Below, piece after piece: positions 1 to 59,573 of a DNA stretch of 59,573 nt (position 1 is its first letter; every line of letters begins with the position of its first letter). This stretch comes from Kofleriaceae bacterium (GTDB taxonomy: Bacteria > Myxococcota_A > Polyangia > Haliangiales > Haliangiaceae). The stretch lies in the NCBI GenBank assembly GCA_022842285.1, contig JALHPV010000009.1, positions 1 to 59,573 of the forward strand, in the 5' to 3' direction. The notes beneath the pieces are model-generated. The model worked only from the letters and a program-made list of their open reading frames with translations. It was not told the origin of the DNA and searched no databases. Both the position numbers and the translations under genes were made by a program.

Positions 1-2
1 CC

Positions 3-80
3 ATCCTTCGCCAGCACCACGAGATCGAGACGAACCCGCAGGTCCGCGAGTCGCTGGGCGAGCTCCTCCGCCGCGCCTGA
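3..80 (+). CDS. C-terminal end of a truncated protein
   Basis: The window opens inside a reading frame that runs to TGA at 78-80. The last 25 residues are a charged, helix-like tail ending SLGELLRRA. Codons follow the GC-rich third-position pattern of the neighbours, which supports a real gene. The family cannot be identified from so short a piece. Confidence 0.5.
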   Translation: MLRQHHEIETNPQVRESLGELLRRA

Positions 81-148
81 TCGCCGGAGTTTCTCGCAGT
101 CGATTTCGTCACGGTGGCCTCGGCGCACCGTGAGAGCATCGCGAGGCG

Positions 149-712
149 ATGGGTGATGACGTCGGGACCTTTGCCGTCGAACCGCTCTCCCTCTCTGGTG
201 TCCGCCGTCGACACCGAACGCTCACCGGCGCCGCCGGCCTGATCCTCGCCGCCAGCCTCGCGCTCCCTGCCGTCGACCTGCCGCGACTCTGGGTGCCCTC
301 CGCGTTCGGCCTGGTGTTCGCGCTTCTCTCGCTCGTCCGCGACGAACGCTCGATCATCATCGGCTCGCACGCGCTGCGCCTTCTCGCGTGGCTCGCGATC
401 GTCGGCGGTGTCGCCACCCTCCCCGGCTCGCTCATGGTCGGCACCGTCGAAGTCGCCCTCGGCGGCGTCCTCCTCGGCACGATCGGCTGGTCGGGCACGT
501 CCGAGGTTCGAATGGCGTCCACCGCCGTCCTCGTCGGCGCGGTCGGCGCCGCCTGGTTCACCCTCTGGGCGCTCACGCCCTTCGCCCAGCCCGGCGCCTA
601 CGTCGGCCTCGCCTCCTCCGCCGCGCTCGTCGTGGGGGGCCTCTGGTGGCTCGTCGAGCTCGCCTGGCAACCCGACGGCCGGCTCCCGCCCGCCCTCCTC
701 GCGCGCGCATAG
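149..712 (+). CDS. Small multi-pass membrane protein, unknown function
   Basis: This 187-residue protein is mostly hydrophobic. About five to six membrane-spanning stretches follow a short Arg-rich N-terminus (VRRRHRT). The final segments are Gly/Ala-rich and the protein ends shortly after the last helix. The ATG is preceded by GCGAGGCG, a reasonable ribosome binding site. I do not recognise a family and see no catalytic motif. A second long frame beginning at 388 overlaps it, but only the part of that frame from 727 onward looks like protein. Inner-membrane location is inferred. Confidence 0.6.
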   Translation: MGDDVGTFAVEPLSLSGVRRRHRTLTGAAGLILAASLALPAVDLPRLWVPSAFGLVFALLSLVRDERSIIIGSHALRLLAWLAIVGGVATLPGSLMVGTVEVALGGVLLGTIGWSGTSEVRMASTAVLVGAVGAAWFTLWALTPFAQPGAYVGLASSAALVVGGLWWLVELAWQPDGRLPPALLARA

Positions 713-714
713 TC

Positions 715-720
715 TATCCT
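715..720 (+). promoter_or_regulatory. -10 hexamer of a probable leaderless promoter
   Basis: TATCCT ends six bases before the ATG at 727, and no Shine-Dalgarno lies between them. The hexamer matches the dksA -10 box. No clear -35 box is visible. Transcription would start at or next to the ATG. Confidence 0.45.
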
Positions 721-726
721 CGCGGC

Positions 727-1626
727 ATGAAGCTGGGCATCAAGCCTCTCTGGCTGGCTGCGCTCGCGTCGTGGGGCTGTGAAGCCCGCGCCACCGCCAC
801 CGACCCGGCGGTCCCCGCCCGTGCCGAGCTCAAGTCGCGCGAGCTCGAGACCTGCCACGCGAGCGCCACCTGCGCCGACGGCCTCCGTTGCCTCGACCAC
901 GTGTGCCGGCGCCAGAACCGCTCCGCGATCGCCGACTACCACGCGGCCCTCGGCGCTCAGTCCCTCGCCACCGGCGAGCACACCGCCGCCATCGCCGCCT
1001 ACGCGCAGGCCCAGGCGCAGTACGGCACCGAGAAGCTCGAGGTGCCGCCCGATCTCGATTGCGACTACGGTCGCGCGCTCGCCGTCGCCGCCACGTCCTC
1101 ACGCACCTTCGACGAAGCGGCCAAGAAGAACGCCGAGCTCGCGGCGCGTGTCCTCCACCGCTGCGTCGTCGCCGTCCCGCCCGGCAGCGGGCTCCGCGAC
1201 GCTGCCCTTGCCTCGCTCGCCACCCTGGGCCCCCTCGGCCTCGATCCCGTGCTCCTCGGCAGCGCCACGCCGGCCGACCTCTACCTGACGAAGTCCGCGG
1301 CCGCACCGTCGACCGACAAGCTCGCTGTCTCCGTGACCGCGAGCCCGACCCCGACGGCGAAGTCGTGGCCGCTCGTGACGGCCAAGATCGCCGAGCTGCG
1401 TGCCCCCCTCATCGCCTGCTGGGAAGCGGCGAAGCAGCCCGCGCTCTCCATCACCGTCGGCCTCAAGGCGTCGTGGGTCGAGCCCGAGTACGACGACCAG
1501 TACGGCCGCTACGTCCTCAAGCTCGATGCCCCCGATGGCTGCGTGCGTACCGCCCTCGAGCCCGCGCTGAAGACGCTCAAGGTCACCGACAGCTTCAACA
1601 CGCAGGCCACGATCTCGGTCCGGTAG
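727..1626 (+). CDS. Lipoprotein with Cys-rich head and TPR-like middle
   Basis: The 299-residue product starts with a lipoprotein signal ending in the lipobox-like ALASWGC. A small Cys-rich module follows, with four cysteines in roughly 35 residues (ETCHASATC, LRCLDHVC). A helical region around residues 70-160 resembles tetratricopeptide repeats. The C-terminal part has beta-like segments and ends QATISVR. The start at 727 was chosen because the signal peptide begins there and a -10 hexamer lies just upstream; the longer frame from 388 reads as an Arg-rich shadow. The Cys-rich head resembles those of other lipoproteins in the window. An envelope role is likely; the exact function is unknown. 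Confidence 0.7.
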   Translation: MKLGIKPLWLAALASWGCEARATATDPAVPARAELKSRELETCHASATCADGLRCLDHVCRRQNRSAIADYHAALGAQSLATGEHTAAIAAYAQAQAQYGTEKLEVPPDLDCDYGRALAVAATSSRTFDEAAKKNAELAARVLHRCVVAVPPGSGLRDAALASLATLGPLGLDPVLLGSATPADLYLTKSAAAPSTDKLAVSVTASPTPTAKSWPLVTAKIAELRAPLIACWEAAKQPALSITVGLKASWVEPEYDDQYGRYVLKLDAPDGCVRTALEPALKTLKVTDSFNTQATISVR

Positions 1627-1627
1627 C

Positions 1628-1753
1628 GTGGACACGCCAGTCGAGATGATCGACAGCAGGGCGAGCTTCGACGAACCGACGACCGCGCTGGTCGCACTTG
1701 GACTCACACGCGAGGAGGCGGCGATCGATCCCGGTCGGCTCGCCAAGAGCTAG
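1628..1753 (+). CDS. Possible 41-residue acidic protein
   Basis: A GTG codon two bases after the stop of the preceding lipoprotein opens a 41-residue frame ending LAKS. Codon usage fits the genome, with a GC-rich third position, and the peptide is acidic with a helix-like centre (LTREEAA). No family is recognised. It could be chance, because the gap to the next gene is otherwise empty. Confidence 0.3.
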   Translation: MDTPVEMIDSRASFDEPTTALVALGLTREEAAIDPGRLAKS

Positions 1754-1764
1754 CCGATGCGCGG

Positions 1765-1770
1765 TAGGAT
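1765..1770 (+). promoter_or_regulatory. -10 hexamer of a probable leaderless promoter
   Basis: TAGGAT ends six bases before the ATG at 1777. The same hexamer occurs at the same distance before the genes at 13259 and, on the minus strand, at 2574 and 30428. There is no Shine-Dalgarno between box and start. Confidence 0.5.
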
Positions 1771-1776
1771 TTTCAG

Positions 1777-2058
1777 ATGACGATTCGCACCGCGATGATG
1801 GGGATGACGTTGGCGCTGGGTCTTGCCGCGTGCGGCAAGAAGGAGGTCAACAAGATGACCGAGTACGCGAACGAGATGTGCGCGTGCAAGGACGTGAAGT
1901 GTGCCGACGCGGTCTTCCCGAAGATCGAGGCGTTCACGAAGGAGAACGAGGGCAAGGAAGTGCCGGCGGCGATGGCCGACGCGTACAACCGCGAGCTCGA
2001 TCGCACGCAGAAGTGCTACGACAAGCTGCAGGCCGCGGCGCCCGCACCGACGGAGTAG
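1777..2058 (+). CDS. Small Cys-containing lipoprotein
   Basis: This is a 93-residue protein. Its signal peptide ends in LGLAACGKK, a clear lipobox. The mature part is short, charged and helical. Three further cysteines (MCACKDVKC) lie near the N-terminus and one near the C-terminus (KCYDKL), a spacing that could allow two disulfide bonds. It ends in a Pro/Ala-rich tail. No family is recognised. Periplasmic or outer-membrane attachment is expected from the lipobox. It has its own promoter-like box at 1765. Confidence 0.7.
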   Translation: MTIRTAMMGMTLALGLAACGKKEVNKMTEYANEMCACKDVKCADAVFPKIEAFTKENEGKEVPAAMADAYNRELDRTQKCYDKLQAAAPAPTE

Positions 2059-2064
2059 CTCGCC

Positions 2065-2574
2065 TCAGAGGCCGGCGGCGGCGCGGAGCTCGACGATCGC
2101 CTGGGCCGCGACCGGCTGGCGAATCGGGCCGAAGCCCTGGAGGTAGAACGTGTCCTCGCCCTCGAGCACGACGAAGATCTCGTCGTAGTCTGCGATCGGA
2201 TTCGGGGGCTCGGCCGGCGGGGGCTCGCCCCACGCCGCGTAGGCCATCTGCATGAGGTGGGTCTCGTTGCGTGGGGACAGGGCCTTGGTGGCTTCTCGTT
2301 CCAGCAGGCCGTACGACGGGGCGTTGGCGGCTTCGGAGCTCCCGGCGTAGATCGTATCGGCGTCGATGTCGACGACGACGCGCCAGGGCGGCGAGACCAG
2401 ACCGCCACCGGCCACATAGACACCATGCCGTGGCAGCAGGGGCTGGATGGCCGCGGGCAGTTCCGCGCGCGGTGTCACGGGGCGCGTCCCGGTGGTCGGG
2501 GGCGTGGTCGACGGCGCCGTGGGCTCGCCCCCACAAGCCATCAGCGTCAGAAGGATCGCGGCGCCAGCTCGCAT
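2065..2574 (-). CDS. Lipoprotein, unknown function
   Basis: The product has a short signal ending LTLMACGGE (lipobox) followed by a Thr/Pro-rich linker. A compact domain of about 130 residues follows, containing VVDIDADTIYAG and an acidic stretch around DYDEIF. I chose the ATG at 2574 over the one at 2583, because TAGGAT lies seven bases upstream of 2574 while the 2583 start would fall inside that box. The gene is divergent from 2607, with only 32 bases between the two starts. No family is recognised. Confidence 0.65.
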   Translation of the reverse strand: MRAGAAILLTLMACGGEPTAPSTTPPTTGTRPVTPRAELPAAIQPLLPRHGVYVAGGGLVSPPWRVVVDIDADTIYAGSSEAANAPSYGLLEREATKALSPRNETHLMQMAYAAWGEPPPAEPPNPIADYDEIFVVLEGEDTFYLQGFGPIRQPVAAQAIVELRAAAGL

Positions 2575-2581
2575 GGCACGC

Positions 2582-2600
2582 ATCCTAACCCTGCTAGATT
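2582..2600. promoter_or_regulatory. Back-to-back -10 boxes of divergent leaderless promoters
   Basis: On the minus strand TAGGAT (2587-2582) ends seven bases before the ATG at 2574. On the plus strand TAGATT (2595-2600) ends six bases before the GTG at 2607. The whole divergent gap is 32 bases, so the two polymerases would compete for overlapping DNA. Confidence 0.5.
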
Positions 2601-2606
2601 GAACGC

Positions 2607-4139
2607 GTGGCGCTAGAGCACGTCGCCCAGGGCCAAACTCGGTTCTTCACGCCGGGTATCGCCCCCGATCCGCGCGGCATCGTCCTCGGTCGGTTCATCA
2701 TGATGACGTTCGCGACCCTCGAGGGCGCGGTGTCGTGGTTCCGCCTGTACTCGTCGGAGGCGTCGCTCGACGAGCTGCTGGCCAGCCTCACGATCGTGAA
2801 GGGGCGAACCGCTCTCGGGAGCCGCGAGATCGTGGTCCAGATTCCGGCGGTGTCGTCCTACGCAGCGGATCGTGCCGCTCGGTTGTGCCGACTGGTCGGT
2901 GGCGCGACGTACACGGGCACGTCGAAGCACTACGTGAAGTATCGCGATGACCGCTCGCCGTATGGCTACGACGCCGTCGACATCGGCGCGATGCCCGCCG
3001 GCACCGACTTCATGGTGCATGGCGACGAGTTCGCCCAGGGCTACGTGCGGGAGGGCGAGCTACCCTTCCAGCGCCTGCTGTTCCGGCTCACGATCCGCAA
3101 GCTGCCGGGCGGGGAGCAGCTCGACGACGAGGATCGCGGCGAGCTCTACCTCGCGGTCGCGCGCGGTCTCGCCGACGGCATCATTCGCTACCTCTGGCGC
3201 AACCGCGTCGAGGCCGAAGCAGGGCTCTTCACGCCCGGCACCACGAGTGCCTTCGAGGATCAGGCCCGCGACCGCGGGTACATGCTGATCCGGGCGCGCG
3301 GTCTGCCCGAGCGCATCCTCGCGCTCTTCATGGGGACGCCCGGCATCGACGTGTTCAAGCCCGCCGGCGCGAACGCCGCCGTCGCGGTCGGCTACGCGCA
3401 CCCGATCGATCTCGGATCATGCGCATCGGTGTTTCCGCCGGAGACGTTTCACGTGTTCTGGCCCGGCGATCGCGTCGACGTGTTGCCGGGTCCGCTCACC
3501 CTCAGCGACATCGGCGACCTCACCCGCGTCGACCTCGAGCTCGAGAAGGTCAGCGAGCCCGGGCAGCATGGGGCCGGTCCGCCGCCCACGATCGGGGTCG
3601 AGCTGAAGCTCGCCGTGTCCATGGGGCCGCCGAAGCGCGTCGTCGCCACGCTGATCGCCACCGAGCACGGGCCGCGCCTGAAGCGCATCCTGTTCGCGCT
3701 GCCGCCCGTATCGCTGCGCGGGCATCGCGTGGCGGTCACCGATCGCGGCATCCTGGTGATCGGCTCGGAGAACCTCGACGTGATTCCGCTCGGACAGCTC
3801 ATGTACGAGCTCACGCCGGGCCTGCTGGTGCCGCTCGGCATGGAGGTCGTGCCGCGGGTCACGCCCGAGGTGCTCTCGCGCGCGCTCGGTCACGCGGCCG
3901 GGCTCGTCACCGTCTTCACGAACGACGGCATGCCCTTCCAGGTACAGGAGAGCGCGTTCGCGACGCTCGAGCGCCGGTCCCTGGCCAAGCTCGAGGTCGA
4001 CCGCGCCGATTCGATCAGCTACGTGGCAGATACGGTCGGCGAGACGCGCGTGGTGAACGACGCCGTCGGCCGCTTCGCGCTGTGGGGCTTCCCCGACGTG
4101 TCGGATCGCAAGCTGCTCGGTAGCGGCGACAAGAAGTAG
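2607..4139 (+). CDS. Large conserved-looking protein upstream of a MoxR operon
   Basis: A 510-residue soluble protein starting at GTG. I do not recognise the family. It has an N-terminal mixed alpha/beta region (residues about 1-150), a helical middle with RGELYLAVARGLADG and RYLWRNR, and a beta-rich C-terminal third with repeated hydrophobic strands (about 330-430). No signal peptide or membrane segment is evident. The stop is directly followed by the ATG of the next gene, and a MoxR ATPase comes third. This arrangement recalls the MoxR-containing ternary conflict or assembly systems, in which unknown scaffold proteins accompany the ATPase. That link is context only; no vWA domain is seen here. 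Confidence 0.75.
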   Translation: MALEHVAQGQTRFFTPGIAPDPRGIVLGRFIMMTFATLEGAVSWFRLYSSEASLDELLASLTIVKGRTALGSREIVVQIPAVSSYAADRAARLCRLVGGATYTGTSKHYVKYRDDRSPYGYDAVDIGAMPAGTDFMVHGDEFAQGYVREGELPFQRLLFRLTIRKLPGGEQLDDEDRGELYLAVARGLADGIIRYLWRNRVEAEAGLFTPGTTSAFEDQARDRGYMLIRARGLPERILALFMGTPGIDVFKPAGANAAVAVGYAHPIDLGSCASVFPPETFHVFWPGDRVDVLPGPLTLSDIGDLTRVDLELEKVSEPGQHGAGPPPTIGVELKLAVSMGPPKRVVATLIATEHGPRLKRILFALPPVSLRGHRVAVTDRGILVIGSENLDVIPLGQLMYELTPGLLVPLGMEVVPRVTPEVLSRALGHAAGLVTVFTNDGMPFQVQESAFATLERRSLAKLEVDRADSISYVADTVGETRVVNDAVGRFALWGFPDVSDRKLLGSGDKK

Positions 4140-5285
4140 ATGGCGAAGCCGCACGTCCGCGAGTTCCTCGAGCACTTCGTGAAGCCACTCGTCGCTGGCG
4201 GCGAGCTTCACGTCGGTCGCCCGATCCCCGCGGACCAGCTGCTCGCATGGGAGGCCCAGCTGGCGGAAGCCTCCGTCGAGACCGAGGCCGTTGACGACGC
4301 GCGCATGGCGGTGCTGTCGACGATCGTCTATCGGCCGCCGCCGCTCCTCTTCGAGGCGGATGACCTCGCGCTGTGCGCCGGCCTCCACAACGCGCTGTTC
4401 CTCGTCCACCCACGCGCCGACGTGTGGACGGTGACCGACAAGCAGCGGCGGCGCATCGTCGACACCGCGCTCTCGATGGTGAGCCAGCCGCTCACGCAGA
4501 ATCGATCGCGTGTCCTCGGTCGCCACGCGCTGCTTCACAACCTGTTCGAGCTCACGCGCAACGACGTCACCGTGTCCTGGTGGACGGGCAAGGCGGTCTT
4601 TCAGGGGCAGTCGCCGCCAACCCGCCTCACCGCGTGGAAGGGCGTGCGTCGCGTGCGCGAGGACACGTCCGTCGTCGACTTCGACGAGCTGCTCGCCGTC
4701 CCCGACACGGCGCCGGTCGTGGCCACGCTCGTGCGGCGCTCTCCGCTCACGCAGCTCCTGACATCGCATCCGGCGGCCCCGCCGCTGCACTGGGAGGACG
4801 CGACGTTCCTCCTGCGCGACGCCGAGCTCGCGCGCGCCATCGCGTACACGCTCGTTCCCGAGGGCCCACCGGCACGCATCACGTCCGGACCGGCTCGCCT
4901 CGCCGCCGCCTTCGAGCAGATGCTCGAGCGCACGCCCGACGAAGCAGATGTCCGCGCGGTGGCCGCCTTGCTCGTGCACCTCGGCGCGCTGTTCTGCTTT
5001 GCCGAGCTCACGCTCCGCGAGGTGGGCGCGAAGAGCCCGCTCCTCTCCACCGTGCTCGCGGCCGAGGCCGCCGCCCAGCGCCCGCGCGGACTCGCCACCC
5101 TGTTCGCGCTGCCGAACGCGCTGGCGCAGGTCGATCCGCGCCTCGCGGTCCCGCCTGGCATCGAAGAAGTCCCCGCGCTCGCCCGCCGCTGGTCGATGCA
5201 TCGCGGTCAGACCGTGGAGCTGCTCGGCGACGCCGTCGTCGACGCGATCGTGGCTCGCTTGAAGCGCCATCTACGCGCCAACTGA
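4140..5285 (+). CDS. Helical protein, middle gene of the MoxR operon
   Basis: This 381-residue protein begins at the base after the preceding stop (TAG then ATG), so translation is probably coupled. It looks mainly alpha-helical, with regions such as QRRRIVDTALSMVSQPLTQ and repeated hydrophobic helices toward the C-terminus (RAVAALLVHLGALFCFAEL). There is no signal peptide. I recognise no family. Its position between the 510-residue protein and the MoxR ATPase suggests a partner or substrate adaptor in the same complex. The gap to the ATPase is 42 bases. Confidence 0.75.
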   Translation: MAKPHVREFLEHFVKPLVAGGELHVGRPIPADQLLAWEAQLAEASVETEAVDDARMAVLSTIVYRPPPLLFEADDLALCAGLHNALFLVHPRADVWTVTDKQRRRIVDTALSMVSQPLTQNRSRVLGRHALLHNLFELTRNDVTVSWWTGKAVFQGQSPPTRLTAWKGVRRVREDTSVVDFDELLAVPDTAPVVATLVRRSPLTQLLTSHPAAPPLHWEDATFLLRDAELARAIAYTLVPEGPPARITSGPARLAAAFEQMLERTPDEADVRAVAALLVHLGALFCFAELTLREVGAKSPLLSTVLAAEAAAQRPRGLATLFALPNALAQVDPRLAVPPGIEEVPALARRWSMHRGQTVELLGDAVVDAIVARLKRHLRAN

Positions 5286-5327
5286 GCCGTTTCATGGGCG
5301 CAGTTGGGGTAAGGTGACCGCGTCTAC

Positions 5328-6566
5328 ATGGTCGCGCCGCCTCCCACTCCGCGTAACTTTGCCGTCGATGTCGCGCGCGCGTCCGCCGCGTTCCAAGACC
5401 TCGCCCGCCAGATGGGGGCGCAGTTCCTCGACAAGCAAGAGATCATCCGCCTGATGGTCGTGTCGGCGATCGCCGGCGAGCACATGGTCATCGTCGGTCC
5501 GCCCGGCACCGCGAAGTCGGCCATGATCGACATGTTCGCGAAGCTCATCGACGCGAAGTACTTCGAGTATCTACTCACGCGCTTCACGGAGCCGAACGAG
5601 CTCTTTGGCCCGGTCGACATCTCCGCCTTTCGCGAAGGTCGGTACACGCGCCGCCTCGAGAACATGTTGCCGACCGCCGAGGTCGTGTTCCTCGACGAGA
5701 TCTTCAAGTCGAACAGCGCGATCCTGAACTCGCTCCTGCACGTCATCAACGAGCGCAAGTTCCAGAACGGCCCCGAGGTCGTCCCCGTCCCGCTCATCTC
5801 GCTCTACGCGGCTTCGAACGAGGTCCCGAACGACGAGAACCTCGCGGCGATGTTCGACCGCTTCCTCGTGCGCGTGCTGTCCGACAACCTCGACAGCTAT
5901 CACTTCCACGAGCTGATGAAGAAGGGCATCGCCCTCGAGCTCCGCAAGATGACGGGCCGTCGCGGTCCCAACGACGGGCCCCGCACCGGCGCTCCCGCCG
6001 ACCTCCGCCCCGTCATCAGCGCCAACGACCTCCGGTCCATCCAGCAGAACTTCGACAAGTTCATGGTGTTCCCCGAGGAGTTCCTGACCAAGTACAAGGG
6101 ACTCGTCTTCCAGATCCGCAGCGAGGGCATCTCGATCTCCGACCGCCGGGCGGTGAAGCTCCTGAAGCTCTTCGCCGCGAGCGCGGTGTTCGATGGCCGC
6201 ACGCGTGTCCACGACGGCGACTTCTTCATCCTCCGCCACATCTGGAACAACCTCGATCAGGTCGAGCTCCTCGAGGAGATCGTGAACCCGGTCGTCGACA
6301 GCTACTACCGCGAGCATCCGGACGAGCGCCGCTTCATCGGCCCCTCCGCGTCGCTGGATGACCTGCTCACCGAGCTCGGTCTCATCCGCGAGCTGCTCAC
6401 GAGCGGCACCGAGCTCTCGGACATCCAGCTGTTCAGCCAGCTGAAGAACCTGAACGAGATCAAGGTCGCCCTCGCCGCCCTGCCCGGCGACGCTGCCGCG
6501 CGCATGATCCGCGAGGTCGACCAGCTCCTCGAGACCGTCTTCGCGTCCTCGAAGTTCGGCCTCTAA
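5328..6566 (+). CDS. MoxR-family AAA+ ATPase, RavA-like
   Basis: A 412-residue AAA+ ATPase. Walker A is GPPGTAKS (residues about 57-64). Walker B is VVFLDEIFK, followed by SNSAILNSLLHVINERKF, which closely matches the RavA branch of MoxR proteins. A conserved AASNEVP sensor-like segment and FDRF arginine-finger region follow. The C-terminal half (about 230-412) is helical and family-specific. MoxR ATPases usually act as chaperones for assembly or activation of partner complexes, often with a vWA protein such as ViaA. No vWA gene lies next to this one; the two upstream unknown proteins are the likely partners. A GTAAGGT box 12 bases before the ATG may be an internal promoter. Confidence 0.9.
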   Translation: MVAPPPTPRNFAVDVARASAAFQDLARQMGAQFLDKQEIIRLMVVSAIAGEHMVIVGPPGTAKSAMIDMFAKLIDAKYFEYLLTRFTEPNELFGPVDISAFREGRYTRRLENMLPTAEVVFLDEIFKSNSAILNSLLHVINERKFQNGPEVVPVPLISLYAASNEVPNDENLAAMFDRFLVRVLSDNLDSYHFHELMKKGIALELRKMTGRRGPNDGPRTGAPADLRPVISANDLRSIQQNFDKFMVFPEEFLTKYKGLVFQIRSEGISISDRRAVKLLKLFAASAVFDGRTRVHDGDFFILRHIWNNLDQVELLEEIVNPVVDSYYREHPDERRFIGPSASLDDLLTELGLIRELLTSGTELSDIQLFSQLKNLNEIKVALAALPGDAAARMIREVDQLLETVFASSKFGL

Positions 6567-6624
6567 ATCAAGTCGGACATGATTTCTGCGCACGTTGCGC
6601 ATCAATCATGTCGGACTTGGTTTT
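6565..6624. terminator. Bidirectional terminator hairpin
   Basis: Between convergent genes, AAGTCGGACATGATT pairs with AATCATGTCGGACTT at 14 of 15 positions. The loop contains a second palindromic pair of TGCGCA. A-rich sequence precedes the left arm and TTTT follows the right arm, so it can serve both strands. The left arm starts inside the TAA stop of the MoxR gene. Confidence 0.75.
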
Positions 6625-8380
6625 AGCGAATCGGGCCGCCGTTGGACCACTGCGCGGAGACGATCCGCCAGCCCTCCGGCTCGACCCGCAGGATGGCGAG
6701 CATGCGCAGCGGCTGGGTGATGTCCATCGCCGACGTCTTGCTCTTGGTCGTGAAGTTCACGACCAGCGCGGCGAACGCGGTCTCCTTGTCGGCGGTGACG
6801 ATGCGGATGCTGCCTCGCGGCGAGATGCGGTAACCGCCACCCTTGCGCGCGAGGATCTTCTCGCCGCCGACGATGCGCTGGCCGGGACCGCTGCCGATGT
6901 TCACGGCCTGGGGATGCGCGCTGCGCATGGCGAGGAGCTTGGCCTTGTCACCGAAGCCGTCGCGGACGGCCTTCGAGAGCTCGGGCGGACCGTCGACACC
7001 CGCTGGCACCGGCGAGACCTCGGGCAGCGTGAAGAGGATCGCGCGCTGGATCGCGTCGGCATCGGGGATGAGCTCGGCCCAGCACGTCGCGCGGATCGTC
7101 CACGCGTCGGCCTCGAACATCGCGAGCTCGGTGACGGCGACCTTGCGTCCGTTGAGCTTCAGCTCGAGCGCGATCCACGCCCGATCTCCATCGTCGCCGA
7201 CCCCGGCGTAGACCTTCTCGATCGTCGGCTTCTCGCCGAAGTCCGCCGCGATCTGCTTGGCGACCGCGTCGCGACCCTCGGCGACGGCGGTGCCGTCGAT
7301 GCCGAAGCCAAACACGCTGCCGTGCAGGCTCTTCGTCAGCTCGGCGATGTTCCCGGCGACGATGTGGCCGACGTGCGTCTCGAGGAACTGCGTCGCCGGA
7401 ACGGCCGGCGTCGGTCGCGCAGGCGTGGTGACGACCACCTCGGCACCCGAGCCGGAGCCCGCCCCCGCGGCGCCACTTCCCGAGGCCGCGGGCACCTCCG
7501 TCACCGGGCTCGCCGAGCCGGACCCCGAACCGACGCCGGCATTCGTGGTCGTCCCGACCTTCTTCGTCGGATCGTCGGTTGGCGGAGGGTTGGCCTTCAC
7601 GTTTGTGGTCGGTTCGGCCTTCACCACCACCGGTGCGCGACGCTTCTGGGTCCCCGAGACCAGGACCCCCGTGCCCGCGCCCACGCCGATCGCGAAGCCT
7701 GCGAGGGCGAAGTACATGCGGCGGCGCGAGCGGCGAATCTCGGGTGGCGCCGACGGCACGACCCACACCGACGTGCGCGACGGCCCCATCGGCGCCTGTC
7801 CGTATGCGGGGACCGGCTGGTACGTCCCCGTACCACCGCCGTGCGTCCGCGGCGCGGACGGGGCCTGCCAGCCGCGGTCCGTCTCGGGCACCGGCGCCAC
7901 CGCCGTGAACATCATCGAGTAGCCGGTGCGCGTGGCATCGGGGGTGTGCAGCCAGCGGCCATACTTCACCGCCTGCGGGATCGAGAGCAGGCCGAGCGCG
8001 GCGACGCCGACGAGGCCGAAGCCCACGTACGAGGTGAGCTCGAAGATCATGTCGATGTCGCCGGGCGGCAGGATGCGCAGGAGCGACGCGAGCACGGGAT
8101 ACGGCAACCACGCGAGCAAGCCGCCGAAGCCGGCCGTGATGAGGACGGTGGCGAGCAGGCTGATCATCCCGCCCCGCGGCATGAAGCCGCCGAAGATGAT
8201 GCCGAGCATCGCGACGCCGGCCCAGGCGATGACGTACTTCGCCCCGCCCGACTGGTTCTGCCAGACGAGGACGAACGCGATGGTGCCGGCGAGCAAGCAC
8301 GCCGCATTACTGAGCTGGGCCAGGAACGCCGCCAGGCGCAACACGAAGCGGCTCGGAGGCCCTGGCGGTTCCCGACTCAT
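6623..8380 (-). CDS. Membrane protein with two NTF2/SnoaL-like periplasmic domains
   Basis: The 585-residue protein starts at ATG 8380 (MSREPPG); the longer frame upstream is low-complexity Arg-rich shadow. Four transmembrane stretches occupy about residues 10-150. A Pro/Gly-rich segment, a fifth membrane helix near 225 (YFALAGFAIGVG) and a Gly/Ser linker follow. The C-terminal half has two alpha+beta repeats resembling SnoaL or DUF4440 (NTF2-like) domains. The first begins FLETHVGHIVAGN with AEGRDAVAKQIAADF; the second ends GWRIVSAQWSNGG. These folds bind small ligands or act as scaffolds; no catalytic residues can be assigned. It runs convergently to the MoxR operon. Confidence 0.7.
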   Translation of the reverse strand: MSREPPGPPSRFVLRLAAFLAQLSNAACLLAGTIAFVLVWQNQSGGAKYVIAWAGVAMLGIIFGGFMPRGGMISLLATVLITAGFGGLLAWLPYPVLASLLRILPPGDIDMIFELTSYVGFGLVGVAALGLLSIPQAVKYGRWLHTPDATRTGYSMMFTAVAPVPETDRGWQAPSAPRTHGGGTGTYQPVPAYGQAPMGPSRTSVWVVPSAPPEIRRSRRRMYFALAGFAIGVGAGTGVLVSGTQKRRAPVVVKAEPTTNVKANPPPTDDPTKKVGTTTNAGVGSGSGSASPVTEVPAASGSGAAGAGSGSGAEVVVTTPARPTPAVPATQFLETHVGHIVAGNIAELTKSLHGSVFGFGIDGTAVAEGRDAVAKQIAADFGEKPTIEKVYAGVGDDGDRAWIALELKLNGRKVAVTELAMFEADAWTIRATCWAELIPDADAIQRAILFTLPEVSPVPAGVDGPPELSKAVRDGFGDKAKLLAMRSAHPQAVNIGSGPGQRIVGGEKILARKGGGYRISPRGSIRIVTADKETAFAALVVNFTTKSKTSAMDITQPLRMLAILRVEPEGWRIVSAQWSNGGPIR

Positions 8381-8540
8381 GAGCAGGTGGAGCGTATCCT
8401 GACCGAACGCGGCGAGTGCGCCCTCCGACCACGCCGCTCCGGCCACGTCGGGGGCAACGCCCCTACCTCCCCCCCTATTCCGCGCCGAAATCGACCGCGC
8501 CCCTGCGACCAAATCCCGGGGTCGTGGCGTCCTTGGACCC

Positions 8541-9086
8541 GTGAGCGACCACGAGCGGTTCCGACAGGTGGTGGAGCCCCTGCACGACCGTGCGCTGGCG
8601 TTCACGCGGGCGCTGTGCCGCTCGAACGCCGAGGGCGACGACGTGTTCCAGGAGGCCCTCCTGCGCGCGTTCGCCAAGCTGCACCAGCTCGAGGATCCCG
8701 CCGCCGCGAAGGTCTGGTTCTACCGGATCATCGTGTCGGTTCAGCGATCCCGCGCCCGCCGCGGGGCCTGGCGCCGCTGGCTCCCGCTCGTGGGGCCCGA
8801 CGACGCCGAGGCCATCGGCGAGGTCGACTACCGTTGCCCGGGCTGGGACAACGAGACCCTCGCCGCCAACCGCCGCATTCGCGCCGCCCTCACCGCCCTG
8901 CCCGCCGACCAGCGCGAAGCGATCGTGCTCTACGAGATCGAAGGCTGGCTCGTCGAGGAGATCTCCGCGCTGCACGGCGTGTCCACGTCCGCCATCAAGT
9001 CGCGGCTCGCGCGTGGTCGCGAGCGCCTCCGCACCCTCTACACCAACGGCAACGCCAACCTGGCCTTCGCCAAGGAGCCCACATGA
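8541..9086 (+). CDS. ECF sigma-70 family RNA polymerase sigma factor
   Basis: A 181-residue protein with sigma region 2 at about residues 10-80 (DVFQEALLRAFAKLHQL, then WFYRIIVSVQRSRARR). Region 4 lies at about 110-170, with LPADQREAIVLYEIEGW and the helix-turn-helix segment VEEISALHGVSTSAIKSRLARGRERL. The length is normal for ECF sigma factors. The gene starts at GTG. Its stop overlaps the ATG of the next gene by ATGA, so the two are translationally coupled. The partner membrane protein may be its regulator. Confidence 0.9.
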   Translation: MSDHERFRQVVEPLHDRALAFTRALCRSNAEGDDVFQEALLRAFAKLHQLEDPAAAKVWFYRIIVSVQRSRARRGAWRRWLPLVGPDDAEAIGEVDYRCPGWDNETLAANRRIRAALTALPADQREAIVLYEIEGWLVEEISALHGVSTSAIKSRLARGRERLRTLYTNGNANLAFAKEPT

Positions 9087-9931
9087 CCGACTCACGACTC
9101 ACCGCGGATCTCGCCCTCCTCGGTCGCATCGCGCAGGAGCGGCTGCCATCCGTCGAGACGTCGCTGAAGCGCTTCGCCGCTGCGAGCACGAGCAGCGAGC
9201 GCATCGCGGTGTCCCTTGCCCGCAGCTTCGTCCAGCGCGTCGGTCGCATCGCTGCGGGCGCCACCGCGATCATGGGCGTTGCCGGCACGTTCGCGCGGCT
9301 CTGCGTCAACATCGGACCTGGCCGTCACGAGCCGTCGCTGTTCGAGCGTCTCCTCCAGGGCCCGCAGCTCTGGGTCGCCGTGGTCTTGCTCGGTGCGAGC
9401 GCCGTCGCGTACGGCATCGCCACGACGATCGCCGCGCGACAGATCGAGCACACGCTGCACGTCGGCGGTATCCCGGCGGCGCAGCGCCTCGTCGACCGTG
9501 TCGAGCGGTGGGACATCGGCCTCAGCATCGCGGGCGTGCTGACGCCGGTGCTGTTCTTCGGAATGATGCGCGTCGTCCTCGGCAACGGGGAACTGGACAC
9601 GTTTCTTCACCATCACGCTCCGCCCGAGGTGAGCCTCCCTTTCGGCGCGACGAGCTACATGCTCGGCGGAGCCTTCGCCGTGACGTGGCTCGGCGCGTTC
9701 GTGGTCGCGCGCTTACCATCCACCACGCGATCATCACGCGGCGCGATCATTGTCGCTGCGGCCGCGTTCTGCGGCACGCTGTGGGCGGGCGCGACCTTCG
9801 ATACGGGACCGATCATGTTCGAGCTCTACCGGAGCCCCTCGGTGCCGCTACGCGCGGTCCTCACCGCGACCGGCACCCTCTCGCTCTTGGTGCTCGTCAG
9901 CGAGCTCGTCCTCGCCCGGCGGCGCCGCTGA
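9083..9931 (+). CDS. Membrane protein coupled to the ECF sigma factor, putative anti-sigma
   Basis: The ATG at 9083 overlaps the sigma-factor stop as ATGA. The 282-residue product has a soluble N-terminus of about 70 residues and then about six hydrophobic segments, ending LVLARRRR. I see no zinc-binding HxxxCxxC motif typical of ZAS-type anti-sigma factors. An anti-sigma role is therefore inferred only from the coupled position. The stop TGA is immediately followed by the stop of rlmN on the other strand, with no gap and no terminator visible. Confidence 0.65.
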   Translation: MTDSRLTADLALLGRIAQERLPSVETSLKRFAAASTSSERIAVSLARSFVQRVGRIAAGATAIMGVAGTFARLCVNIGPGRHEPSLFERLLQGPQLWVAVVLLGASAVAYGIATTIAARQIEHTLHVGGIPAAQRLVDRVERWDIGLSIAGVLTPVLFFGMMRVVLGNGELDTFLHHHAPPEVSLPFGATSYMLGGAFAVTWLGAFVVARLPSTTRSSRGAIIVAAAAFCGTLWAGATFDTGPIMFELYRSPSVPLRAVLTATGTLSLLVLVSELVLARRRR

Positions 9932-11044
9932 CTACTCGACGTTCGGCGCGGGCGGCGGACCCTTGCGGACCCGCAGCGGCACGAGCGGCGAGCCATTCGC
10001 GCGATTCGCGAGCTGACCGCAGGCCGCATCGATGTCGTCGCCGCGCGGGATGCGCAGGTACGTCGACATCCCGAGCTTCTTGCACTCGTTCTGGAAGGCA
10101 TCGACCGCCGCCGCCGAAGGCCGCGCATACGGCGCCTCGGGGTGCGGGTTGTACGGGATGATGTTCACCTTGCACTTGATGCCGCGGAGCAGCTTCGCGA
10201 GCTGCGCGGCATCGGCGAGCGAGTCGTTCACGCCCGCGAGCAGCACGTACTCGAACGTGATGCGCCGGCGCTGCTCGAGTGGATACGCCTTCAGCGCCGC
10301 GAGGAGCTTGCTGATGTTCCACTTGCGGTTGATCGGCATGATCTCGTCGCGAATGGCGTCGTTCGGCGCGTTCAGCGACACGGCGAGGTTCGGCCGCACC
10401 GTCTCGCCGCCGAGCTTCTCGAGCTTGGGCACCAGGCCCGACGTCGACACCGTGATGCGCCGCGCGGACAGGCCCGCCCCCTTGTCGTGGGTCAGGATGC
10501 GGAGCGAGGTGACGAGGTTGTCGTAGTTGTGGAGCGGCTCGCCCATCCCCATGTAGACGAGGTTGGTGAGCTGCCGATCGGGCTCGGTCTCGGCGAGGAG
10601 CTTCCGCGCCAGGTATACCTGGTCGACAATCTCGCCCGCATCGAGGTTGCGCTTGAGGCCGAGCTTCGCGGTCGCGCAGAACTGACAGTCGACCGCACAG
10701 CCCACCTGCGACGAGATGCACTGCGTGGTCTTGTGCCCCGACGGAATCAGCACCGTCTCGATCGACGCGCCATCGCGCGTGAGCAGGCGGAGCTTGCGCG
10801 TGCCGTCCTTCGACGTCTGCACCTCGGCGACCGTCAGGCAGCCGATGGTCGCGACCTCCGCGAGCCGCGCCTTGGTGGCCGCCCCGAGGTTCGTCATCTC
10901 GTCGAACGTGCGGGCGCCGTGAGCGTGGATCCAGCGCCAGATCTGCTCGCCCCGGAACTTGGGCCAGCCCTGCGCCTCCGCAAACTCGCAGGTTTGCTCG
11001 AGGGTCATGGCGCGCAGGTCCTGCATGGCGCCTGTAGCTACCAT
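9932..11044 (-). CDS. rlmN: 23S rRNA/tRNA adenine-C2 methyltransferase RlmN
   Basis: Radical SAM enzyme of 370 residues that methylates A2503 of 23S rRNA and A37 of some tRNAs. The N-terminal RlmN domain has FRGEQIWRWIHAHG. The radical SAM cluster motif CxxxCxxC is CAVDCQFC (C116, C120, C123). The methyl-shuttling cysteine is in GDDIDAACGQLA near residue 342. GMGEPLHNYDN and NPHPEAPYARPS are also family signatures. The start is uncertain between 11044 and 11026. It is convergent with the sigma-factor operon. Confidence 0.95.
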   Translation of the reverse strand: MVATGAMQDLRAMTLEQTCEFAEAQGWPKFRGEQIWRWIHAHGARTFDEMTNLGAATKARLAEVATIGCLTVAEVQTSKDGTRKLRLLTRDGASIETVLIPSGHKTTQCISSQVGCAVDCQFCATAKLGLKRNLDAGEIVDQVYLARKLLAETEPDRQLTNLVYMGMGEPLHNYDNLVTSLRILTHDKGAGLSARRITVSTSGLVPKLEKLGGETVRPNLAVSLNAPNDAIRDEIMPINRKWNISKLLAALKAYPLEQRRRITFEYVLLAGVNDSLADAAQLAKLLRGIKCKVNIIPYNPHPEAPYARPSAAAVDAFQNECKKLGMSTYLRIPRGDDIDAACGQLANRANGSPLVPLRVRKGPPPAPNVE

Positions 11045-11080
11045 GGGGACCGGGCGGCGGTAACCCCTGATTTTACAAGC

Positions 11081-11653
11081 CTAGCCCTCGGCGGCGTCGT
11101 TTGCCGTGACCGCGAGCATGATGTCGACGCGGCGGTCCTTCTGCCAGCCGGCCTCGTCGGTGCCGGTCGCTTCGAGCTCGCCGCGGGTGCTGGCGCCCAG
11201 CTGCGTGTTCGGGACGCCGAGACGAACCAGGTACGCGTTCACCGCATTCGAGCGCCGAGCGCCGAGCCCCAGGTTGTACTCGTCCGTGCCGCGAGGATCG
11301 GCGCGCCCGATGAGGTCGACGGCCTTGCCCTTGAGGGGGCCCGAGATCAGACATGTCGCGATCTGATCGAGGACCGACTTGTCCTCCGGCGATAGCTCGG
11401 CGGCGTCGTAGTCGAACTGAGGAACCGGCCCCTCGAGCGCCTTGATGCCGCACGCGGCCGCGATGTCCGTGCCGATCGACAGCCCGCCCGACACCTGGGT
11501 GTTGCCGGTGACGTCGCGCGGCGTCTCCTTCGTCTTCGTGTCGGTCACGGCCCCCGAATCCGTGGTCGTCTTCGTCGTGACGGTGGTTTCCTTCTTGTCC
11601 TTGCCGCAGCCGACAGCCGCAACAAAGAGGAGCGCCAGAGTCATGGTCTTCAT
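11081..11653 (-). CDS. OmpA-family peptidoglycan-binding lipoprotein
   Basis: About 190 residues. The signal ends VAAVGCGKD (lipobox), followed by a Thr/Lys-rich linker. The OmpA C-terminal domain begins around FDYDAAELSPEDKSVL and carries VDLIGRADPRGTDEYNLGLG and ARRSNAVNAYLVRLGV. The aspartate and arginine that bind diaminopimelate in OmpA/Pal domains appear present (RADPRG, WQKDRRVDI). Expected role: anchoring the outer membrane to the cell wall. I place the start at 11653, because CAGGAT ends seven bases upstream; an ATG at 11662 is also in frame. Confidence 0.85.
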   Translation of the reverse strand: MKTMTLALLFVAAVGCGKDKKETTVTTKTTTDSGAVTDTKTKETPRDVTGNTQVSGGLSIGTDIAAACGIKALEGPVPQFDYDAAELSPEDKSVLDQIATCLISGPLKGKAVDLIGRADPRGTDEYNLGLGARRSNAVNAYLVRLGVPNTQLGASTRGELEATGTDEAGWQKDRRVDIMLAVTANDAAEG

Positions 11654-11660
11654 GCCGGGC

Positions 11661-11666
11661 ATCCTG
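11661..11666 (-). promoter_or_regulatory. -10 hexamer before the OmpA lipoprotein gene
   Basis: On the minus strand CAGGAT ends seven bases before ATG 11653, with no Shine-Dalgarno. On the opposite strand CAATCT (11692-11697) ends five bases before the divergent ATG at 11703. Confidence 0.4.
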
Positions 11667-11702
11667 ACATCGAATGGATGTACGGTCTCAGCAATCTAGC
11701 TA

Positions 11703-13214
11703 ATGCATCACGTGAGTCCTCTTCGCTTGGGCGTGCTCCTCGGCACGGTGTGCGTGATCGCCTCGTGTGGCTCGAAATCGAACGAGGCCAAGGGTCGGAC
11801 CGATGACGCGGGGCAAACCGCCTCGGTGCCGCCGATCGCAACACCGGTCCTGGGCGTCGCCACGTTGCCGCCCTGGGGCTTCCTCTACAACGAGGGCAAG
11901 AAGGCGTACGACGCCGCCCAGACGGCCTACAAGGCGAAGGACCGTGATTGGTCCGCCATCCGGACACACTGCGAGTCCTCGATCGCCGAAGACGCGGAGC
12001 ACTACGACGCACGGCGCCTCCTCGCCAGCGCACTGGCCAACACGGGCCAAGGGGCAGCCGCTGCCGACCAGCTCGCGATCGTCCTCGCTGCCGACTTCTT
12101 CAAGTACTCAGGCGGCATCGCCACCGATCCCGACCTGAAGGACTTTCTCGCCACGCCGCACGGAGCCGCCGTGATGCAACTGGTCGAGGTGATCCGTGCC
12201 GAGTACCTGCGCCGCATCGGTACCGGGATCTGGCTCGTCGGTCGCCGCAGCGCGTTCAAGTGGCCCAAGGATGCAGGCGCGCAGCCCGCGTCGAGCCGAG
12301 GCGAGATCTACGCGTTCGATCGCGAGGCCCGGCGCTACCTGCGGCTCTCGCACACCGACCACCAGGCGGTCGGCTTCGTGCGCGGCGGAGACGAGCTCGC
12401 CATCATCGGCTTCGATCGGGTGGAGAAGCCGGCCACGCCCGACGCGCCGGGCCTCATCGCCCGTGCGTGGGTGCAGGTCATCGACACGAAGACGTGGGAG
12501 GCCAAGAAGCGCACGACCATCGCGGGCCCGATGCGCGAGCTCGCCGCGGGGTACGGCGACGGCAACGTGCTCCTCGTCGCGACCGCCCCCGCCCAGGGCC
12601 GGTGGGGTCTCGGCCCGTCCGTCGTCCAGGCCGTCGATGGCAACGGCAAGCTCGCGCCCGCAGCCGTCGCGTTCCCTGCCAACGCGATTCGTTTCACGCT
12701 GGACGAAGGAACAATTGTCCGGCTTCCGGACAACGTCACCGCCGCGTTTACCGGCGACCCTCCCACCGCGCCCACCCTCACGTACGGCTCCGCCACCGTG
12801 CAGGTCCCCGAATCGGGACAAGCCGCCGGCGCATCCGTCACCCTCGCCCCCGACGGCGCCCACGTCGCCTTCGCCACCGCCGTGGATCCGTGCGCGAAGG
12901 GCACCGCGCCGTCGCTCTACATCGCCGATGCCAAGGGTGCGCTGACCCACATCCTCTCCGCCAAGAGCCGCTTCGCCACGCGCTGGCTCGACGCCACCAA
13001 CCTCGCCTACGACGACGGCGAAGGCGCGATTCGCGTCTGGGACGTCGCTGCGAACCGCGAGGCCGGGAAGGTCTCCAACGCCCCCGGGATCGCCCTCGCC
13101 GTCCTCTCCGCAACCCCGGGTGCGATCTGCAAGGGCGGCGAACCCGCGCCCATGGAGGTCGACATGGGCTCCGCCGCCGGCTCGGGCTCCGACGAGATGC
13201 CCCCCGAAGAGTGA
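11703..13214 (+). CDS. Lipoprotein with TPR-like head and beta-propeller-like body
   Basis: The 503-residue product has a signal ending in the lipobox VIASCGSK. Residues about 60-150 look like TPR helices (NEGKKAYDAAQTAYKAKDRD, RRLLASALANTGQGAAAADQ). The remainder contains repeated strands with AFDREARRYLRLSHTDHQA, LAPDGAHVAFATAVDP and WLDATNLAYDDGEGAIRVWDV, resembling TolB/WD40 propeller blades. It ends Gly/Ser- and Asp/Glu-rich. It is divergent from the OmpA lipoprotein. A cell-envelope monitoring or scaffold role is plausible but unproven. Confidence 0.7.
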   Translation: MHHVSPLRLGVLLGTVCVIASCGSKSNEAKGRTDDAGQTASVPPIATPVLGVATLPPWGFLYNEGKKAYDAAQTAYKAKDRDWSAIRTHCESSIAEDAEHYDARRLLASALANTGQGAAAADQLAIVLAADFFKYSGGIATDPDLKDFLATPHGAAVMQLVEVIRAEYLRRIGTGIWLVGRRSAFKWPKDAGAQPASSRGEIYAFDREARRYLRLSHTDHQAVGFVRGGDELAIIGFDRVEKPATPDAPGLIARAWVQVIDTKTWEAKKRTTIAGPMRELAAGYGDGNVLLVATAPAQGRWGLGPSVVQAVDGNGKLAPAAVAFPANAIRFTLDEGTIVRLPDNVTAAFTGDPPTAPTLTYGSATVQVPESGQAAGASVTLAPDGAHVAFATAVDPCAKGTAPSLYIADAKGALTHILSAKSRFATRWLDATNLAYDDGEGAIRVWDVAANREAGKVSNAPGIALAVLSATPGAICKGGEPAPMEVDMGSAAGSGSDEMPPEE

Positions 13215-13246
13215 GGCCGGTACCCTCGCCCGCGCCGATCCAGGGG

Positions 13247-13252
13247 TAGGAT
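13247..13252 (+). promoter_or_regulatory. -10 hexamer of a probable leaderless promoter
   Basis: TAGGAT ends six bases before the GTG start at 13259, matching the box upstream of 1777. No Shine-Dalgarno is seen. Confidence 0.5.
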
Positions 13253-13258
13253 TCCTCG

Positions 13259-13741
13259 GTGCGTATCTACCTGGTTCGGCACGGCGACGCCGTCCCCGAA
13301 GAGGATGCCGGCAGTGACCGCGACCGCTGGTTGTCGAACAAGGGCCGCGAAGGCGCCCGCGTCCTCGCCCGCCTGCTCCGCGAGCAGCGCGTCGAGCTCG
13401 ATGCCATCCTCTGCTCCCCCCTCCCGCGCGCCGTGCAGACCGCCGAGCTCATCGCCCAGGGTCTCGACTTCCTCGGCACCATCGTCACGCGCCGCGCATT
13501 CGAGCCCTCCGCCCAGCCGCGTGTTGCCGCCGACACGATCGCGGGCGCCGGCGGCTCGGTCCTGGTCGTCTCGCACGAGCCCGCCATCTCCACGCTCGGC
13601 GCCTATCTCGTCGGCAAGCCCGCATTCCCGCCCTTCCGCACCGCGCAGTGCTGCGCGATCGAAGACGGTCGCCCGCGCTTCGTGGCCCGCGCCGATACCG
13701 GCCTCGTCGACGCGCTGTTCGTCGAAGGCGTCGATCACTAG
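13259..13741 (+). CDS. sixA: SixA-type phosphohistidine phosphatase
   Basis: This 160-residue protein begins at GTG with MRIYLVRHGDA, the catalytic RHG motif of the histidine phosphatase superfamily (His8). A second conserved arginine is in CSPLPRAVQTAELI, and a conserved histidine is in VVSHEPAIS. The short length and LSNKGREGARVLARLL match the SixA branch, whose members dephosphorylate phosphohistidine on phosphotransfer domains. The substrate here is unknown. The GTG start is supported by the adjacent TAGGAT box. Confidence 0.9.
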   Translation: MRIYLVRHGDAVPEEDAGSDRDRWLSNKGREGARVLARLLREQRVELDAILCSPLPRAVQTAELIAQGLDFLGTIVTRRAFEPSAQPRVAADTIAGAGGSVLVVSHEPAISTLGAYLVGKPAFPPFRTAQCCAIEDGRPRFVARADTGLVDALFVEGVDH

Positions 13742-13767
13742 TCGGGCTCGTTCGGGCTCCTTCGTCA

Positions 13768-13782
13768 CCAAAAAGCTTTTGG
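13768..13782. terminator. Small hairpin after sixA
   Basis: CCAAAA-AGC-TTTTGG is a perfect six-base-pair stem lying 27 bases after the sixA stop. The T-run forms the right arm itself, so it is a weak candidate terminator. It abuts the dispersed repeat that follows. Confidence 0.35.
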
Positions 13783-13843
13783 CGCCAAGACGCCGAGGAA
13801 CACCAAGGTCAGGTGTCGCAGGGGTCCGACCCCTGCGACACCT
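13781..13843. repeat. Composite dispersed repeat with perfect REP-like palindrome
   Basis: Two elements lie side by side. The first, 13781-13812, is a CGCCAAGACGCCGAGGAA-type repeat that recurs at 31675-31706 with two mismatches. The second, 13811-13843, is a 33-base palindrome with 15-base arms (AGGTGTCGCAGGGGT) around CCG; it recurs exactly at 58381-58413, and half copies lie at 23867-23915. The element sits between convergent genes. Confidence 0.85.
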
Positions 13844-13860
13844 GATTCTTGAATGGCGTT

Positions 13861-15093
13861 CTAGCTCCAGAGCTGACGCGCCCGCGCCGCGAGTCCCCAC
13901 GCGACGCTCGTGAGCTCCTCGCCGCCGACGACCATGTCGGGGCCAAAGCGCGCGGCGAGGCGCGCCCGCACCGCTGGTACGAGGGACGAACCGCCGGTCG
14001 CGAATACGCGATCGATGTCGCCCGATGCGACGCCGGCCCGCGCGAGCACTTCGTCGAGCACGCGTTCGATGTCGACGAGATCGGGCTCGATCCAGGTCTC
14101 GAAGTCGGGCCGGGTGACGGGCAGCTGCATGTCGAGCCCGTCGAGGGTGAGCGTCTGCTCGGACGCGGCGGTCAGACGGACCTTGGTGCCTTCGACGGCG
14201 CGGTGCATCGGGAGGCCGAGGTCATCTTCGACGACGCGTACGAGGCGCTCGAAGCGGGTGGGGTCGAGGGCGCCGTACTGCACGCGCTCGAGGAGGCGGA
14301 GGGTCTTCTCTTCCTTCAGGAACGAGAGGTAGTGCCAGCGCCGGAGGTGCGCGTAGAGCCACGCGGGCACGGGGGCTTCGCCGCCCAGCTCGTCGCGGTA
14401 GCGCGTGCCGCGACCGAGGGCGGGGGCGACGACGGCATCGATCACGCGGGCATCGAAGGCGTCACCCGAGATGCCGATGCCGCCGTTCGCGAGCACCTCG
14501 CCGTCGCGGTTCGGCCCCACGCGGATCACGGAGAAGTCGGTGGTGCCGCCACCGAAGTCGGCGACCACCACGAGCTCGTCGTGATCGAGGCGACTCGCGT
14601 AGCTGGCGGCGGCACCGACGGGCTCGTACTCGAAGACGATGTCGGTGAAGCCCGCGAGCCCGCAGGCCTCGCGCATGCGAGCGACGGCGCGCTCGTCGTC
14701 CACCGCTTCCTCGGCACCCCAGTAGCGCACGGGACGACCGATCACGGCGCGCGCTCCGAGGTCGACCGACGTCGCGGCTCGCAGCTGGCGCAGATACGCG
14801 GCGATCATGTCTTCGAGGGTCCAGCGTCGCCCGAAGATGTAGGTCTTCGAGAAGGCGGCGCTCGCGAGGTGCGACTTGATCGATTGCACGAGGCGACCTT
14901 CGCCTTGCGTCTCGATGTAGCGAGCGATGGCGGGTGCGCCGGCGGTGAGCCCGCCGTTGGGCTCGAAGTAGAGGACGGTACGCCAGTGCGGCGCGCCGGC
15001 GAGCGGGGCCAGCGACACCCCACCCGTGGGGCCTGCGACCGCGACGGCGGAGTTGGTCGTGCCGAAATCGATGCCGACGAACATGGGTGTCAC
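13861..15093 (-). CDS. Hsp70-family protein, YegD-like
   Basis: A 410-residue actin-fold ATPase. The phosphate-1 motif is VGIDFGTTNSAVAV at the N-terminus. Phosphate-2 is VVADFGGGTTDFSVIR (about residues 195-210) and the adenosine motif is VFATGGSSLVPAVR (about 365-378). It lacks the long substrate-binding domain of DnaK, which fits the YegD-like group of short Hsp70 proteins. Function in this group is poorly defined; chaperone-like ATPase activity is expected. The start may be the ATG at 15084 (MFVGID). Confidence 0.85.
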   Translation of the reverse strand: MTPMFVGIDFGTTNSAVAVAGPTGGVSLAPLAGAPHWRTVLYFEPNGGLTAGAPAIARYIETQGEGRLVQSIKSHLASAAFSKTYIFGRRWTLEDMIAAYLRQLRAATSVDLGARAVIGRPVRYWGAEEAVDDERAVARMREACGLAGFTDIVFEYEPVGAAASYASRLDHDELVVVADFGGGTTDFSVIRVGPNRDGEVLANGGIGISGDAFDARVIDAVVAPALGRGTRYRDELGGEAPVPAWLYAHLRRWHYLSFLKEEKTLRLLERVQYGALDPTRFERLVRVVEDDLGLPMHRAVEGTKVRLTAASEQTLTLDGLDMQLPVTRPDFETWIEPDLVDIERVLDEVLARAGVASGDIDRVFATGGSSLVPAVRARLAARFGPDMVVGGEELTSVAWGLAARARQLWS

Positions 15094-15124
15094 CGTCGAC
15101 GATCACGACGGTATTTACTAGCTG

Positions 15125-15610
15125 GTGGCGTACCGCTATCCTGTGGGAGCTGTACCGGAGACACTCGTGGGCGCCGTCGAACAAGTACGTGGTGCCGCGC
15201 AGGGCCGGCTCGTCACGCTCGACGTCGATGGCGACACACTCACCTGGCGCATGAAGGCCACGTCGCGCGCCGCGGCGGAGAACATCGTGACGACGCTGCA
15301 CCAGGTGCGCGACGCGAAGTTCGAGTACTCGCGCGTGAGCGTCGCGATGTTGTTCTTGCTCGTGGCCGGCGCCGTGGTCGGGCTCCTCCGGGAATGGCGC
15401 GTGGCGGTCAGCCTCTGGGGGGCCGCGGTGGCGATCGGGGCGCAGCGCGCCCTCCGACCGCGCCGCTTGCTCGTCCTCGATCTCGGGACGCGCTCGCTCA
15501 CCCTCGACGTGGCCGCGGACAGCGTCGGCAGCGCCCGCGCGCTGGTGGGACGGATCGCGGGCATCCTCAAGTCCGGCGAGACCCCCGCCGTGCCGCCCAC
15601 ACTGCCGTAG
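15125..15610 (+). CDS. Membrane protein, unknown function
   Basis: A 161-residue protein starting at GTG, 31 bases from the divergent Hsp70 gene. A hydrophobic pair of helices lies at about residues 75-110 (VAMLFLLVAGAVVGLL, then WGAAVAIGAQRAL). Soluble alpha/beta-like segments flank them, with similar predicted patterns on both sides (LVTLDVDGDTLTW and LLVLDLGTRSLTLDV). No family is recognised. Its 3' end (PAVPPTLP then TAG) was copied during the LamG duplication and survives as a relic near 16535-16560. Confidence 0.6.
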   Translation: MAYRYPVGAVPETLVGAVEQVRGAAQGRLVTLDVDGDTLTWRMKATSRAAAENIVTTLHQVRDAKFEYSRVSVAMLFLLVAGAVVGLLREWRVAVSLWGAAVAIGAQRALRPRRLLVLDLGTRSLTLDVAADSVGSARALVGRIAGILKSGETPAVPPTLP

Positions 15611-15616
15611 TACGCT
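15611..15616 (+). promoter_or_regulatory. -10 hexamer of LamG copy 1
   Basis: TACGCT ends seven bases before GTG 15624 and lies directly after the TAG of the preceding gene. The duplicated equivalent is TACGAT at 16561-16566, again seven bases before GTG 16574. Confidence 0.45.
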
Positions 15617-15623
15617 TGGCCTG

Positions 15624-16523
15624 GTGCGGACTGGGTGGCTCATCCTGACGTTGGCCGCGTGTTACGCGCCGTCGGCTCCGCAGGGAGCTCCGTGCTCAGC
15701 GACCCTCGAGTGTCCCAGCGGCCAGACCTGCTACGTGGGGGTGTGCTCGACCGAGCCGTTCGCCCGCGACGCGGCGGTCGACAGCACGCTGACTGACAGC
15801 CCCGGCGCCGATGCCAACTCGCCCGATGGCGCCGTCGATGCGGCCGTGAACGATGCGGCGACCGCAACCGATCCATGGGGCGCCATCGCCGGCCTGGTCG
15901 CGCGGTATCCGATGGACGACAACCCCGCGGCCACGGGCCGCGTGTCGAGCAGCGATCCGACGGCCGAAGGCTCCTGTCCCGCCAGCGAATGCCCGACCGC
16001 GGTGGTCGGCGTCAACGGCGGTGGCTACTCGTTCAATGGCGATCAGCGCGCCGTGATCTCGAGGTCGTCGCTCATCACGAGCGCGCCGTACACCGTCTCG
16101 CTCTGGGCGTGGTTCGATCCGGCGACGCCGCCCTACGCTCACATCCTCTCGAAGCCGGAGGGCGAGAACACGAACCGGAACATGTTCGGGTTCGGCCTGA
16201 ACGCTGGCCGGCTCGCGTGGGAGAGCAGCGATGGCGGCTACGTCCAGCTGGTGGCCCCGTCCACGCTCGATCCATTCAACGGCTGGCACCACTACGCCCT
16301 CGAGTGGAACGGCAGCCGCAAGCGCCTCTACATCGACGGCGAGCCGACGACGTCGCAGCTCACGACGATGGTCGATTCGACCCTGCCGTTCTCGCTCGGC
16401 GCCGATGTCGACTTTGGCATACCAGACGGCTACATCGTCGCGCGCGTGGACGAGCTGCGCATCTACCACCGCGCGCTCGACCCGGGCGAGATCCAGGGCC
16501 TCGCTACTTCGTCAGGACTCTGA
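15624..16523 (+). CDS. LamG-domain lipoprotein, copy 1
   Basis: A 299-residue product starting at GTG. Its signal ends LTLAACYAP (lipobox), followed by a Cys-rich module (GAPCSATLECPSGQTCYVGV, then CST) and an Asp/Ala-rich linker (about residues 48-85). A LamG/concanavalin-A-like jelly roll starts at GLVARYPMDD. Family landmarks include [33 protein letters not shown] and VDELRIYHRALDPGEIQGL. Such domains bind carbohydrate or mediate adhesion. Likely displayed on the outer surface; that is inferred from the lipobox and long flexible linker. Confidence 0.85.
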   Translation: MRTGWLILTLAACYAPSAPQGAPCSATLECPSGQTCYVGVCSTEPFARDAAVDSTLTDSPGADANSPDGAVDAAVNDAATATDPWGAIAGLVARYPMDDNPAATGRVSSSDPTAEGSCPASECPTAVVGVNGGGYSFNGDQRAVISRSSLITSAPYTVSLWAWFDPATPPYAHILSKPEGENTNRNMFGFGLNAGRLAWESSDGGYVQLVAPSTLDPFNGWHHYALEWNGSRKRLYIDGEPTTSQLTTMVDSTLPFSLGADVDFGIPDGYIVARVDELRIYHRALDPGEIQGLATSSGL

Positions 16524-16560
16524 GCCCCGTGAAACGCCGGCCGCCCCCACGCTGCCGTAG

Positions 16561-16566
16561 TACGAT
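16561..16566 (+). promoter_or_regulatory. -10 hexamer of LamG copy 2
   Basis: TACGAT ends seven bases before GTG 16574. It sits inside the duplicated scrap of the upstream gene, so the promoter travelled with the duplication. Confidence 0.45.
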
Positions 16567-16573
16567 CGGCGCA

Positions 16574-17369
16574 GTGCGCTCCGCGTGTCTCCTCGTGACG
16601 CTGGCGGCGTGTTACTCGCCGACCGCGCCGCAGGGAGCGCCATGCTCGACGACCCTCGAGTGCCCCACCGGCCAGAGCTGCTATGCCGGCGTGTGCTCGA
16701 CGGAGCCGCTCGACGTTGACGCGTTACCCGCGATCGATCCGTGGGCCGCGATCGACGGGCTCGTCGTGCGCTATCCGATGGACGACGCACCTGCCGCGAC
16801 CGGGACCGTAGCGGCCAGCGATCCGCAGGCCGTGGGATCCTGCAGCGAGGACGGGTGCCCGGCATCCGTGGACGGCATCAACGGAAGCGGATACCGGTTC
16901 TCCGGCAAGGAGCGCGCGGTCATCATGAGACCGTCGCTGCTCACGGCCGCGCCCTATACCGTCTCATTGTGGGCCTGGATCGATCCCGAAGCGCCAAGCT
17001 ACTCGTTCATCTTGGCGAAGCCGGTCGACTCCGTCTCGAACCAGAATAGCTTCGGTTTCGGGCTCACCAACTTTCAGGTCACGTGGGAGACGAGCGACGG
17101 GTCCATCGTCGCCCTCATCGGCCCAGCCGACTTCGAGCCGAGCGACGGCTGGCACCACTATGCCCTCCTCTGGGACGGTGACCGCAAGCGGCTCTGGATC
17201 GACGGCGAGGCCACGACCAGTCAGGTCACGGAACTGATCGACTCGGACTTGCCCTTCTCCCTCGGTTCGGACGTCAACGTCGGGGTTCCCGAGGCCCACT
17301 TCGTCGGGCGCGTGGACGAGCTACGCATCTACAACCGCGCGCTCGCCCCGGTCGAGATCCAAGGCCTCG

Positions 17370-17389
<20 letters not shown>
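16574..17389 (+). CDS. LamG-domain lipoprotein, copy 2
   Basis: This 271-residue paralogue of the preceding gene starts at GTG. The signal ends VTLAACYSP. The Cys-rich head is almost the same ([20 protein letters not shown]). The acidic linker is only about a dozen residues long, against nearly 40 in copy 1. The LamG domain keeps [33 protein letters not shown] and [19 protein letters not shown]. Its last 20 bases overlap the 3' end of the convergent fumarase gene, so neither end can drift freely. Confidence 0.85.
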
Positions 17390-19016
<1,627 letters not shown>

Positions 19017-19023
19017 CGCCGGG

Positions 19024-19029
19024 ACTATA
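19024..19029 (-). promoter_or_regulatory. TATAGT -10 box of fumA, inside the upstream stop codon
   Basis: On the minus strand TATAGT ends seven bases before the fumA ATG (19016). Its last three bases but one include the TAG stop of the cytochrome b gene. There is no Shine-Dalgarno between box and start. Confidence 0.5.
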
Positions 19030-20767
19030 GCGGGCCGAGGGCCGCCAGATCTTGTGCGGTCGCCGTTCGCAGCCACACGAGATAGCCCGCGAGGGCGTCG
19101 CGCTCGACGACGGTCAGGTCCTGGTCGAAGCGCGGCATCTCGCTCTTGTCTCCGAGGTTCACGGCCGCATGCGGATTGCTGATGTAGTGGAAGTACCAGT
19201 CGCGGCTGCCGAGCTTCGCGAGCCCGGGCCCCGAGCCGGCGACACCCTCCTCCAGCGAGTGGCAGTCACCACAGGCCGTCTCGAACGCCGCCTTGCCCCG
19301 CTCCTGCTTCGCCTTGTCGATGTCCATCGCGCCACTCTCGGCGTAGAGGAGCTCGGCCATGTCGGCCACGGCCTCGGGCGTCGCCTCGTAGGCCGGCATC
19401 GCCGCGTCGGGATCCTTGCCGAGCTTGGTGCGGCCCCAGAATGCATCGCCGCTCGGCGCCTTCAAGAACTCGGCGAGCCACACCCGGTTGCCGTGTCCCG
19501 GGCCGATGCGCGGCCCCTTGCGCTGCTGGTCCGCGGGCGCGCCCGGGGGAGCGTCCTCGTGGCACCCCTTGCAGCTCTTCGCCCAGAGCGTGCGAGCTGT
19601 GTACATCGGGACGGTGGTGAAGACGTCGATCGCGCCCGATGCCGGCACGCCATTCGTCTTCGCGAGGTAGCGCGCGCGCGCGGCGTGGATCTCGGCCTTG
19701 GCCTGACGCTCGGCGAGCTCGGTGTTCGACGAGTCGCGCGCGAACGACATCATCGTCAGGGCAGCGATGAGCGCCAGGAACCCGGCCATCGCGCCGAGCC
19801 ACAGGAGGCGCGCCTTGATCGCGCGATCCGGCTTGCGATCGAGGAGCGGCAGCGAGACGAAGAATCCGCCGACCACCGCCGGAGCGACCATCGCGGCGAT
19901 CTGTTCGGCCGAGCCCGCGAGCTCGCGCAGCTCGTAGAGCCAGCGGAAATACCAGAGGGGACGCGCGTCGTAGGCCGTCGCCGGGTCGGCGGGGCCGGCG
20001 AGCGGGGCACCGCCACTGCTGACCACGATGGTGATCAGGAGCGCGACGACCGCGGCCGTGGCGATCGCATCGCGGAGCGTCTGGTCGGGCCAGCGCGGCG
20101 CATCGGGGCCGGACTTGATCGATGTCGTGCCGTGCCGCCGCGCGAGCTTGATGTGCAGCACGGTCAGCGCAGTGACGACGGCGGGCAAGAGTCCGACGTG
20201 CAGCGCATAGAAGCGCGTCAACGTCAGGTTGCCGTAGTCGTTGCCACCGAGCGCGAGCTCCTTGATGCGGTCACCGACGATGGGGGTGCCGGCGGCGATG
20301 CCCACCTCGACCTGGTTCGCCCAGAAGCCTGCCTGATCCCACGGCAGGATGTAGCCGGTGATCGCCCACGCGAGGACGAGCATCAGGAGGAGGATGCCGA
20401 GCCACCACACGAGCTCGCGCGGCCGCTTGTACGCGCCGGCCAGCGCTGTCTGCACGAGGTGCAGGCCCGCGACGATGACGATCGCGCCGCCGCCGTGGTG
20501 ATGTGCGCCGCGCACGAAGTGGCCCCAGGTCGTCTGGTCCTCGATGTACGCGACCGAGGCCCACGCGTCGCTGCCCGTCGGGGCGTAGAACGCCGCGAGC
20601 GCGATGCCGGTCAGCGCCTCGAACACGAGGAGGAACGTCAGGATCGCGCCGGCCGTGTACGCGAACGACGCGCCGCCGACGATCACCGACGGCACTCGCG
20701 CCCCGAGCCGTTCATCCAGCGCGGTCGCGAGCTTCGCGATCGGTCCTCCCGCTTCGCGATCGCTCAC
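19025..20767 (-). CDS. Cytochrome b fused to a dihaem cytochrome c (bc-type complex)
   Basis: This 580-residue protein joins a cytochrome b membrane domain to two c-type haem domains. Haem-b histidines are visible in [12 protein letters not shown] and in [12 protein letters not shown] with VLHIK. The quinol-site PEWY signature reads PLWYFRW here. After about residue 350 a periplasmic region carries CKGCH and CGDCH, two haem c attachment sites with downstream methionines. It would pass electrons from quinol to a soluble carrier together with the Rieske protein upstream. Its GTG start overlaps the Rieske stop by one base (TAGTG). Confidence 0.9.
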
Positions 20768-21294
20768 TAGGCCGGCTCCCGCGAGGTCTGCCCGAGCTTG
20801 TAGCGAACCCAGGTGAGCTCGAGGCGATCGCCGACGACCTTCACCGGAAGCGGATCGAGACCGCGCTCCGACGGGCCCGTGGTCTTGGCGCCGTCGAGGG
20901 CGAACCGCGAGTCATGGCACGGGCAGAGGTAGTTCCCTGCCTTCGCGTCGAAGCCCACGGCGCAGCCGAGGTGCGGACAGACCGCCGAGAGGGCGACGAT
21001 GGTGTCAGGCGTCGTCCGCTGGATGAACGCCGCACCGAGGACGACGTTGGTCGCCGCGGTCCATGCGTCCTTGACCACCGGGGCGACGATCTCGACGCGC
21101 GTCGGCGGTGCGCCGACGGCGAAGCGGCTCAGCGCTCCGAGGTCGAAAGGATCCTTGCCCGAGCTGACGGTCTGCTTGCCAGCAGGATCGACGAGCAACC
21201 CCACGACCGGTACCCCGGCCGCGAGCGCCACGCCGCCACCGACGCAACACGTCGCAACTTTCAGAAAGCCCCGGCGATCGGGCGGCTCACCCAT
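20767..21294 (-). CDS. Rieske iron-sulfur protein of the bc-type complex
   Basis: A 175-residue protein with a twin-arginine-like start (DRRGFLKVA) and one hydrophobic helix, then a Rieske domain. The [2Fe-2S] ligands are CPHLGC and CPCHDSRF. It is the high-potential electron acceptor of the complex. The stop overlaps the start of cytochrome b as TAGTG, implying translational coupling. TACCGT six bases before the ATG suggests a leaderless operon promoter. Confidence 0.93.
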   Translation of the reverse strand: MGEPPDRRGFLKVATCCVGGGVALAAGVPVVGLLVDPAGKQTVSSGKDPFDLGALSRFAVGAPPTRVEIVAPVVKDAWTAATNVVLGAAFIQRTTPDTIVALSAVCPHLGCAVGFDAKAGNYLCPCHDSRFALDGAKTTGPSERGLDPLPVKVVGDRLELTWVRYKLGQTSREPA

Positions 21295-21300
21295 GCGCGA

Positions 21301-21306
21301 ACGGTA
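21301..21306 (-). promoter_or_regulatory. -10 hexamer of the Rieske/cytochrome b operon
   Basis: On the minus strand TACCGT ends six bases before ATG 21294. No Shine-Dalgarno is present. Confidence 0.45.
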
Positions 21307-21351
21307 TCAGCGTTCGTCGTGCCCCGACCATTTAGGAGAATCGAATGAACT

Positions 21352-21368
21352 GTTTCCCCGTGGGAAAC
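21352..21368 (-). terminator. Hairpin after dksA
   Basis: A perfect seven-base-pair stem (GTTTCCC / GGGAAAC) with a three-base loop lies 10 bases beyond the dksA stop. Only a short T-rich stretch follows, so efficiency is uncertain. Confidence 0.45.
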
Positions 21369-21378
21369 GAGCTCACGA

Positions 21379-21774
21379 TCAACCCATCGTGCGCTCTTCG
21401 CGCTCCTGGTCTTCCTTGCACTTGATGCAGAGCGAGGTCTCGGGGCGCGCCTCCAGGCGCTTCTTCCCGATGGGCTCGTCGCAGATCTCGCAGACGCCGA
21501 ACGAGCCGTCCTCGATCTTCTTCAGGGCGAGATCGAGCTTCGAGAGCAGGCTCTTCTCGCGGCCGCGCAGGCGAAACTCGAACGACTGGATGTACTCGCT
21601 GGAGGCGAGGTCCATCTCGTCAGGCAGATCGTTGGCGTCGAGGACCATGCCCTCGGACAACATCTGGCGCGCTCGTTCGAGCACGACTTTCCGCTTGTCC
21701 TCCAGCAGCTCCTGGAACTTCTTCAGCTCCTTCTTGTTGAGTGCTTTGGATTGCGCGGCGGCCGTGGTGCTCAC
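21379..21774 (-). CDS. dksA: DksA/TraR-family zinc-finger transcription factor
   Basis: A 131-residue protein that binds the RNA polymerase secondary channel and works with ppGpp. The N-terminal coiled coil (KKELKKFQELLEDKRKVVLE) has an acidic tip in DANDLPDEMDLASSEY. The C-terminal zinc finger has CEICDEPIG and CIKC (C4 type). The start is the GTG at 21774; the longer frame upstream is non-coding. GAGGGAG upstream is a good ribosome binding site, unlike the leaderless genes around it. Confidence 0.93.
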   Translation of the reverse strand: MSTTAAAQSKALNKKELKKFQELLEDKRKVVLERARQMLSEGMVLDANDLPDEMDLASSEYIQSFEFRLRGREKSLLSKLDLALKKIEDGSFGVCEICDEPIGKKRLEARPETSLCIKCKEDQEREERTMG

Positions 21775-21822
21775 GTGGTCTCCCTCGGGTGAGAGGTCGG
21801 GGTCCGGTGAAAGAAGCGCGGT

Positions 21823-21851
21823 AGGATAGTGATCGGGAGGTAGGCTGACAA
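21823..21851 (-). promoter_or_regulatory. dksA promoter (housekeeping type)
   Basis: On the minus strand TTGTCA (21851-21846) and TATCCT (21828-21823) are separated by exactly 17 bases. The leader to the GTG is about 40 bases and carries a Shine-Dalgarno. This is one of the clearest promoters in the window. Confidence 0.7.
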
Positions 21852-21896
21852 CCCCCCCGGTCGCGCTTCCATTTCCGACGTAAGAGCCGGCCCACC

Positions 21897-21925
21897 TTGA
21901 CAGGTTGGGGTCGCTCCCCGAAACT
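21897..21925 (+). promoter_or_regulatory. Leaderless promoter of the ribbon-helix-helix gene
   Basis: TTGACA (21897-21902), a 17-base spacer, then GAAACT (21920-21925), which ends eight bases before ATG 21934. No Shine-Dalgarno lies in between. Confidence 0.5.
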
Positions 21926-21933
21926 AACGATCC

Positions 21934-22134
21934 ATGGCTGGTTCGGATAAGCGCAAGCAGTCCCTCTACTTTCCTGAGGATATGCTGAAGGAAATCCAGG
22001 ATGAGGCGACGCGGCAGGATCGCTCGCTCTCGTGGATCGTCCAGAAAGCCTGGAAGATCGCGCGCAAGGAGATCATGAAGTACCCCTCGGTGAACGAGTT
22101 CCCGGGCGAGGAAGACGAGAAAGAGATCGCCTGA
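21934..22134 (+). CDS. Ribbon-helix-helix-like small protein
   Basis: This 66-residue protein has the layout of an Arc/CopG-type DNA binder. A short strand KQSLYFPEDM is followed by two helices (LKEIQDEATRQDRSLSWIVQKA) and a charged C-terminus. It resembles small proteins I recall from myxobacterial genomes (the TIGR04563 group), though I cannot confirm this here. It is divergent from dksA and overlaps the following hydrolase gene. Dimeric DNA binding is the family expectation. Confidence 0.8.
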   Translation: MAGSDKRKQSLYFPEDMLKEIQDEATRQDRSLSWIVQKAWKIARKEIMKYPSVNEFPGEEDEKEIA

Positions 22135-23063
22135 GCGACTCGGCGTGGGCGTACGCCGTCGCGAGCGACGGGAGCCCACTGTTCTACGAATCCTGGGGAA
22201 ATCGAGGCAGCGGGGCCGATTCACGGCCCGTGCTCCTCTGTGACGGCATCGGGTGCGACGGCTATGTCTGGCGCTACCTGCGCCGTGACCTCGGGCCGCG
22301 CTTCGGTCTCCATCCCCACTATCGCGGGCACGGTCGAACGGCTGCGCCGCGGGACCCCACGCGGGTGACGGTCGAGGACCTCGCCGACGATCTCGTGTGC
22401 GTGCTCGATGACGCCATGGTCGAGGACGCCGTCCTCATCGGACACTCGATGGGCGTCCAGGTGGCCCTGGAGACCTTCCGCCGGCACCGCTCGCGGGTGG
22501 CCGGGCTCGTGCTCGTCTGCGGCGCCCCCGGACATCCGCTGCGGACGTTCAAGGGCTCCTCGATGCTGGAGGAGATCCTGCCGACGGTGCAGCGCTGGGT
22601 GCACCGGGTGCCAAGCGTCATCAATCGCTTCACCCGCTTCGTCCTGCCCACCAAGCTGGCCTTCGAGGTAGCGAGTCGGCTCGAGATCCGGCGCGAGCTC
22701 ATCGACCCCGCGGACTTCATGCCCTACCTCGAGGGGATGGCACGGATCGACGCCCGGCTCTTCGTGGCGATGCTGTCCTCGGCCGGCCAGCACTCGGCCG
22801 AGGACCTGCTTCCAGAGATCGACGTCCCGACCCTCGTGGTGGCAGGTGGCCGCGATGGCTTCACGCCGCCCGATCGCAGTCGCGCGATGGCCGATGCGAT
22901 CCCGGGAGCGGAGCTGCTGGAGATTCCGAACGCGTCTCACACCGCTCCGATCGAGCGTCCACACCTCGTGGACTGGACCGTTCGCGATTTTCTCGCACGC
23001 CGGATCGATGGCCTACCTAACGCCGAGAGCATGCCGGTCCGCGTGCGCTCGGCCGCCGAGTGA
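22131..23063 (+). CDS. Alpha/beta hydrolase with a probable CTG start
   Basis: About 310 residues of alpha/beta hydrolase fold. The oxyanion region is VLLCDGIGCDGYVW, the nucleophile elbow is GHSMGV (Ser), the acid is in VVAGGRDGFTPPD and the histidine in NASHTAPIERP. The substrate is unknown; the sequence is closest in style to proline iminopeptidase or haloperoxidase-like enzymes. No ATG, GTG or TTG is available in frame between the end of the preceding gene and the fold. CTG at 22131 overlaps the preceding TGA as CTGA and has GAGAAAGAG upstream. The ATG at 22032 lies deep inside the preceding gene and would add an Arg-rich shadow. Confidence 0.85.
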   Translation: MSDSAWAYAVASDGSPLFYESWGNRGSGADSRPVLLCDGIGCDGYVWRYLRRDLGPRFGLHPHYRGHGRTAAPRDPTRVTVEDLADDLVCVLDDAMVEDAVLIGHSMGVQVALETFRRHRSRVAGLVLVCGAPGHPLRTFKGSSMLEEILPTVQRWVHRVPSVINRFTRFVLPTKLAFEVASRLEIRRELIDPADFMPYLEGMARIDARLFVAMLSSAGQHSAEDLLPEIDVPTLVVAGGRDGFTPPDRSRAMADAIPGAELLEIPNASHTAPIERPHLVDWTVRDFLARRIDGLPNAESMPVRVRSAAE

Positions 23064-23385
23064 CAGCGATCCAACGCGGGCGGTTTCTCGTCGAGAACAG
23101 CGCTTCACGAAGCACTTCACGAAGTGACTTCGCTGACGCATCTCGGTGCCAATGATGCGCTCGCGCATCTACTCCGGACACGCTGCTGGGGTCACTTGAA
23201 CCCCCCTCGCCCTAACGCTGAATCATCTTCGGGTTAGCGTTCGGTTAAGGACATTTTTTCTCTGGGTTACGCGCGGAAATTCATCGCTTTTGCAGAACCC
23301 ATAGGGCAAGGTCGCCGTCCATCGCAGCACGGCACTTGAGGGGGATTTCTAGGGGCCGCGCCGCGAGACCAGGAAAAAAACAGCC
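23064..23385. other. Intergenic region with a palindrome and a weak terminator
   Basis: No gene is visible in these 322 bases. CTTCACGAAG is directly repeated (23103-23112, 23115-23124), and the second copy lies in the palindrome CACTTC-AC-GAAGTG (23113-23126). Near 23213-23261 a six-base stem (AACGCT/AGCGTT) is followed by a run of six T. The 3' half is AT-richer and should hold the promoter of the next gene, but no box is convincing. Confidence 0.5.
23213..23261 (+). terminator. Weak hairpin with T-run after the hydrolase
   Basis: The stem AACGCT/AGCGTT encloses about 16 bases and is followed after a short spacer by TTTTTT. The distance between stem and T-run is longer than usual, so this is tentative. 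Confidence 0.3.
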
Positions 23386-23799
<414 letters not shown>

Positions 23800-23826
23800 G
23801 CATCGGGACATCCCGATCCAACGAAT

Positions 23827-23860
23827 GACCCGGCCTACGCGCCGGGTCTTCGAGTTTTCG
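23827..23860 (+). terminator. Intrinsic terminator
   Basis: GACCCGGC and GCCGGGTC form an eight-base-pair stem with a six-base loop, followed by TTCGAGTTTTCG. It lies 28 bases after the stop of the preceding gene. Confidence 0.7.
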
Positions 23861-24265
23861 GCCCCCCCCCTGCGACACCTGCCGGACAAATGGGGTCGGA
23901 CCCCTGCGACACCTGGTCTGACAGGCCAGCGCCGCTGGCCGTGTCGACAGCCAGCACCACGGACGCGCTACCGGCTCCGATCGGAGGCCCCGGCCGTCGC
24001 GCCGCAGGTGGGGGCAGACGTCAACCCAAGCATTCGGCACTCCGTAACCGGTGGTCGCGTGTCCGGTGTCCGAACGGCCGACGGACGCGCTGTCCGACGA
24101 CCGGACGAACGGCCGTTCAAGCTCGCGAGATCACACAGGTCAGGTCGGGGCGCAACGCTTGCTGTCTACGGCCGAGCGATGCCCAACTCGATGCCAGACC
24201 TCGCCCGCACTCCATCGTCCCCAGCGTGCGCACCTCCTGTCGCCCCGTCGCTCGTCGCGGCTGCG
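23849..24265. other. Gene-free gap between convergent genes
   Basis: No convincing coding region is present. Besides the REP-like half copies (23867-23915), CGAACGGCCG occurs twice (24071-24080 and 24106-24115). The second copy is part of the perfect palindrome GAACGGCCGTTC (24107-24118). Several TGTCCG/CGGACG words lie between them. I cannot assign a function. Confidence 0.5.
23867..23915. repeat. REP-like element, partial copies in direct orientation
   Basis: CCCCTGCGACACCTG occurs at 23867-23881 and again at 23901-23915. The second copy is preceded by GGGGTCGGA, so it keeps the central palindrome. It matches one arm of the 33-base palindrome at 13811 and 58381. GCGACACCTGGTC at its right edge recurs at 28427-28439. 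Confidence 0.7.
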
Positions 24266-27160
24266 CTATCCGCAGACAGACCAGCCGCAGTGCCGGCACA
24301 GCCGACATCCACTCTGCTCGATCAAGACGCTGCTGCACTCGGGACAGGTGGGCGACGCGGCGATGATCGCGGCCCGCGCACCGGTGACGAGCACCTGGCC
24401 CTCGCGGCTTGTGTCCCGGTAGACGGTGATTCCCTTGCAACCCAGCTCGTACGCGAGCTCGTACGCAGCTTTCACATCAGCCGGGGAAGCGTCCTTCCGG
24501 AGGTTGATGGTCTTGCTGACCGCGGCGTGAACGTGCCGCTGGAAGGCGGCCTGCATCCGCACGTGCCACGCGACCTCGATCTCGTGCGCGGTGGGGAACC
24601 GGCGCTGCGCCGAGACCGGGACATCGTCGCGCCCACGCACGCCGCCGTGCTCGGCGACCGCGGCGAACAAGCCGTCGCTCGCGAACCCCTCGGCGGCAGC
24701 TGCGGCCTGGAACGCGGGATTCACCTCGGTGAGCCGAGCCCCGTCGAGGACGTTCCGCTGGTAGGCGAGCGCGTAGAACGGCTCGATGCCGCTCGCGCAC
24801 CCGGCGATGATGCTGATGGTGCCGGTCGGCGCGACAGTCGTGGTCGTCGCGTTGCGCAGGGGGACCGTCTGATCCCAGCGCGAGCCCGCGAACGCGGGGA
24901 ACGTCCCGCGCCGCCCCGCGAGCTCGCGCGACGCAGCGAGCGACTCGGCCTCGAGCACGCCCGCGAGCCGGTCCGCGAGCGCGAGGGCCTCCTCGGAGTC
25001 GTACGCGATCCCGAGCGCCGCGAGCGCGTCCGCCCAACCCATGATCCCGAGCCCGATCTTTCGCGTGGCCTTCGTCGCGCGTTCGATCTCCGCGAGCGGG
25101 TACCGGTTGGCGTCGATGACGTCGTCGAGGAATCGGACGGCGTCGTGGATCGTCCGTACGAATCGCGCCCAGTCGAGATCCTTGCCGCCATCGCCGACGA
25201 ACTTGCCGACGTCGATGCTGCCGAGGGTGCACGACTCGAACGGCAAGAGCGGCTGCTCGCCGCAGTTGTGAACGAGCAGACCGTTCGCGAAGAAGTGGCT
25301 GGTGGTGGGCTCGGTCAGGTCGAAGACCTCGGCCTCGCCTTCGAGCACGACATCGCTGACGGTCGCCCACTGCCGGTCCCCGTACGGCCCCTTCGCGTAC
25401 CCGTCGAGAAGTGTGGCCAGCCGTTCGGTCTTGGCGCGGACCAAGAAGCCGACGAGCCGCGCATACGTTCGCAGACTTGCTCGAGACACGACGAGCTCGT
25501 GCTGAGCGGCACAACGGAACTCGCGAAGCGCGCCGTGCCCGTCGGGCAGGAGTCGAGTCAGCTCGCCCCGGCGGTTCGCGTAAATGACGCTGCGAACTCC
25601 AAGCACGAGCAACAGGTGCTGGACATCGCGCAGCAGTCCGAGCTCGTTGTTCGCAAGCCTCACGCTCGCCCCGCGGTCGATGGAGCCCTGCACGCTGCCA
25701 TCGGCAGAGAAGAGGCCGCGCATGTAGCCGGCAACAAGCTCACGGTTGCCCCGGCAGACGTGCTCAGGGACCCGTTGCTTGCATGCAGCGTCGATTCGCC
25801 GGTCTCCAAGGCGGTTCCGCAGACGACGGCTCCGGAGGTAGGCGAGATCGCGCTCCTCGACGGTGTTCAAGCTGAGCTTCGGGTCGCCGATCAGCGTCCG
25901 CACGTACTCGGCCAGACGCGGCCCAGCGTCCCGCTTCTCGGCCCCGTAAAAGCTCAGCACAGCCTGATTCCCCGTGAAGTGGCCGTCGCCAGTCAGCCAT
26001 CCAAGGACTTCGCCGAATCGAGCGTCTTCACTGTCCCGGTCGAGCTGATCGATGTCCTGGACTGTCGGGATGCGAATCCGGTCGCCGGCCTCAAGCGCGC
26101 TGACTTCGATGTCGCCGTGCTCCGTCCCGACTCGATGGTCTCCGGTGAGCCGGAGCTCGAAGCCTTCGACGGTGGAAAGCCGGTAGACAGGGCGTACGCC
26201 CGTGCACACGACCTTGGCGGCCCGTTGGAACGAGAAACGGCCCTCGGCATCCGCCGTCGCGATCCGTGGGCGCTTCCCGACCAGCTCGGCGATCGGCACG
26301 AGCCCGACGTCTTCGACCCAGACGCGGGTATCGCCGGTGACGCAGGGGTTCGTCGCCTCGATGGGACCCAGGCCTGGAGTCGGCTGAGTCTGGTTGATGC
26401 GGTCGATGAAGACCATGCCGGGGTCGCCGATGGCCCAGGCGGCATTCGCGATCGCATCGAGGACACGACGCCCATCGAGCTGGCCGGTGACCTGTCCAGT
26501 CCGTGGATTGACGAGATCGTAGTGAGTCCCCGCCCGCACCGCGGCCATGAACGTGTCGGTGACCGCGACGGACAGGTTGAAGTTGCGCATGCGCGCGGGA
26601 TCGAGCTTCAGCGCGATGAACTCGAGGATGTCCGGGTGGTCGACCCGCAGCATGCCCATGTTGGCGCCACGCCGCGTACCACCCTGCTTGATGGCCTCGG
26701 TGGCGACATCGAAGACCTGCATGAGACTGACGGGCCCGCTGGCGGTGCCACCGGTGCTCGCGACGAGGTCTCCGGCGGGCCGGAGCCGCGAGAACGAGAA
26801 CCCGGTTCCACCGCCTGTCTTCTGGATCTCCGCCGCCCACCGCACCGCTTCGAACACGCCCGTGGTCGAGTCCTCGACCGGCACCACGAAGCACGCCGCG
26901 AGCTGCCCGAGCGGCCGCCCGGCGTTCATCAGGGTCGGCGAGTTGGGCAGAAACTCGAGGTCAACCATCATGCGCTCGAAGGTCGCGCGCGCGGTGGCGA
27001 CTTCCTCGGCGCTGTAGCCCATGCGGCTCTCGGCCGCGGCCACATGGTGAGCCACGCGCCGGAACAGCTCCGCGGGCGTCTCGACCACGACGCCTTCTTG
27101 CCGCACCAGGTACCGCGCCCGCAGGACGGCGAGCGCGTTCTCCGTGAGCGTCGCCGGCAC
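24266..27160 (-). CDS. nrdJ: B12-dependent class II ribonucleotide reductase with intein
   Basis: The precursor has 964 residues: about 604 of reductase plus a 360-residue intein. NrdJ makes deoxyribonucleotides with adenosylcobalamin as radical source, independent of oxygen. Motifs include LPNSPTLMNAGRPLGQLAAC, KTGGGTGFSFSRLRP, the catalytic NPCGEQPLLPFESC (split by the intein), and a C-terminal zinc-ribbon-like CPEC and CRLCRHC. The GTG at 27160 is chosen because TACGGT ends six bases upstream and the upstream frame is low-complexity. A very long overlapping frame on the plus strand is a shadow. Confidence 0.95.
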   Translation of the reverse strand: MPATLTENALAVLRARYLVRQEGVVVETPAELFRRVAHHVAAAESRMGYSAEEVATARATFERMMVDLEFLPNSPTLMNAGRPLGQLAACFVVPVEDSTTGVFEAVRWAAEIQKTGGGTGFSFSRLRPAGDLVASTGGTASGPVSLMQVFDVATEAIKQGGTRRGANMGMLRVDHPDILEFIALKLDPARMRNFNLSVAVTDTFMAAVRAGTHYDLVNPRTGQVTGQLDGRRVLDAIANAAWAIGDPGMVFIDRINQTQPTPGLGPIEATNPCVTGDTRVWVEDVGLVPIAELVGKRPRIATADAEGRFSFQRAAKVVCTGVRPVYRLSTVEGFELRLTGDHRVGTEHGDIEVSALEAGDRIRIPTVQDIDQLDRDSEDARFGEVLGWLTGDGHFTGNQAVLSFYGAEKRDAGPRLAEYVRTLIGDPKLSLNTVEERDLAYLRSRRLRNRLGDRRIDAACKQRVPEHVCRGNRELVAGYMRGLFSADGSVQGSIDRGASVRLANNELGLLRDVQHLLLVLGVRSVIYANRRGELTRLLPDGHGALREFRCAAQHELVVSRASLRTYARLVGFLVRAKTERLATLLDGYAKGPYGDRQWATVSDVVLEGEAEVFDLTEPTTSHFFANGLLVHNCGEQPLLPFESCTLGSIDVGKFVGDGGKDLDWARFVRTIHDAVRFLDDVIDANRYPLAEIERATKATRKIGLGIMGWADALAALGIAYDSEEALALADRLAGVLEAESLAASRELAGRRGTFPAFAGSRWDQTVPLRNATTTTVAPTGTISIIAGCASGIEPFYALAYQRNVLDGARLTEVNPAFQAAAAAEGFASDGLFAAVAEHGGVRGRDDVPVSAQRRFPTAHEIEVAWHVRMQAAFQRHVHAAVSKTINLRKDASPADVKAAYELAYELGCKGITVYRDTSREGQVLVTGARAAIIAASPTCPECSSVLIEQSGCRLCRHCGWSVCG
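25265..26344 (-). other. LAGLIDADG homing intein inside nrdJ
   Basis: The insert is exactly 360 codons. It starts at Cys1 (CVTGDTRVWV), has block B LTGDHRVG (TxxH), two LAGLIDADG-type helices (LGWLTGDGHF and GYMRGLFSADG), a C-terminal block AEVFDLTEPTTSHFFANG, and ends LLVHN before an extein Cys. All splicing residues are present, so it should be active. The +1 residue is the reductase's thiyl-radical cysteine (NP/CGEQ), so the enzyme is inactive until splicing. The homing endonuclease signature implies that the element is or was mobile. Confidence 0.93.
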
Positions 27161-27166
27161 GTTCGG

Positions 27167-27172
27167 ACCGTA
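27167..27172 (-). promoter_or_regulatory. -10 hexamer of nrdJ
   Basis: On the minus strand TACGGT ends six bases before GTG 27160 with no Shine-Dalgarno. The divergent gene has GATCCT (27220-27225) ending seven bases before GTG 27233. Confidence 0.45.
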
Positions 27173-27232
27173 CGCTCCGCTGCCGCCTCTCGCAACCAAC
27201 CCCACCGCGCCCTCGCCTGGATCCTTGTCACC

Positions 27233-27685
27233 GTGCTGGCAGCTTTGCTGACGCTCGCCGCCCTTGCGAGCGTGGCGACGGCCACGCCCGCGCATCCGGG
27301 CGGCCACGCCCGGTCCCTCCCCGTCACCGCGGATGTGGCGGCCTTGGCTCCCGACTCCGACCCCGACCCGATGTCCGTCACCGACATCGATGCCGCGGTG
27401 ACGCCAGTTGGAGGAGACCCGATCGTTGGTGACACCGAGCCCGACTCGTGGCTTGCGGGACTGCCCGTGTACGACTCGTGGCTCGCGGAGGACGACGTGG
27501 CTGACCTGATCGGCGCTGGGTTCGCGCCCGACGAGCTCGATGCGCTCATGCAGCGCAGCGCCGGCCCCCTGGGCCGGATCGACGTCTCGATCGCGTACCG
27601 CCGTCGCGACGACCTGTTGCGAACGGCGACGGAGACCTCGAGACATGTCGACGAGCTGTGGCTGGTCGCGACCTGGAGCCGCTGA
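27233..27685 (+). CDS. Exported acidic protein, unknown function
   Basis: About 150 residues from GTG 27233, the only start codon in frame after the divergent nrdJ start. The N-terminus is a signal peptide (LAALLTLAALASVATA). The mature part is acidic with DSDPDPMSVTDIDAAVTP and two similar segments (EPDSWLAGLPVYDSWLAEDD). It ends with a helical region (FAPDELDALMQRS). The stop overlaps the next ATG as TGATG. GATCCT seven bases upstream supports the start. No family is recognised. Confidence 0.55.
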   Translation: MLAALLTLAALASVATATPAHPGGHARSLPVTADVAALAPDSDPDPMSVTDIDAAVTPVGGDPIVGDTEPDSWLAGLPVYDSWLAEDDVADLIGAGFAPDELDALMQRSAGPLGRIDVSIAYRRRDDLLRTATETSRHVDELWLVATWSR

Positions 27686-28425
27686 TGCGCACCTTGATGC
27701 TCTGTCTGCTGACCCTGGCTGGCTGTGCCGTTCCGCGACCGGAACGCACGACCTCGCCGCGCGACCACATCCCTGCTGTGCCGGCCGATGCCCCCGCGAG
27801 CCCCGCCGAGCCGCCGGACGACCCGGATGTCTGGTTGCGACCACACGTCCATCCTGCGCGTGATAGTGACGTCGACGTCGACGTCGACGTCGACGTCTGG
27901 ACCACGCCGCACGCCGAGGCCGAGGAGGGAGCGCCGGGCGCGCGCGGTGAACGAGCCGCCGCGGCCCTCGATGACGCGGCCGCGGCCGTGCCGGCTCCGC
28001 CGATCGGTGAGGTGCTGGCGGCGGCCTTCGCGGAGGCGGGCCTCGATCGCGATCCGACCATCGGGTGGTCACGGCGGGCGCGCCTGGCGGGTCTCGTGCC
28101 ACTCGTGGCCGTGCGAGCGGGGCGCAACACCCGGTGGGAGGAGCTCGAGCCCGATATCGGCTACGGGGTGACGTACGAGGTGCGCGCGACCTGGCGGCTG
28201 GATCGCCTGGTGTTCGATGGACGCGAGCTGCAAGCGGCCTCGCACCAGGCGGCCCGGCGGCGCGAGCGCAGCCAGCTCGTCGCGCGGGTGGTGGCGCTGT
28301 ACTTCGCGTACCGGCGGGCGATGGCGGCCGGACACGCGATGCGAGCCGAGGAGACGGCCGTGGAGCTCGACGCGCTGACCGGCGGGTACTTTCTCGGGGC
28401 CGTGGTCCCTGAGAATCGTCCCTAG
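27685..28425 (+). CDS. Lipoprotein with a hexanucleotide-repeat Asp-Val tract
   Basis: A 246-residue protein whose ATG overlaps the preceding TGA. The signal ends LTLAGCAVP (lipobox). A proline-rich region and an in-frame GTCGAC repeat encoding alternating Asp and Val (around residues 62-71) follow. The C-terminal half (about 105-246) has helices rich in Arg and Ala (AASHQAARRRERSQLVARVV) that resemble the coiled region of TolC-like or outer-membrane accessory proteins, though this is weak. With its upstream neighbour it forms a two-gene operon divergent from nrdJ. Confidence 0.6.
   Translation: MRTLMLCLLTLAGCAVPRPERTTSPRDHIPAVPADAPASPAEPPDDPDVWLRPHVHPARDSDVDVDVDVDVWTTPHAEAEEGAPGARGERAAAALDDAAAAVPAPPIGEVLAAAFAEAGLDRDPTIGWSRRARLAGLVPLVAVRAGRNTRWEELEPDIGYGVTYEVRATWRLDRLVFDGRELQAASHQAARRRERSQLVARVVALYFAYRRAMAAGHAMRAEETAVELDALTGGYFLGAVVPENRP
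27868..27897 (+). repeat. In-frame hexanucleotide tandem repeat
   Basis: GACGTC units repeated five times (30 bases) inside a lipoprotein gene. Gain or loss of units would change the Asp-Val tract by two residues without a frameshift. Confidence 0.85.
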
Positions 28426-28473
28426 GGCGACACCTGGTCGGGCGTACAGGTGGGCGCCCCGCGTGGAGGCAAG

Positions 28474-28492
28474 TCGTCCGAATCTCGGACGA
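28474..28492. terminator. Perfect hairpin in the gap after the lipoprotein
   Basis: TCGTCCGA-ATC-TCGGACGA forms an eight-base-pair stem with a three-base loop. There is no T-run, so it could equally be an operator for the PilZ gene that follows. Confidence 0.4.
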
Positions 28493-28572
28493 TCGCGGGG
28501 TTGTCCGGGGAGCGGACGGGAAGCTTGCGCGGGTGCGTAGCAGCGGTGGCAGGGGGGGGCCCGCGTGAAAAC

Positions 28573-28601
28573 TTGCCAGGTTCGCGATAGCGCTCCAAAC
28601 T
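28573..28601 (+). promoter_or_regulatory. Leaderless promoter of the PilZ gene
   Basis: TTGCCA (28573-28578), a 17-base spacer, then CAAACT (28596-28601), which ends six bases before GTG 28608. Confidence 0.5.
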
Positions 28602-28607
28602 TTCGGG

Positions 28608-29033
28608 GTGGGACGCAATGCGCCCGGCGCCAGCGCCGAGACCGAACGAGCCGAGCGCGAGCATCCGCGCTACGCGCACGAGGCGGCGATCACGCTACGT
28701 GCGAACGGCAAGATCCACGAAGGCAAGTCATCGAACGTGTCGCGCGGGGGCCTGTGCGCGGACATGCCGGCTGCGCTGGCGGTCGGATCGGTCGTGGACC
28801 TCGCGATGCAGCTCGTCTTTGACGAGGAGACCTCGAGCGAGCCCCTGACGCTGAAGGCGCGCGTGGCGTGGTGCACGACGCTCGACGAGGCGTTCCAGGT
28901 CGGGCTCGCGTTCATCCAGCTCGATGCCGAGCGCATCGAGTACCTGACGATGTTCCTGCGCTACCTCGATGACGGCTCGGACCGCGCGACGCCCAAGGTC
29001 CGCGATCAGCCGGTCGACGACCGCTTCCGGTAG
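28608..29033 (+). CDS. PilZ-domain protein (c-di-GMP receptor type)
   Basis: A 141-residue single-domain PilZ protein starting at GTG. The c-di-GMP binding signatures are present: an Arg-rich EREHPRYAHE before strand 1 and NVSRGGLCADMP, which is the (D/N)xSxxG motif. The barrel continues through LTLKARVAWCTTLDEAFQVG to the C-terminal helix ERIEYLTMFLRYL. Such proteins often control motility or surface polysaccharide. The target is unknown here. Confidence 0.88.
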   Translation: MGRNAPGASAETERAEREHPRYAHEAAITLRANGKIHEGKSSNVSRGGLCADMPAALAVGSVVDLAMQLVFDEETSSEPLTLKARVAWCTTLDEAFQVGLAFIQLDAERIEYLTMFLRYLDDGSDRATPKVRDQPVDDRFR

Positions 29034-29042
29034 CCGCCGAGC

Positions 29043-30428
29043 CTAGGGCTGACGCTTGGCGTCGGCCTGCATGCGCGCCTTCTGGATGTCCTGCATCATG
29101 CCGAGCACGAGGCGCGGATCGGTGAAGACATTGAGCTTGGGCGCGAGGGACTTCGCGTAGCGGTCGAAGTAGAGGAGCTGCTTCGTGATGAGAATGAACT
29201 CGTTCGGCATCATCATCCGGTGCCGGGTGGCGGTGCGCTGGATGCCGGGGAGGAACTCGGCGTAGTTCACCTGACCAAAGCTCAGGGTCAGCAACGGACG
29301 GTAGGTGTCGCCGAGATCCTGGACGAAGCCGTCCATGTCGAGGTCCTTCGGCGCGCCGGCCATCTCGACGATGATCTCGGCGAGGCGTTTGTAGTTACCG
29401 GATGCGAACGCGATCATGTAGTCGGTGACGAGGTAGCGAGCCTTGTCATCGAAGCGGCCGACGATGCCAAAGTCGAGGAAGCCGATCGTCTCGTCGTCGA
29501 GGAGCATCAGGTTGCCGGCATGCACGTCGCCGTGGAAGAAGCCGTAGAAGACGACGCACTGGAACCAGGCGCGGAGGCCATCGACGAGCTTGCCTTCGCC
29601 GTCGATGCCGCGGGCCTTGATCTCCTCGAACTTGTCGACGCGGAGGCCGCTGAAGCGCTCCATGACGAGGACCTTGCGCGTGACGTATTCGTTGTGCGGC
29701 ACGGGGGCCCGAATGTGCTGGTGCCCGAGCTCCCGCATGATCTCGTTGAAGCGGTCGAGGTTGGCGGCCTCCTTGCGGAAGTCGAGCTCCTCGGAGAGGG
29801 TCTGCGTGAAGTCGTCGATCACGCCGACCGGGTTCGCGAGCTCGGCGTTCTTCTTGAACGAGGCGACGATCTTCGCGAGGCCGCGCATGAGCTTCATGTC
29901 CGCCATGCAGCGCACGATGATGCCGGGGCGCTGGCACTTGATGACGACGAGCGTGCCGTCGCGGAGCTTGGCGGTGTGGACCTGCGCGATGGAGGCCGAG
30001 GCGAGCGGCTTCGGATCGACCTCGATCAGATGGGCGGCGCGCTCGGCGCCGAGCTCTTCGTCGAGGGTGCGGCGGACGTCCTCGAACGGGAATGGCTTCA
30101 CGCGGTCGAGGACCTTCTGGAACTCCTTCACGTAGGCGTCGGGGAACATGCCGGCCGACGACGCGATGATCTGGCCGAACTTGATGAAGGTCGGCCCCAT
30201 GTCTTCGCACCACATGCGGAAGAGCGCGGGGCGGGTGAGGCGGGTGTACGTGTCACCGCGGCCGGAGACGTTGAAGATGGCGCGGCGCAGGCCGATGGCA
30301 TCCCCGACCCAGAGCCAGAAGTACTTGGACGTCGTGATGAAGAGCGCCCAGACTCGCCGCGGGACCGGCAGCGCCACGGAGATCAGCAGCAGCGCCGCAA
30401 GGATGGCAAGGACGGCGTACCAGAACAT
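29043..30428 (-). CDS. ABC1/UbiB-family atypical kinase
   Basis: About 461 residues. An N-terminal membrane helix (YAVLAILAALLLISVALP) is followed by an ABC1 kinase-like domain. Hallmarks are the KxGQ motif in FIKFGQIIASS, ASASIAQVH, HGDVHAGNL (catalytic-loop-like) and FLDFG in place of DFG. Family members support ubiquinone or other prenyl-lipid metabolism, often as ATPases. The start at 30428 is preferred over 30446, because TAGGAT ends eight bases upstream. It is divergent from the metallo-beta-lactamase gene. Confidence 0.88.
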   Translation of the reverse strand: MFWYAVLAILAALLLISVALPVPRRVWALFITTSKYFWLWVGDAIGLRRAIFNVSGRGDTYTRLTRPALFRMWCEDMGPTFIKFGQIIASSAGMFPDAYVKEFQKVLDRVKPFPFEDVRRTLDEELGAERAAHLIEVDPKPLASASIAQVHTAKLRDGTLVVIKCQRPGIIVRCMADMKLMRGLAKIVASFKKNAELANPVGVIDDFTQTLSEELDFRKEAANLDRFNEIMRELGHQHIRAPVPHNEYVTRKVLVMERFSGLRVDKFEEIKARGIDGEGKLVDGLRAWFQCVVFYGFFHGDVHAGNLMLLDDETIGFLDFGIVGRFDDKARYLVTDYMIAFASGNYKRLAEIIVEMAGAPKDLDMDGFVQDLGDTYRPLLTLSFGQVNYAEFLPGIQRTATRHRMMMPNEFILITKQLLYFDRYAKSLAPKLNVFTDPRLVLGMMQDIQKARMQADAKRQP

Positions 30429-30436
30429 GCCCGCGA

Positions 30437-30469
30437 ATCCTATCACCGACGCTGCGGTGGACCGATACT
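30437..30469. promoter_or_regulatory. Divergent leaderless promoters (ubiB-like and MBL genes)
   Basis: On the minus strand TAGGAT (30442-30437) ends eight bases before ATG 30428. On the plus strand GATACT (30464-30469) ends six bases before ATG 30476. Both starts lack Shine-Dalgarno sequences. Confidence 0.5.
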
Positions 30470-30475
30470 GCGAGC

Positions 30476-31327
30476 ATGCTGACGACGGTCACCGCCGGGC
30501 CCTACACGGTGCGCGGCGTCTCCGTCGGGGGTGTCTACACCTCGCTGGCCGTCCCGGAGCTGGGCGTGGTCTTCGACGCGGGGATTGCCCCGCGGAGCTT
30601 CGGGGCCGTCGACACGATCCTCCTGTCGCATGGCCATGCGGACCACGTGGGCGCCCTGCCCGCCTTGCTCGGAATCCGCGCCCTCCACGGCAAGACGACC
30701 CCGCCGCGCGTGGTGATGCCCGCCGAGATCGTGGACGATCTATCGGCCGGTCTCGCCGCGATGTCGAAGCTGCAGCGCTTCCCCCTCGCCATCGATGCGA
30801 TCGGCATGAACCCCGGCGACGTGCTCGACCTGCGCGGCGACCTGCGGGTACGTGCGGTGCGGACCTTCCATCCCGTGCCATCGCTCGCGTACATCATCGT
30901 GCGCCGCGTGGCGAAGCTGCGGGCCGACCTCGTGGGCCTGTCGGGTCCCGAGATCGCGGCGCGCCGCCGGGCAGGCGAGGATGTCACCACGTACGACGAG
31001 CGGCTCGAGCTCGCCTACGCGACCGACACGCTCGCGACGGTGCTCGACCATGCGCCGGATCTCCTCAAGGCGCGGGTGCTCATCATCGAATCCACGTTCC
31101 TCGACGAGCGGAAGACGCACGCCGCCGCCCGCGCCGGATGTCATATCCATCTCGATGACCTCGTCGAGCGCGCGGAGCGGTTCGAGAACGAGCACATCGT
31201 CGTCATGCACCTCTCGCAGATCTACGCGCCGGGCGAAGTGGCCTCGCTCCTCGACAAGCGCGTCCCGCCCGCGCTGCGGGCGCGCATGATTCCCTTCGTC
31301 CCCACGACCCCGCACTGGCCAGGTTGA
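30476..31327 (+). CDS. Metallo-beta-lactamase fold hydrolase (RNase Z-like)
   Basis: A 283-residue protein with the metal motif LLSHGHADHVGALPALLG near residue 52, a later His in RTFHPVPSLAYII, and YATDT where the family usually has GDT. A conserved STFLDERKTHA and the late VVMHLS histidine complete the site. The layout is like RNase Z, but it is best left as an unassigned MBL hydrolase. Its TGA overlaps the ATG of the Smr gene. Confidence 0.85.
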   Translation: MLTTVTAGPYTVRGVSVGGVYTSLAVPELGVVFDAGIAPRSFGAVDTILLSHGHADHVGALPALLGIRALHGKTTPPRVVMPAEIVDDLSAGLAAMSKLQRFPLAIDAIGMNPGDVLDLRGDLRVRAVRTFHPVPSLAYIIVRRVAKLRADLVGLSGPEIAARRRAGEDVTTYDERLELAYATDTLATVLDHAPDLLKARVLIIESTFLDERKTHAAARAGCHIHLDDLVERAERFENEHIVVMHLSQIYAPGEVASLLDKRVPPALRARMIPFVPTTPHWPG

Positions 31328-31620
31328 TGGACGACGACGACGACGAGCCGCCACCCGAGGTCGCCCCGCTGGGCGACCCGACCGTCCTCGATCTGCACAC
31401 GTTCCTCCCGCGCGAGTGTGCAGATGTCGTCGAGGAGTTCGTGCGGGCGGCGCACGAGGACGGACACCCGACGGTCCGCATCATTCACGGCAAGGGCGTC
31501 GGCACGCTCCGCCGCATCACCCATTCGGTGCTCGAGAAGCACCCTGCCGTCGCGGCGTTCAAGCTCGCGGAACACGGCAACTGGGGGGCGACGATCGTCG
31601 AGCTGAAGCGACCGGACTAG
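31327..31620 (+). CDS. Smr-domain protein
   Basis: The 97-residue protein starts at an ATG overlapping the MBL gene stop (TGATG). After a very acidic N-terminus (MDDDDDEPPPE) it carries a Smr domain with LDLHTFLPRE, RIIHGKGVGTLRRITHSVL and GNWGATIVEL. Smr domains nick or bind branched DNA (as in MutS2) or cleave RNA. Coupling to an RNase-like MBL protein hints at joint nucleic-acid processing, which is inference. Confidence 0.88.
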   Translation: MDDDDDEPPPEVAPLGDPTVLDLHTFLPRECADVVEEFVRAAHEDGHPTVRIIHGKGVGTLRRITHSVLEKHPAVAAFKLAEHGNWGATIVELKRPD

Positions 31621-31674
31621 TGCTCGTTCGTGCGCGGCGCTCGTGCCCCGCGCGCTCGTGCCCCGGAATCTTTA

Positions 31675-31706
31675 GACGCCAAGACGCCGAGGAACGCCAA
31701 GGTCAG
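31675..31706. repeat. Dispersed CGCCAAGACGCC-type repeat, second copy
   Basis: Matches 13781-13812 with two mismatches over 32 bases. As at the first copy, it lies between convergent genes. The palindrome that follows copy 1 is absent here. Confidence 0.8.
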
Positions 31707-31757
31707 AAGAGATCTTGTCGGCGCTTCGCGCAAATGATCGCGGCGAATGAGGAGGGC

Positions 31758-32861
31758 CTAGCAGCCGCAGCCGTAGGAATGGAACGGCACGGACAGCGAG
31801 CGCTGCGTGGTGTTCATCAGGTCGACGAGGTCCGTGCCATTGTACGAGTCGATCACGAGCTCGACTTCACCGTCATCGTCGACATCGACGACCTGCCGGA
31901 TCGAATTCGCCGTCCACTCGGGGCTCGCGACGCGGGTGAGCGCGTCGTGCGTGTCGCCGAGGCGATACACCGTATTCACGTTCAACGCGGGATCGCCGCA
32001 GTAGCCCTCCTTCGTGGCCGACGCGAAGATCCAGATCTCGCCGGTGCCCGGGTGCTGGAACGAGCGGACCGAGACCTCGACCGCGTCCTGCCACGGGCCC
32101 TCGCCGCCCTGCGCGGCCCACTCGATCTGATGGGCGGCCTTGTCGTCGGCGAGGATCTGCTTCGTCGCGAGCGCGATCAACGCGGGGTCGTCGACGGCGT
32201 CCGCGAGGACCGCCGGGGCATGCTGCGTCGAACGCGCCCAGGTGCCAGCGCAGTCGCCCTCGAGGCGCGCGGCGAGGACGTAGCCATCCCGCTCGACCTT
32301 TTCGGCCGTCCACTCCTCGGCGCCGAGGAAGTTGCCTTCGTCGTCGAAGAGGCCCTCGCCCGCGTCGCCGCCGGCCTGCGCGATCTTCGCGAAGCCATCC
32401 ACCCTCGCCACGCAGGTGCCGTTGACGAGCACGGTCATGCGATCGAAGTGACGCAGCGCCGCGGGTACGGCCGCGAGCGACACGGGCGCGATCACGGAGT
32501 TCATCTCCCCCTCGTAGAACTTCTTCCGGCCGCCCACCACGCTGTCCGCCTCCTCGGCGATCCGCATCCAGAGCTCACCGCCCGCGGTGAACACCATCGC
32601 GAACTCGCTCTCGTCCTCGAACGGCGCGAGGCCGTGCACCTCGAGCATCATCTCGTCGCTCGCTTCGAACGCGACCGCCTCGAGGACCGGCGCGACGGTG
32701 GACGGGGACGGCAAGCTCGGCGGCGCCGTCGGGATCACGACCCGCGCAGGCGCCTTGGCCCGCGCCTGGATGGGGGCGGCCGGCGCTGCGGGCGCGTCAC
32801 CGCTGACGAGATACGTTCCGACACCAACGAGGCCACCGAGCGCGAGTAGCGAAGTCCGCAT
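31758..32861 (-). CDS. Exported protein, unknown function
   Basis: A 367-residue protein with a signal-like N-terminus (LLALGGLVGVGTYLVSG) and an Ala/Pro-rich linker, then a folded region. A segment near the C-terminus (VVDVDDDGEVELVIDSYNG) resembles the Asp-rich FG-GAP/VCBS calcium-binding repeat. Cysteines are paired in places (GTCVAR, GDCAGT, GYCGD), and the protein ends YGCGC, an unusual Cys-rich C-terminus. No enzyme motif is seen. Extracytoplasmic location is expected. Confidence 0.65.
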   Translation of the reverse strand: MRTSLLALGGLVGVGTYLVSGDAPAAPAAPIQARAKAPARVVIPTAPPSLPSPSTVAPVLEAVAFEASDEMMLEVHGLAPFEDESEFAMVFTAGGELWMRIAEEADSVVGGRKKFYEGEMNSVIAPVSLAAVPAALRHFDRMTVLVNGTCVARVDGFAKIAQAGGDAGEGLFDDEGNFLGAEEWTAEKVERDGYVLAARLEGDCAGTWARSTQHAPAVLADAVDDPALIALATKQILADDKAAHQIEWAAQGGEGPWQDAVEVSVRSFQHPGTGEIWIFASATKEGYCGDPALNVNTVYRLGDTHDALTRVASPEWTANSIRQVVDVDDDGEVELVIDSYNGTDLVDLMNTTQRSLSVPFHSYGCGC

Positions 32862-32991
32862 GCGCCACTCTCAGTGCAACGGCAGGACCGTCCCGGTTCC
32901 CCTGGGGTTTCCGCCAGTTCCAGATCGGCGTGGGCAGGCGGACGCAGCGCTGCGTGTCGCGGGACCGCCGGTGTAGGCCCGTGTCGTTGGC

Positions 32992-35547
32992 TCACGGCAG
33001 CGCGGCGCGCGCCGTATTGCCATGGCTGTCGATCACCTGGATGTCCGTGGCCTCCGTCGCATCGGCGACGGTGAACGTCCCGTTGGCGTCGGTCGACCCG
33101 GCGCGTGTGGCGACGATGGTTCCGCTCGCGTCGACGAGCTCGACCGTGATGGGCTGCGTGCGCACCGGCACGGGTTGATTCGAGGGGAGCGCCTGATCGA
33201 GGAGTCGCCAGCCGAGCGGCGCATGGAGTGCGAGCCGGCCCGTGATCGAGCCACCGCCGCGCACGACGGAGTCAACCCGCGTGCCGCCGGCCACGACCTC
33301 GAACGCCGCGCTGGTGAGGGTCCAGCCGTCGCCGGTGACGGCGAACCGGTACCGCCCGAGCGGGAGGTTCGCGCGCTCGCCGAGGCCGTCGTGGTCGGGC
33401 ATCCCGACCCACGGGACGGCCTGCCATTCGACGGTCCAGACGTGGGTCTGCGCGACGCCGGGCTGGCGCTGCAACGGGACCGGGGTGTACGCGACGACCA
33501 GCTCGCCGTCCTCGACGACCGCACCACTTCGTCGGCGGGCAGGCTCGAACCCGGCCGTGACCTCGCGTTCGAGGATCACGCGCGGCGTACGGACGAGCGG
33601 GTCGTCACCGATGAACGTGAACGTGGCGAGACCGGCGACGCGCGGGATCATGGGCGCGGGCTCCGCCACCACCGGCCGGCCGGTCCGCGCCCACGTCTCC
33701 GCCGGGACGACAGCGGGGACGGTGCCCGCGCCCGGCGCCGGATCGTCGCGCTCGAGGTCGTCGTCGGGACGCAGAGGGGCCACGCGCGTGGTGCCGCCGA
33801 CCGTGGCGTCCTCACGTGCTGGAGACCGCGCGAGGGGGACGAGCTCCGCGAGGCGCTCGACGATCGACTCGGCTTCGAGGGGCCCCCAGAACGTGACGCT
33901 CGGCTCGTAGCCGCCGAGCACCCAGTCCTCGGGGCGCAGCAGGTAACCGACGTGACCCTGCGCGTAGCCGAGGGGAATGACGGGGGCGGTGGCGGTGCTG
34001 CCCGTGCGCTCGCGAACGAGGTCGGCGATCAGGATCGTCACCTCGCCCGGCAAGGTGGCGAGGACGAGCGGGCCGATGTGGAGCGCGGAGATCGTGGTGC
34101 GCGTGGTCTCGCACACCGGGTGCGTCGCATCGACGGCGACCGCGATATCGAACAGGTTCTCGATCAAGGGCGCGGCCTCGTCGAAGCGGAGACACGAGCC
34201 GTACGGGACGATGCCGTCCGTGCCCGGGATCATGGCTGGCGGGAACATCGCGCTCGGCCCCTCGCACAACGCGGCGCCGACCGGCGCGTTGAATTCGTCG
34301 ATCGGTGAGCGGAGCGCGCCGTCCGTGTTCACCACGCCGTCGGCGGGGGTCACGCCATCCCACGGCGCGTACGCGAGCGCCCCGCCCCGGATGGCAAACG
34401 TCGCCGGATCGGGCCCGAGCTCGATCGAGCGCGTGACCATCTCGAGCTCGAGCGCCCCGAGCATCGCCGCCCCGGCGGCCTCCCATGCGGCCTGCAAGGT
34501 CGGTAGCGCCGCGCGGGCATGGCCCTCTTCGGAGGTCCACTCGAAGCACGGCTCCCCGGGAACCGGACGCGTCGCGCAGTCGATGCCGCCGTGGCCCACC
34601 GCCGTGCTGTCGCCGCCCGCGCTCTGCAGGTGCATGACAACAACGGGCGCGTCGAACTGTTCCTGCCACAGTCGTTCGAGCGCGCCGGTGGCATCGCTCG
34701 AAGCGAGCGCATTGTCCTCGCCGTTCAGGGTCGGATGCTCGCCAAAGATCGGGACGATCGCGATCGGTGTGCCGTCGGTGCGATCCACCCGCAGGAGCGC
34801 GAGGTGATCGTCCCCTCGGTTGCCGCCGGGCAGCGCATCGTTGACCGATCGGCGGTCACGATTGATCGCGTCCTCGGCGTCGAACGTCTGCGAGGTGTGG
34901 AGCCCCAGCTGCGCCGGCTCGAGCCGCGCGAGTGCGGTCTCGGCCGTCGCGACCATCGCATCGAGCATGCGGACGGACACGATCTCGCGGTGGGCCCCCG
35001 CGCCGAGCTGCAAGGGGCCGTGCCCCGTGTGCTGGGCCCAGGCCGAGTGGCTATGCGAGGCGGCCACGAGGACCTTGCCCGCGAAGGCGGGCCCGAGCCG
35101 CGCCTCGAGCTCGGCCACCATGCCCTCGTACACGAAGATCACGTCGAGCTTGACGATGACGACGGTCTCGCCGCCCGCGGCCAGCGCGAGGACCTTCACG
35201 CGCGGCGCCGCGGTGACACCGATCGACGCGGCGAACGACCCGGAGATCGCGACCTCGCGTGAATCGACCGGCGAGCCGCCCCCGAAGAACGCGGCGCGGC
35301 CGGTATAGCCGCCGAGCGCGGTGCCAACCGGGATTGGCAGGATCTGCTCGGCCGCGCCGGCGCGTAGCGCGCCCGCCTCGACGGTGCCCCCCGCCCCTGC
35401 CGTCGCCGGCATGGGCTCGTACGCACACTGCTCGGTGGTGACGCCGGCATCCACGGAGCTCGCCGCATCGAGCGGCGCGTCGGGCGCCAGCGGGTGGTCG
35501 CCTCCACAACCGACCGCGACCAGGACGAGCGCCGTGATCCGTCGCAT
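32992..35547 (-). CDS. Neutral ceramidase-like lipoprotein
   Basis: An 851-residue protein starting at MRRIT, with lipobox LVAVGCGGD and an Asp/Ala linker. The body resembles the neutral/alkaline ceramidase superfamily: GGYTGRAAFFGGG near the start, VLVAASHSHSAWAQHTGHGP (zinc-binding-like His cluster), IFGEHPTLNGED and ATLPGEVTILIADLV. A beta-sandwich at the C-terminus (from about 720) ends with an invasin/Ig-like segment (GTIVATRAGSTDANGTFTV). It may hydrolyse amide-linked lipids outside the cell. A longer frame extending to 36777 is a shadow upstream of this start. The gene follows the CobS-like gene with two bases between stop and start. Confidence 0.78.
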   Translation of the reverse strand: MRRITALVLVAVGCGGDHPLAPDAPLDAASSVDAGVTTEQCAYEPMPATAGAGGTVEAGALRAGAAEQILPIPVGTALGGYTGRAAFFGGGSPVDSREVAISGSFAASIGVTAAPRVKVLALAAGGETVVIVKLDVIFVYEGMVAELEARLGPAFAGKVLVAASHSHSAWAQHTGHGPLQLGAGAHREIVSVRMLDAMVATAETALARLEPAQLGLHTSQTFDAEDAINRDRRSVNDALPGGNRGDDHLALLRVDRTDGTPIAIVPIFGEHPTLNGEDNALASSDATGALERLWQEQFDAPVVVMHLQSAGGDSTAVGHGGIDCATRPVPGEPCFEWTSEEGHARAALPTLQAAWEAAGAAMLGALELEMVTRSIELGPDPATFAIRGGALAYAPWDGVTPADGVVNTDGALRSPIDEFNAPVGAALCEGPSAMFPPAMIPGTDGIVPYGSCLRFDEAAPLIENLFDIAVAVDATHPVCETTRTTISALHIGPLVLATLPGEVTILIADLVRERTGSTATAPVIPLGYAQGHVGYLLRPEDWVLGGYEPSVTFWGPLEAESIVERLAELVPLARSPAREDATVGGTTRVAPLRPDDDLERDDPAPGAGTVPAVVPAETWARTGRPVVAEPAPMIPRVAGLATFTFIGDDPLVRTPRVILEREVTAGFEPARRRSGAVVEDGELVVAYTPVPLQRQPGVAQTHVWTVEWQAVPWVGMPDHDGLGERANLPLGRYRFAVTGDGWTLTSAAFEVVAGGTRVDSVVRGGGSITGRLALHAPLGWRLLDQALPSNQPVPVRTQPITVELVDASGTIVATRAGSTDANGTFTVADATEATDIQVIDSHGNTARAALP

Positions 35548-35549
35548 GG

Positions 35550-36275
35550 CTAGTGGATGGTCGCGACGAGCAGCACCACCAGCTCGCCCAGCGCCGCCGC
35601 GACCGCCACGACCGGCGCCGACAGGCCGCCCTCGCGCCGCTGCGCGGACAGGCCGAGCATGAACGCGGCGAGCGCGATCAACGCGATGGCGAGGATGCCG
35701 GCTTTCCCCAGGGCGAGCACGATGACGACCGCCACCGCGATGCTGATCGCGCCGACCAGCCACGCCGGTGCGGGGATGGCGACCAGCGAGCGACTGCTCT
35801 CGTCGACATCGATCGCATCGCCGAGGGCCTGCAGGAACACGGCGGCCCAGCGCCCGGCGAGCGCCGTCGCGAGGAACACGGGCAACCAGTCGCGCGGCTC
35901 GACCACGGCGATCGCGACGGCGCGCAACATCGTCACGAACACAAGCGCCACGGTCGTCGCGGGCGACCCGGTCGTGCCGGTCCAGCGATCGATCTGCTCG
36001 CCAAGTCCGCGCTCGATCAAGGCCGCCGATGCGACGGTCAACATCGCGAGCCCCAGCAGCGCCGCGATGATGTAGTGCAGCCCGGCGGCGCGCGCGCCGA
36101 GCGCGACGGCCCAGCTCACGAGGCCGATCGGCAGCCCCATGATGACGATCCACGCGGGGGAGCGCGTGTCGTCCGCGACCTCGCTCGGCCAGCGCCAGGG
36201 CGTGGAGCTCACGAGCGCGACCGCACCGCCATAGAGCGGCCCGAGCCGACGCTGCCAGTCCTCGCGCGACGTCAT
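35550..36275 (-). CDS. CobS-like polytopic membrane protein, probably divergent
   Basis: This 241-residue protein has about seven hydrophobic helices. Length, helix pattern and the C-terminal segment GGLSAPVVAVAAALGELVVL resemble cobalamin synthase CobS. The acidic DGLAD-type active-site segment of true CobS is not visible after the first helices (GLHYIIAALLGLA instead). It may be a pseudoenzyme or a CDP-alcohol phosphatidyltransferase-like relative. TAGGCT six bases before the ATG suggests a leaderless promoter for it and the ceramidase-like gene. Confidence 0.5.
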   Translation of the reverse strand: MTSREDWQRRLGPLYGGAVALVSSTPWRWPSEVADDTRSPAWIVIMGLPIGLVSWAVALGARAAGLHYIIAALLGLAMLTVASAALIERGLGEQIDRWTGTTGSPATTVALVFVTMLRAVAIAVVEPRDWLPVFLATALAGRWAAVFLQALGDAIDVDESSRSLVAIPAPAWLVGAISIAVAVVIVLALGKAGILAIALIALAAFMLGLSAQRREGGLSAPVVAVAAALGELVVLLVATIH

Positions 36276-36281
36276 GGCCGG

Positions 36282-36287
36282 AGCCTA
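36282..36287 (-). promoter_or_regulatory. -10 hexamer of the CobS-like/ceramidase operon
   Basis: On the minus strand TAGGCT ends six bases before ATG 36275, with no Shine-Dalgarno. Confidence 0.45.
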
Positions 36288-36437
36288 CACCAGCGACTCG
36301 GCGCCACGAACGACCGAGCGCGGCGCCATGCGCTGCCCGCGTCCTTGCCGGCAGGGTCCCGCGAGGGAGGTCACGCGCCATTCCCCCGGCTCGCACTTCT
36401 CGGAGGCATCGCATCGAAACGCATGGGGCCGGGCTGC

Positions 36438-36443
36438 TACGGT
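36438..36443 (+). promoter_or_regulatory. -10 hexamer of the dehydrogenase gene
   Basis: TACGGT ends eight bases before ATG 36452. The same hexamer is used before nrdJ. Confidence 0.45.
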
Positions 36444-36451
36444 ACGCCCCG

Positions 36452-37597
36452 ATGAAGTCGCGGTACGAGCTCGTACTTCTCCCGGGCGATGGGATCGGGG
36501 CCGAGGTGATCGCAGAGGCGCGGTCCCTCGTCGATCTGGTCGCGGCGCGGACTGGCGTCACCTTCGGACTCGACGAGATTCCATGTGGCGGCAAGTTCTT
36601 CCTCGAGCACGGCGCACGCGACTGGCCCGAAGGCTCCGAGGAGAAGTGCGCCGCTGCCGATGCCATCCTGCTTGGCGCGGTCGGGTGGAACGGCCCCGAC
36701 GGCCAACCCGTCTCCTTCGAGGTCAACGGCAAGCGGCAGATGGCCGGCTGGTCGCCCGTCATCGGCAACCGGATCAAGCTCGATCTCTACGCGAACATCC
36801 GTCCCGTGAAGTGCCTGCCCGGAACGAAGCACGGGCTCTCCGGCAAGTTCCGCGAGGTGTGGACGCCGGAGACGGTCGACATGGTCATCATTCGCGAAAA
36901 CACGGAGGGCCTCTACTCGGGCATCGGCGAGCGCAGCGCGGACCGCGCCACCGACCTCCGCGTCATCACCCGTCGGGCGTCAGAGCGCGTCATCACGAAG
37001 GCCTTCGAGATCGCCCGCGAGCGCGCCGGCACGCCGCGTGCCGGGATGAGATCGCCGCGCGTGACCTGCATCGTGAAGCACAACGTGCTCACGGGATGCC
37101 GCTTCTTCCTCGACGTGTACAACGAGGTCGCGGCGCGCTTCCCCGACGTCGAGAAGGACGTCGCGATCGTCGACTCCTTCGCGATGTTCGTACTCACCCA
37201 GCCCGAGAAGTACGACGTCTGCGTCACCACCAACATGTTCGGGGACATCCTCACTGACCTCGCGAGCGTCCTGCAGGGCGGCATGGGCATGGCTGTCGGC
37301 TGCAACGTCGGCGATGACCGCGCGATGTTCGAGCCCATCCATGGCTCCGCCCCGCCGCTCGCCGGCAAGGACAAGGCGAACCCGCTCGCCATGCTCCTCG
37401 CCACCGGCGAGTGCTTCGCGTGGCTCGGCAAGCGCCACGGCGACGAGCGCCTGCTGCGCGCGCATACCGCCGTCGAGGCCGCCGCCGCCACGCTCGTCGC
37501 GCGTGGCGAGCCGCTGACGTCCGACCTCGGCGGTAGCGCCGGGTCGAAGGCTGTCGCCCAGGCCCTCCGGGACGAAGTCGCCGCGCGCCTCGCCTGA
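36452..37597 (+). CDS. Isocitrate/isopropylmalate dehydrogenase family enzyme
   Basis: A 381-residue NAD(P)-dependent beta-decarboxylating dehydrogenase. Motifs are LLPGDGIGAEV at the N-terminus, RENTEGLYSGIGER, and TNMFGDILTDLASVLQGGMG with the metal-binding Asp residues. HGSAPPLAGKDKANP is also present. The substrate loop does not let me choose between isopropylmalate, isocitrate, homoisocitrate or tartrate. No leu or TCA genes flank it. It is convergent with the zinc-ribbon gene, only nine bases away. Confidence 0.88.
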   Translation: MKSRYELVLLPGDGIGAEVIAEARSLVDLVAARTGVTFGLDEIPCGGKFFLEHGARDWPEGSEEKCAAADAILLGAVGWNGPDGQPVSFEVNGKRQMAGWSPVIGNRIKLDLYANIRPVKCLPGTKHGLSGKFREVWTPETVDMVIIRENTEGLYSGIGERSADRATDLRVITRRASERVITKAFEIARERAGTPRAGMRSPRVTCIVKHNVLTGCRFFLDVYNEVAARFPDVEKDVAIVDSFAMFVLTQPEKYDVCVTTNMFGDILTDLASVLQGGMGMAVGCNVGDDRAMFEPIHGSAPPLAGKDKANPLAMLLATGECFAWLGKRHGDERLLRAHTAVEAAAATLVARGEPLTSDLGGSAGSKAVAQALRDEVAARLA

Positions 37598-37606
37598 TCG
37601 GTTCGC

Positions 37607-38395
37607 TCAGAGCGCCGCGGCGATGAGCCGGCGATCCGAGACGAGGACCGGCGAGCCCGCGCGGCCACGCATCACCCGCGCCTGGCCCCCATCGCGATGA
37701 AACGCCAGCTCGGCGACGGCCTCGTCCTCGAGCACCCCCGTCACCGCGAGCACCGGCCCATCCGGGGCGACCGACGCGACCTCGAGGTTGCCCGCGATCG
37801 CGAAGTCCGCCGGGACGCCCATGCGGCCGAGGCGTTCGTCGCCGCGCGCGACCTGGATCCGCGCGGGTACGCTCGCGCTCGTCATGCGGGTCACGCCCGT
37901 GACGAGCACCGGCGCCGCCCCCTCCACCTCGAGCAGAAACGGCGCCGACTCCGAACGCCGCAGGAGGACCGCGCCTCGCTTGTCCTTCACCGCCGCGTGC
38001 TCGACGAGCACGGGCCCCGTATCGACGAGCGAGCTCACCGTCCCGCGAAACTTGCGCGCGACGCCGTAGAGCGTGGTCGCCCCCTCGGCGGCGGTGAGCG
38101 GAGGCAACGTCACGCCCGCGACCGCTCGCTTCTTTCGCCAGAGCACGAGCTTGTGCACTCCCAGCGCGATCGCACTACCGATCGCCACCGGCGCGAGCAC
38201 CGGCATCGCGATCGAGCTGCCCGCGATGAACGCGGTGATGAGGCTCCAGTCGCGACCCCTGAGCAGCTTCGTGTCCCGGTAGTAGAGCAGCTCGCGCACG
38301 AGCTCCACGGGCGCCGTCATGCCCGCCGCGCACTCCACACACTGCGTGGTCGGCGGCTGCAACAGCCGGCACTCGACGCAGCAGAAGACGCTCAT
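37607..38395 (-). CDS. Membrane protein with N-terminal zinc ribbon
   Basis: About 262 residues from the ATG at 38395. The N-terminus has CCVEC and CVEC about 15 residues apart, a likely zinc ribbon. A basic-flanked hydrophobic region (AFIAGSSIAMPVLAPVAIGSAIALG) is followed by a soluble domain with FRGTVSSLVDTGPVLVEHAAV, which recalls the GIDE-type beta domain of E3-like membrane proteins. That link is tentative. The frame upstream of 38395 runs into the tRNA and is not coding. Confidence 0.65.
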   Translation of the reverse strand: MSVFCCVECRLLQPPTTQCVECAAGMTAPVELVRELLYYRDTKLLRGRDWSLITAFIAGSSIAMPVLAPVAIGSAIALGVHKLVLWRKKRAVAGVTLPPLTAAEGATTLYGVARKFRGTVSSLVDTGPVLVEHAAVKDKRGAVLLRRSESAPFLLEVEGAAPVLVTGVTRMTSASVPARIQVARGDERLGRMGVPADFAIAGNLEVASVAPDGPVLAVTGVLEDEAVAELAFHRDGGQARVMRGRAGSPVLVSDRRLIAAAL

Positions 38396-38465
38396 CCCTT
38401 CACTGTGGCACACCGCGCTCCGCATGCCGCCGCCGGCGGTTCGGGCGGGGTCCAACCGCGATGGG

Positions 38466-38549
38466 TGCCGGGAGTCGGACTCGAACCGACACTCCTTTAA
38501 GGGGAAGGGGCTTTTGAGACCCCCGAGTCTACCATTTCTCCATCCCGGC
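38466..38549 (-). tRNA. tRNA-Leu(CAA)
   Basis: The minus strand folds as a complete 84-base tRNA. The acceptor stem is GCCGGGA/TCCCGGC, the T arm GTCGG-TTCGAGT-CCGAC, and the long variable arm (16 bases) is typical of leucine. The anticodon stem GGGGT/GCCCC encloses CTCAAAA, giving anticodon CAA at 38516-38514. The genome does not encode the 3' CCA exactly: ACCCA follows the acceptor. Confidence 0.96.
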
Positions 38550-38582
38550 AGATGGCGCGCTCTATTTGACCGAAGTACGCCG

Positions 38583-38617
38583 AAAACACAAACGCGCCGG
38601 CACAGAGCCGACGCGTT
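38583..38617 (-). terminator. Terminator of the small lipoprotein gene
   Basis: Near-perfect stem of AACGCG-TCGGC and GCCGG-CGCGTT on the minus strand, followed by TGTGTTTT. It lies 37 bases after the lipoprotein stop and upstream of the tRNA. Confidence 0.7.
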
Positions 38618-38653
38618 GTGATGACTGCCCCTGCTGGCGGGCAGTCCAGCGGC

Positions 38654-38872
38654 TTACATGCCGCCGCCCTCGGCGCCACCCTCGCCGCCCTCGGCGGCCG
38701 GATCGGCGGCCGGGTCGCCTTCCATGCCCGAGCCCGCGTCGGCCGAGCCCGCATCAGCGGAGCCCGCATCGCCCGAACCTTCGGTCGTGTTGACGGTCGT
38801 GGTCTCGGTCTTCTTGCCACCGCACGCGGCGAGGGCCGCGGCGAGAATCGCAACTGCAAAGAGCTTCTTCAT
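38654..38872 (-). CDS. Small Gly/Asp-rich lipoprotein
   Basis: 72 residues. The signal ends LAAALAACGGKK (lipobox). The mature part is low-complexity: a Thr run, three DAGSA-type repeats, then Glu/Gly-rich to the end. It probably has no folded domain. AGAGGA is a good ribosome binding site. Together with the next gene it forms a pair of similar tiny lipoproteins, each with its own hairpin downstream. Confidence 0.8.
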   Translation of the reverse strand: MKKLFAVAILAAALAACGGKKTETTTVNTTEGSGDAGSADAGSADAGSGMEGDPAADPAAEGGEGGAEGGGM

Positions 38873-38925
38873 AGGATTAGTCCTCTGGTGTGTGTCGAGT
38901 TGTGGGGTTGCTGGAACAGGAACGC

Positions 38926-38946
38926 CCCGTGCGCCAGGCGCACGGG
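38926..38946 (-). terminator. Hairpin between the two small lipoprotein genes
   Basis: CCCGTGCGC-CAG-GCGCACGGG forms a perfect nine-base-pair stem eight bases after the upstream lipoprotein's stop. The downstream bases are only weakly T-rich. Confidence 0.6.
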
Positions 38947-38953
38947 ATGGGAA

Positions 38954-39154
38954 TTACATGCCGCCCGCGCCGCCGTAGGCGTCGCCACCGTACGTCGTGC
39001 CACCGGCCGGCTCGGTCGTGGTGGTCGTCGTCTCGGTCTCCGTCGACGTCTCCGTCGTGGTGGTCGTGCCCGGGGTGGTGCCCGCGCCGTTGTCCTTCTT
39101 GCACGCCGTGAACAGCGCGGCGACCGCAAACGCAGCAATGAACATCTTCTTCAT
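38954..39154 (-). CDS. Small Thr-rich lipoprotein
   Basis: 66 residues starting at MKKMF. The signal ends AALFTACKKD (lipobox). The mature part is almost entirely Thr and Glu, ending in a Gly/Tyr-rich tail (TYGGDAYGGAGGM). AGAAGG precedes the ATG. It is similar in plan to its downstream neighbour, so the two may be paralogues. Function is unknown; unstructured surface linkers are possible. Confidence 0.8.
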   Translation of the reverse strand: MKKMFIAAFAVAALFTACKKDNGAGTTPGTTTTTETSTETETTTTTTEPAGGTTYGGDAYGGAGGM

Positions 39155-39212
39155 GGGAATACCTTCTGAGTGAGTTGAGTGACGCCGCGCCGAACATCGG
39201 CGCTGAACACGA

Positions 39213-39527
39213 TTAGACGGAGCCAAGCTCCGCGAGCGCGGTCTCGAGCTCGCCGCGCGCGTGGTGATCACCACGCCGCCCGGCGACCTCGATGCCCGTG
39301 CGATAGGTGGCCGCGGCCTCGTCGCGCTGCCCGAGGGCCGCGAGGGTGCCGCCGGCCATCAGGTAGGTCGGGACGTAGTCAGGAAAGGACTCGACGAGCT
39401 CCGCGAACGCAGCGCGTGCCTCCGTGAGCCGGCCCTGCCCCTTCAGCTCCATGGCCAGGCCGTACCGGGGGAACGGGTCCTTCGGGGAGCGTTCGATGAA
39501 GCTCTTGAAGGTGGCAACGCGGTCCAT
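39213..39527 (-). CDS. Small TPR protein
   Basis: 104 residues from the ATG at 39527, chosen because TAGCCT ends seven bases upstream. It contains about three tetratricopeptide-like helix pairs (FKSFIERSPKDPFPRYGLAM, LTEARAAFAELVESFPDYVP, RDEAAATYRTGIEVA). It is cytoplasmic by lack of a signal peptide. TPR repeats mediate protein contacts; the partner is unknown. Confidence 0.8.
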   Translation of the reverse strand: MDRVATFKSFIERSPKDPFPRYGLAMELKGQGRLTEARAAFAELVESFPDYVPTYLMAGGTLAALGQRDEAAATYRTGIEVAGRRGDHHARGELETALAELGSV

Positions 39528-39534
39528 GGCGGGG

Positions 39535-39540
39535 AGGCTA
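39535..39540 (-). promoter_or_regulatory. -10 hexamer of the small TPR gene
   Basis: On the minus strand TAGCCT ends seven bases before ATG 39527, without a Shine-Dalgarno. Confidence 0.45.
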
Positions 39541-39743
39541 GGCGCAGGAGAAAGGAGGGAAGCGAGCACGAGAGAGTCCGGGGGACGTGGAAGAACGCCG
39601 CCGGACCGCAGCCCTTACAGGGCGGGCCATCAATCCCACGTGGTCGCTCCAAATGCCACCGCAGCAACGCAATTTTACGTTCAGCAGTCGATCGCTCGGG
39701 GCGCTTTGCCCCAGGCGCGTGGTACAACCGAGAGGTCAAACGC

Positions 39744-40607
39744 GTGCAGCGGTCCTTCACACGGTTCATCGGGGTCGACCTCGGGGGTGGGCGCGGGAAG
39801 ACAACCGCGATCGCAGAGCTGAGGATCGGGCGCACCGGGGCGGCGGAGGTCTACGAGGTCGCAACCCGCGCGCCGGGCCAGCCGTGGACCGACGACTCGC
39901 TCGTGCAGCGACTGTCCTCGGCGCTGACTGAACCGGGCTCGGTCGCGGTCGCCATCGATGCGCCGCTCACCCAGCCCGCGTGCGGTCGCTGCGTCCTGCC
40001 GGCCTGTCCGGGGGTGGAGGCCTGCATCGATCCCGCCGTCGAATGGCTGCGGACGGACGGCCGCGCGCTGGTGCGGGTGGGCGTGAAGGAGCTCGCCGCC
40101 GGCGCACGGGTTCGCAGCCTGGGCTCGGGCCCCGCGGCCGCCCAGGCCCGCCTCGCGCCCTACACGCACCGGATGACGGACGTCGACATGACGTACCGGC
40201 GCGGCCTCCTGCCCCTCGCCGCGCTCGGTGCGGCCTCGGGCACGGTCGCGGCCCGCGCCCAGCAGTTGCGCCGGCGACTGCGGGCCATCGGCTTCGAACA
40301 GCACGAGAACCTCATCGAGGTCTCGCCGCAGGCGACGATCGGGGCGCTGTTCGACGTGCGGACGGCCCGCGGCTACAAGCGCGACGCGGATCCCTGGCGC
40401 ACGCGGGCCGTCGTGCTCGAGCGCCTCGCGGACCTGACGTTCGCCCCGCAGAGCCGGATGGCCCGCGAGGACGTGCTCCAGAATGACCATTGCTTCGACG
40501 CGGTGCTCAGCGCGTACACCGCATACCTGTGGGCCCGCGATGGCTGGCCGAAGCCGCCCGCGCCCTTCGATGTCGACGGCTTCGTGTACGCCCCGCCCCC
40601 GCGTTAG
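39744..40607 (+). CDS. DUF429 protein (predicted RNase H-like nuclease)
   Basis: 287 residues starting at GTG 39744, with AGAGGT eight bases upstream as ribosome binding site. FIGVDLGGGRGKTTAIAEL near the start and VAIDAPL are the acidic strands of the RNase H-like fold. The C-terminal NDHCFDAVLSAYTAYLWARDG is the DUF429 signature with the last Asp. A cysteine cluster (CGRCVLPACPGVEAC) sits after the second strand and may bind metal. The biochemical role is unknown. Confidence 0.8.
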   Translation: MQRSFTRFIGVDLGGGRGKTTAIAELRIGRTGAAEVYEVATRAPGQPWTDDSLVQRLSSALTEPGSVAVAIDAPLTQPACGRCVLPACPGVEACIDPAVEWLRTDGRALVRVGVKELAAGARVRSLGSGPAAAQARLAPYTHRMTDVDMTYRRGLLPLAALGAASGTVAARAQQLRRRLRAIGFEQHENLIEVSPQATIGALFDVRTARGYKRDADPWRTRAVVLERLADLTFAPQSRMAREDVLQNDHCFDAVLSAYTAYLWARDGWPKPPAPFDVDGFVYAPPPR

Positions 40608-40612
40608 CGAGC

Positions 40613-41470
40613 CTAGAGCAGTGTCTCGTACGCGGCGGTGACCTCGGCGAACTTCCGCTCGAGCTCGCGGCGATGCAGATCATCGGCCTGGGGCTGCAGG
40701 TCGGGGTGCAGCGTGCGGGCGATCCGGCGGTACGCGCGCTTCACCGTGTCGAGGTCGGCGCTCGTGTCGACGCCCAGCATGCGCAGCGCGGCCGCCCGGC
40801 GCGCATCGATCGTGTAGTGCGGACCGCTGGCTTCGGCCACGACGCCTTCGACCGCGAGCGCATCCACCGCGCGGAGGAAGTGCAGGAACGACAGCAGGCG
40901 AAAGCGCGGCGTGCGCGCGAGCGGCCAGATCTGGTCGAGGCGACGCGGCTGCCCCATCGCCGTCATCATGCGGCGATCCGCTTCGTCGACGGCGCGCGGC
41001 GCGAGCTCCTGCCGCATCGCGAGGCGCATCCCGCTGAGCTGACGAACCAGGTTGTCGGCGAGCGCGCTGTCGACCTGCGCTTCGAGATGCTCGCGGGCCC
41101 AGCGGGCGAGATCGACCTGGTGCTGCGCCCCCGGCGGGTACGGCGCGGCGCCCCCCTCGAAGGTCGCGACGAGGTCCTCCTGCCCCGCGAGCCGGACGAG
41201 CCGCGAGATCAGGAGCTTCTTCTGGAGGTCGCCATCGCTGACGATCGCGTGGCCACGACGAAGCACGAAGGTCTCGGCCCGCGAACGGGCAAGCGACCGC
41301 GCGGCGAACGTGAGCACGCCACTCGCTTCATGACGCCCCAGTCGATAGACGAGGCGGACGAGCTCGCCACGAGCGAGCACGCGGTGCAGCCGATCAGAGT
41401 CCCGGTTCACGCCGTCATCATCGAGACGACGCGCGAACGGGGCCAGTTTTCGACGTAATCGCACGGCCAT
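40613..41470 (-). CDS. DnaJ-domain protein with a PATAN-like N-terminus
   Basis: 285 residues. Residues about 30-100 (ELVRLVYRLGRHEASGVLTF, FVLRRGHAIVSDGD) resemble the DUF4388/PATAN domain common in deltaproteobacterial signalling proteins. A helical middle follows. The C-terminal J domain has MLGVDTSADLDTVKRAYRRI and the HPD tripeptide in TLHPDLQPQ. The J domain would recruit and stimulate an Hsp70, with the N-terminus deciding location or target. It lies downstream of rpoZ on the same strand. Confidence 0.82.
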   Translation of the reverse strand: MAVRLRRKLAPFARRLDDDGVNRDSDRLHRVLARGELVRLVYRLGRHEASGVLTFAARSLARSRAETFVLRRGHAIVSDGDLQKKLLISRLVRLAGQEDLVATFEGGAAPYPPGAQHQVDLARWAREHLEAQVDSALADNLVRQLSGMRLAMRQELAPRAVDEADRRMMTAMGQPRRLDQIWPLARTPRFRLLSFLHFLRAVDALAVEGVVAEASGPHYTIDARRAAALRMLGVDTSADLDTVKRAYRRIARTLHPDLQPQADDLHRRELERKFAEVTAAYETLL

Positions 41471-41508
41471 TCGGCGGTGCAGCTCGCAAGCATGCGGCTC
41501 ACGAGCAT

Positions 41509-41531
41509 GGGGCGCCCGTACCAGGCGCCCC
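41509..41531 (-). terminator. Terminator of rpoZ
   Basis: GGGGCGCC and GGCGCCCC form an eight-base-pair stem with a seven-base loop, five bases after the rpoZ stop. No T-run follows. Confidence 0.6.
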
Positions 41532-41536
41532 GCGAC

Positions 41537-41779
41537 TCACATGAAGCCGGCCTTGCGGCGCTCGACGATGAACTCGGTCACCGTGTTGCGAACGTCTTCG
41601 CGGAACGTGACGAGACCGGCGGCGATCTCGCGCAGCGCGGTGACGGCGGGCTTGTTGTCGCAGTCGACGCCGGCCGAGGCCCCACGCGAGAGCTGGCGAG
41701 CCCGCTCGGCGGCGAGCACAACCAGCGCGAAGCGATTCGGGACCTTGTCGAGGCAATCTTCGACGGTAACGCGAGCCAT
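41537..41779 (-). CDS. rpoZ: RNA polymerase omega subunit
   Basis: 80 residues, starting [21 protein letters not shown], which is the omega signature, then [11 protein letters not shown] and [13 protein letters not shown]. It stabilises the beta-prime subunit in RNA polymerase. Length is usual for the family. The ATG lies only nine bases from a strong -10 box and has no Shine-Dalgarno, so the mRNA is probably leaderless or nearly so. Confidence 0.95.
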
Positions 41780-41788
41780 GGACCGCGG

Positions 41789-41816
41789 AACTTACTCGGT
41801 TGCCGGCGCCTGTCAA
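41789..41816 (-). promoter_or_regulatory. rpoZ promoter
   Basis: On the minus strand TTGACA (41816-41811) and TAAGTT (41794-41789) are 16 bases apart. The -10 box ends nine bases before ATG 41779. Confidence 0.65.
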
Positions 41817-41825
41817 GTCCAGCGC

Positions 41826-41854
41826 TTGCCAGAGCGCCTGAACCCCGATAGCGT
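41826..41854 (+). promoter_or_regulatory. Possible promoter of the UPF0158 gene
   Basis: TTGCCA and TAGCGT are separated by 17 bases. The leader to ATG 41914 is about 50 bases and contains GGAG. It is divergent from, and next to, the rpoZ promoter. Confidence 0.4.
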
Positions 41855-41913
41855 GTGTCTCAGGGGGTCGAGCCACCGGCAAGTGGCCGACAAACCCACG
41901 GAGTCCTTAACTT

Positions 41914-42618
41914 ATGGCTGTTCGTCCGACTGCATCTGCGTCCGCTCCGCGCGGACCTGTGAAAATCGAGCTGGACTGGGACGCCCTCGAGATCGCGGTC
42001 GAGCGGAATTCGCCCGACACCGACAGCTACCTGGACCTCACCACCGGCCGGATCCTGACCATCACTACGGGGGATCCCGAGGCGACCATCAATCGCCAAT
42101 CGGTCTCCGAGAACATCCGCAACTTCCTTCGCATCGAGCCCGCCTCGTCGCGCGAGCAATACCGCTGGATGGAGCGCTTTGTTGGCTCCGTGGTCGACGA
42201 GCCGCTGCGCGAGCGCCTCATCATCTCCATCGACGGCAAGGGTGCGTTCCGCCGCTTCAAGGACGTGCTCCTCGCCTACCCCGCCGAGCGCGAGCGGTGG
42301 TTCTCGTACCGCGCGGACCTCCTGCACTGGCACATCCAGAACTGGCTCGAGCAGCACGAGATCGCGACGACCAACCCGCCCCCCTGGGGCCAGGTCGACG
42401 CCCCGCAGGAGCTGCCCGCGGTCGGTCGTCCCGTCGTGCACGGCACCGAGGCGCCGGGCGAGGCGCTGCGCCGCCAGGCCCGCGACCTGATCGAGACCAT
42501 CCCCGCGATCGAGCTGCCGACGGCGATCGCCTTCCTCGAGTTCTTGAAGCAGCGCTCCCTCGAGGCGATGGCGAAGGCCGCGCACGAGCACGACCCCACT
42601 GACCACGACGAGACGTGA
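41914..42618 (+). CDS. UPF0158-family protein
   Basis: 234 residues. The family pattern is clear: [63 protein letters not shown] and [19 protein letters not shown]. The molecular function of UPF0158 is not established. A poorly conserved C-terminal extension of about 70 residues includes a helix ([20 protein letters not shown]). The stop overlaps the next GTG as GTGA. Confidence 0.85.
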
Positions 42619-42956
42619 ACGACATCGAGGTCGCGATCACGCGCCTGGTCCGCGAGGCGCCGGAGCTCGACAGCGGCGTCGTGGCCGAGCTCCAGACCGC
42701 GCTCGTGCGGGTGGTCGCCCCGCCGGCGGCCCAGGCGCTCGCGCAGTCGATCCACGCCATCGTCGCGCTGGTGGCGCAGGTGCCGCCGCGCGTCGATCCG
42801 GGCATCGCGCTGCCCGCGCTCGCGATGGCCTGCGCGACGCTGACCGATCCGCGCTCGACGGCCCGCGAGCACGCTGCCGCTCGCTACGAGATCGACACGC
42901 TCACGCCGATGCCGGGCGCCCCCGACGTTCCGGTCGATCAGCTGAAGCGCCGCTAA
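42615..42956 (+). CDS. Small helical protein coupled to UPF0158
   Basis: 113 residues starting at a GTG that overlaps the preceding TGA. It is largely helical and Ala/Val-rich ([36 protein letters not shown]). No signal, membrane helix or motif is recognised. Tight coupling suggests that it works with the UPF0158 protein. Confidence 0.6.
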
Positions 42957-42997
42957 GCCCCCATGCCGCGCCGTTACCGGCGGCGAATCGAGCGAGC

Positions 42998-43041
42998 CGC
43001 TCAGCGTCGCGATGCTCGCGAAGATGTGCGATCGCTGAGCG
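42998..43041. terminator. Structured gap between convergent genes
   Basis: CGCTCAGCG and CGCTGAGCG form a perfect nine-base-pair outer stem. TCGC/GCGA pairs inside it after a one-base bulge. It probably ends transcription from both sides, though there is no T-run. Confidence 0.55.
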
Positions 43042-43064
43042 TCCAGGCTGCAGGGACAGGCCCC

Positions 43065-44303
43065 CTAGCCGCGCACGGCGACGACGAACTTCAGGTAGCT
43101 CGCCTCGGGGAAGCCCGGGATGACGGGGAAGTCGGGCGGCAGCGGCCGGCGATCGACGATCTGCAGCCGCGTCTGCGCCGCGTGCGCCCCGTCGGAGAGG
43201 GCGAGCTCGAACTCCGAGGCGCTCATCTTGTGCGTCGATGACGCGGCGACGAGGAGCCCGCCCGGCGCGAGGACGTTCAGCGACGCGGTGATGAGCTCCG
43301 AGTAGTCGCGCATCGCGCTCCACGGCTTGCCCCCGCGGGCCGCCGCGCTCGCGAACGACGGCGGATCGAGCGCGACCAGGTCGAACTTGCGGTTCCGCTC
43401 CTCGAACCGAGCGAGGACCTTGAAGGTGTCACCGACGATGTGCTCGGCCGACTCGGGGTCGAAGCCGGAGGCCGCGAAGTTGCGACGCGCCCGGGCGTGA
43501 GCCTTCGCCGCGACGTCGACCGCGCAGACCTCGGTGGCTCCGCCGGCACGCGCATAGACGGAGATCGCACCGGTGTACGAGAACAGGTTCAGGACGCGGC
43601 GGCCCTTCGCCCACTGGCGCACCGCGCGGCGGCCTTCGCGCAGGTCCTGGAACAGGCCGGTCGAGAGCGGCGACGTGACGTCGACGATGAACTTCAGATC
43701 ATCCTCGGGGACCTCGAGCTCGACGGGCGCCGCGAGGCCGCGCACGAGATCCGCGCCGGCCTGACGCGGGGCCTCGCCGCCGAGCGACTTGTAGCGGCGC
43801 TGCTCGTAGATCGCGATCGGCTTCAGCTCCGCTTCGAGGGCGTCGTAGAGCGCGTCGCGCAGGCCGGCCACGGCCGACGAGTACAGCTGCGTGACGAGGT
43901 AGTCGCCGTAACGCTCGACGACGATCGCGGGAAGCCCGTCGCTCTCGGCGTTGATGAGGCGCATGCCGCCGAGCTTGTCGAAGTCGAGGAGGCGCTTCCG
44001 GAGGGCGATGGCCGTCTTCACCCGCGAGTGAACGAGGTCGGCATCGATGGCCGTGTCCGCGTTCCGGACAAAGATCCGCAGCGCGATGACGGAGTCGGCG
44101 TCGTAGAGGCCGCGTCCAACGAACTCGCCCTCGTCGTCGACGAGATCGATCGGCGTGCCCGGCTCGGGCGACATGGGGCGCGGACCGAGCGCCTCGCGGT
44201 ACACCCAAGGGTGGCCGGTGCGCACCCGCTGGGCGACTTCGAAGGGGAGGCGCACGGTGTTCTTGCGCACGATGGGGAGACCGCGTGCACCGCGCCGCTT
44301 CAT
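43065..44303 (-). CDS. RlmI-like class I SAM rRNA methyltransferase
   Basis: 412 residues. An N-terminal PUA-like domain (RTGHPWVYREAL) is followed by the methyltransferase fold: GLFQDLREGR, VLNLFSYTGAISVYARAGGA (motif I) and ALDPPSFA (motif IV). These match the RlmI/RlmK family, which makes m5C1962 of 23S rRNA. The exact target base is inferred. The ATG lies seven bases after a strong -10 box, so the transcript should be leaderless. Confidence 0.9.
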   Translation of the reverse strand: MKRRGARGLPIVRKNTVRLPFEVAQRVRTGHPWVYREALGPRPMSPEPGTPIDLVDDEGEFVGRGLYDADSVIALRIFVRNADTAIDADLVHSRVKTAIALRKRLLDFDKLGGMRLINAESDGLPAIVVERYGDYLVTQLYSSAVAGLRDALYDALEAELKPIAIYEQRRYKSLGGEAPRQAGADLVRGLAAPVELEVPEDDLKFIVDVTSPLSTGLFQDLREGRRAVRQWAKGRRVLNLFSYTGAISVYARAGGATEVCAVDVAAKAHARARRNFAASGFDPESAEHIVGDTFKVLARFEERNRKFDLVALDPPSFASAAARGGKPWSAMRDYSELITASLNVLAPGGLLVAASSTHKMSASEFELALSDGAHAAQTRLQIVDRRPLPPDFPVIPGFPEASYLKFVVAVRG

Positions 44304-44310
44304 GGGTGCG

Positions 44311-44361
44311 GTATTAGGGGAAAAAATTCAGGTAGACAAGCTGCCTACCCATCCGTAATGT
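44311..44361. promoter_or_regulatory. Overlapping divergent promoters sharing a -35 region
   Basis: Minus strand: TTGTCT (44339-44334), 17 bases, TAATAC (44316-44311), seven bases, ATG 44303. Plus strand: TAGACA (44333-44338), 17 bases, TAATGT (44356-44361), 13 bases, ATG 44375. The two -35 boxes are the same bases read in opposite directions, so only one polymerase can bind at a time. Confidence 0.6.
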
Positions 44362-44374
44362 CCGGGCGCTCCCG

Positions 44375-44704
44375 ATGGCTCGCCTAGGCTCTACCCTCAG
44401 TGACACTCCGGCCCCGGCCACGCTCGAGCCTGTTCGGTTCGGCGAGTTCCTGCGGGATCGGGCCCTCATCACCGAGGAGCAGTGGCTCGCGGCGCTGGCC
44501 GCGCACTGGAGCGCTTCGCACCGCCGCCGCATCGGCGACACCGTGATCCAGGAGGGCTTCCTGGCTCGCGAGATCGTGGAGCGCGAGGCGCGTGCCTTCC
44601 ATGATGACCTCGAGATCGTCGAGGTCGAGCACGAACTTGCGCGATCTGAGAAGACCACCCTGCCCCTACCGGGCAAGTCGCCTCGCGCCGCGCTCGCCGT
44701 CTAA
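44375..44704 (+). CDS. Small protein with a GspE/PilB N-terminal-like domain
   Basis: 109 residues. FGEFLRDRALITEEQWLAAL and RRIGDTVIQEGFLAREIVE follow the pattern of the N-terminal domain of GspE/PilB/MshE ATPases, which can bind c-di-GMP. The ATPase itself is absent. PilB in this window has a similar N-terminal stretch (IGELLVREKMLSLQQLQQAQ). A signalling or adaptor role is possible; this is inference. Confidence 0.65.
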   Translation: MARLGSTLSDTPAPATLEPVRFGEFLRDRALITEEQWLAALAAHWSASHRRRIGDTVIQEGFLAREIVEREARAFHDDLEIVEVEHELARSEKTTLPLPGKSPRAALAV

Positions 44705-44778
44705 TTCAGCCCTGTACTTTCGGGGCTTGCTTCTGGCAGATCGCTGCTACTGTCCGACGTCTCCGCGGGGGAAATTTG

Positions 44779-46053
44779 ATGGCTGTCGAAACCAACAAGT
44801 CCACGATCAAGGTCAACGGCGCGGTCCCCACGGGGCCGACCAACCGCCGGAGCCGCACCTCGTCACTGATGAAGAACGCATCGGTGCTACCGAACGTGGA
44901 GAGCTCGCTCGACGAGTTCATCGCGAAGGCGAACTCCACGCTCGTCGATGTCGAGCAGTGGGGCACGCAGGAGGCGCAGGCCAAGGAAGAGGACCAGAAG
45001 CGCAAGGAGCAGGACGCTCAGCGCTGGAAGCAGGCCGAGTCGCAGATGCGCGAGAGCGAGGCCCGTGAGCAGTCGCTCCGCCGCCAGCTCGACGGTCTAC
45101 AGGGCAAGCTCGCCGAGGCCGAGGCCCGCGCGGCCGTGGCCGGCACGCAGATGGGAAGCGCCGCCCACGACGCGACCATCAGCGAGCTCAAGCAGCAGAT
45201 CGACAAGGCCATGGGGCGCATGCGCGCCGCCGAGGACAAGTCGCAGGAGATGGCGCAGGAGCTCGCCAGCGCCAAGGTGCAGGTGCAGCAGGTGCGCGCC
45301 GAGTCGCAGCGCGCCGAGTCGCAGCGCGCCGAGTCCGTCTCGGGCCTGAACACGATCACCGAGGCGGAAGCCGAGGCCCGCGTCCGCGCCGCCGAGGCGA
45401 AGGCGGCGAAGGCCATCGCGGCCGCCCGCGCCGCCGCCGCCGGCCTCCAGGTCTCGCCCACGGACCTCGGCGACCTCGACCACGGCCTGATGATGCCGGT
45501 CGCGCAGAAGCAGACCTCGCCCGTCGTCTGGGTCGCGGTCTCGCTCCTCGCCGTCACGGCGACCGTCGTCGTGCTCTTCCTCTCCGGCGCGCTCGGTGGC
45601 AAGACCACCGTCGTTCAGCAGGCACCCGCGCAGGCGGCCCAGCCCACCGTGACCCCGATCGAGCCGGCTCCGGCTCCGGCTCCGGCGCAGGTTCAGCCTG
45701 CCGCCGCTCCGGCGCAGCCCGCAGCTGCCGCCGCGGCCCCGGTCGAGACGGCTCCGGCCCCGACCGAGACGGCGGCCCCGACCGAGGTTGCCCCGACCGC
45801 AGCCCCGGCCGTCGCCCCGACCGAGACGGCCGCCCCGACCGAGACGGCGGCCCCGACCGAGACGGCTCCGGTCGTCGAGCCCGTCGCCGCGGCGCCCTCG
45901 AAGTCGTCCTCGTCGCGCAAGAAGTCGTCCTCCTCCTCGAAGAAGTCGTCGTCCTCGGCCAAGAAGGAGTCGAAGATCGAGGACCCGTTCGCGGAGCCGT
46001 CGAAGAAGCCCGCCAAGAAGAAGGCGGATTCGGCGATCGTCGACCCGTTCTGA
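44779..46053 (+). CDS. Coiled-coil membrane protein with Pro/Ala/Thr and Lys/Ser tail
   Basis: 424 residues from ATG 44779; GGGGG upstream gives a good ribosome binding site. Residues about 45-215 form a long coiled coil with a repeated RAESQ unit. One membrane helix (VWVAVSLLAVTATVVVLFLSG) follows near 255. The rest is low-complexity: Ala/Pro/Thr repeats (TETAAPTE) and a Ser/Lys block. DPF occurs twice at the end (IEDPFAEP and the terminal IVDPF). Topology suggests a cytoplasmic coiled coil and an exported, cell-wall-spanning tail. No family is recognised. Confidence 0.75.
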   Translation: MAVETNKSTIKVNGAVPTGPTNRRSRTSSLMKNASVLPNVESSLDEFIAKANSTLVDVEQWGTQEAQAKEEDQKRKEQDAQRWKQAESQMRESEAREQSLRRQLDGLQGKLAEAEARAAVAGTQMGSAAHDATISELKQQIDKAMGRMRAAEDKSQEMAQELASAKVQVQQVRAESQRAESQRAESVSGLNTITEAEAEARVRAAEAKAAKAIAAARAAAAGLQVSPTDLGDLDHGLMMPVAQKQTSPVVWVAVSLLAVTATVVVLFLSGALGGKTTVVQQAPAQAAQPTVTPIEPAPAPAPAQVQPAAAPAQPAAAAAAPVETAPAPTETAAPTEVAPTAAPAVAPTETAAPTETAAPTETAPVVEPVAAAPSKSSSSRKKSSSSSKKSSSSAKKESKIEDPFAEPSKKPAKKKADSAIVDPF

Positions 46054-46091
46054 GCGTTGGTCGAACCGGATCACCCGGGTTGACCCTTGCG

Positions 46092-46130
46092 AGGCCCGCT
46101 GCACGAAAAGTGCAACGGGCCTTTGTCGTT
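46092..46130 (+). terminator. Intrinsic terminator of the coiled-coil gene
   Basis: GGCCCG-CTGCAC pairs with GTGCAA-CGGGCC around GAAAA and is followed by TTTGTCGTT. It begins 39 bases after the stop. Confidence 0.8.
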
Positions 46131-46198
46131 GCACGCGCTTTCAGCCTGCGATAAAGCACCCGCGCGGTCGGCGCTGTCGTCGCCGCGGAGGGCATCTC

Positions 46199-47575
46199 GT
46201 GACTCGTACACTCCTTTCCTCGCTCGCCATCGCGTTCGCCGGTCTGACGGTCCACCACATGGCGGCCCCGACCATTGCCATCGCGCAACCGTCGGCCAAG
46301 GACCTCGCGGAAGCCAAGAAGGCCTTCGCGGAGGGCAAGAAGGCCCACGAAGCTGGTGACCTCGGCACCGCCATCGCGAAGTTCTCGAAGTCGTACTCGC
46401 TCTCGAAGAACCCGCTGCTCCTCTACAACATCGCCGTCACGATGGAAGAGGATGGTCAGCTCGACTTCGCGATGGACTACTACAAGAAGTTCCTCGCCGA
46501 GGCTCCCGCGGATGCCGCGCAGCGCCCGCAGGCCCAGGAGAGCCTGGCCGCGCTCGAGAAGAAGCTCGGCAAGCCGTCGACGCCGGTCGAGACCACGGGC
46601 ACGAAGCCGCCCGTCGAGAATCCGCCCGATCGCACGCCGAAGGGCCCGGTCGAGATCAAGCCGGCCGGCACGTACTCCGAGACCGACTTCCAGCACGAGG
46701 TCGTCGACGTCGCGCCCCCGGGCAAGCCGCTCGACATCACGGCCTACGTCCCCGAGGACTCCGGCTGGACGGTGACGCTCAACTTCCGCACCGCGGGCGA
46801 GGGCAAGTTCACCACGAAGGAAATGAAGTGGCGCTACAAGGAGCTCGTCGGCCGCGTGCCCGCGCCGAAGATGATCGGTGACGCGCTCCAGTACTTCGTC
46901 GAGGTGAAGGACCAGGGCGGCGCGGTCGTCGCCAAGTCCGGCAAGTCGACGTCGCCGAACCTCATCACGATCGAGAAGGGCGCGACGCCGCGCTTCTACC
47001 CCGACGTCACCGATGAGGGCGAGCCGAAGACGCCGACCGACGTCGTCGGCAGCGATGACTCCGATGATCCGCTGGGCGGCGGCAAGAAGCCCCCGGTCGA
47101 GGCGGACGACCCGATCGCGGGCCCCGTCGATGACCCGCAGACCGAGACGACCGGCGGCAATGGCTTCCGCGACGTGGGCTCCTCCAAGTTCAAGTACATG
47201 AAGTGGGGCTCGACGATCGCCACCGGCGCGCTCCTCGGCAGCTCGCTCGTGTTCTACCTCCAGGCCGGCCGCAACGCGGACGCGCTCGTCGGTGACAGCA
47301 CCAACTGCGGTGACCCGCCCTGCCAGGAGTTCGATGCCACCAGCGCCGGCTACGAGAGCGCCGGCAAGCTCAACGACACGCTCTCCAAGGTCACCCTGGG
47401 CGTAGGCGTCGTGACCGCGGTCGTCGCGGGCTACTACTGGTACAAGTCCCTTACCGCCAAGAAGCGGGGCTCGTCGGGCACCGCGGCGGCGGATGGCTCG
47501 CCCGAGACCACCTGGGTCGTCGCTCCAGCCTTCGGCGAAGGCTTCGCCGGCGCGGCCGCGGGCGTGGAGTTCTAA
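46199..47575 (+). CDS. Exported TPR protein with a C-terminal membrane region
   Basis: 458 residues from GTG 46199, with GGAGGG as ribosome binding site. A signal peptide ends near AIAQPSA. TPR helices at about residues 35-120 (AKKAFAEGKKAHEAGDLGTA, LLLYNIAVTMEEDGQLDFAM) precede a Pro/Thr linker. A beta domain of about 110 residues follows (PGKPLDITAYVPEDSGWTVT), then an acidic linker and two hydrophobic helices flanking a Cys-containing loop (NCGDPPCQEF). Such TPR-TM proteins are frequent in myxobacteria; function is unknown. Three bases separate its stop from the next gene. Confidence 0.75.
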   Translation: MTRTLLSSLAIAFAGLTVHHMAAPTIAIAQPSAKDLAEAKKAFAEGKKAHEAGDLGTAIAKFSKSYSLSKNPLLLYNIAVTMEEDGQLDFAMDYYKKFLAEAPADAAQRPQAQESLAALEKKLGKPSTPVETTGTKPPVENPPDRTPKGPVEIKPAGTYSETDFQHEVVDVAPPGKPLDITAYVPEDSGWTVTLNFRTAGEGKFTTKEMKWRYKELVGRVPAPKMIGDALQYFVEVKDQGGAVVAKSGKSTSPNLITIEKGATPRFYPDVTDEGEPKTPTDVVGSDDSDDPLGGGKKPPVEADDPIAGPVDDPQTETTGGNGFRDVGSSKFKYMKWGSTIATGALLGSSLVFYLQAGRNADALVGDSTNCGDPPCQEFDATSAGYESAGKLNDTLSKVTLGVGVVTAVVAGYYWYKSLTAKKRGSSGTAAADGSPETTWVVAPAFGEGFAGAAAGVEF

Positions 47576-47578
47576 GTC

Positions 47579-48196
47579 ATGCGCGCGTTCCTCTTCATCT
47601 CGGTCCTGGCGGCCGGCTGCACCGGCTACAACCCGGACCTCGGTCCGAATCCGTTCCTCTGCGGGGACGACAATCCGCGCTGCCCCGAGGGCTACACCTG
47701 CGAGCTCAACGGCACGCAGGAGATCTGCGTCGAGGGCGACGGCGACGGCGACGGCGACGACAACTCGCTCACCGTTGACGGAAGCACCGACGGCTCGATG
47801 AACGGCTTCATGTGCGCCAACGACGGCAACCTCGAGCCGAACGACACGACCGCGGATGCGTACGCCACGGATGCGGCCACGACGATGCGCATCTTTGGCC
47901 CGCTCTCGATCTGTCCGGCCACGGACAAGGACACGTTCAAGATCGCGCTGCCGGCTGGCGCCGCGAGGGCGATCACCATCACGGTCACGTGGGACAGCGG
48001 CACCGCGCTGTCGGGCGCGATCCTCGGTGGTGGCGGCCAGACCTTGATGCCGCTGTCACCGGCGGGTGAGCGCGCCATCCGCGCCTGCGCCCGCGACCTC
48101 CCGGGCGGCGCGAACTACTACGCGCAGGTCTCGGGCACGGCGCAGAACAACTACCGGATCCAGCTCGAGACCGCTGCGGCCTGCAGCGCGCCGTAA
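47579..48196 (+). CDS. Cys-rich lipoprotein A of a duplicated pair
   Basis: 205 residues. The lipobox is VLAAGCTGY. A Cys-rich head (FLCGDDNPRCPEGYTC, ending EEIC-like QEICVEG) is followed by an Asp/Gly repeat linker (EGDGDGDGDDN). The C-terminal domain (LEPNDTTADAY, ICPATDKDTFKIALPAG, YYAQVSGTAQNNYRIQL) matches the plan of bacterial pre-peptidase C-terminal domains. The paralogue lies at 48535. The stretch encoding the Asp/Gly linker is repetitive and could expand or contract. Confidence 0.8.
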   Translation: MRAFLFISVLAAGCTGYNPDLGPNPFLCGDDNPRCPEGYTCELNGTQEICVEGDGDGDGDDNSLTVDGSTDGSMNGFMCANDGNLEPNDTTADAYATDAATTMRIFGPLSICPATDKDTFKIALPAGAARAITITVTWDSGTALSGAILGGGGQTLMPLSPAGERAIRACARDLPGGANYYAQVSGTAQNNYRIQLETAAACSAP

Positions 48197-48216
48197 CGCA
48201 GAAACGGCGACCGATC

Positions 48217-48531
48217 GTGAACTGCCCGCTCTGCACGCAGGCCCTCGAGGGCGGCGAGCTCGTCATGGTCTGTTCCGGCTGCCACAAGTCGCTGGGCGGC
48301 GGTCTCAACGTGAACGCCACGGGTGAGTTCCGCGTCCCTTCGGAAGCAGAGCTCGACAACGCCAGCACCTCCGGCGAGCACCCGCGTACGACCGATCTGT
48401 GTGCGTGGTGCGGCAAGCTCGAGAAGCAAGTGAAGAAGCTCCTCGGCCGCGGCGGAATCGCGCTCTGCAACGAGTGCGTGTCCCTCTGCAGCGACATCCT
48501 GGACGCCGAGCTCGGCGACACCTGGAGATAG
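48217..48531 (+). CDS. Stand-alone ClpX-type zinc-finger protein
   Basis: 104 residues starting at GTG. The C-terminal half is the ClpX zinc-binding domain (LCAWCGKLEKQVKKLLGRGG, then LCNECVSLCSDIL, four Cys). The N-terminal half has its own CxxC pair (NCPLC and CSGC), a second zinc ribbon. The AAA+ part of ClpX is absent. In ClpX this domain dimerises and recruits substrates or adaptors, so this protein could act as an adaptor or decoy. It sits between two paralogous lipoprotein genes. Confidence 0.85.
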   Translation: MNCPLCTQALEGGELVMVCSGCHKSLGGGLNVNATGEFRVPSEAELDNASTSGEHPRTTDLCAWCGKLEKQVKKLLGRGGIALCNECVSLCSDILDAELGDTWR

Positions 48532-48534
48532 TGC

Positions 48535-49119
48535 ATGCGTCCCATCGTCCTCCTTGCCTTCGCGGCCGGTTGCTCCGGCTACGACCCCGACCTCGGCCCA
48601 ACGCCGTTCCTGTGCGGCGATGACGATCCGAAGTGCCCGTCGGGTTACGCATGCCAGTCGATCGGCTCGCAGGACATCTGCATCTCCAGCGATGTCTCGA
48701 ACCCCGACGGCTCCTTGGTGATCGATAGCCCTCCCAGCGCCTGCCCCCTCGACGGCCTGTTCGAGCCGAACAACACCTTCGAGACCGCGTACACCACGAG
48801 CGCGTTCACCGCGCCGATCGAGTACGGCCCCGTCGAGATCTGCCCGGTCGGCGACAAGGATCACTGGCGCGTGCGGTTCCCGGCGGGCGCGATGAAGGCC
48901 CTCCGCGTCTCCGTGACGTGGGAAGGCGGCACGGATCCCAGTGGCGCCATCCTCGGCTCGGGCGGATCGCCCCTCACGAACCTGACGTCGTCGGGCAGCA
49001 ACGTGATCAGCGGCTGCGCGGCGAACCTGCCGGCGGGTGACTACGCGGCGCGGGTCGAGGCGACGGCCAAGGTGACCTACAACATCGCCTTGTCCGTCAC
49101 CGACGACTGCGGACAGTAG
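48535..49119 (+). CDS. Cys-rich lipoprotein B of a duplicated pair
   Basis: 194 residues, a paralogue of the gene at 47579. The lipobox is LAFAAGCSGY. The head has FLCGDDDPKCPSGYACQSIG and QDICISS. The C-terminal beta domain has LFEPNNTFETAY, ICPVGDKDHWRVRFPAG and ARVEATAKVTYNIAL. The long Asp/Gly linker of copy A is replaced by a shorter one. Surface display is likely but not shown. Confidence 0.8.
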   Translation: MRPIVLLAFAAGCSGYDPDLGPTPFLCGDDDPKCPSGYACQSIGSQDICISSDVSNPDGSLVIDSPPSACPLDGLFEPNNTFETAYTTSAFTAPIEYGPVEICPVGDKDHWRVRFPAGAMKALRVSVTWEGGTDPSGAILGSGGSPLTNLTSSGSNVISGCAANLPAGDYAARVEATAKVTYNIALSVTDDCGQ

Positions 49120-49122
49120 AGC

Positions 49123-49201
49123 TCCGACGTCATCGATGGGTGCGCTCGAGCGACACGGCTCGTTCCGCATCGGTCACCACAGGCTTCAGTGTGACGTCGG
49201 A
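49123..49201. terminator. Long hairpin between convergent genes
   Basis: TCCGACGTCA (49123-49132) pairs perfectly with TGACGTCGGA (49192-49201). The right arm covers the last codons of pilS. The enclosed sequence can pair further (GATG/CATC). It probably separates the lipoprotein and pilus transcripts. Confidence 0.55.
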
Positions 49202-50946
49202 AGCACGACGGTCATCGTCGTCCCTGACCGACCCTCCATGCTCGTCTCGACGCTGATGCTGCCTTTGTGGTCGGCGACGATCGAGTGACAGGTCGCCAGT
49301 CCCAGCCCTGTTCCCTTCTTCTTCGTCGTGAAGAAGGGGTCGAACACGTGGTTCACCTGCGATTCCGGGATCCCTGGACCGTCGTCGGATACGGCGATCT
49401 TCACGTGACCGTCGACGCGCCGGGCCGCGACGCGGACGTGCTTGCCGCCGGCGGCCGCCGCATCGGCGGCATTGCGGACGAGGTTCCAGAGCACCTGGCG
49501 GAGCTTCGCGGGGTCGCCGTGATAGGGGAGCCTGTCATCGGTGGCGACCAGGAGCTCCACGTCGGTGAAGCTCGCGTCGGCGCGCGCGACCTGGACGGTC
49601 TCGTTGACGAGGACGGCGAGATCGAAGTCGACGGGCTGGGACGGGCGCGGGTTGGCGTAGTCGAGGAGATCGCCGATGAGCGCGTTGAGGCGCGCGATCT
49701 CGCGCTGCACGATCTCCATGAGCGTGGCGTCATCGGACGACTGCGGCGCGGCGCGCAGGAGCTCGATCGAGCCGGAGATGGCGGCAAGCGGATTGCGGAT
49801 CTCGTGGGCGACGCCGGCGGCGAGCTGACCGACGGTGGCGAGGCGCTCGGCCCGGCGGACGTCCTGCTCGAGGCGCTTCAACTCGGTGAGATCGGAGAAG
49901 TTGATGACGCTGCCGATGATGCGCTCGTGGACGTCGCGGAGGGGAGATACGGTGACGCCCAGCGAGAGCTCGCCGCGCTTGCCGCGGGCGGGGATGGCGA
50001 GGTCAGCGCGCCCGATGCGCCCCTCGGGATCTGCGGGTAGCGCTGACACGCCCGGCATCGCGGCCTCGATGGGCGCGCCGACCATCATCTCGACGGGGCG
50101 ATCCAGGATCTCGGCGGCCGCGCGGTTCGCCGAGAGGACGATGCCCGACGGCGACGTGGTGATGAGGCCGGCCGAGAGCGAGCGGACGATGTCCTGGTGG
50201 AGGGTGAAGAGGTCGGCCGCGGCGCGGCGGGTGGTGGCGAGAGTCTCGGCCCCCCGCTGGAGCTGATCGCCGAAGATGAAGGCGAGCGCGCCGACGCCAG
50301 TGAGGGTGGCGAGCTGGATGCCGATCGAGCGCGCGAGCGCACCGGAGGACTGCTCCCAGGGACGCGCCTCGGGAGCGAACGGGAGATCGAAGACGCGGCC
50401 CCACGCGAGAAGCGAGACCCCGACCAGCGAGAGGAGTGCCGCTCCTGTGACCACGGCGGCACCGCGGCGGTAGGAGATGGCGCCGGCGGCGACGATGGAG
50501 AGCGCGTAGAGGAACGTGTAGGGGCTCTGGGCGCCCCCCGTGACGTAGACGAGGAGCGAAGTGACCGCGATGTCGGCGGTGTGCATCGGCCGGACGACCA
50601 CACGCGGCGCGACGCCAATGCGCAGCATCACGCCGAAGACGATCGACGAGAGGTACGTGACGACAATGATGCCGGACTGGAACCAGACAGCCGACCGCGA
50701 GGGCTGGTTCGCGGACGTGAGCACCCAGACCGAGAGGCCCAGCACGACGCTGATCACGACGGTACGCAGCAGGAGCACGCGGCTGACGCGGCGGCGCACG
50801 TCGGTCGGCGCCGTGGCCATGCGCTCGACGAGCGAGTCCGCCGGCGATGGCACGCTCGGGTCGTGCTTGATCGTCGGGATGGGGGCCGTGAAGACCGGCA
50901 CAGAGCCTCTCAGAGAGCGCCCCTGGCGAGACGTCCGCTCGCCCAC
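49186..50946 (-). CDS. pilS: PilS-like sensor histidine kinase
   Basis: 586 residues. About six membrane helices occupy residues 55-225. A PAS domain (LSAGLITTSPSGIVLSANRA) is followed by HisKA with the phospho-acceptor histidine in AAGVAHEIRNPLAAISGSIELL. The ATPase core has N box LVRNAADAAA, G1 SDDGPGIP, and G2 GTGLGLA. NtrB/PilS-type kinases normally signal to a sigma-54 activator such as PilR, which controls pilA. Position downstream of pilBTC supports the name. No pilR or pilA follows it here. Confidence 0.85.
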   Translation of the reverse strand: MGERTSRQGRSLRGSVPVFTAPIPTIKHDPSVPSPADSLVERMATAPTDVRRRVSRVLLLRTVVISVVLGLSVWVLTSANQPSRSAVWFQSGIIVVTYLSSIVFGVMLRIGVAPRVVVRPMHTADIAVTSLLVYVTGGAQSPYTFLYALSIVAAGAISYRRGAAVVTGAALLSLVGVSLLAWGRVFDLPFAPEARPWEQSSGALARSIGIQLATLTGVGALAFIFGDQLQRGAETLATTRRAAADLFTLHQDIVRSLSAGLITTSPSGIVLSANRAAAEILDRPVEMMVGAPIEAAMPGVSALPADPEGRIGRADLAIPARGKRGELSLGVTVSPLRDVHERIIGSVINFSDLTELKRLEQDVRRAERLATVGQLAAGVAHEIRNPLAAISGSIELLRAAPQSSDDATLMEIVQREIARLNALIGDLLDYANPRPSQPVDFDLAVLVNETVQVARADASFTDVELLVATDDRLPYHGDPAKLRQVLWNLVRNAADAAAAGGKHVRVAARRVDGHVKIAVSDDGPGIPESQVNHVFDPFFTTKKKGTGLGLATCHSIVADHKGSISVETSMEGRSGTTMTVVLPTSH

Positions 50947-50996
50947 GTCGCGGGCCCGGCCCGCTCTGGGCCCCGGATGTCGCGACGCGACATTGC

Positions 50997-52202
50997 TCAG
51001 TTGATGTTGGATGCCAGGTTGAAGATCGGCAGGTACATCGCGATGATGAGGCCACCGACGACCACGCCGAGGAAGGCCATCATGATCGGCTCGATGAGGG
51101 ACGTCATGGCGGTGACCGCGGCATCGACCTCTTCTTCGTAGAAGTCGGCGATCTTCTGGAGCATCTGGTCCATGGCGCCCGTCTGTTCACCGACGCCGAT
51201 CATCTGCACCACCATCGCGGGGAACACTTTCGACTCGGCGAGCGGCCCCGCCATGTCGTGACCTTCGCTGATCTTGTCGCGCGCCCGGCGGATGCCCATC
51301 TCCACGACCCGGTTGCCGGACGTGCGGGCGCAGATGTCGAGAGCGTCGAGGATCGGGACGCCGGAAGAGAGCAGGGTGCCGAGCGTGCGCGTGAAGCGCG
51401 CGACGACGATCTTTCGCAAGACGCTACCGACCACCGGTAAGCGCAACAGCACCCGGTCCCAGAACTCCTTGCCGCGCTCGGTGCGGCGCGACATCGTGAC
51501 CGTGACGAACAGCGCGATGACCGTACCGACGTACAGGTACCAGCGGCTCATGAAGCTGTGCGAGATGTTGATGACGACCTGGGTCGGCGCAGGCAGCTTC
51601 GCGCCGCCTCCCATGTCCTTGTACATGTTCTCGAAGGTCGGGATGACCTTGACCAGCATGACGGCGATGACGCCGATCGCGACGACGAGAATGCCCGTCG
51701 GGTAGAACATCGCCGACTTGATCTGCCCGCGCAGCTTCACCGCCTTCTCGATGTAGACGGCGAGGCGATTCAAGATCGTGTCGAGGATGCCGCCGATCTC
51801 ACCGGCGGCGACGAGGTTCACGTAGAGCTCGTCGAACACGCGGGGATGGCGGCGGAGCGAATCCGAGAAGGTGGCGCCCTGCTCCACCGAGCTCTTCACC
51901 GCGAACAGGATCTTCGCGAAGACCTTGTTGGGCGTCTGGGCGGCGAGGATGTCGAGGCACTGCACGAGCGGCAGACCGGCGTCGATCATCGTCGCGAGCT
52001 GACGCGTGAAGATCTGGAGGTCCTTCGGCGCGACGCCCGAGCCGATGACGATCTGGAACTCGCGCGCTTCCTTCTTCACGCGCTGGACGACCATGCCGTC
52101 GCCCTTGAGGCGCTGCTCGACGGCGTCGGCGGTCTCCGCCTCCATCACGCCCTTCTTCTTCTCGCCGGCGCGCGATGTCGCTTCCCACTGGAACTTGGCC
52201 AT
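50997..52202 (-). CDS. pilC: Type IV pilus inner-membrane platform protein PilC
   Basis: 401 residues with two T2SF (GspF) domains. Features are FTRQLATMIDAGLPLVQCLDIL, LRRHPRVFDELYVNLVAAGE and a second copy around TRTLGTLLSSGVPILDALDI with GPLAESKVFPAMVVQMIGVG. Three hydrophobic helices are expected, the last being MMAFLGVVVGGLIIAMYLPIF. PilC links the ATPases to pilin assembly. Confidence 0.95.
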   Translation of the reverse strand: MAKFQWEATSRAGEKKKGVMEAETADAVEQRLKGDGMVVQRVKKEAREFQIVIGSGVAPKDLQIFTRQLATMIDAGLPLVQCLDILAAQTPNKVFAKILFAVKSSVEQGATFSDSLRRHPRVFDELYVNLVAAGEIGGILDTILNRLAVYIEKAVKLRGQIKSAMFYPTGILVVAIGVIAVMLVKVIPTFENMYKDMGGGAKLPAPTQVVINISHSFMSRWYLYVGTVIALFVTVTMSRRTERGKEFWDRVLLRLPVVGSVLRKIVVARFTRTLGTLLSSGVPILDALDICARTSGNRVVEMGIRRARDKISEGHDMAGPLAESKVFPAMVVQMIGVGEQTGAMDQMLQKIADFYEEEVDAAVTAMTSLIEPIMMAFLGVVVGGLIIAMYLPIFNLASNIN

Positions 52203-52211
52203 CAGGTTCTC

Positions 52212-53333
52212 CTAGCGACGTTGGGCGCTGGTGGGAGGTGGAGCGTAGGCACCGAGCGAGCCGCCCGCTGCCAGGATCATGTTCTTGAGCTCGTCCTGCT
52301 CGGAGGACGCTCCAAGCGCGACGTCGAGCGTGATGGTCTTCGCGAGGTAGTGCCCGAGGAGGGCCTGGTTCATCGTCTGCATCCCGAACTTGCTCTGGCC
52401 GATCTGCATCTGCGAGTAAACCTGGTGCAGCTTGTCCTCGCGGATGAGGTTCCGGATCGCGGCGTTCGGGACCATCACCTCGGCGGCCATCGCGCGGCCC
52501 TGCCCCGACGCCTTCGGGAGCAGCATCTGCGTGATGACGCCCTCGAGCACGAACGAGAGGACGGCGCGCACCTGACTCTGCTGGTGCGAGGGGAACACGT
52601 CGATGACGCGGTTGATGCTCTGGATCGCGCTGTTGGTGTGCAGTGTCGCGAAGCAGAGGTGGCCGGTCTCGGCGATGGTGAGCGCCGCCTCGACGGTCTC
52701 GAGGTCGCGCATCTCACCGACGAGGACGTAGTCGGGGTCCTGGCGCAGGATGTACTTCAGGGCGCGCTTGAACGAGCCGGAGTCGCGGCCGATCTCGCGC
52801 TGGTTCACGAGGCAGTTCTTGTGCGTGTGCTGGAACTCGATCGGGTCCTCGACGGTGACGATGTGCCCCTTCTGCTCCGTGTTGATCTTGTCGATCATGG
52901 AGGCGAGCGTCGTCGACTTGCCCGATCCCGTCGGCCCCGTGACGAGCACGAGGCCGCGCGGCTTCTCGCAGAGCTCGTTGATCACCGGCGGCATGCCGAG
53001 GTCGCTCAGCGGCACGATCTTGTACGGGATCGTCCGGAAACAGCCGGCGACGCACGCCTGCTGCATGTAGACGTTCGCGCGGAAGCGGGCCATGCCGCGG
53101 ATCCCGAACGAGAAGTCGATCTCGAGGTCCTCCTCGAAGCGCAGCTTCTGCGCGTCGTTCATGACCGAGTAGCAGAGCGTCTTCGTATCAACGGGCGTCA
53201 GCGAGTCGGTCTGCAGCTTGACCAGATCGCCGTCGATGCGGATGCGTGGCGGCGAGCCAGCGGTGATGTGAAGGTCCGAGCCGCCCTTGTCGGTCATGGC
53301 CTTGAGCAAGGCCTGGAGCGAATGCTGCGCCAA
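52212..53333 (-). CDS. pilT: Type IV pilus retraction ATPase PilT
   Basis: 373 residues. The start is a TTG that directly follows the pilB TAA. Walker A is GPTGSGKSTTLASM. The Asp box is VEDPIEFQHTHKNCLV, Walker B VLVGEMRDLETVEAAL and the His box HLCFATLHTNSA. The family C-terminal AIRNLIREDKLHQVYSQMQ is present. It powers pilus retraction. No Shine-Dalgarno is needed if translation re-initiates from pilB. Confidence 0.96.
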   Translation of the reverse strand: MAQHSLQALLKAMTDKGGSDLHITAGSPPRIRIDGDLVKLQTDSLTPVDTKTLCYSVMNDAQKLRFEEDLEIDFSFGIRGMARFRANVYMQQACVAGCFRTIPYKIVPLSDLGMPPVINELCEKPRGLVLVTGPTGSGKSTTLASMIDKINTEQKGHIVTVEDPIEFQHTHKNCLVNQREIGRDSGSFKRALKYILRQDPDYVLVGEMRDLETVEAALTIAETGHLCFATLHTNSAIQSINRVIDVFPSHQQSQVRAVLSFVLEGVITQMLLPKASGQGRAMAAEVMVPNAAIRNLIREDKLHQVYSQMQIGQSKFGMQTMNQALLGHYLAKTITLDVALGASSEQDELKNMILAAGGSLGAYAPPPTSAQRR

Positions 53334-55028
<1,695 letters not shown>

Positions 55029-55066
55029 TCGGCGAATCCCCCGAGGAAGATGGACAAGTTAGCACA

Positions 55067-55561
55067 TCACGCGACGTAGGTGATCTGCCACTCTCGCACC
55101 TCACCATCGACGGTTACATCGACCACTTCGCCCGTCTGTTTACCGAGGACGGCCTTCCCGATCGGGGAGGCAGGTGTGACCACGGAGAGGTGGCCGTCGC
55201 CCCCGGGCCCCGTGAGAGTAATTCCGGCACCGACGGGTGCGAGAAAGAAGGTCCGTCCCTCACCACTGTCCGCATCCTCGATCTCGACGATCGCCCCGAC
55301 GACGATCCGGGCCCGCTCGTTCAGGTTCGCCGGCCGGAAGGCCATCAGGCGGTCGACGTCGGCCATCGCGGCCTGGGCCCGCCCCTGCTGGGCCCGCCCC
55401 ATGCTCTGGAGCTGGTGGGCGGCGCGAGCATCCTCCCGCTTCTCGTCGGGCGTCGCGCCTTCCTTGGCCTCGTGCGCCGCCGCATCGCGGGACGCGAGCG
55501 CCGCCCGGGCGCTGGCCTGCAGCTGATTCACGAGCTGGGAGATGAGCTCCTGCTTGTCCAC
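55067..55561 (-). CDS. GreA/GreB-like C-terminal domain protein
   Basis: 164 residues from GTG 55561. The C-terminal domain (VVGAIVEIEDADSGEGRTFF, VTPASPIGKAVLGKQTGEVV) is the GreA/GreB FKBP-like fold. The N-terminal half is a helical region rich in Ala, Arg and Gln, not the usual GreA coiled coil (the YExx acidic tip is absent). It could bind RNA polymerase, as Gre, Rnk or TraR-like factors do, without stimulating cleavage. It lies directly upstream of pilB on the same strand. Confidence 0.8.
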   Translation of the reverse strand: MDKQELISQLVNQLQASARAALASRDAAAHEAKEGATPDEKREDARAAHQLQSMGRAQQGRAQAAMADVDRLMAFRPANLNERARIVVGAIVEIEDADSGEGRTFFLAPVGAGITLTGPGGDGHLSVVTPASPIGKAVLGKQTGEVVDVTVDGEVREWQITYVA

Positions 55562-55599
55562 GCCGAAATTTTCGCCGGGCCGCGGGGCTCCGCGCAAAT

Positions 55600-56280
55600 T
55601 TACGCGCGGGCGACGACGCTGGCGCGGTTCCGATAGTCGGTGGCGTACTCGGCCTGCCCCTTCCGGTCCCACGCGATCGCGAGCTCGCGACAGCGGTCGG
55701 CTTCGAGCGTCGGCGGCAGCTCGCCTCCCGTACGCATCCCATCGAGCACGGTGATGGCTTCGTCGATGCGATCGAGCGCGAGCAGGGCGCGCGCCCGCGT
55801 GTGCTGGATCGCGGCCACATCGGGGCGCAGCCCCACCGCCTCTTCGGCGAGCGCGAGGGCGCTCGGGGCGTCGGTGCCGCGATCGAGGCCGAGGCAGGCG
55901 CGGTTGTTCAGCCACACCGCGCGCTCCGCGGTGTCGAGCTCGGCGGTTGCGAGCGCCTCGAGCAGAGGTGCGGCCCGCTCGTGGTCACCGAGGGCGAGCA
56001 AGCAGCCCGCGCGCGAGAGGAGGCCCGCGCGCTCGCGGCTCGCGCTGAATGCGAAGGCGACGACCAGGCGATAGCGGCGCGCCGCCCGCTGGTACTTGCC
56101 CGCCTCGAACAGGTCGTGGGCGGACCGCGGCAACCACAGGAGGAGCCAGAGCGTGGCCAGCAGGGCGAGGCCGATGCCGGCCCAGAGCCACGGGCGACCA
56201 AAGGCGGCCTGCAGGGCGATCGGACCGACGAGGCAGCCGAGGAGCCAGCCGGCGCCGCGGATCACATGACGCCCTGCCAC
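55600..56280 (-). CDS. TPR membrane protein
   Basis: About 226 residues from GTG 56280. Two hydrophobic helices at the N-terminus (LLGCLVGPIALQAAF and LWAGIGLALLATLWLLLWL) are followed by TPR-like helices to the end (FEAGKYQRAARRYRLVV, LTHR-like AIQHTRARALLALDRIDEAI). The longer frame to 56745 runs over miaB and is not coding. TATTCT six bases upstream supports the start. Role unknown. Confidence 0.7.
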   Translation of the reverse strand: MAGRHVIRGAGWLLGCLVGPIALQAAFGRPWLWAGIGLALLATLWLLLWLPRSAHDLFEAGKYQRAARRYRLVVAFAFSASRERAGLLSRAGCLLALGDHERAAPLLEALATAELDTAERAVWLNNRACLGLDRGTDAPSALALAEEAVGLRPDVAAIQHTRARALLALDRIDEAITVLDGMRTGGELPPTLEADRCRELAIAWDRKGQAEYATDYRNRASVVARA

Positions 56281-56286
56281 GGCCCG

Positions 56287-56292
56287 AGAATA
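56287..56292 (-). promoter_or_regulatory. -10 hexamer of the TPR membrane protein gene
   Basis: On the minus strand TATTCT ends six bases before GTG 56280. The divergent miaB has TATGCT at 56291-56296 on the plus strand. Confidence 0.45.
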
Positions 56293-56316
56293 TGCTAACG
56301 AAGCCCCCCAGAGACC

Positions 56317-57716
<1,400 letters not shown>

Positions 57717-57717
<1 letters not shown>

Positions 57718-57860
57718 GTTAAGTCGGTGGCGTAGGTAGTTTCGTAGGTGTAAGCGTTAGTCGATAGTGCGTAGGGTTAAGCGTCAGTCGTAGGGTTAAG
57801 CGTTATTCGATAAGTTTACGTACGTAGGTTAGGTCTAAGCGCGGTCGGTAGGTTAAGCGG
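57717..57860 (+). repeat. Degenerate TAGGGTTAAGCG repeats
   Basis: About six imperfect copies of a 19-30 base unit, consensus near TAGGGTTAAGCGTYAGTCG, start right after the miaB stop. Good copies are at about 57771 and 57791. The stretch is AT-richer than its surroundings and has no reading frame. Variation between copies suggests an old array. Confidence 0.65.
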
Positions 57861-57948
57861 CGGCGGCGTCGACGAGGACAGCGGCGGGACGGTGATATAG
57901 GCCGTCAAGCTGCTGTTGTTAGTTCGTCGTTCTCGATGAAAACCCATA

Positions 57949-58148
57949 TTGCGACTGGTGTGCCAGTCGCAACTATCGGTTATCTCGATCGCGCACGCTG
58001 CGGATCGCTGCCTGCGGCAGTCAGCTGATGCTGACCGGCGGCAACGCTCGATCCACGCGCGACGCTCGACGAAGCTCGGGTTGCCGCCCGGCTTCGGAGC
58101 CCGAAAGCACCGAAGCGCAGTAGCTCTTGGGGGAGCTCTGCGCTTCGG
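57949..58148. other. Cluster of six consecutive hairpins, possible structured RNA
   Basis: Six stems are packed end to end: 57949-57972 (TTGCGACTGG/CCAGTCGCAA, perfect), 58008-58020, 58020-58035 (GTCAGC/GCTGAC), 58037-58088 (GGCGGCAAC/GTTGCCGCC), 58090-58101, and 58110-58148 (16 base pairs with one bulge). An open frame across it is low-complexity. The region could be a structured RNA or a nest of palindromic elements. Confidence 0.5.
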
Positions 58149-58380
58149 GAATGAACGAGAGAGTGGTCTGCCAACGCCAACCACACCACGTGCGCCACAG
58201 GCGCCAGAGGCGCCAGGCAGCAGCAAGCGTGGAGGTCGGGACGGTGGGCACGGCAGGCTCTGGTGCGAACCGGATGCCACCGCCAACCTCGCGAAACCCC
58301 GCTGGGCCGGGTGTGCGGACCGTCGTCCGGAGGGTGCAACCCGACGCCTCGCGGATGCGCGGCGCTACGTCGGATGATGG
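58149..58380. other. Gene-free gap before the lipase
   Basis: No gene is supported. GGCGCCAG occurs twice near 58200-58217. The rest is GC-rich with no clear promoter, which fits its place between convergent genes. Confidence 0.4.
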
Positions 58381-58413
58381 AGGTGTCGCAGGGGTCCGAC
58401 CCCTGCGACACCT
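58381..58413. repeat. REP-like 33-base palindrome, second exact copy
   Basis: Identical over 33 bases to 13811-13843: 15-base arms AGGTGTCGCAGGGGT around CCG. It ends six bases before the lipase stop, so it may also terminate the lipase transcript. Confidence 0.9.
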
Positions 58414-58418
58414 GTTCG

Positions 58419-59207
58419 CTACGACAGGCGTTCGATGATGGCCGCCGCCACCCGGCGCGAGCCGAGGAGCGCCACGTGGCCCAGGTCGTCGAACAGGATG
58501 GTCTCGGCGCCGGGGATGGGCGGCTGGAGGTCCCCGGGCACGAGGGCGTCGGCCCGCGAGGCGATGACCACGAGCTTGGTACGTGCCGGCGGCGGCGTCG
58601 TGCCGAGGCGCGTGACCAGGGCCGAGCCCAGCACGAGCTCGCGCGAGGCGTGGCCGATACCGAAGGCCGAGACGTCCGTCCCACCGTGCGGGGAGCCCAG
58701 GGTGATGAGGGTCTTCACGTGGTCATCCCCGCCGGCCAGGGCGACGTAGTAGCGGGCGACCACGCCGCCCATGGAGTGGCCGATGACATCGACCTCCGCG
58801 GCCCCGGTGGCTGCGCGCACCTCGTCGATGAACCAGCCGAGCTGGCGAGCCGCCGCCGCCGTGCGGCCCAGGGTCCAGTACTCGAAGCCGAACACCGGCC
58901 CGAGGCCCACCTTCGACAGGCGATAGGCGAGCAGGAGGAAGTTCGCGCGGTTCATCGCATAGCCGTGCAGGACGATGATGGGCCGCGGCCCCCGCGTGCG
59001 TGCTCCCGGCAGCGGCAGGAAGCCCGCCGGACGCAGCGCCGACAGGACGGCCGAGATCCCCCACTCCTTCAGCGCCGCTCGCACCGGGCGCCGGCGTCGA
59101 GCGGCGTGGGGCACCAGCGGGTAGGCGCCCGTCAGCATCAGGCCCTGCGAGACCAGGGCGACGCCGCCCCGGAGCAGCAGGTGCTTCAGGGAGTGGCGCT
59201 TCTGCAC
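58419..59207 (-). CDS. Triacylglycerol lipase-like alpha/beta hydrolase
   Basis: 262 residues from GTG 59207. PIIVLHGYAMNRANFLLLAY is the oxyanion region and VDVIGHSMGGVVARYYVAL the nucleophile elbow. The acid and histidine are likely in ASRADALVPG and DLGHVALL. The fold style is that of lipases such as LipA or PGAP1-like esterases. A hydrophobic, basic N-terminus (LLLRGGVALVSQGLMLTGA) may anchor it in the membrane. Its start overlaps the stop of the upstream gene as TAGTG. Confidence 0.85.
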   Translation of the reverse strand: MQKRHSLKHLLLRGGVALVSQGLMLTGAYPLVPHAARRRRPVRAALKEWGISAVLSALRPAGFLPLPGARTRGPRPIIVLHGYAMNRANFLLLAYRLSKVGLGPVFGFEYWTLGRTAAAARQLGWFIDEVRAATGAAEVDVIGHSMGGVVARYYVALAGGDDHVKTLITLGSPHGGTDVSAFGIGHASRELVLGSALVTRLGTTPPPARTKLVVIASRADALVPGDLQPPIPGAETILFDDLGHVALLGSRRVAAAIIERLS

Positions 59208-59566
59208 TAGCGCGCGACGGGGAAGTTCGGGATGTCGGCCTCGATCTCGGCCGCTGCCTCCGCCGGAACCCCCAGCACGTCGCGCACCCGCCCGAGCAGC
59301 ATCCGCTCCGCGGTCGCGAGCTGACGATCCGCGATGGCCAGCCGGCAGGTGGCCCGGTAGATGCCCTTGCGCGCCTCGATCGGCAGCGACGTCAGGTACG
59401 TCTCCGGCAGCGTCACCTGCGTCTCGAGCATCTGGCTCGTTGCCTCGCGCTCCTCGGGCGTCAGGTCGGCGGTGTCGATCAGCCGGCGCAGGCCCGCGGC
59501 CTCCGCCTCGGCGAGCACACCATCGGCCCAGGCCATCGCGGCCAAGACCCGGATGACGCTCAACAC
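59207..59566 (-). CDS. TerB-like helical protein, possibly cut at the window edge
   Basis: At least 119 residues, all helical, with WADGVLAEAEAAGLRRLI and CRLAIADRQLATAERMLL, two acid-bearing repeats like those of TerB/DjlA-type domains. The GTG at 59566 is near the window edge, and the frame stays open beyond it, so the true start may lie outside. It is translationally coupled to the lipase. Confidence 0.7.
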   Translation of the reverse strand: MLSVIRVLAAMAWADGVLAEAEAAGLRRLIDTADLTPEEREATSQMLETQVTLPETYLTSLPIEARKGIYRATCRLAIADRQLATAERMLLGRVRDVLGVPAEAAAEIEADIPNFPVAR

Positions 59567-59573
59567 GAGCGAT

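Follow-up and report, generated by a model that had tools for sequence, protein, structure and literature searches.

The stretch of DNA analyzed here (hereafter, the window) comprises 59,573 nucleotides of contig JALHPV010000009.1 from a Kofleriaceae bacterium (class Polyangia; assembly GCA_022842285.1). Near its start, three genes, denoted P1, P2, and P3, lie on the same strand and are separated by gaps of 0 bp (P1/P2) and 42 bp (P2/P3) (Table 1), which reproduces the layout reported in the initial annotation. Between P3 and a convergent ORF, there is a very stable hairpin (−36.1 kcal/mol, compared to a mean of −14.1 for shuffled sequences; z = −8.4). The previously proposed role of this hairpin as a strong bidirectional terminator is plausible, but the flanking T/A runs are short (about 3-4), and the hairpin is absent from the terminators listed by a consensus scan.

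Table 1. Genes and other features of the locus (positions refer to the window unless contig C18 is named)
Feature	Position	Strand	Description or basis
P1	2607-4139	+	510 aa, GTG start; alpha+beta, C-terminal half bpX2/fvmX7-related
bpX2 match in P1	3675-3980	+	residues 357-458 (Pfam)
P2	4140-5285	+	381 aa, helical, no known family
P3	5328-6566	+	412 aa, bpMoxR-type AAA+ ATPase
Stable hairpin, possible terminator	6561-6628		fold energy compared to shuffles
P5 C-terminal end	3-80	+	stop codon 78-80; P5 ~602 aa, remainder on contig C18
Overlap with end of contig C18	1-176		BLASTN
P4, vWA gene	contig C18 1908-3437	-	509 aa
P5, TPR + HEAT gene	contig C18 ~97-1905	-	~602 aa; C-terminal end in the window

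The locus is interrupted by the contig edge. The start of the window overlaps the end of contig C18 of the same genome over 176 bp, with 98.9% identity and 2 mismatches, the match reaching both contig ends (BLASTN). The first 80 bases of the window are the 3′ end of the P5 gene, with residues 579-602 of a P5 orthologue aligning to positions 3-74 at 91.7% identity (tblastn). The apparent lack of a von Willebrand factor A (vWA) partner, correctly noted for the window itself, is thus explained by the contig end: the vWA protein P4 is encoded on the overlapping contig C18. The earlier view of a self-contained three-gene system has to be abandoned because P4 and P5 also belong to it and were cut off by the contig edge.

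P3 matches the Pfam family bpMoxR with a score of 244.6 bits (E = 6.8e-73; cut-off 27). Because this family (PF20030) also matches in 12 of 14 control genomes, the assignment is based on the high score combined with the P-loop variant: the Walker A motif GPPGTAKS (residues 57-64) fits the GxxxTAKS P-loop described for MoxR ATPases of the beta-propeller and FtsH ternary systems (Kaur et al. 2020, PMC7159879). P3 also contains the Walker B motif FLDEIF (121-126) and the conserved residues N164 and R178, and the ATPase motifs are invariant in all 14 aligned P3 sequences. The core of P3 showed strong similarity to RavA (PDB 6q7l) in a profile search (2.3e-44), and a single weak match was detected in PADLOC (0.016). 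The designation “RavA-type” applies to the AAA+ core, where residues ~25-323 of 412 align with the RavA equivalog model (185 bits; cut-off 681), but not to the rest of the protein. Other MoxR paralogs of the same genome are located in different operons and were set aside.

P1 and P2 had been annotated as matching no family. For P2, this conclusion stands, but P1 contains both bpX2 (4.9e-8; 33.4 bits, cut-off 23.6) and fvmX7 (7.6e-6; 25.6 bits, cut-off 24) domains above the Pfam cut-offs. At E values up to 1, bpX2 was detected in all 22 P1 orthologues and fvmX7 in 11 of the 22. The bpX2 domain of P1 is the only one encoded in this genome, and none was found in the 14 control genomes. The predicted structure of P1 is moderately confident (pLDDT = 76.8, with residues 1-17 and 458-510 below 50), and Foldseek retrieved nothing for it at E ≤ 0.001. 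The best VIA-align match (Z = 6.8 over 67 residues) involved PII-like/ferredoxin-like arrangements, which we considered an insufficient basis for assigning a function. Searches with P2 yielded nothing in Pfam or PADLOC and nothing credible in NCBIfam. The structure predicted for P2 is helical, with high confidence (pLDDT = 91), and includes a small three-stranded insertion in which the motif WWTG (residues 147-150) is invariant. Foldseek retrieved no PDB structure for this model at E ≤ 0.001, and the best VIA-align match (Z = 5.5), to generic helical-repeat proteins, is below the level that the tool calls meaningful. PDB profile searches retrieved no match for P1 or P2; the missing structural matches do not by themselves establish new folds.

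P4 consists of 509 aa, of which the conserved part stops near residue 480, and looks like a helical N-terminal region followed by a divergent vWA domain. Among 20 members of the P4 family, Pfam searches detected weak similarity to VWA_2 in 13, to ivWA in 14, and to ivWA-helical_N in 2 (best, 2.4e-5), the ivWA-type scores, where given, being under the curated cut-offs, and no beta-propeller family in any member. A PDB profile search with P4 produced one weak match (0.066). In the DxSxS region, D318, S322, M323, R324, and G325 are invariant in 20 of 20 members; in place of the fourth-strand Asp of a vWA metal site, P4 has an invariant Thr-His, which makes metal-dependent gripping uncertain. P5 combines HEAT_2 (18 of 18 members) with TPR_16 (9 of 18) repeats. 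No propeller domain was detected in the 18 members, a stray TPR_WDR35 match corresponding to a TPR model, and no membrane segment was seen (best 19-residue hydropathy, 1.21). The match of P5 to the PADLOC HEAT-ARM model (1.6e-10 over ~70 residues) is probably due to the HEAT repeats alone.

The five proteins strongly co-occur. Among 192 genomes of the class, 114 encode all five, 62 encode none, and 16 encode a partial set; every pairwise Fisher test gave P <1e-36, uncorrected for shared ancestry. These counts were obtained at thresholds of 1e-20 for P4 and P5, 1e-3 for P1 and P2, and 1e-80 for P3, with fragmented copies scored as present; P3 was thereby counted in 125 genomes, compared to 132 of 192 at 1e-30, the 7 weaker matches being probably paralogous and dropped. 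P3 and P4 are found together in 122 of the 128 genomes that have either. The complete absence of the set from 62 of the 192 genomes implies that it is dispensable in some lineages. By genome, adjacency was observed in 112/117 cases for P1-P2, 89/121 for P2-P3, 79/122 for P3-P4, and 95/124 for P4-P5, and the five genes are collinear in 59 of the 114 genomes with the complete set. This conservation of gene order, along with the co-occurrence across many families, refutes the idea that unrelated orphan genes merely happen to lie next to a MoxR ATPase, for which the only argument found was that P2 has no known family and to which we assign almost no weight.

We favor the interpretation, with a probability of about 0.6, that P1-P5 are subunits of an ATP-driven protein-remodeling machine encoded by the usual gene complement of this myxobacterial class, as suggested by domain content and genomic context. 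P3 would form a hexameric AAA+ ring, and P4, with its conserved DxSxS metal-site motif, could be the adaptor that grips the client, so that ATP hydrolysis by the ring would pull or re-fold the client complex via P4. P5, with its TPR and HEAT repeats, and the helical P2 are candidate binding scaffolds, whereas P1 would be a dedicated alpha+beta subunit common to other MoxR ternary systems. In 21 loci with all five genes, the distance matrices of the five proteins correlate (r = 0.94-0.98), in line with this interpretation, although shared species history gives correlation too. Mean identity in these loci is 52% for P1, 46% for P2, and 74% for P3; being faster evolving than P3, P1 and P2 could be less central or client facing.

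The MoxR-vWA ternary systems have been tied to multicellular bacteria, with a proposed role in conflicts (PMC7159879). By analogy, the MoxR-vWA pair could be a threshold device, with P1, P2, or P5 as an effector or invader sensor that limits infection in multicellular myxobacteria. P1 and P3 indeed belong to families named from such systems, and an outgroup locus (L113, genome G199) groups a related MoxR, a WD40 protein, and a P1-like protein that matches the P1 profile (2.6e-12), yet contains no bpX2 according to Pfam; a P2-like ORF in L113 (E = 0.021 only) was dropped. We nevertheless regard this explanation as unlikely, and the conflict function mentioned initially is unsupported. The distribution of the set is near class-wide, with one copy in nearly all genomes. 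In 8 of the 9 loci where rlmN lay in the same DNA, P3 showed stronger conservation than RlmN (P4 and P5 each in 3 of these 9 and otherwise mostly near RlmN), and the P1 N-terminus is not hypervariable but conserved. No effector was recognized in the neighboring gene clusters reviewed. P1, P2, and P4 have no PADLOC match, and no mobile-element copies were found in searches of plasmids for P1 and phages for P2. A housekeeping role would fit these observations better than a conflict role.

A further explanation is that two separate units happen to be neighbors, namely, a P1-P2 complex, possibly controlled by a protein kinase, and a RavA-ViaA-like chaperone made of P3, P4, and P5. P1-P2 is the tightest pair, and the three window genes are not linked in every genome: P3 lies apart from this pair in family f14 (adjacent in 0 of 21) and, within the DNA compared, in all 11 named Polyangiaceae-type loci, 7 of which have a divergent kinase-like gene (1290-1330 aa) upstream, and in some close relatives (L037, L041, L046, and L047), P2 and P3 are separated by genes on the opposite strand. 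The neighborhood survey omitted L096 and L097, for short length and for lying on the contig of L043, and its clusters were assessed from an example sequence and size. An apparent lack of MoxR in Sorangium- and Minicystis-type genomes was dropped because whole-genome searches revealed a family with P3 present but unlinked. Against this division, only 4 of the 122 genomes with P1 lack P3, as does only 1 of the 122 with P2, P1 bears bpX2, a domain named from MoxR systems, and f14 retains all five genes in 21 of 21 genomes although they are scattered, so the link between them goes beyond synteny. We therefore consider two independent units rather improbable.

A more far-reaching version of the remodeling-machine reading, which we put forward as a doubtful possibility, is that the five-subunit MoxR-vWA machine is a standard, vertically inherited component in this class, performs an essential or near-essential cellular assembly step, and retains the undecorated ancestral state on which the FtsH and beta-propeller “conflict” systems were later built, with P2 being a new family with its own fold. 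From genomic evidence, the MoxR ternary systems have been interpreted for the most part as serving immunity or conflict, whereas the relatives described here are near class-wide, mostly single copy, and free of visible effectors. The set thus offers a simple system for learning what a MoxR-vWA core with bpX2/fvmX7 subunits does, and concrete knock-out targets can be named in relatives available in culture, e.g., Sorangium and Minicystis.

Comparison with known systems places the set among the MoxR-vWA machines. CbbQO, NorQD, and GvpN are MoxR-vWA assembly chaperones. P1-P5 can be likened to these by working principle, an AAA+ ring with a vWA adaptor that would remodel a client, although the client and accessory subunits are different. 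The same likeness and difference apply to CoxD-CoxE and magnesium chelatase, named among the MoxR-vWA systems (PMC7159879). As in RavA-ViaA of Escherichia coli, the P3 core aligns with RavA and a vWA partner is present, but the match covers only part of P3 and scores far under the equivalog cut-off. RavA-ViaA is not known to include counterparts of P1, P2, and P5.

The similarity to MoxR ternary systems perceived initially is borne out by the bpMoxR, bpX2, and fvmX7 matches and by little-known proteins that travel with MoxR, as seen in both co-occurrence and synteny. In the beta-propeller systems (subsystem 4), as described in PMC7159879, the vWA component strictly carries a C-terminal propeller of about four blades, and the third component combines a variable N-terminus, TPR, a beta-propeller, and a membrane segment. 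The present set shares with them bpMoxR with the GxxxTAKS P-loop, bpX2 in P1, and a TPR protein. Unlike in those systems, no C-terminal propeller was found in P4 (Pfam), P5 has HEAT repeats where a propeller would be expected, neither a membrane segment nor a variable N-terminus was seen, and P2 falls outside every family searched. In the FtsH systems (subsystem 3), the third component contains two FtsH-type AAA+ domains and is accompanied by a divergent ivWA with a helical N-terminal region (PMC7159879). The fvmX7 domain of P1 is shared with these systems, and P4 is weakly similar to ivWA and ivWA-helical_N, with scores under the cut-offs. Among the conserved neighbors reviewed, as judged by N-terminal sequence and size, no FtsH double-AAA protein was recognized, nor were caspase-like or radical SAM genes or a ubiquitin-like system. 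No published description of the five-gene set was found in the literature searched, and the supplementary gene lists of PMC7159879 may include these loci. The interpretation that fits the set best is a variant, hybrid or stripped, of the FtsH and beta-propeller ternary systems described by Kaur et al. 2020.

P1, P2 and the MoxR ATPase P3 are closely packed, as the initial annotation had described, with intergenic gaps of 0 and 42 bp, all on the same strand; their start sites match those of the orthologues, which begin at the same residues. Folding predicts a stable hairpin 3' of P3 (z = -8.4).

Features of the gene set and its surroundings in the window
Feature	Position	Strand	Description
P5, last residues and stop	3-80	+	read from sequence
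P1	2607-4139	+	510 aa, GTG start
P2	4140-5285	+	381 aa
P3	5328-6566	+	412 aa
Convergent ORF	6623-8677	-	684 aa, C-terminal part SnoaL_3-like
rlmN	9932-11044	-	

P3 belongs to the Pfam family bpMoxR (6.8e-73), and its Walker B motif, an Asn of the sensor type and a candidate arginine finger are invariant in all 14 aligned orthologues. Its P-loop is GPPGTAKS; GxxxTAKS is described, in the part of Kaur et al. 2020 (PMC7159879) on these systems, as a peculiar variant frequent in both FtsH and beta-propeller ternary systems. The suggestion that neither P1 nor P2 matches a family holds for P2, for which Pfam, PADLOC and further family searches found none, but not for P1, which matches bpX2 and fvmX7 above the Pfam cut-offs. 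bpX2 is matched by 22 of 22 aligned P1 orthologues; the window's genome has a single occurrence and the 14 control genomes have none. The confident predicted structure of P2 consists largely of helices, and the WWTG motif, invariant among orthologues, lies in a small sheet.

The gene set is not a self-contained system of three: in relatives, P3 is followed by P4 (~509 aa) and P5 (~603 aa), which here lie on another contig, C18. The end of C18 overlaps the window start by 176 bp (98.9% identity, two mismatches), and this overlap includes the end of the P5 gene; thus, P4-P5 are co-directional with P1 and lie ~2.5 kb upstream of it, with a small doubt due to the two mismatches and the draft assembly of 550 contigs. 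The window itself indeed lacks a vWA gene, but the genome has one in P4. P4 contains the DxSxS motif, matches VWA_2/ivWA weakly and carries an invariant Thr-His in place of the usual second Asp; some vWA domains of FtsH/beta-propeller ternary systems lack one or both aspartates, as stated in the portion of Kaur et al. 2020 (PMC7159879) concerning them. P5 consists of TPR and HEAT domains. A 118-aa response-regulator-like receiver gene separates P3 from P4 in 11 loci (L043 and ten others), and no copy was found in the window or L103.

Among 192 genomes of the class, P1 and P2 were each present in 122, P3 and P4 in 125, and P5 in 126; 114 encode all five, 62 none and 16 some. P1 was found in 84 of the 123 class genomes with at least 90% completeness and at most 5% contamination, and in 45 of 282 genomes of a phylum sample, including five outside the class (one weak). 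P1 and P2 are adjacent in three outgroups outside the class, of which L110 also has P3 and P4 and L111 also P3; the outgroup locus L112, a short contig, shows P1 alone of the five. The 37 named loci matching P2 come from records labeled Kofleriaceae, Nannocystineae, Polyangiaceae, Myxococcales, Deltaproteobacteria, Proteobacteria, Sorangium and Minicystis; P1 adjoins P2 in 34, the other three (L045, L054 and L057) being cut by contig ends, and P3 was seen in 23 within the DNA examined per locus. One two-contig genome (G142) carries P4 and P5 twice on contig C1 (~5.4-8.7 kb and 344.8-348.1 kb), with identically scoring copies ~339 kb apart.

Whether the three genes always travel together, as the initial annotation had asked, has a divided answer. 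P2 follows P1 in 112 of 117 cases, whereas in family f14 (probably Polyangiaceae, since it resembles the loci named Sorangium and Minicystis) P3 lies beside P2 in 0 of 21 genomes. All 21 nevertheless retain the complete set, and this retention of unlinked genes argues for a functional linkage of the five proteins beyond shared location. Overall, P2 is followed by P3 in 89/121 cases, P3 by P4 in 79/122 and P4 by P5 in 95/124, and the five genes are collinear in 59 of the 114 complete genomes; draft contig breaks explain part of the non-adjacent cases. In G003 (L097), from the same genus, P3 is divergent from P1-P2 and heads the P4-P5 genes, so this gene set can come apart between P2 and P3. A divergent gene for a protein-kinase-like protein of 1290-1330 aa, a possible regulator, lies upstream of P1-P2 in seven of 11 Polyangiaceae-type loci (L063, L066, L068, L069, L070, L071 and L072); it was not detected in L064, L065, L067 and L073, and three of these four loci are short contigs. 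rlmN is also near the gene set in L039, L049, L050, L052, L053, L054, L059, L088 and L089, and the wider locus is therefore syntenic.

With the window copies as reference, P3 is more conserved than the neighboring housekeeping protein RlmN in eight of the nine loci where both are comparable, and P4 and P5 in three of nine each. P4 and P5 are nearly equal to RlmN in others (in L053, for example, 73.7 and 73.5 against 73.8), whereas L049, L088 and L089 show them clearly less conserved (in L088, 45.4 and 44.8 versus 56.9); conservation is lower for P1 and P2. Across 21 loci, the pairwise distances of the five proteins correlate at 0.94-0.98, as expected for joint inheritance but also for any genes sharing a species history.

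By analogy with the MoxR-vWA pairs treated in part of Kaur et al. 2020 (PMC7159879), P3 would form an ATPase ring and P4 would grip a client; P5, P2 and P1 would serve as scaffold and specificity subunits. A conflict role, the less probable alternative, would sit poorly with the conserved neighbor clusters, which yielded no recognizable toxin, nuclease, protease or membrane effector, and with the five proteins, none of which has a clear transmembrane stretch. Cellular remodeling is therefore favored, at about three to one.

In another class of the phylum, genome G199 has closely spaced genes (L113) for a MoxR ATPase (9e-84), a P1-like protein and a protein with WD40 repeats, apparently a beta-propeller-type relative of the five-gene system. 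The proposed likeness to MoxR ternary systems extends to the MoxR ATPase and the X-subunit, shared with one or both of the beta-propeller and FtsH systems; however, the five-gene set lacks the vWA-propeller fusion of the former and shows no FtsH component nearby. By these defining characters, the set qualifies as a full member of neither system and is best placed within the MoxR-vWA ternary kind, as an apparently new variant.
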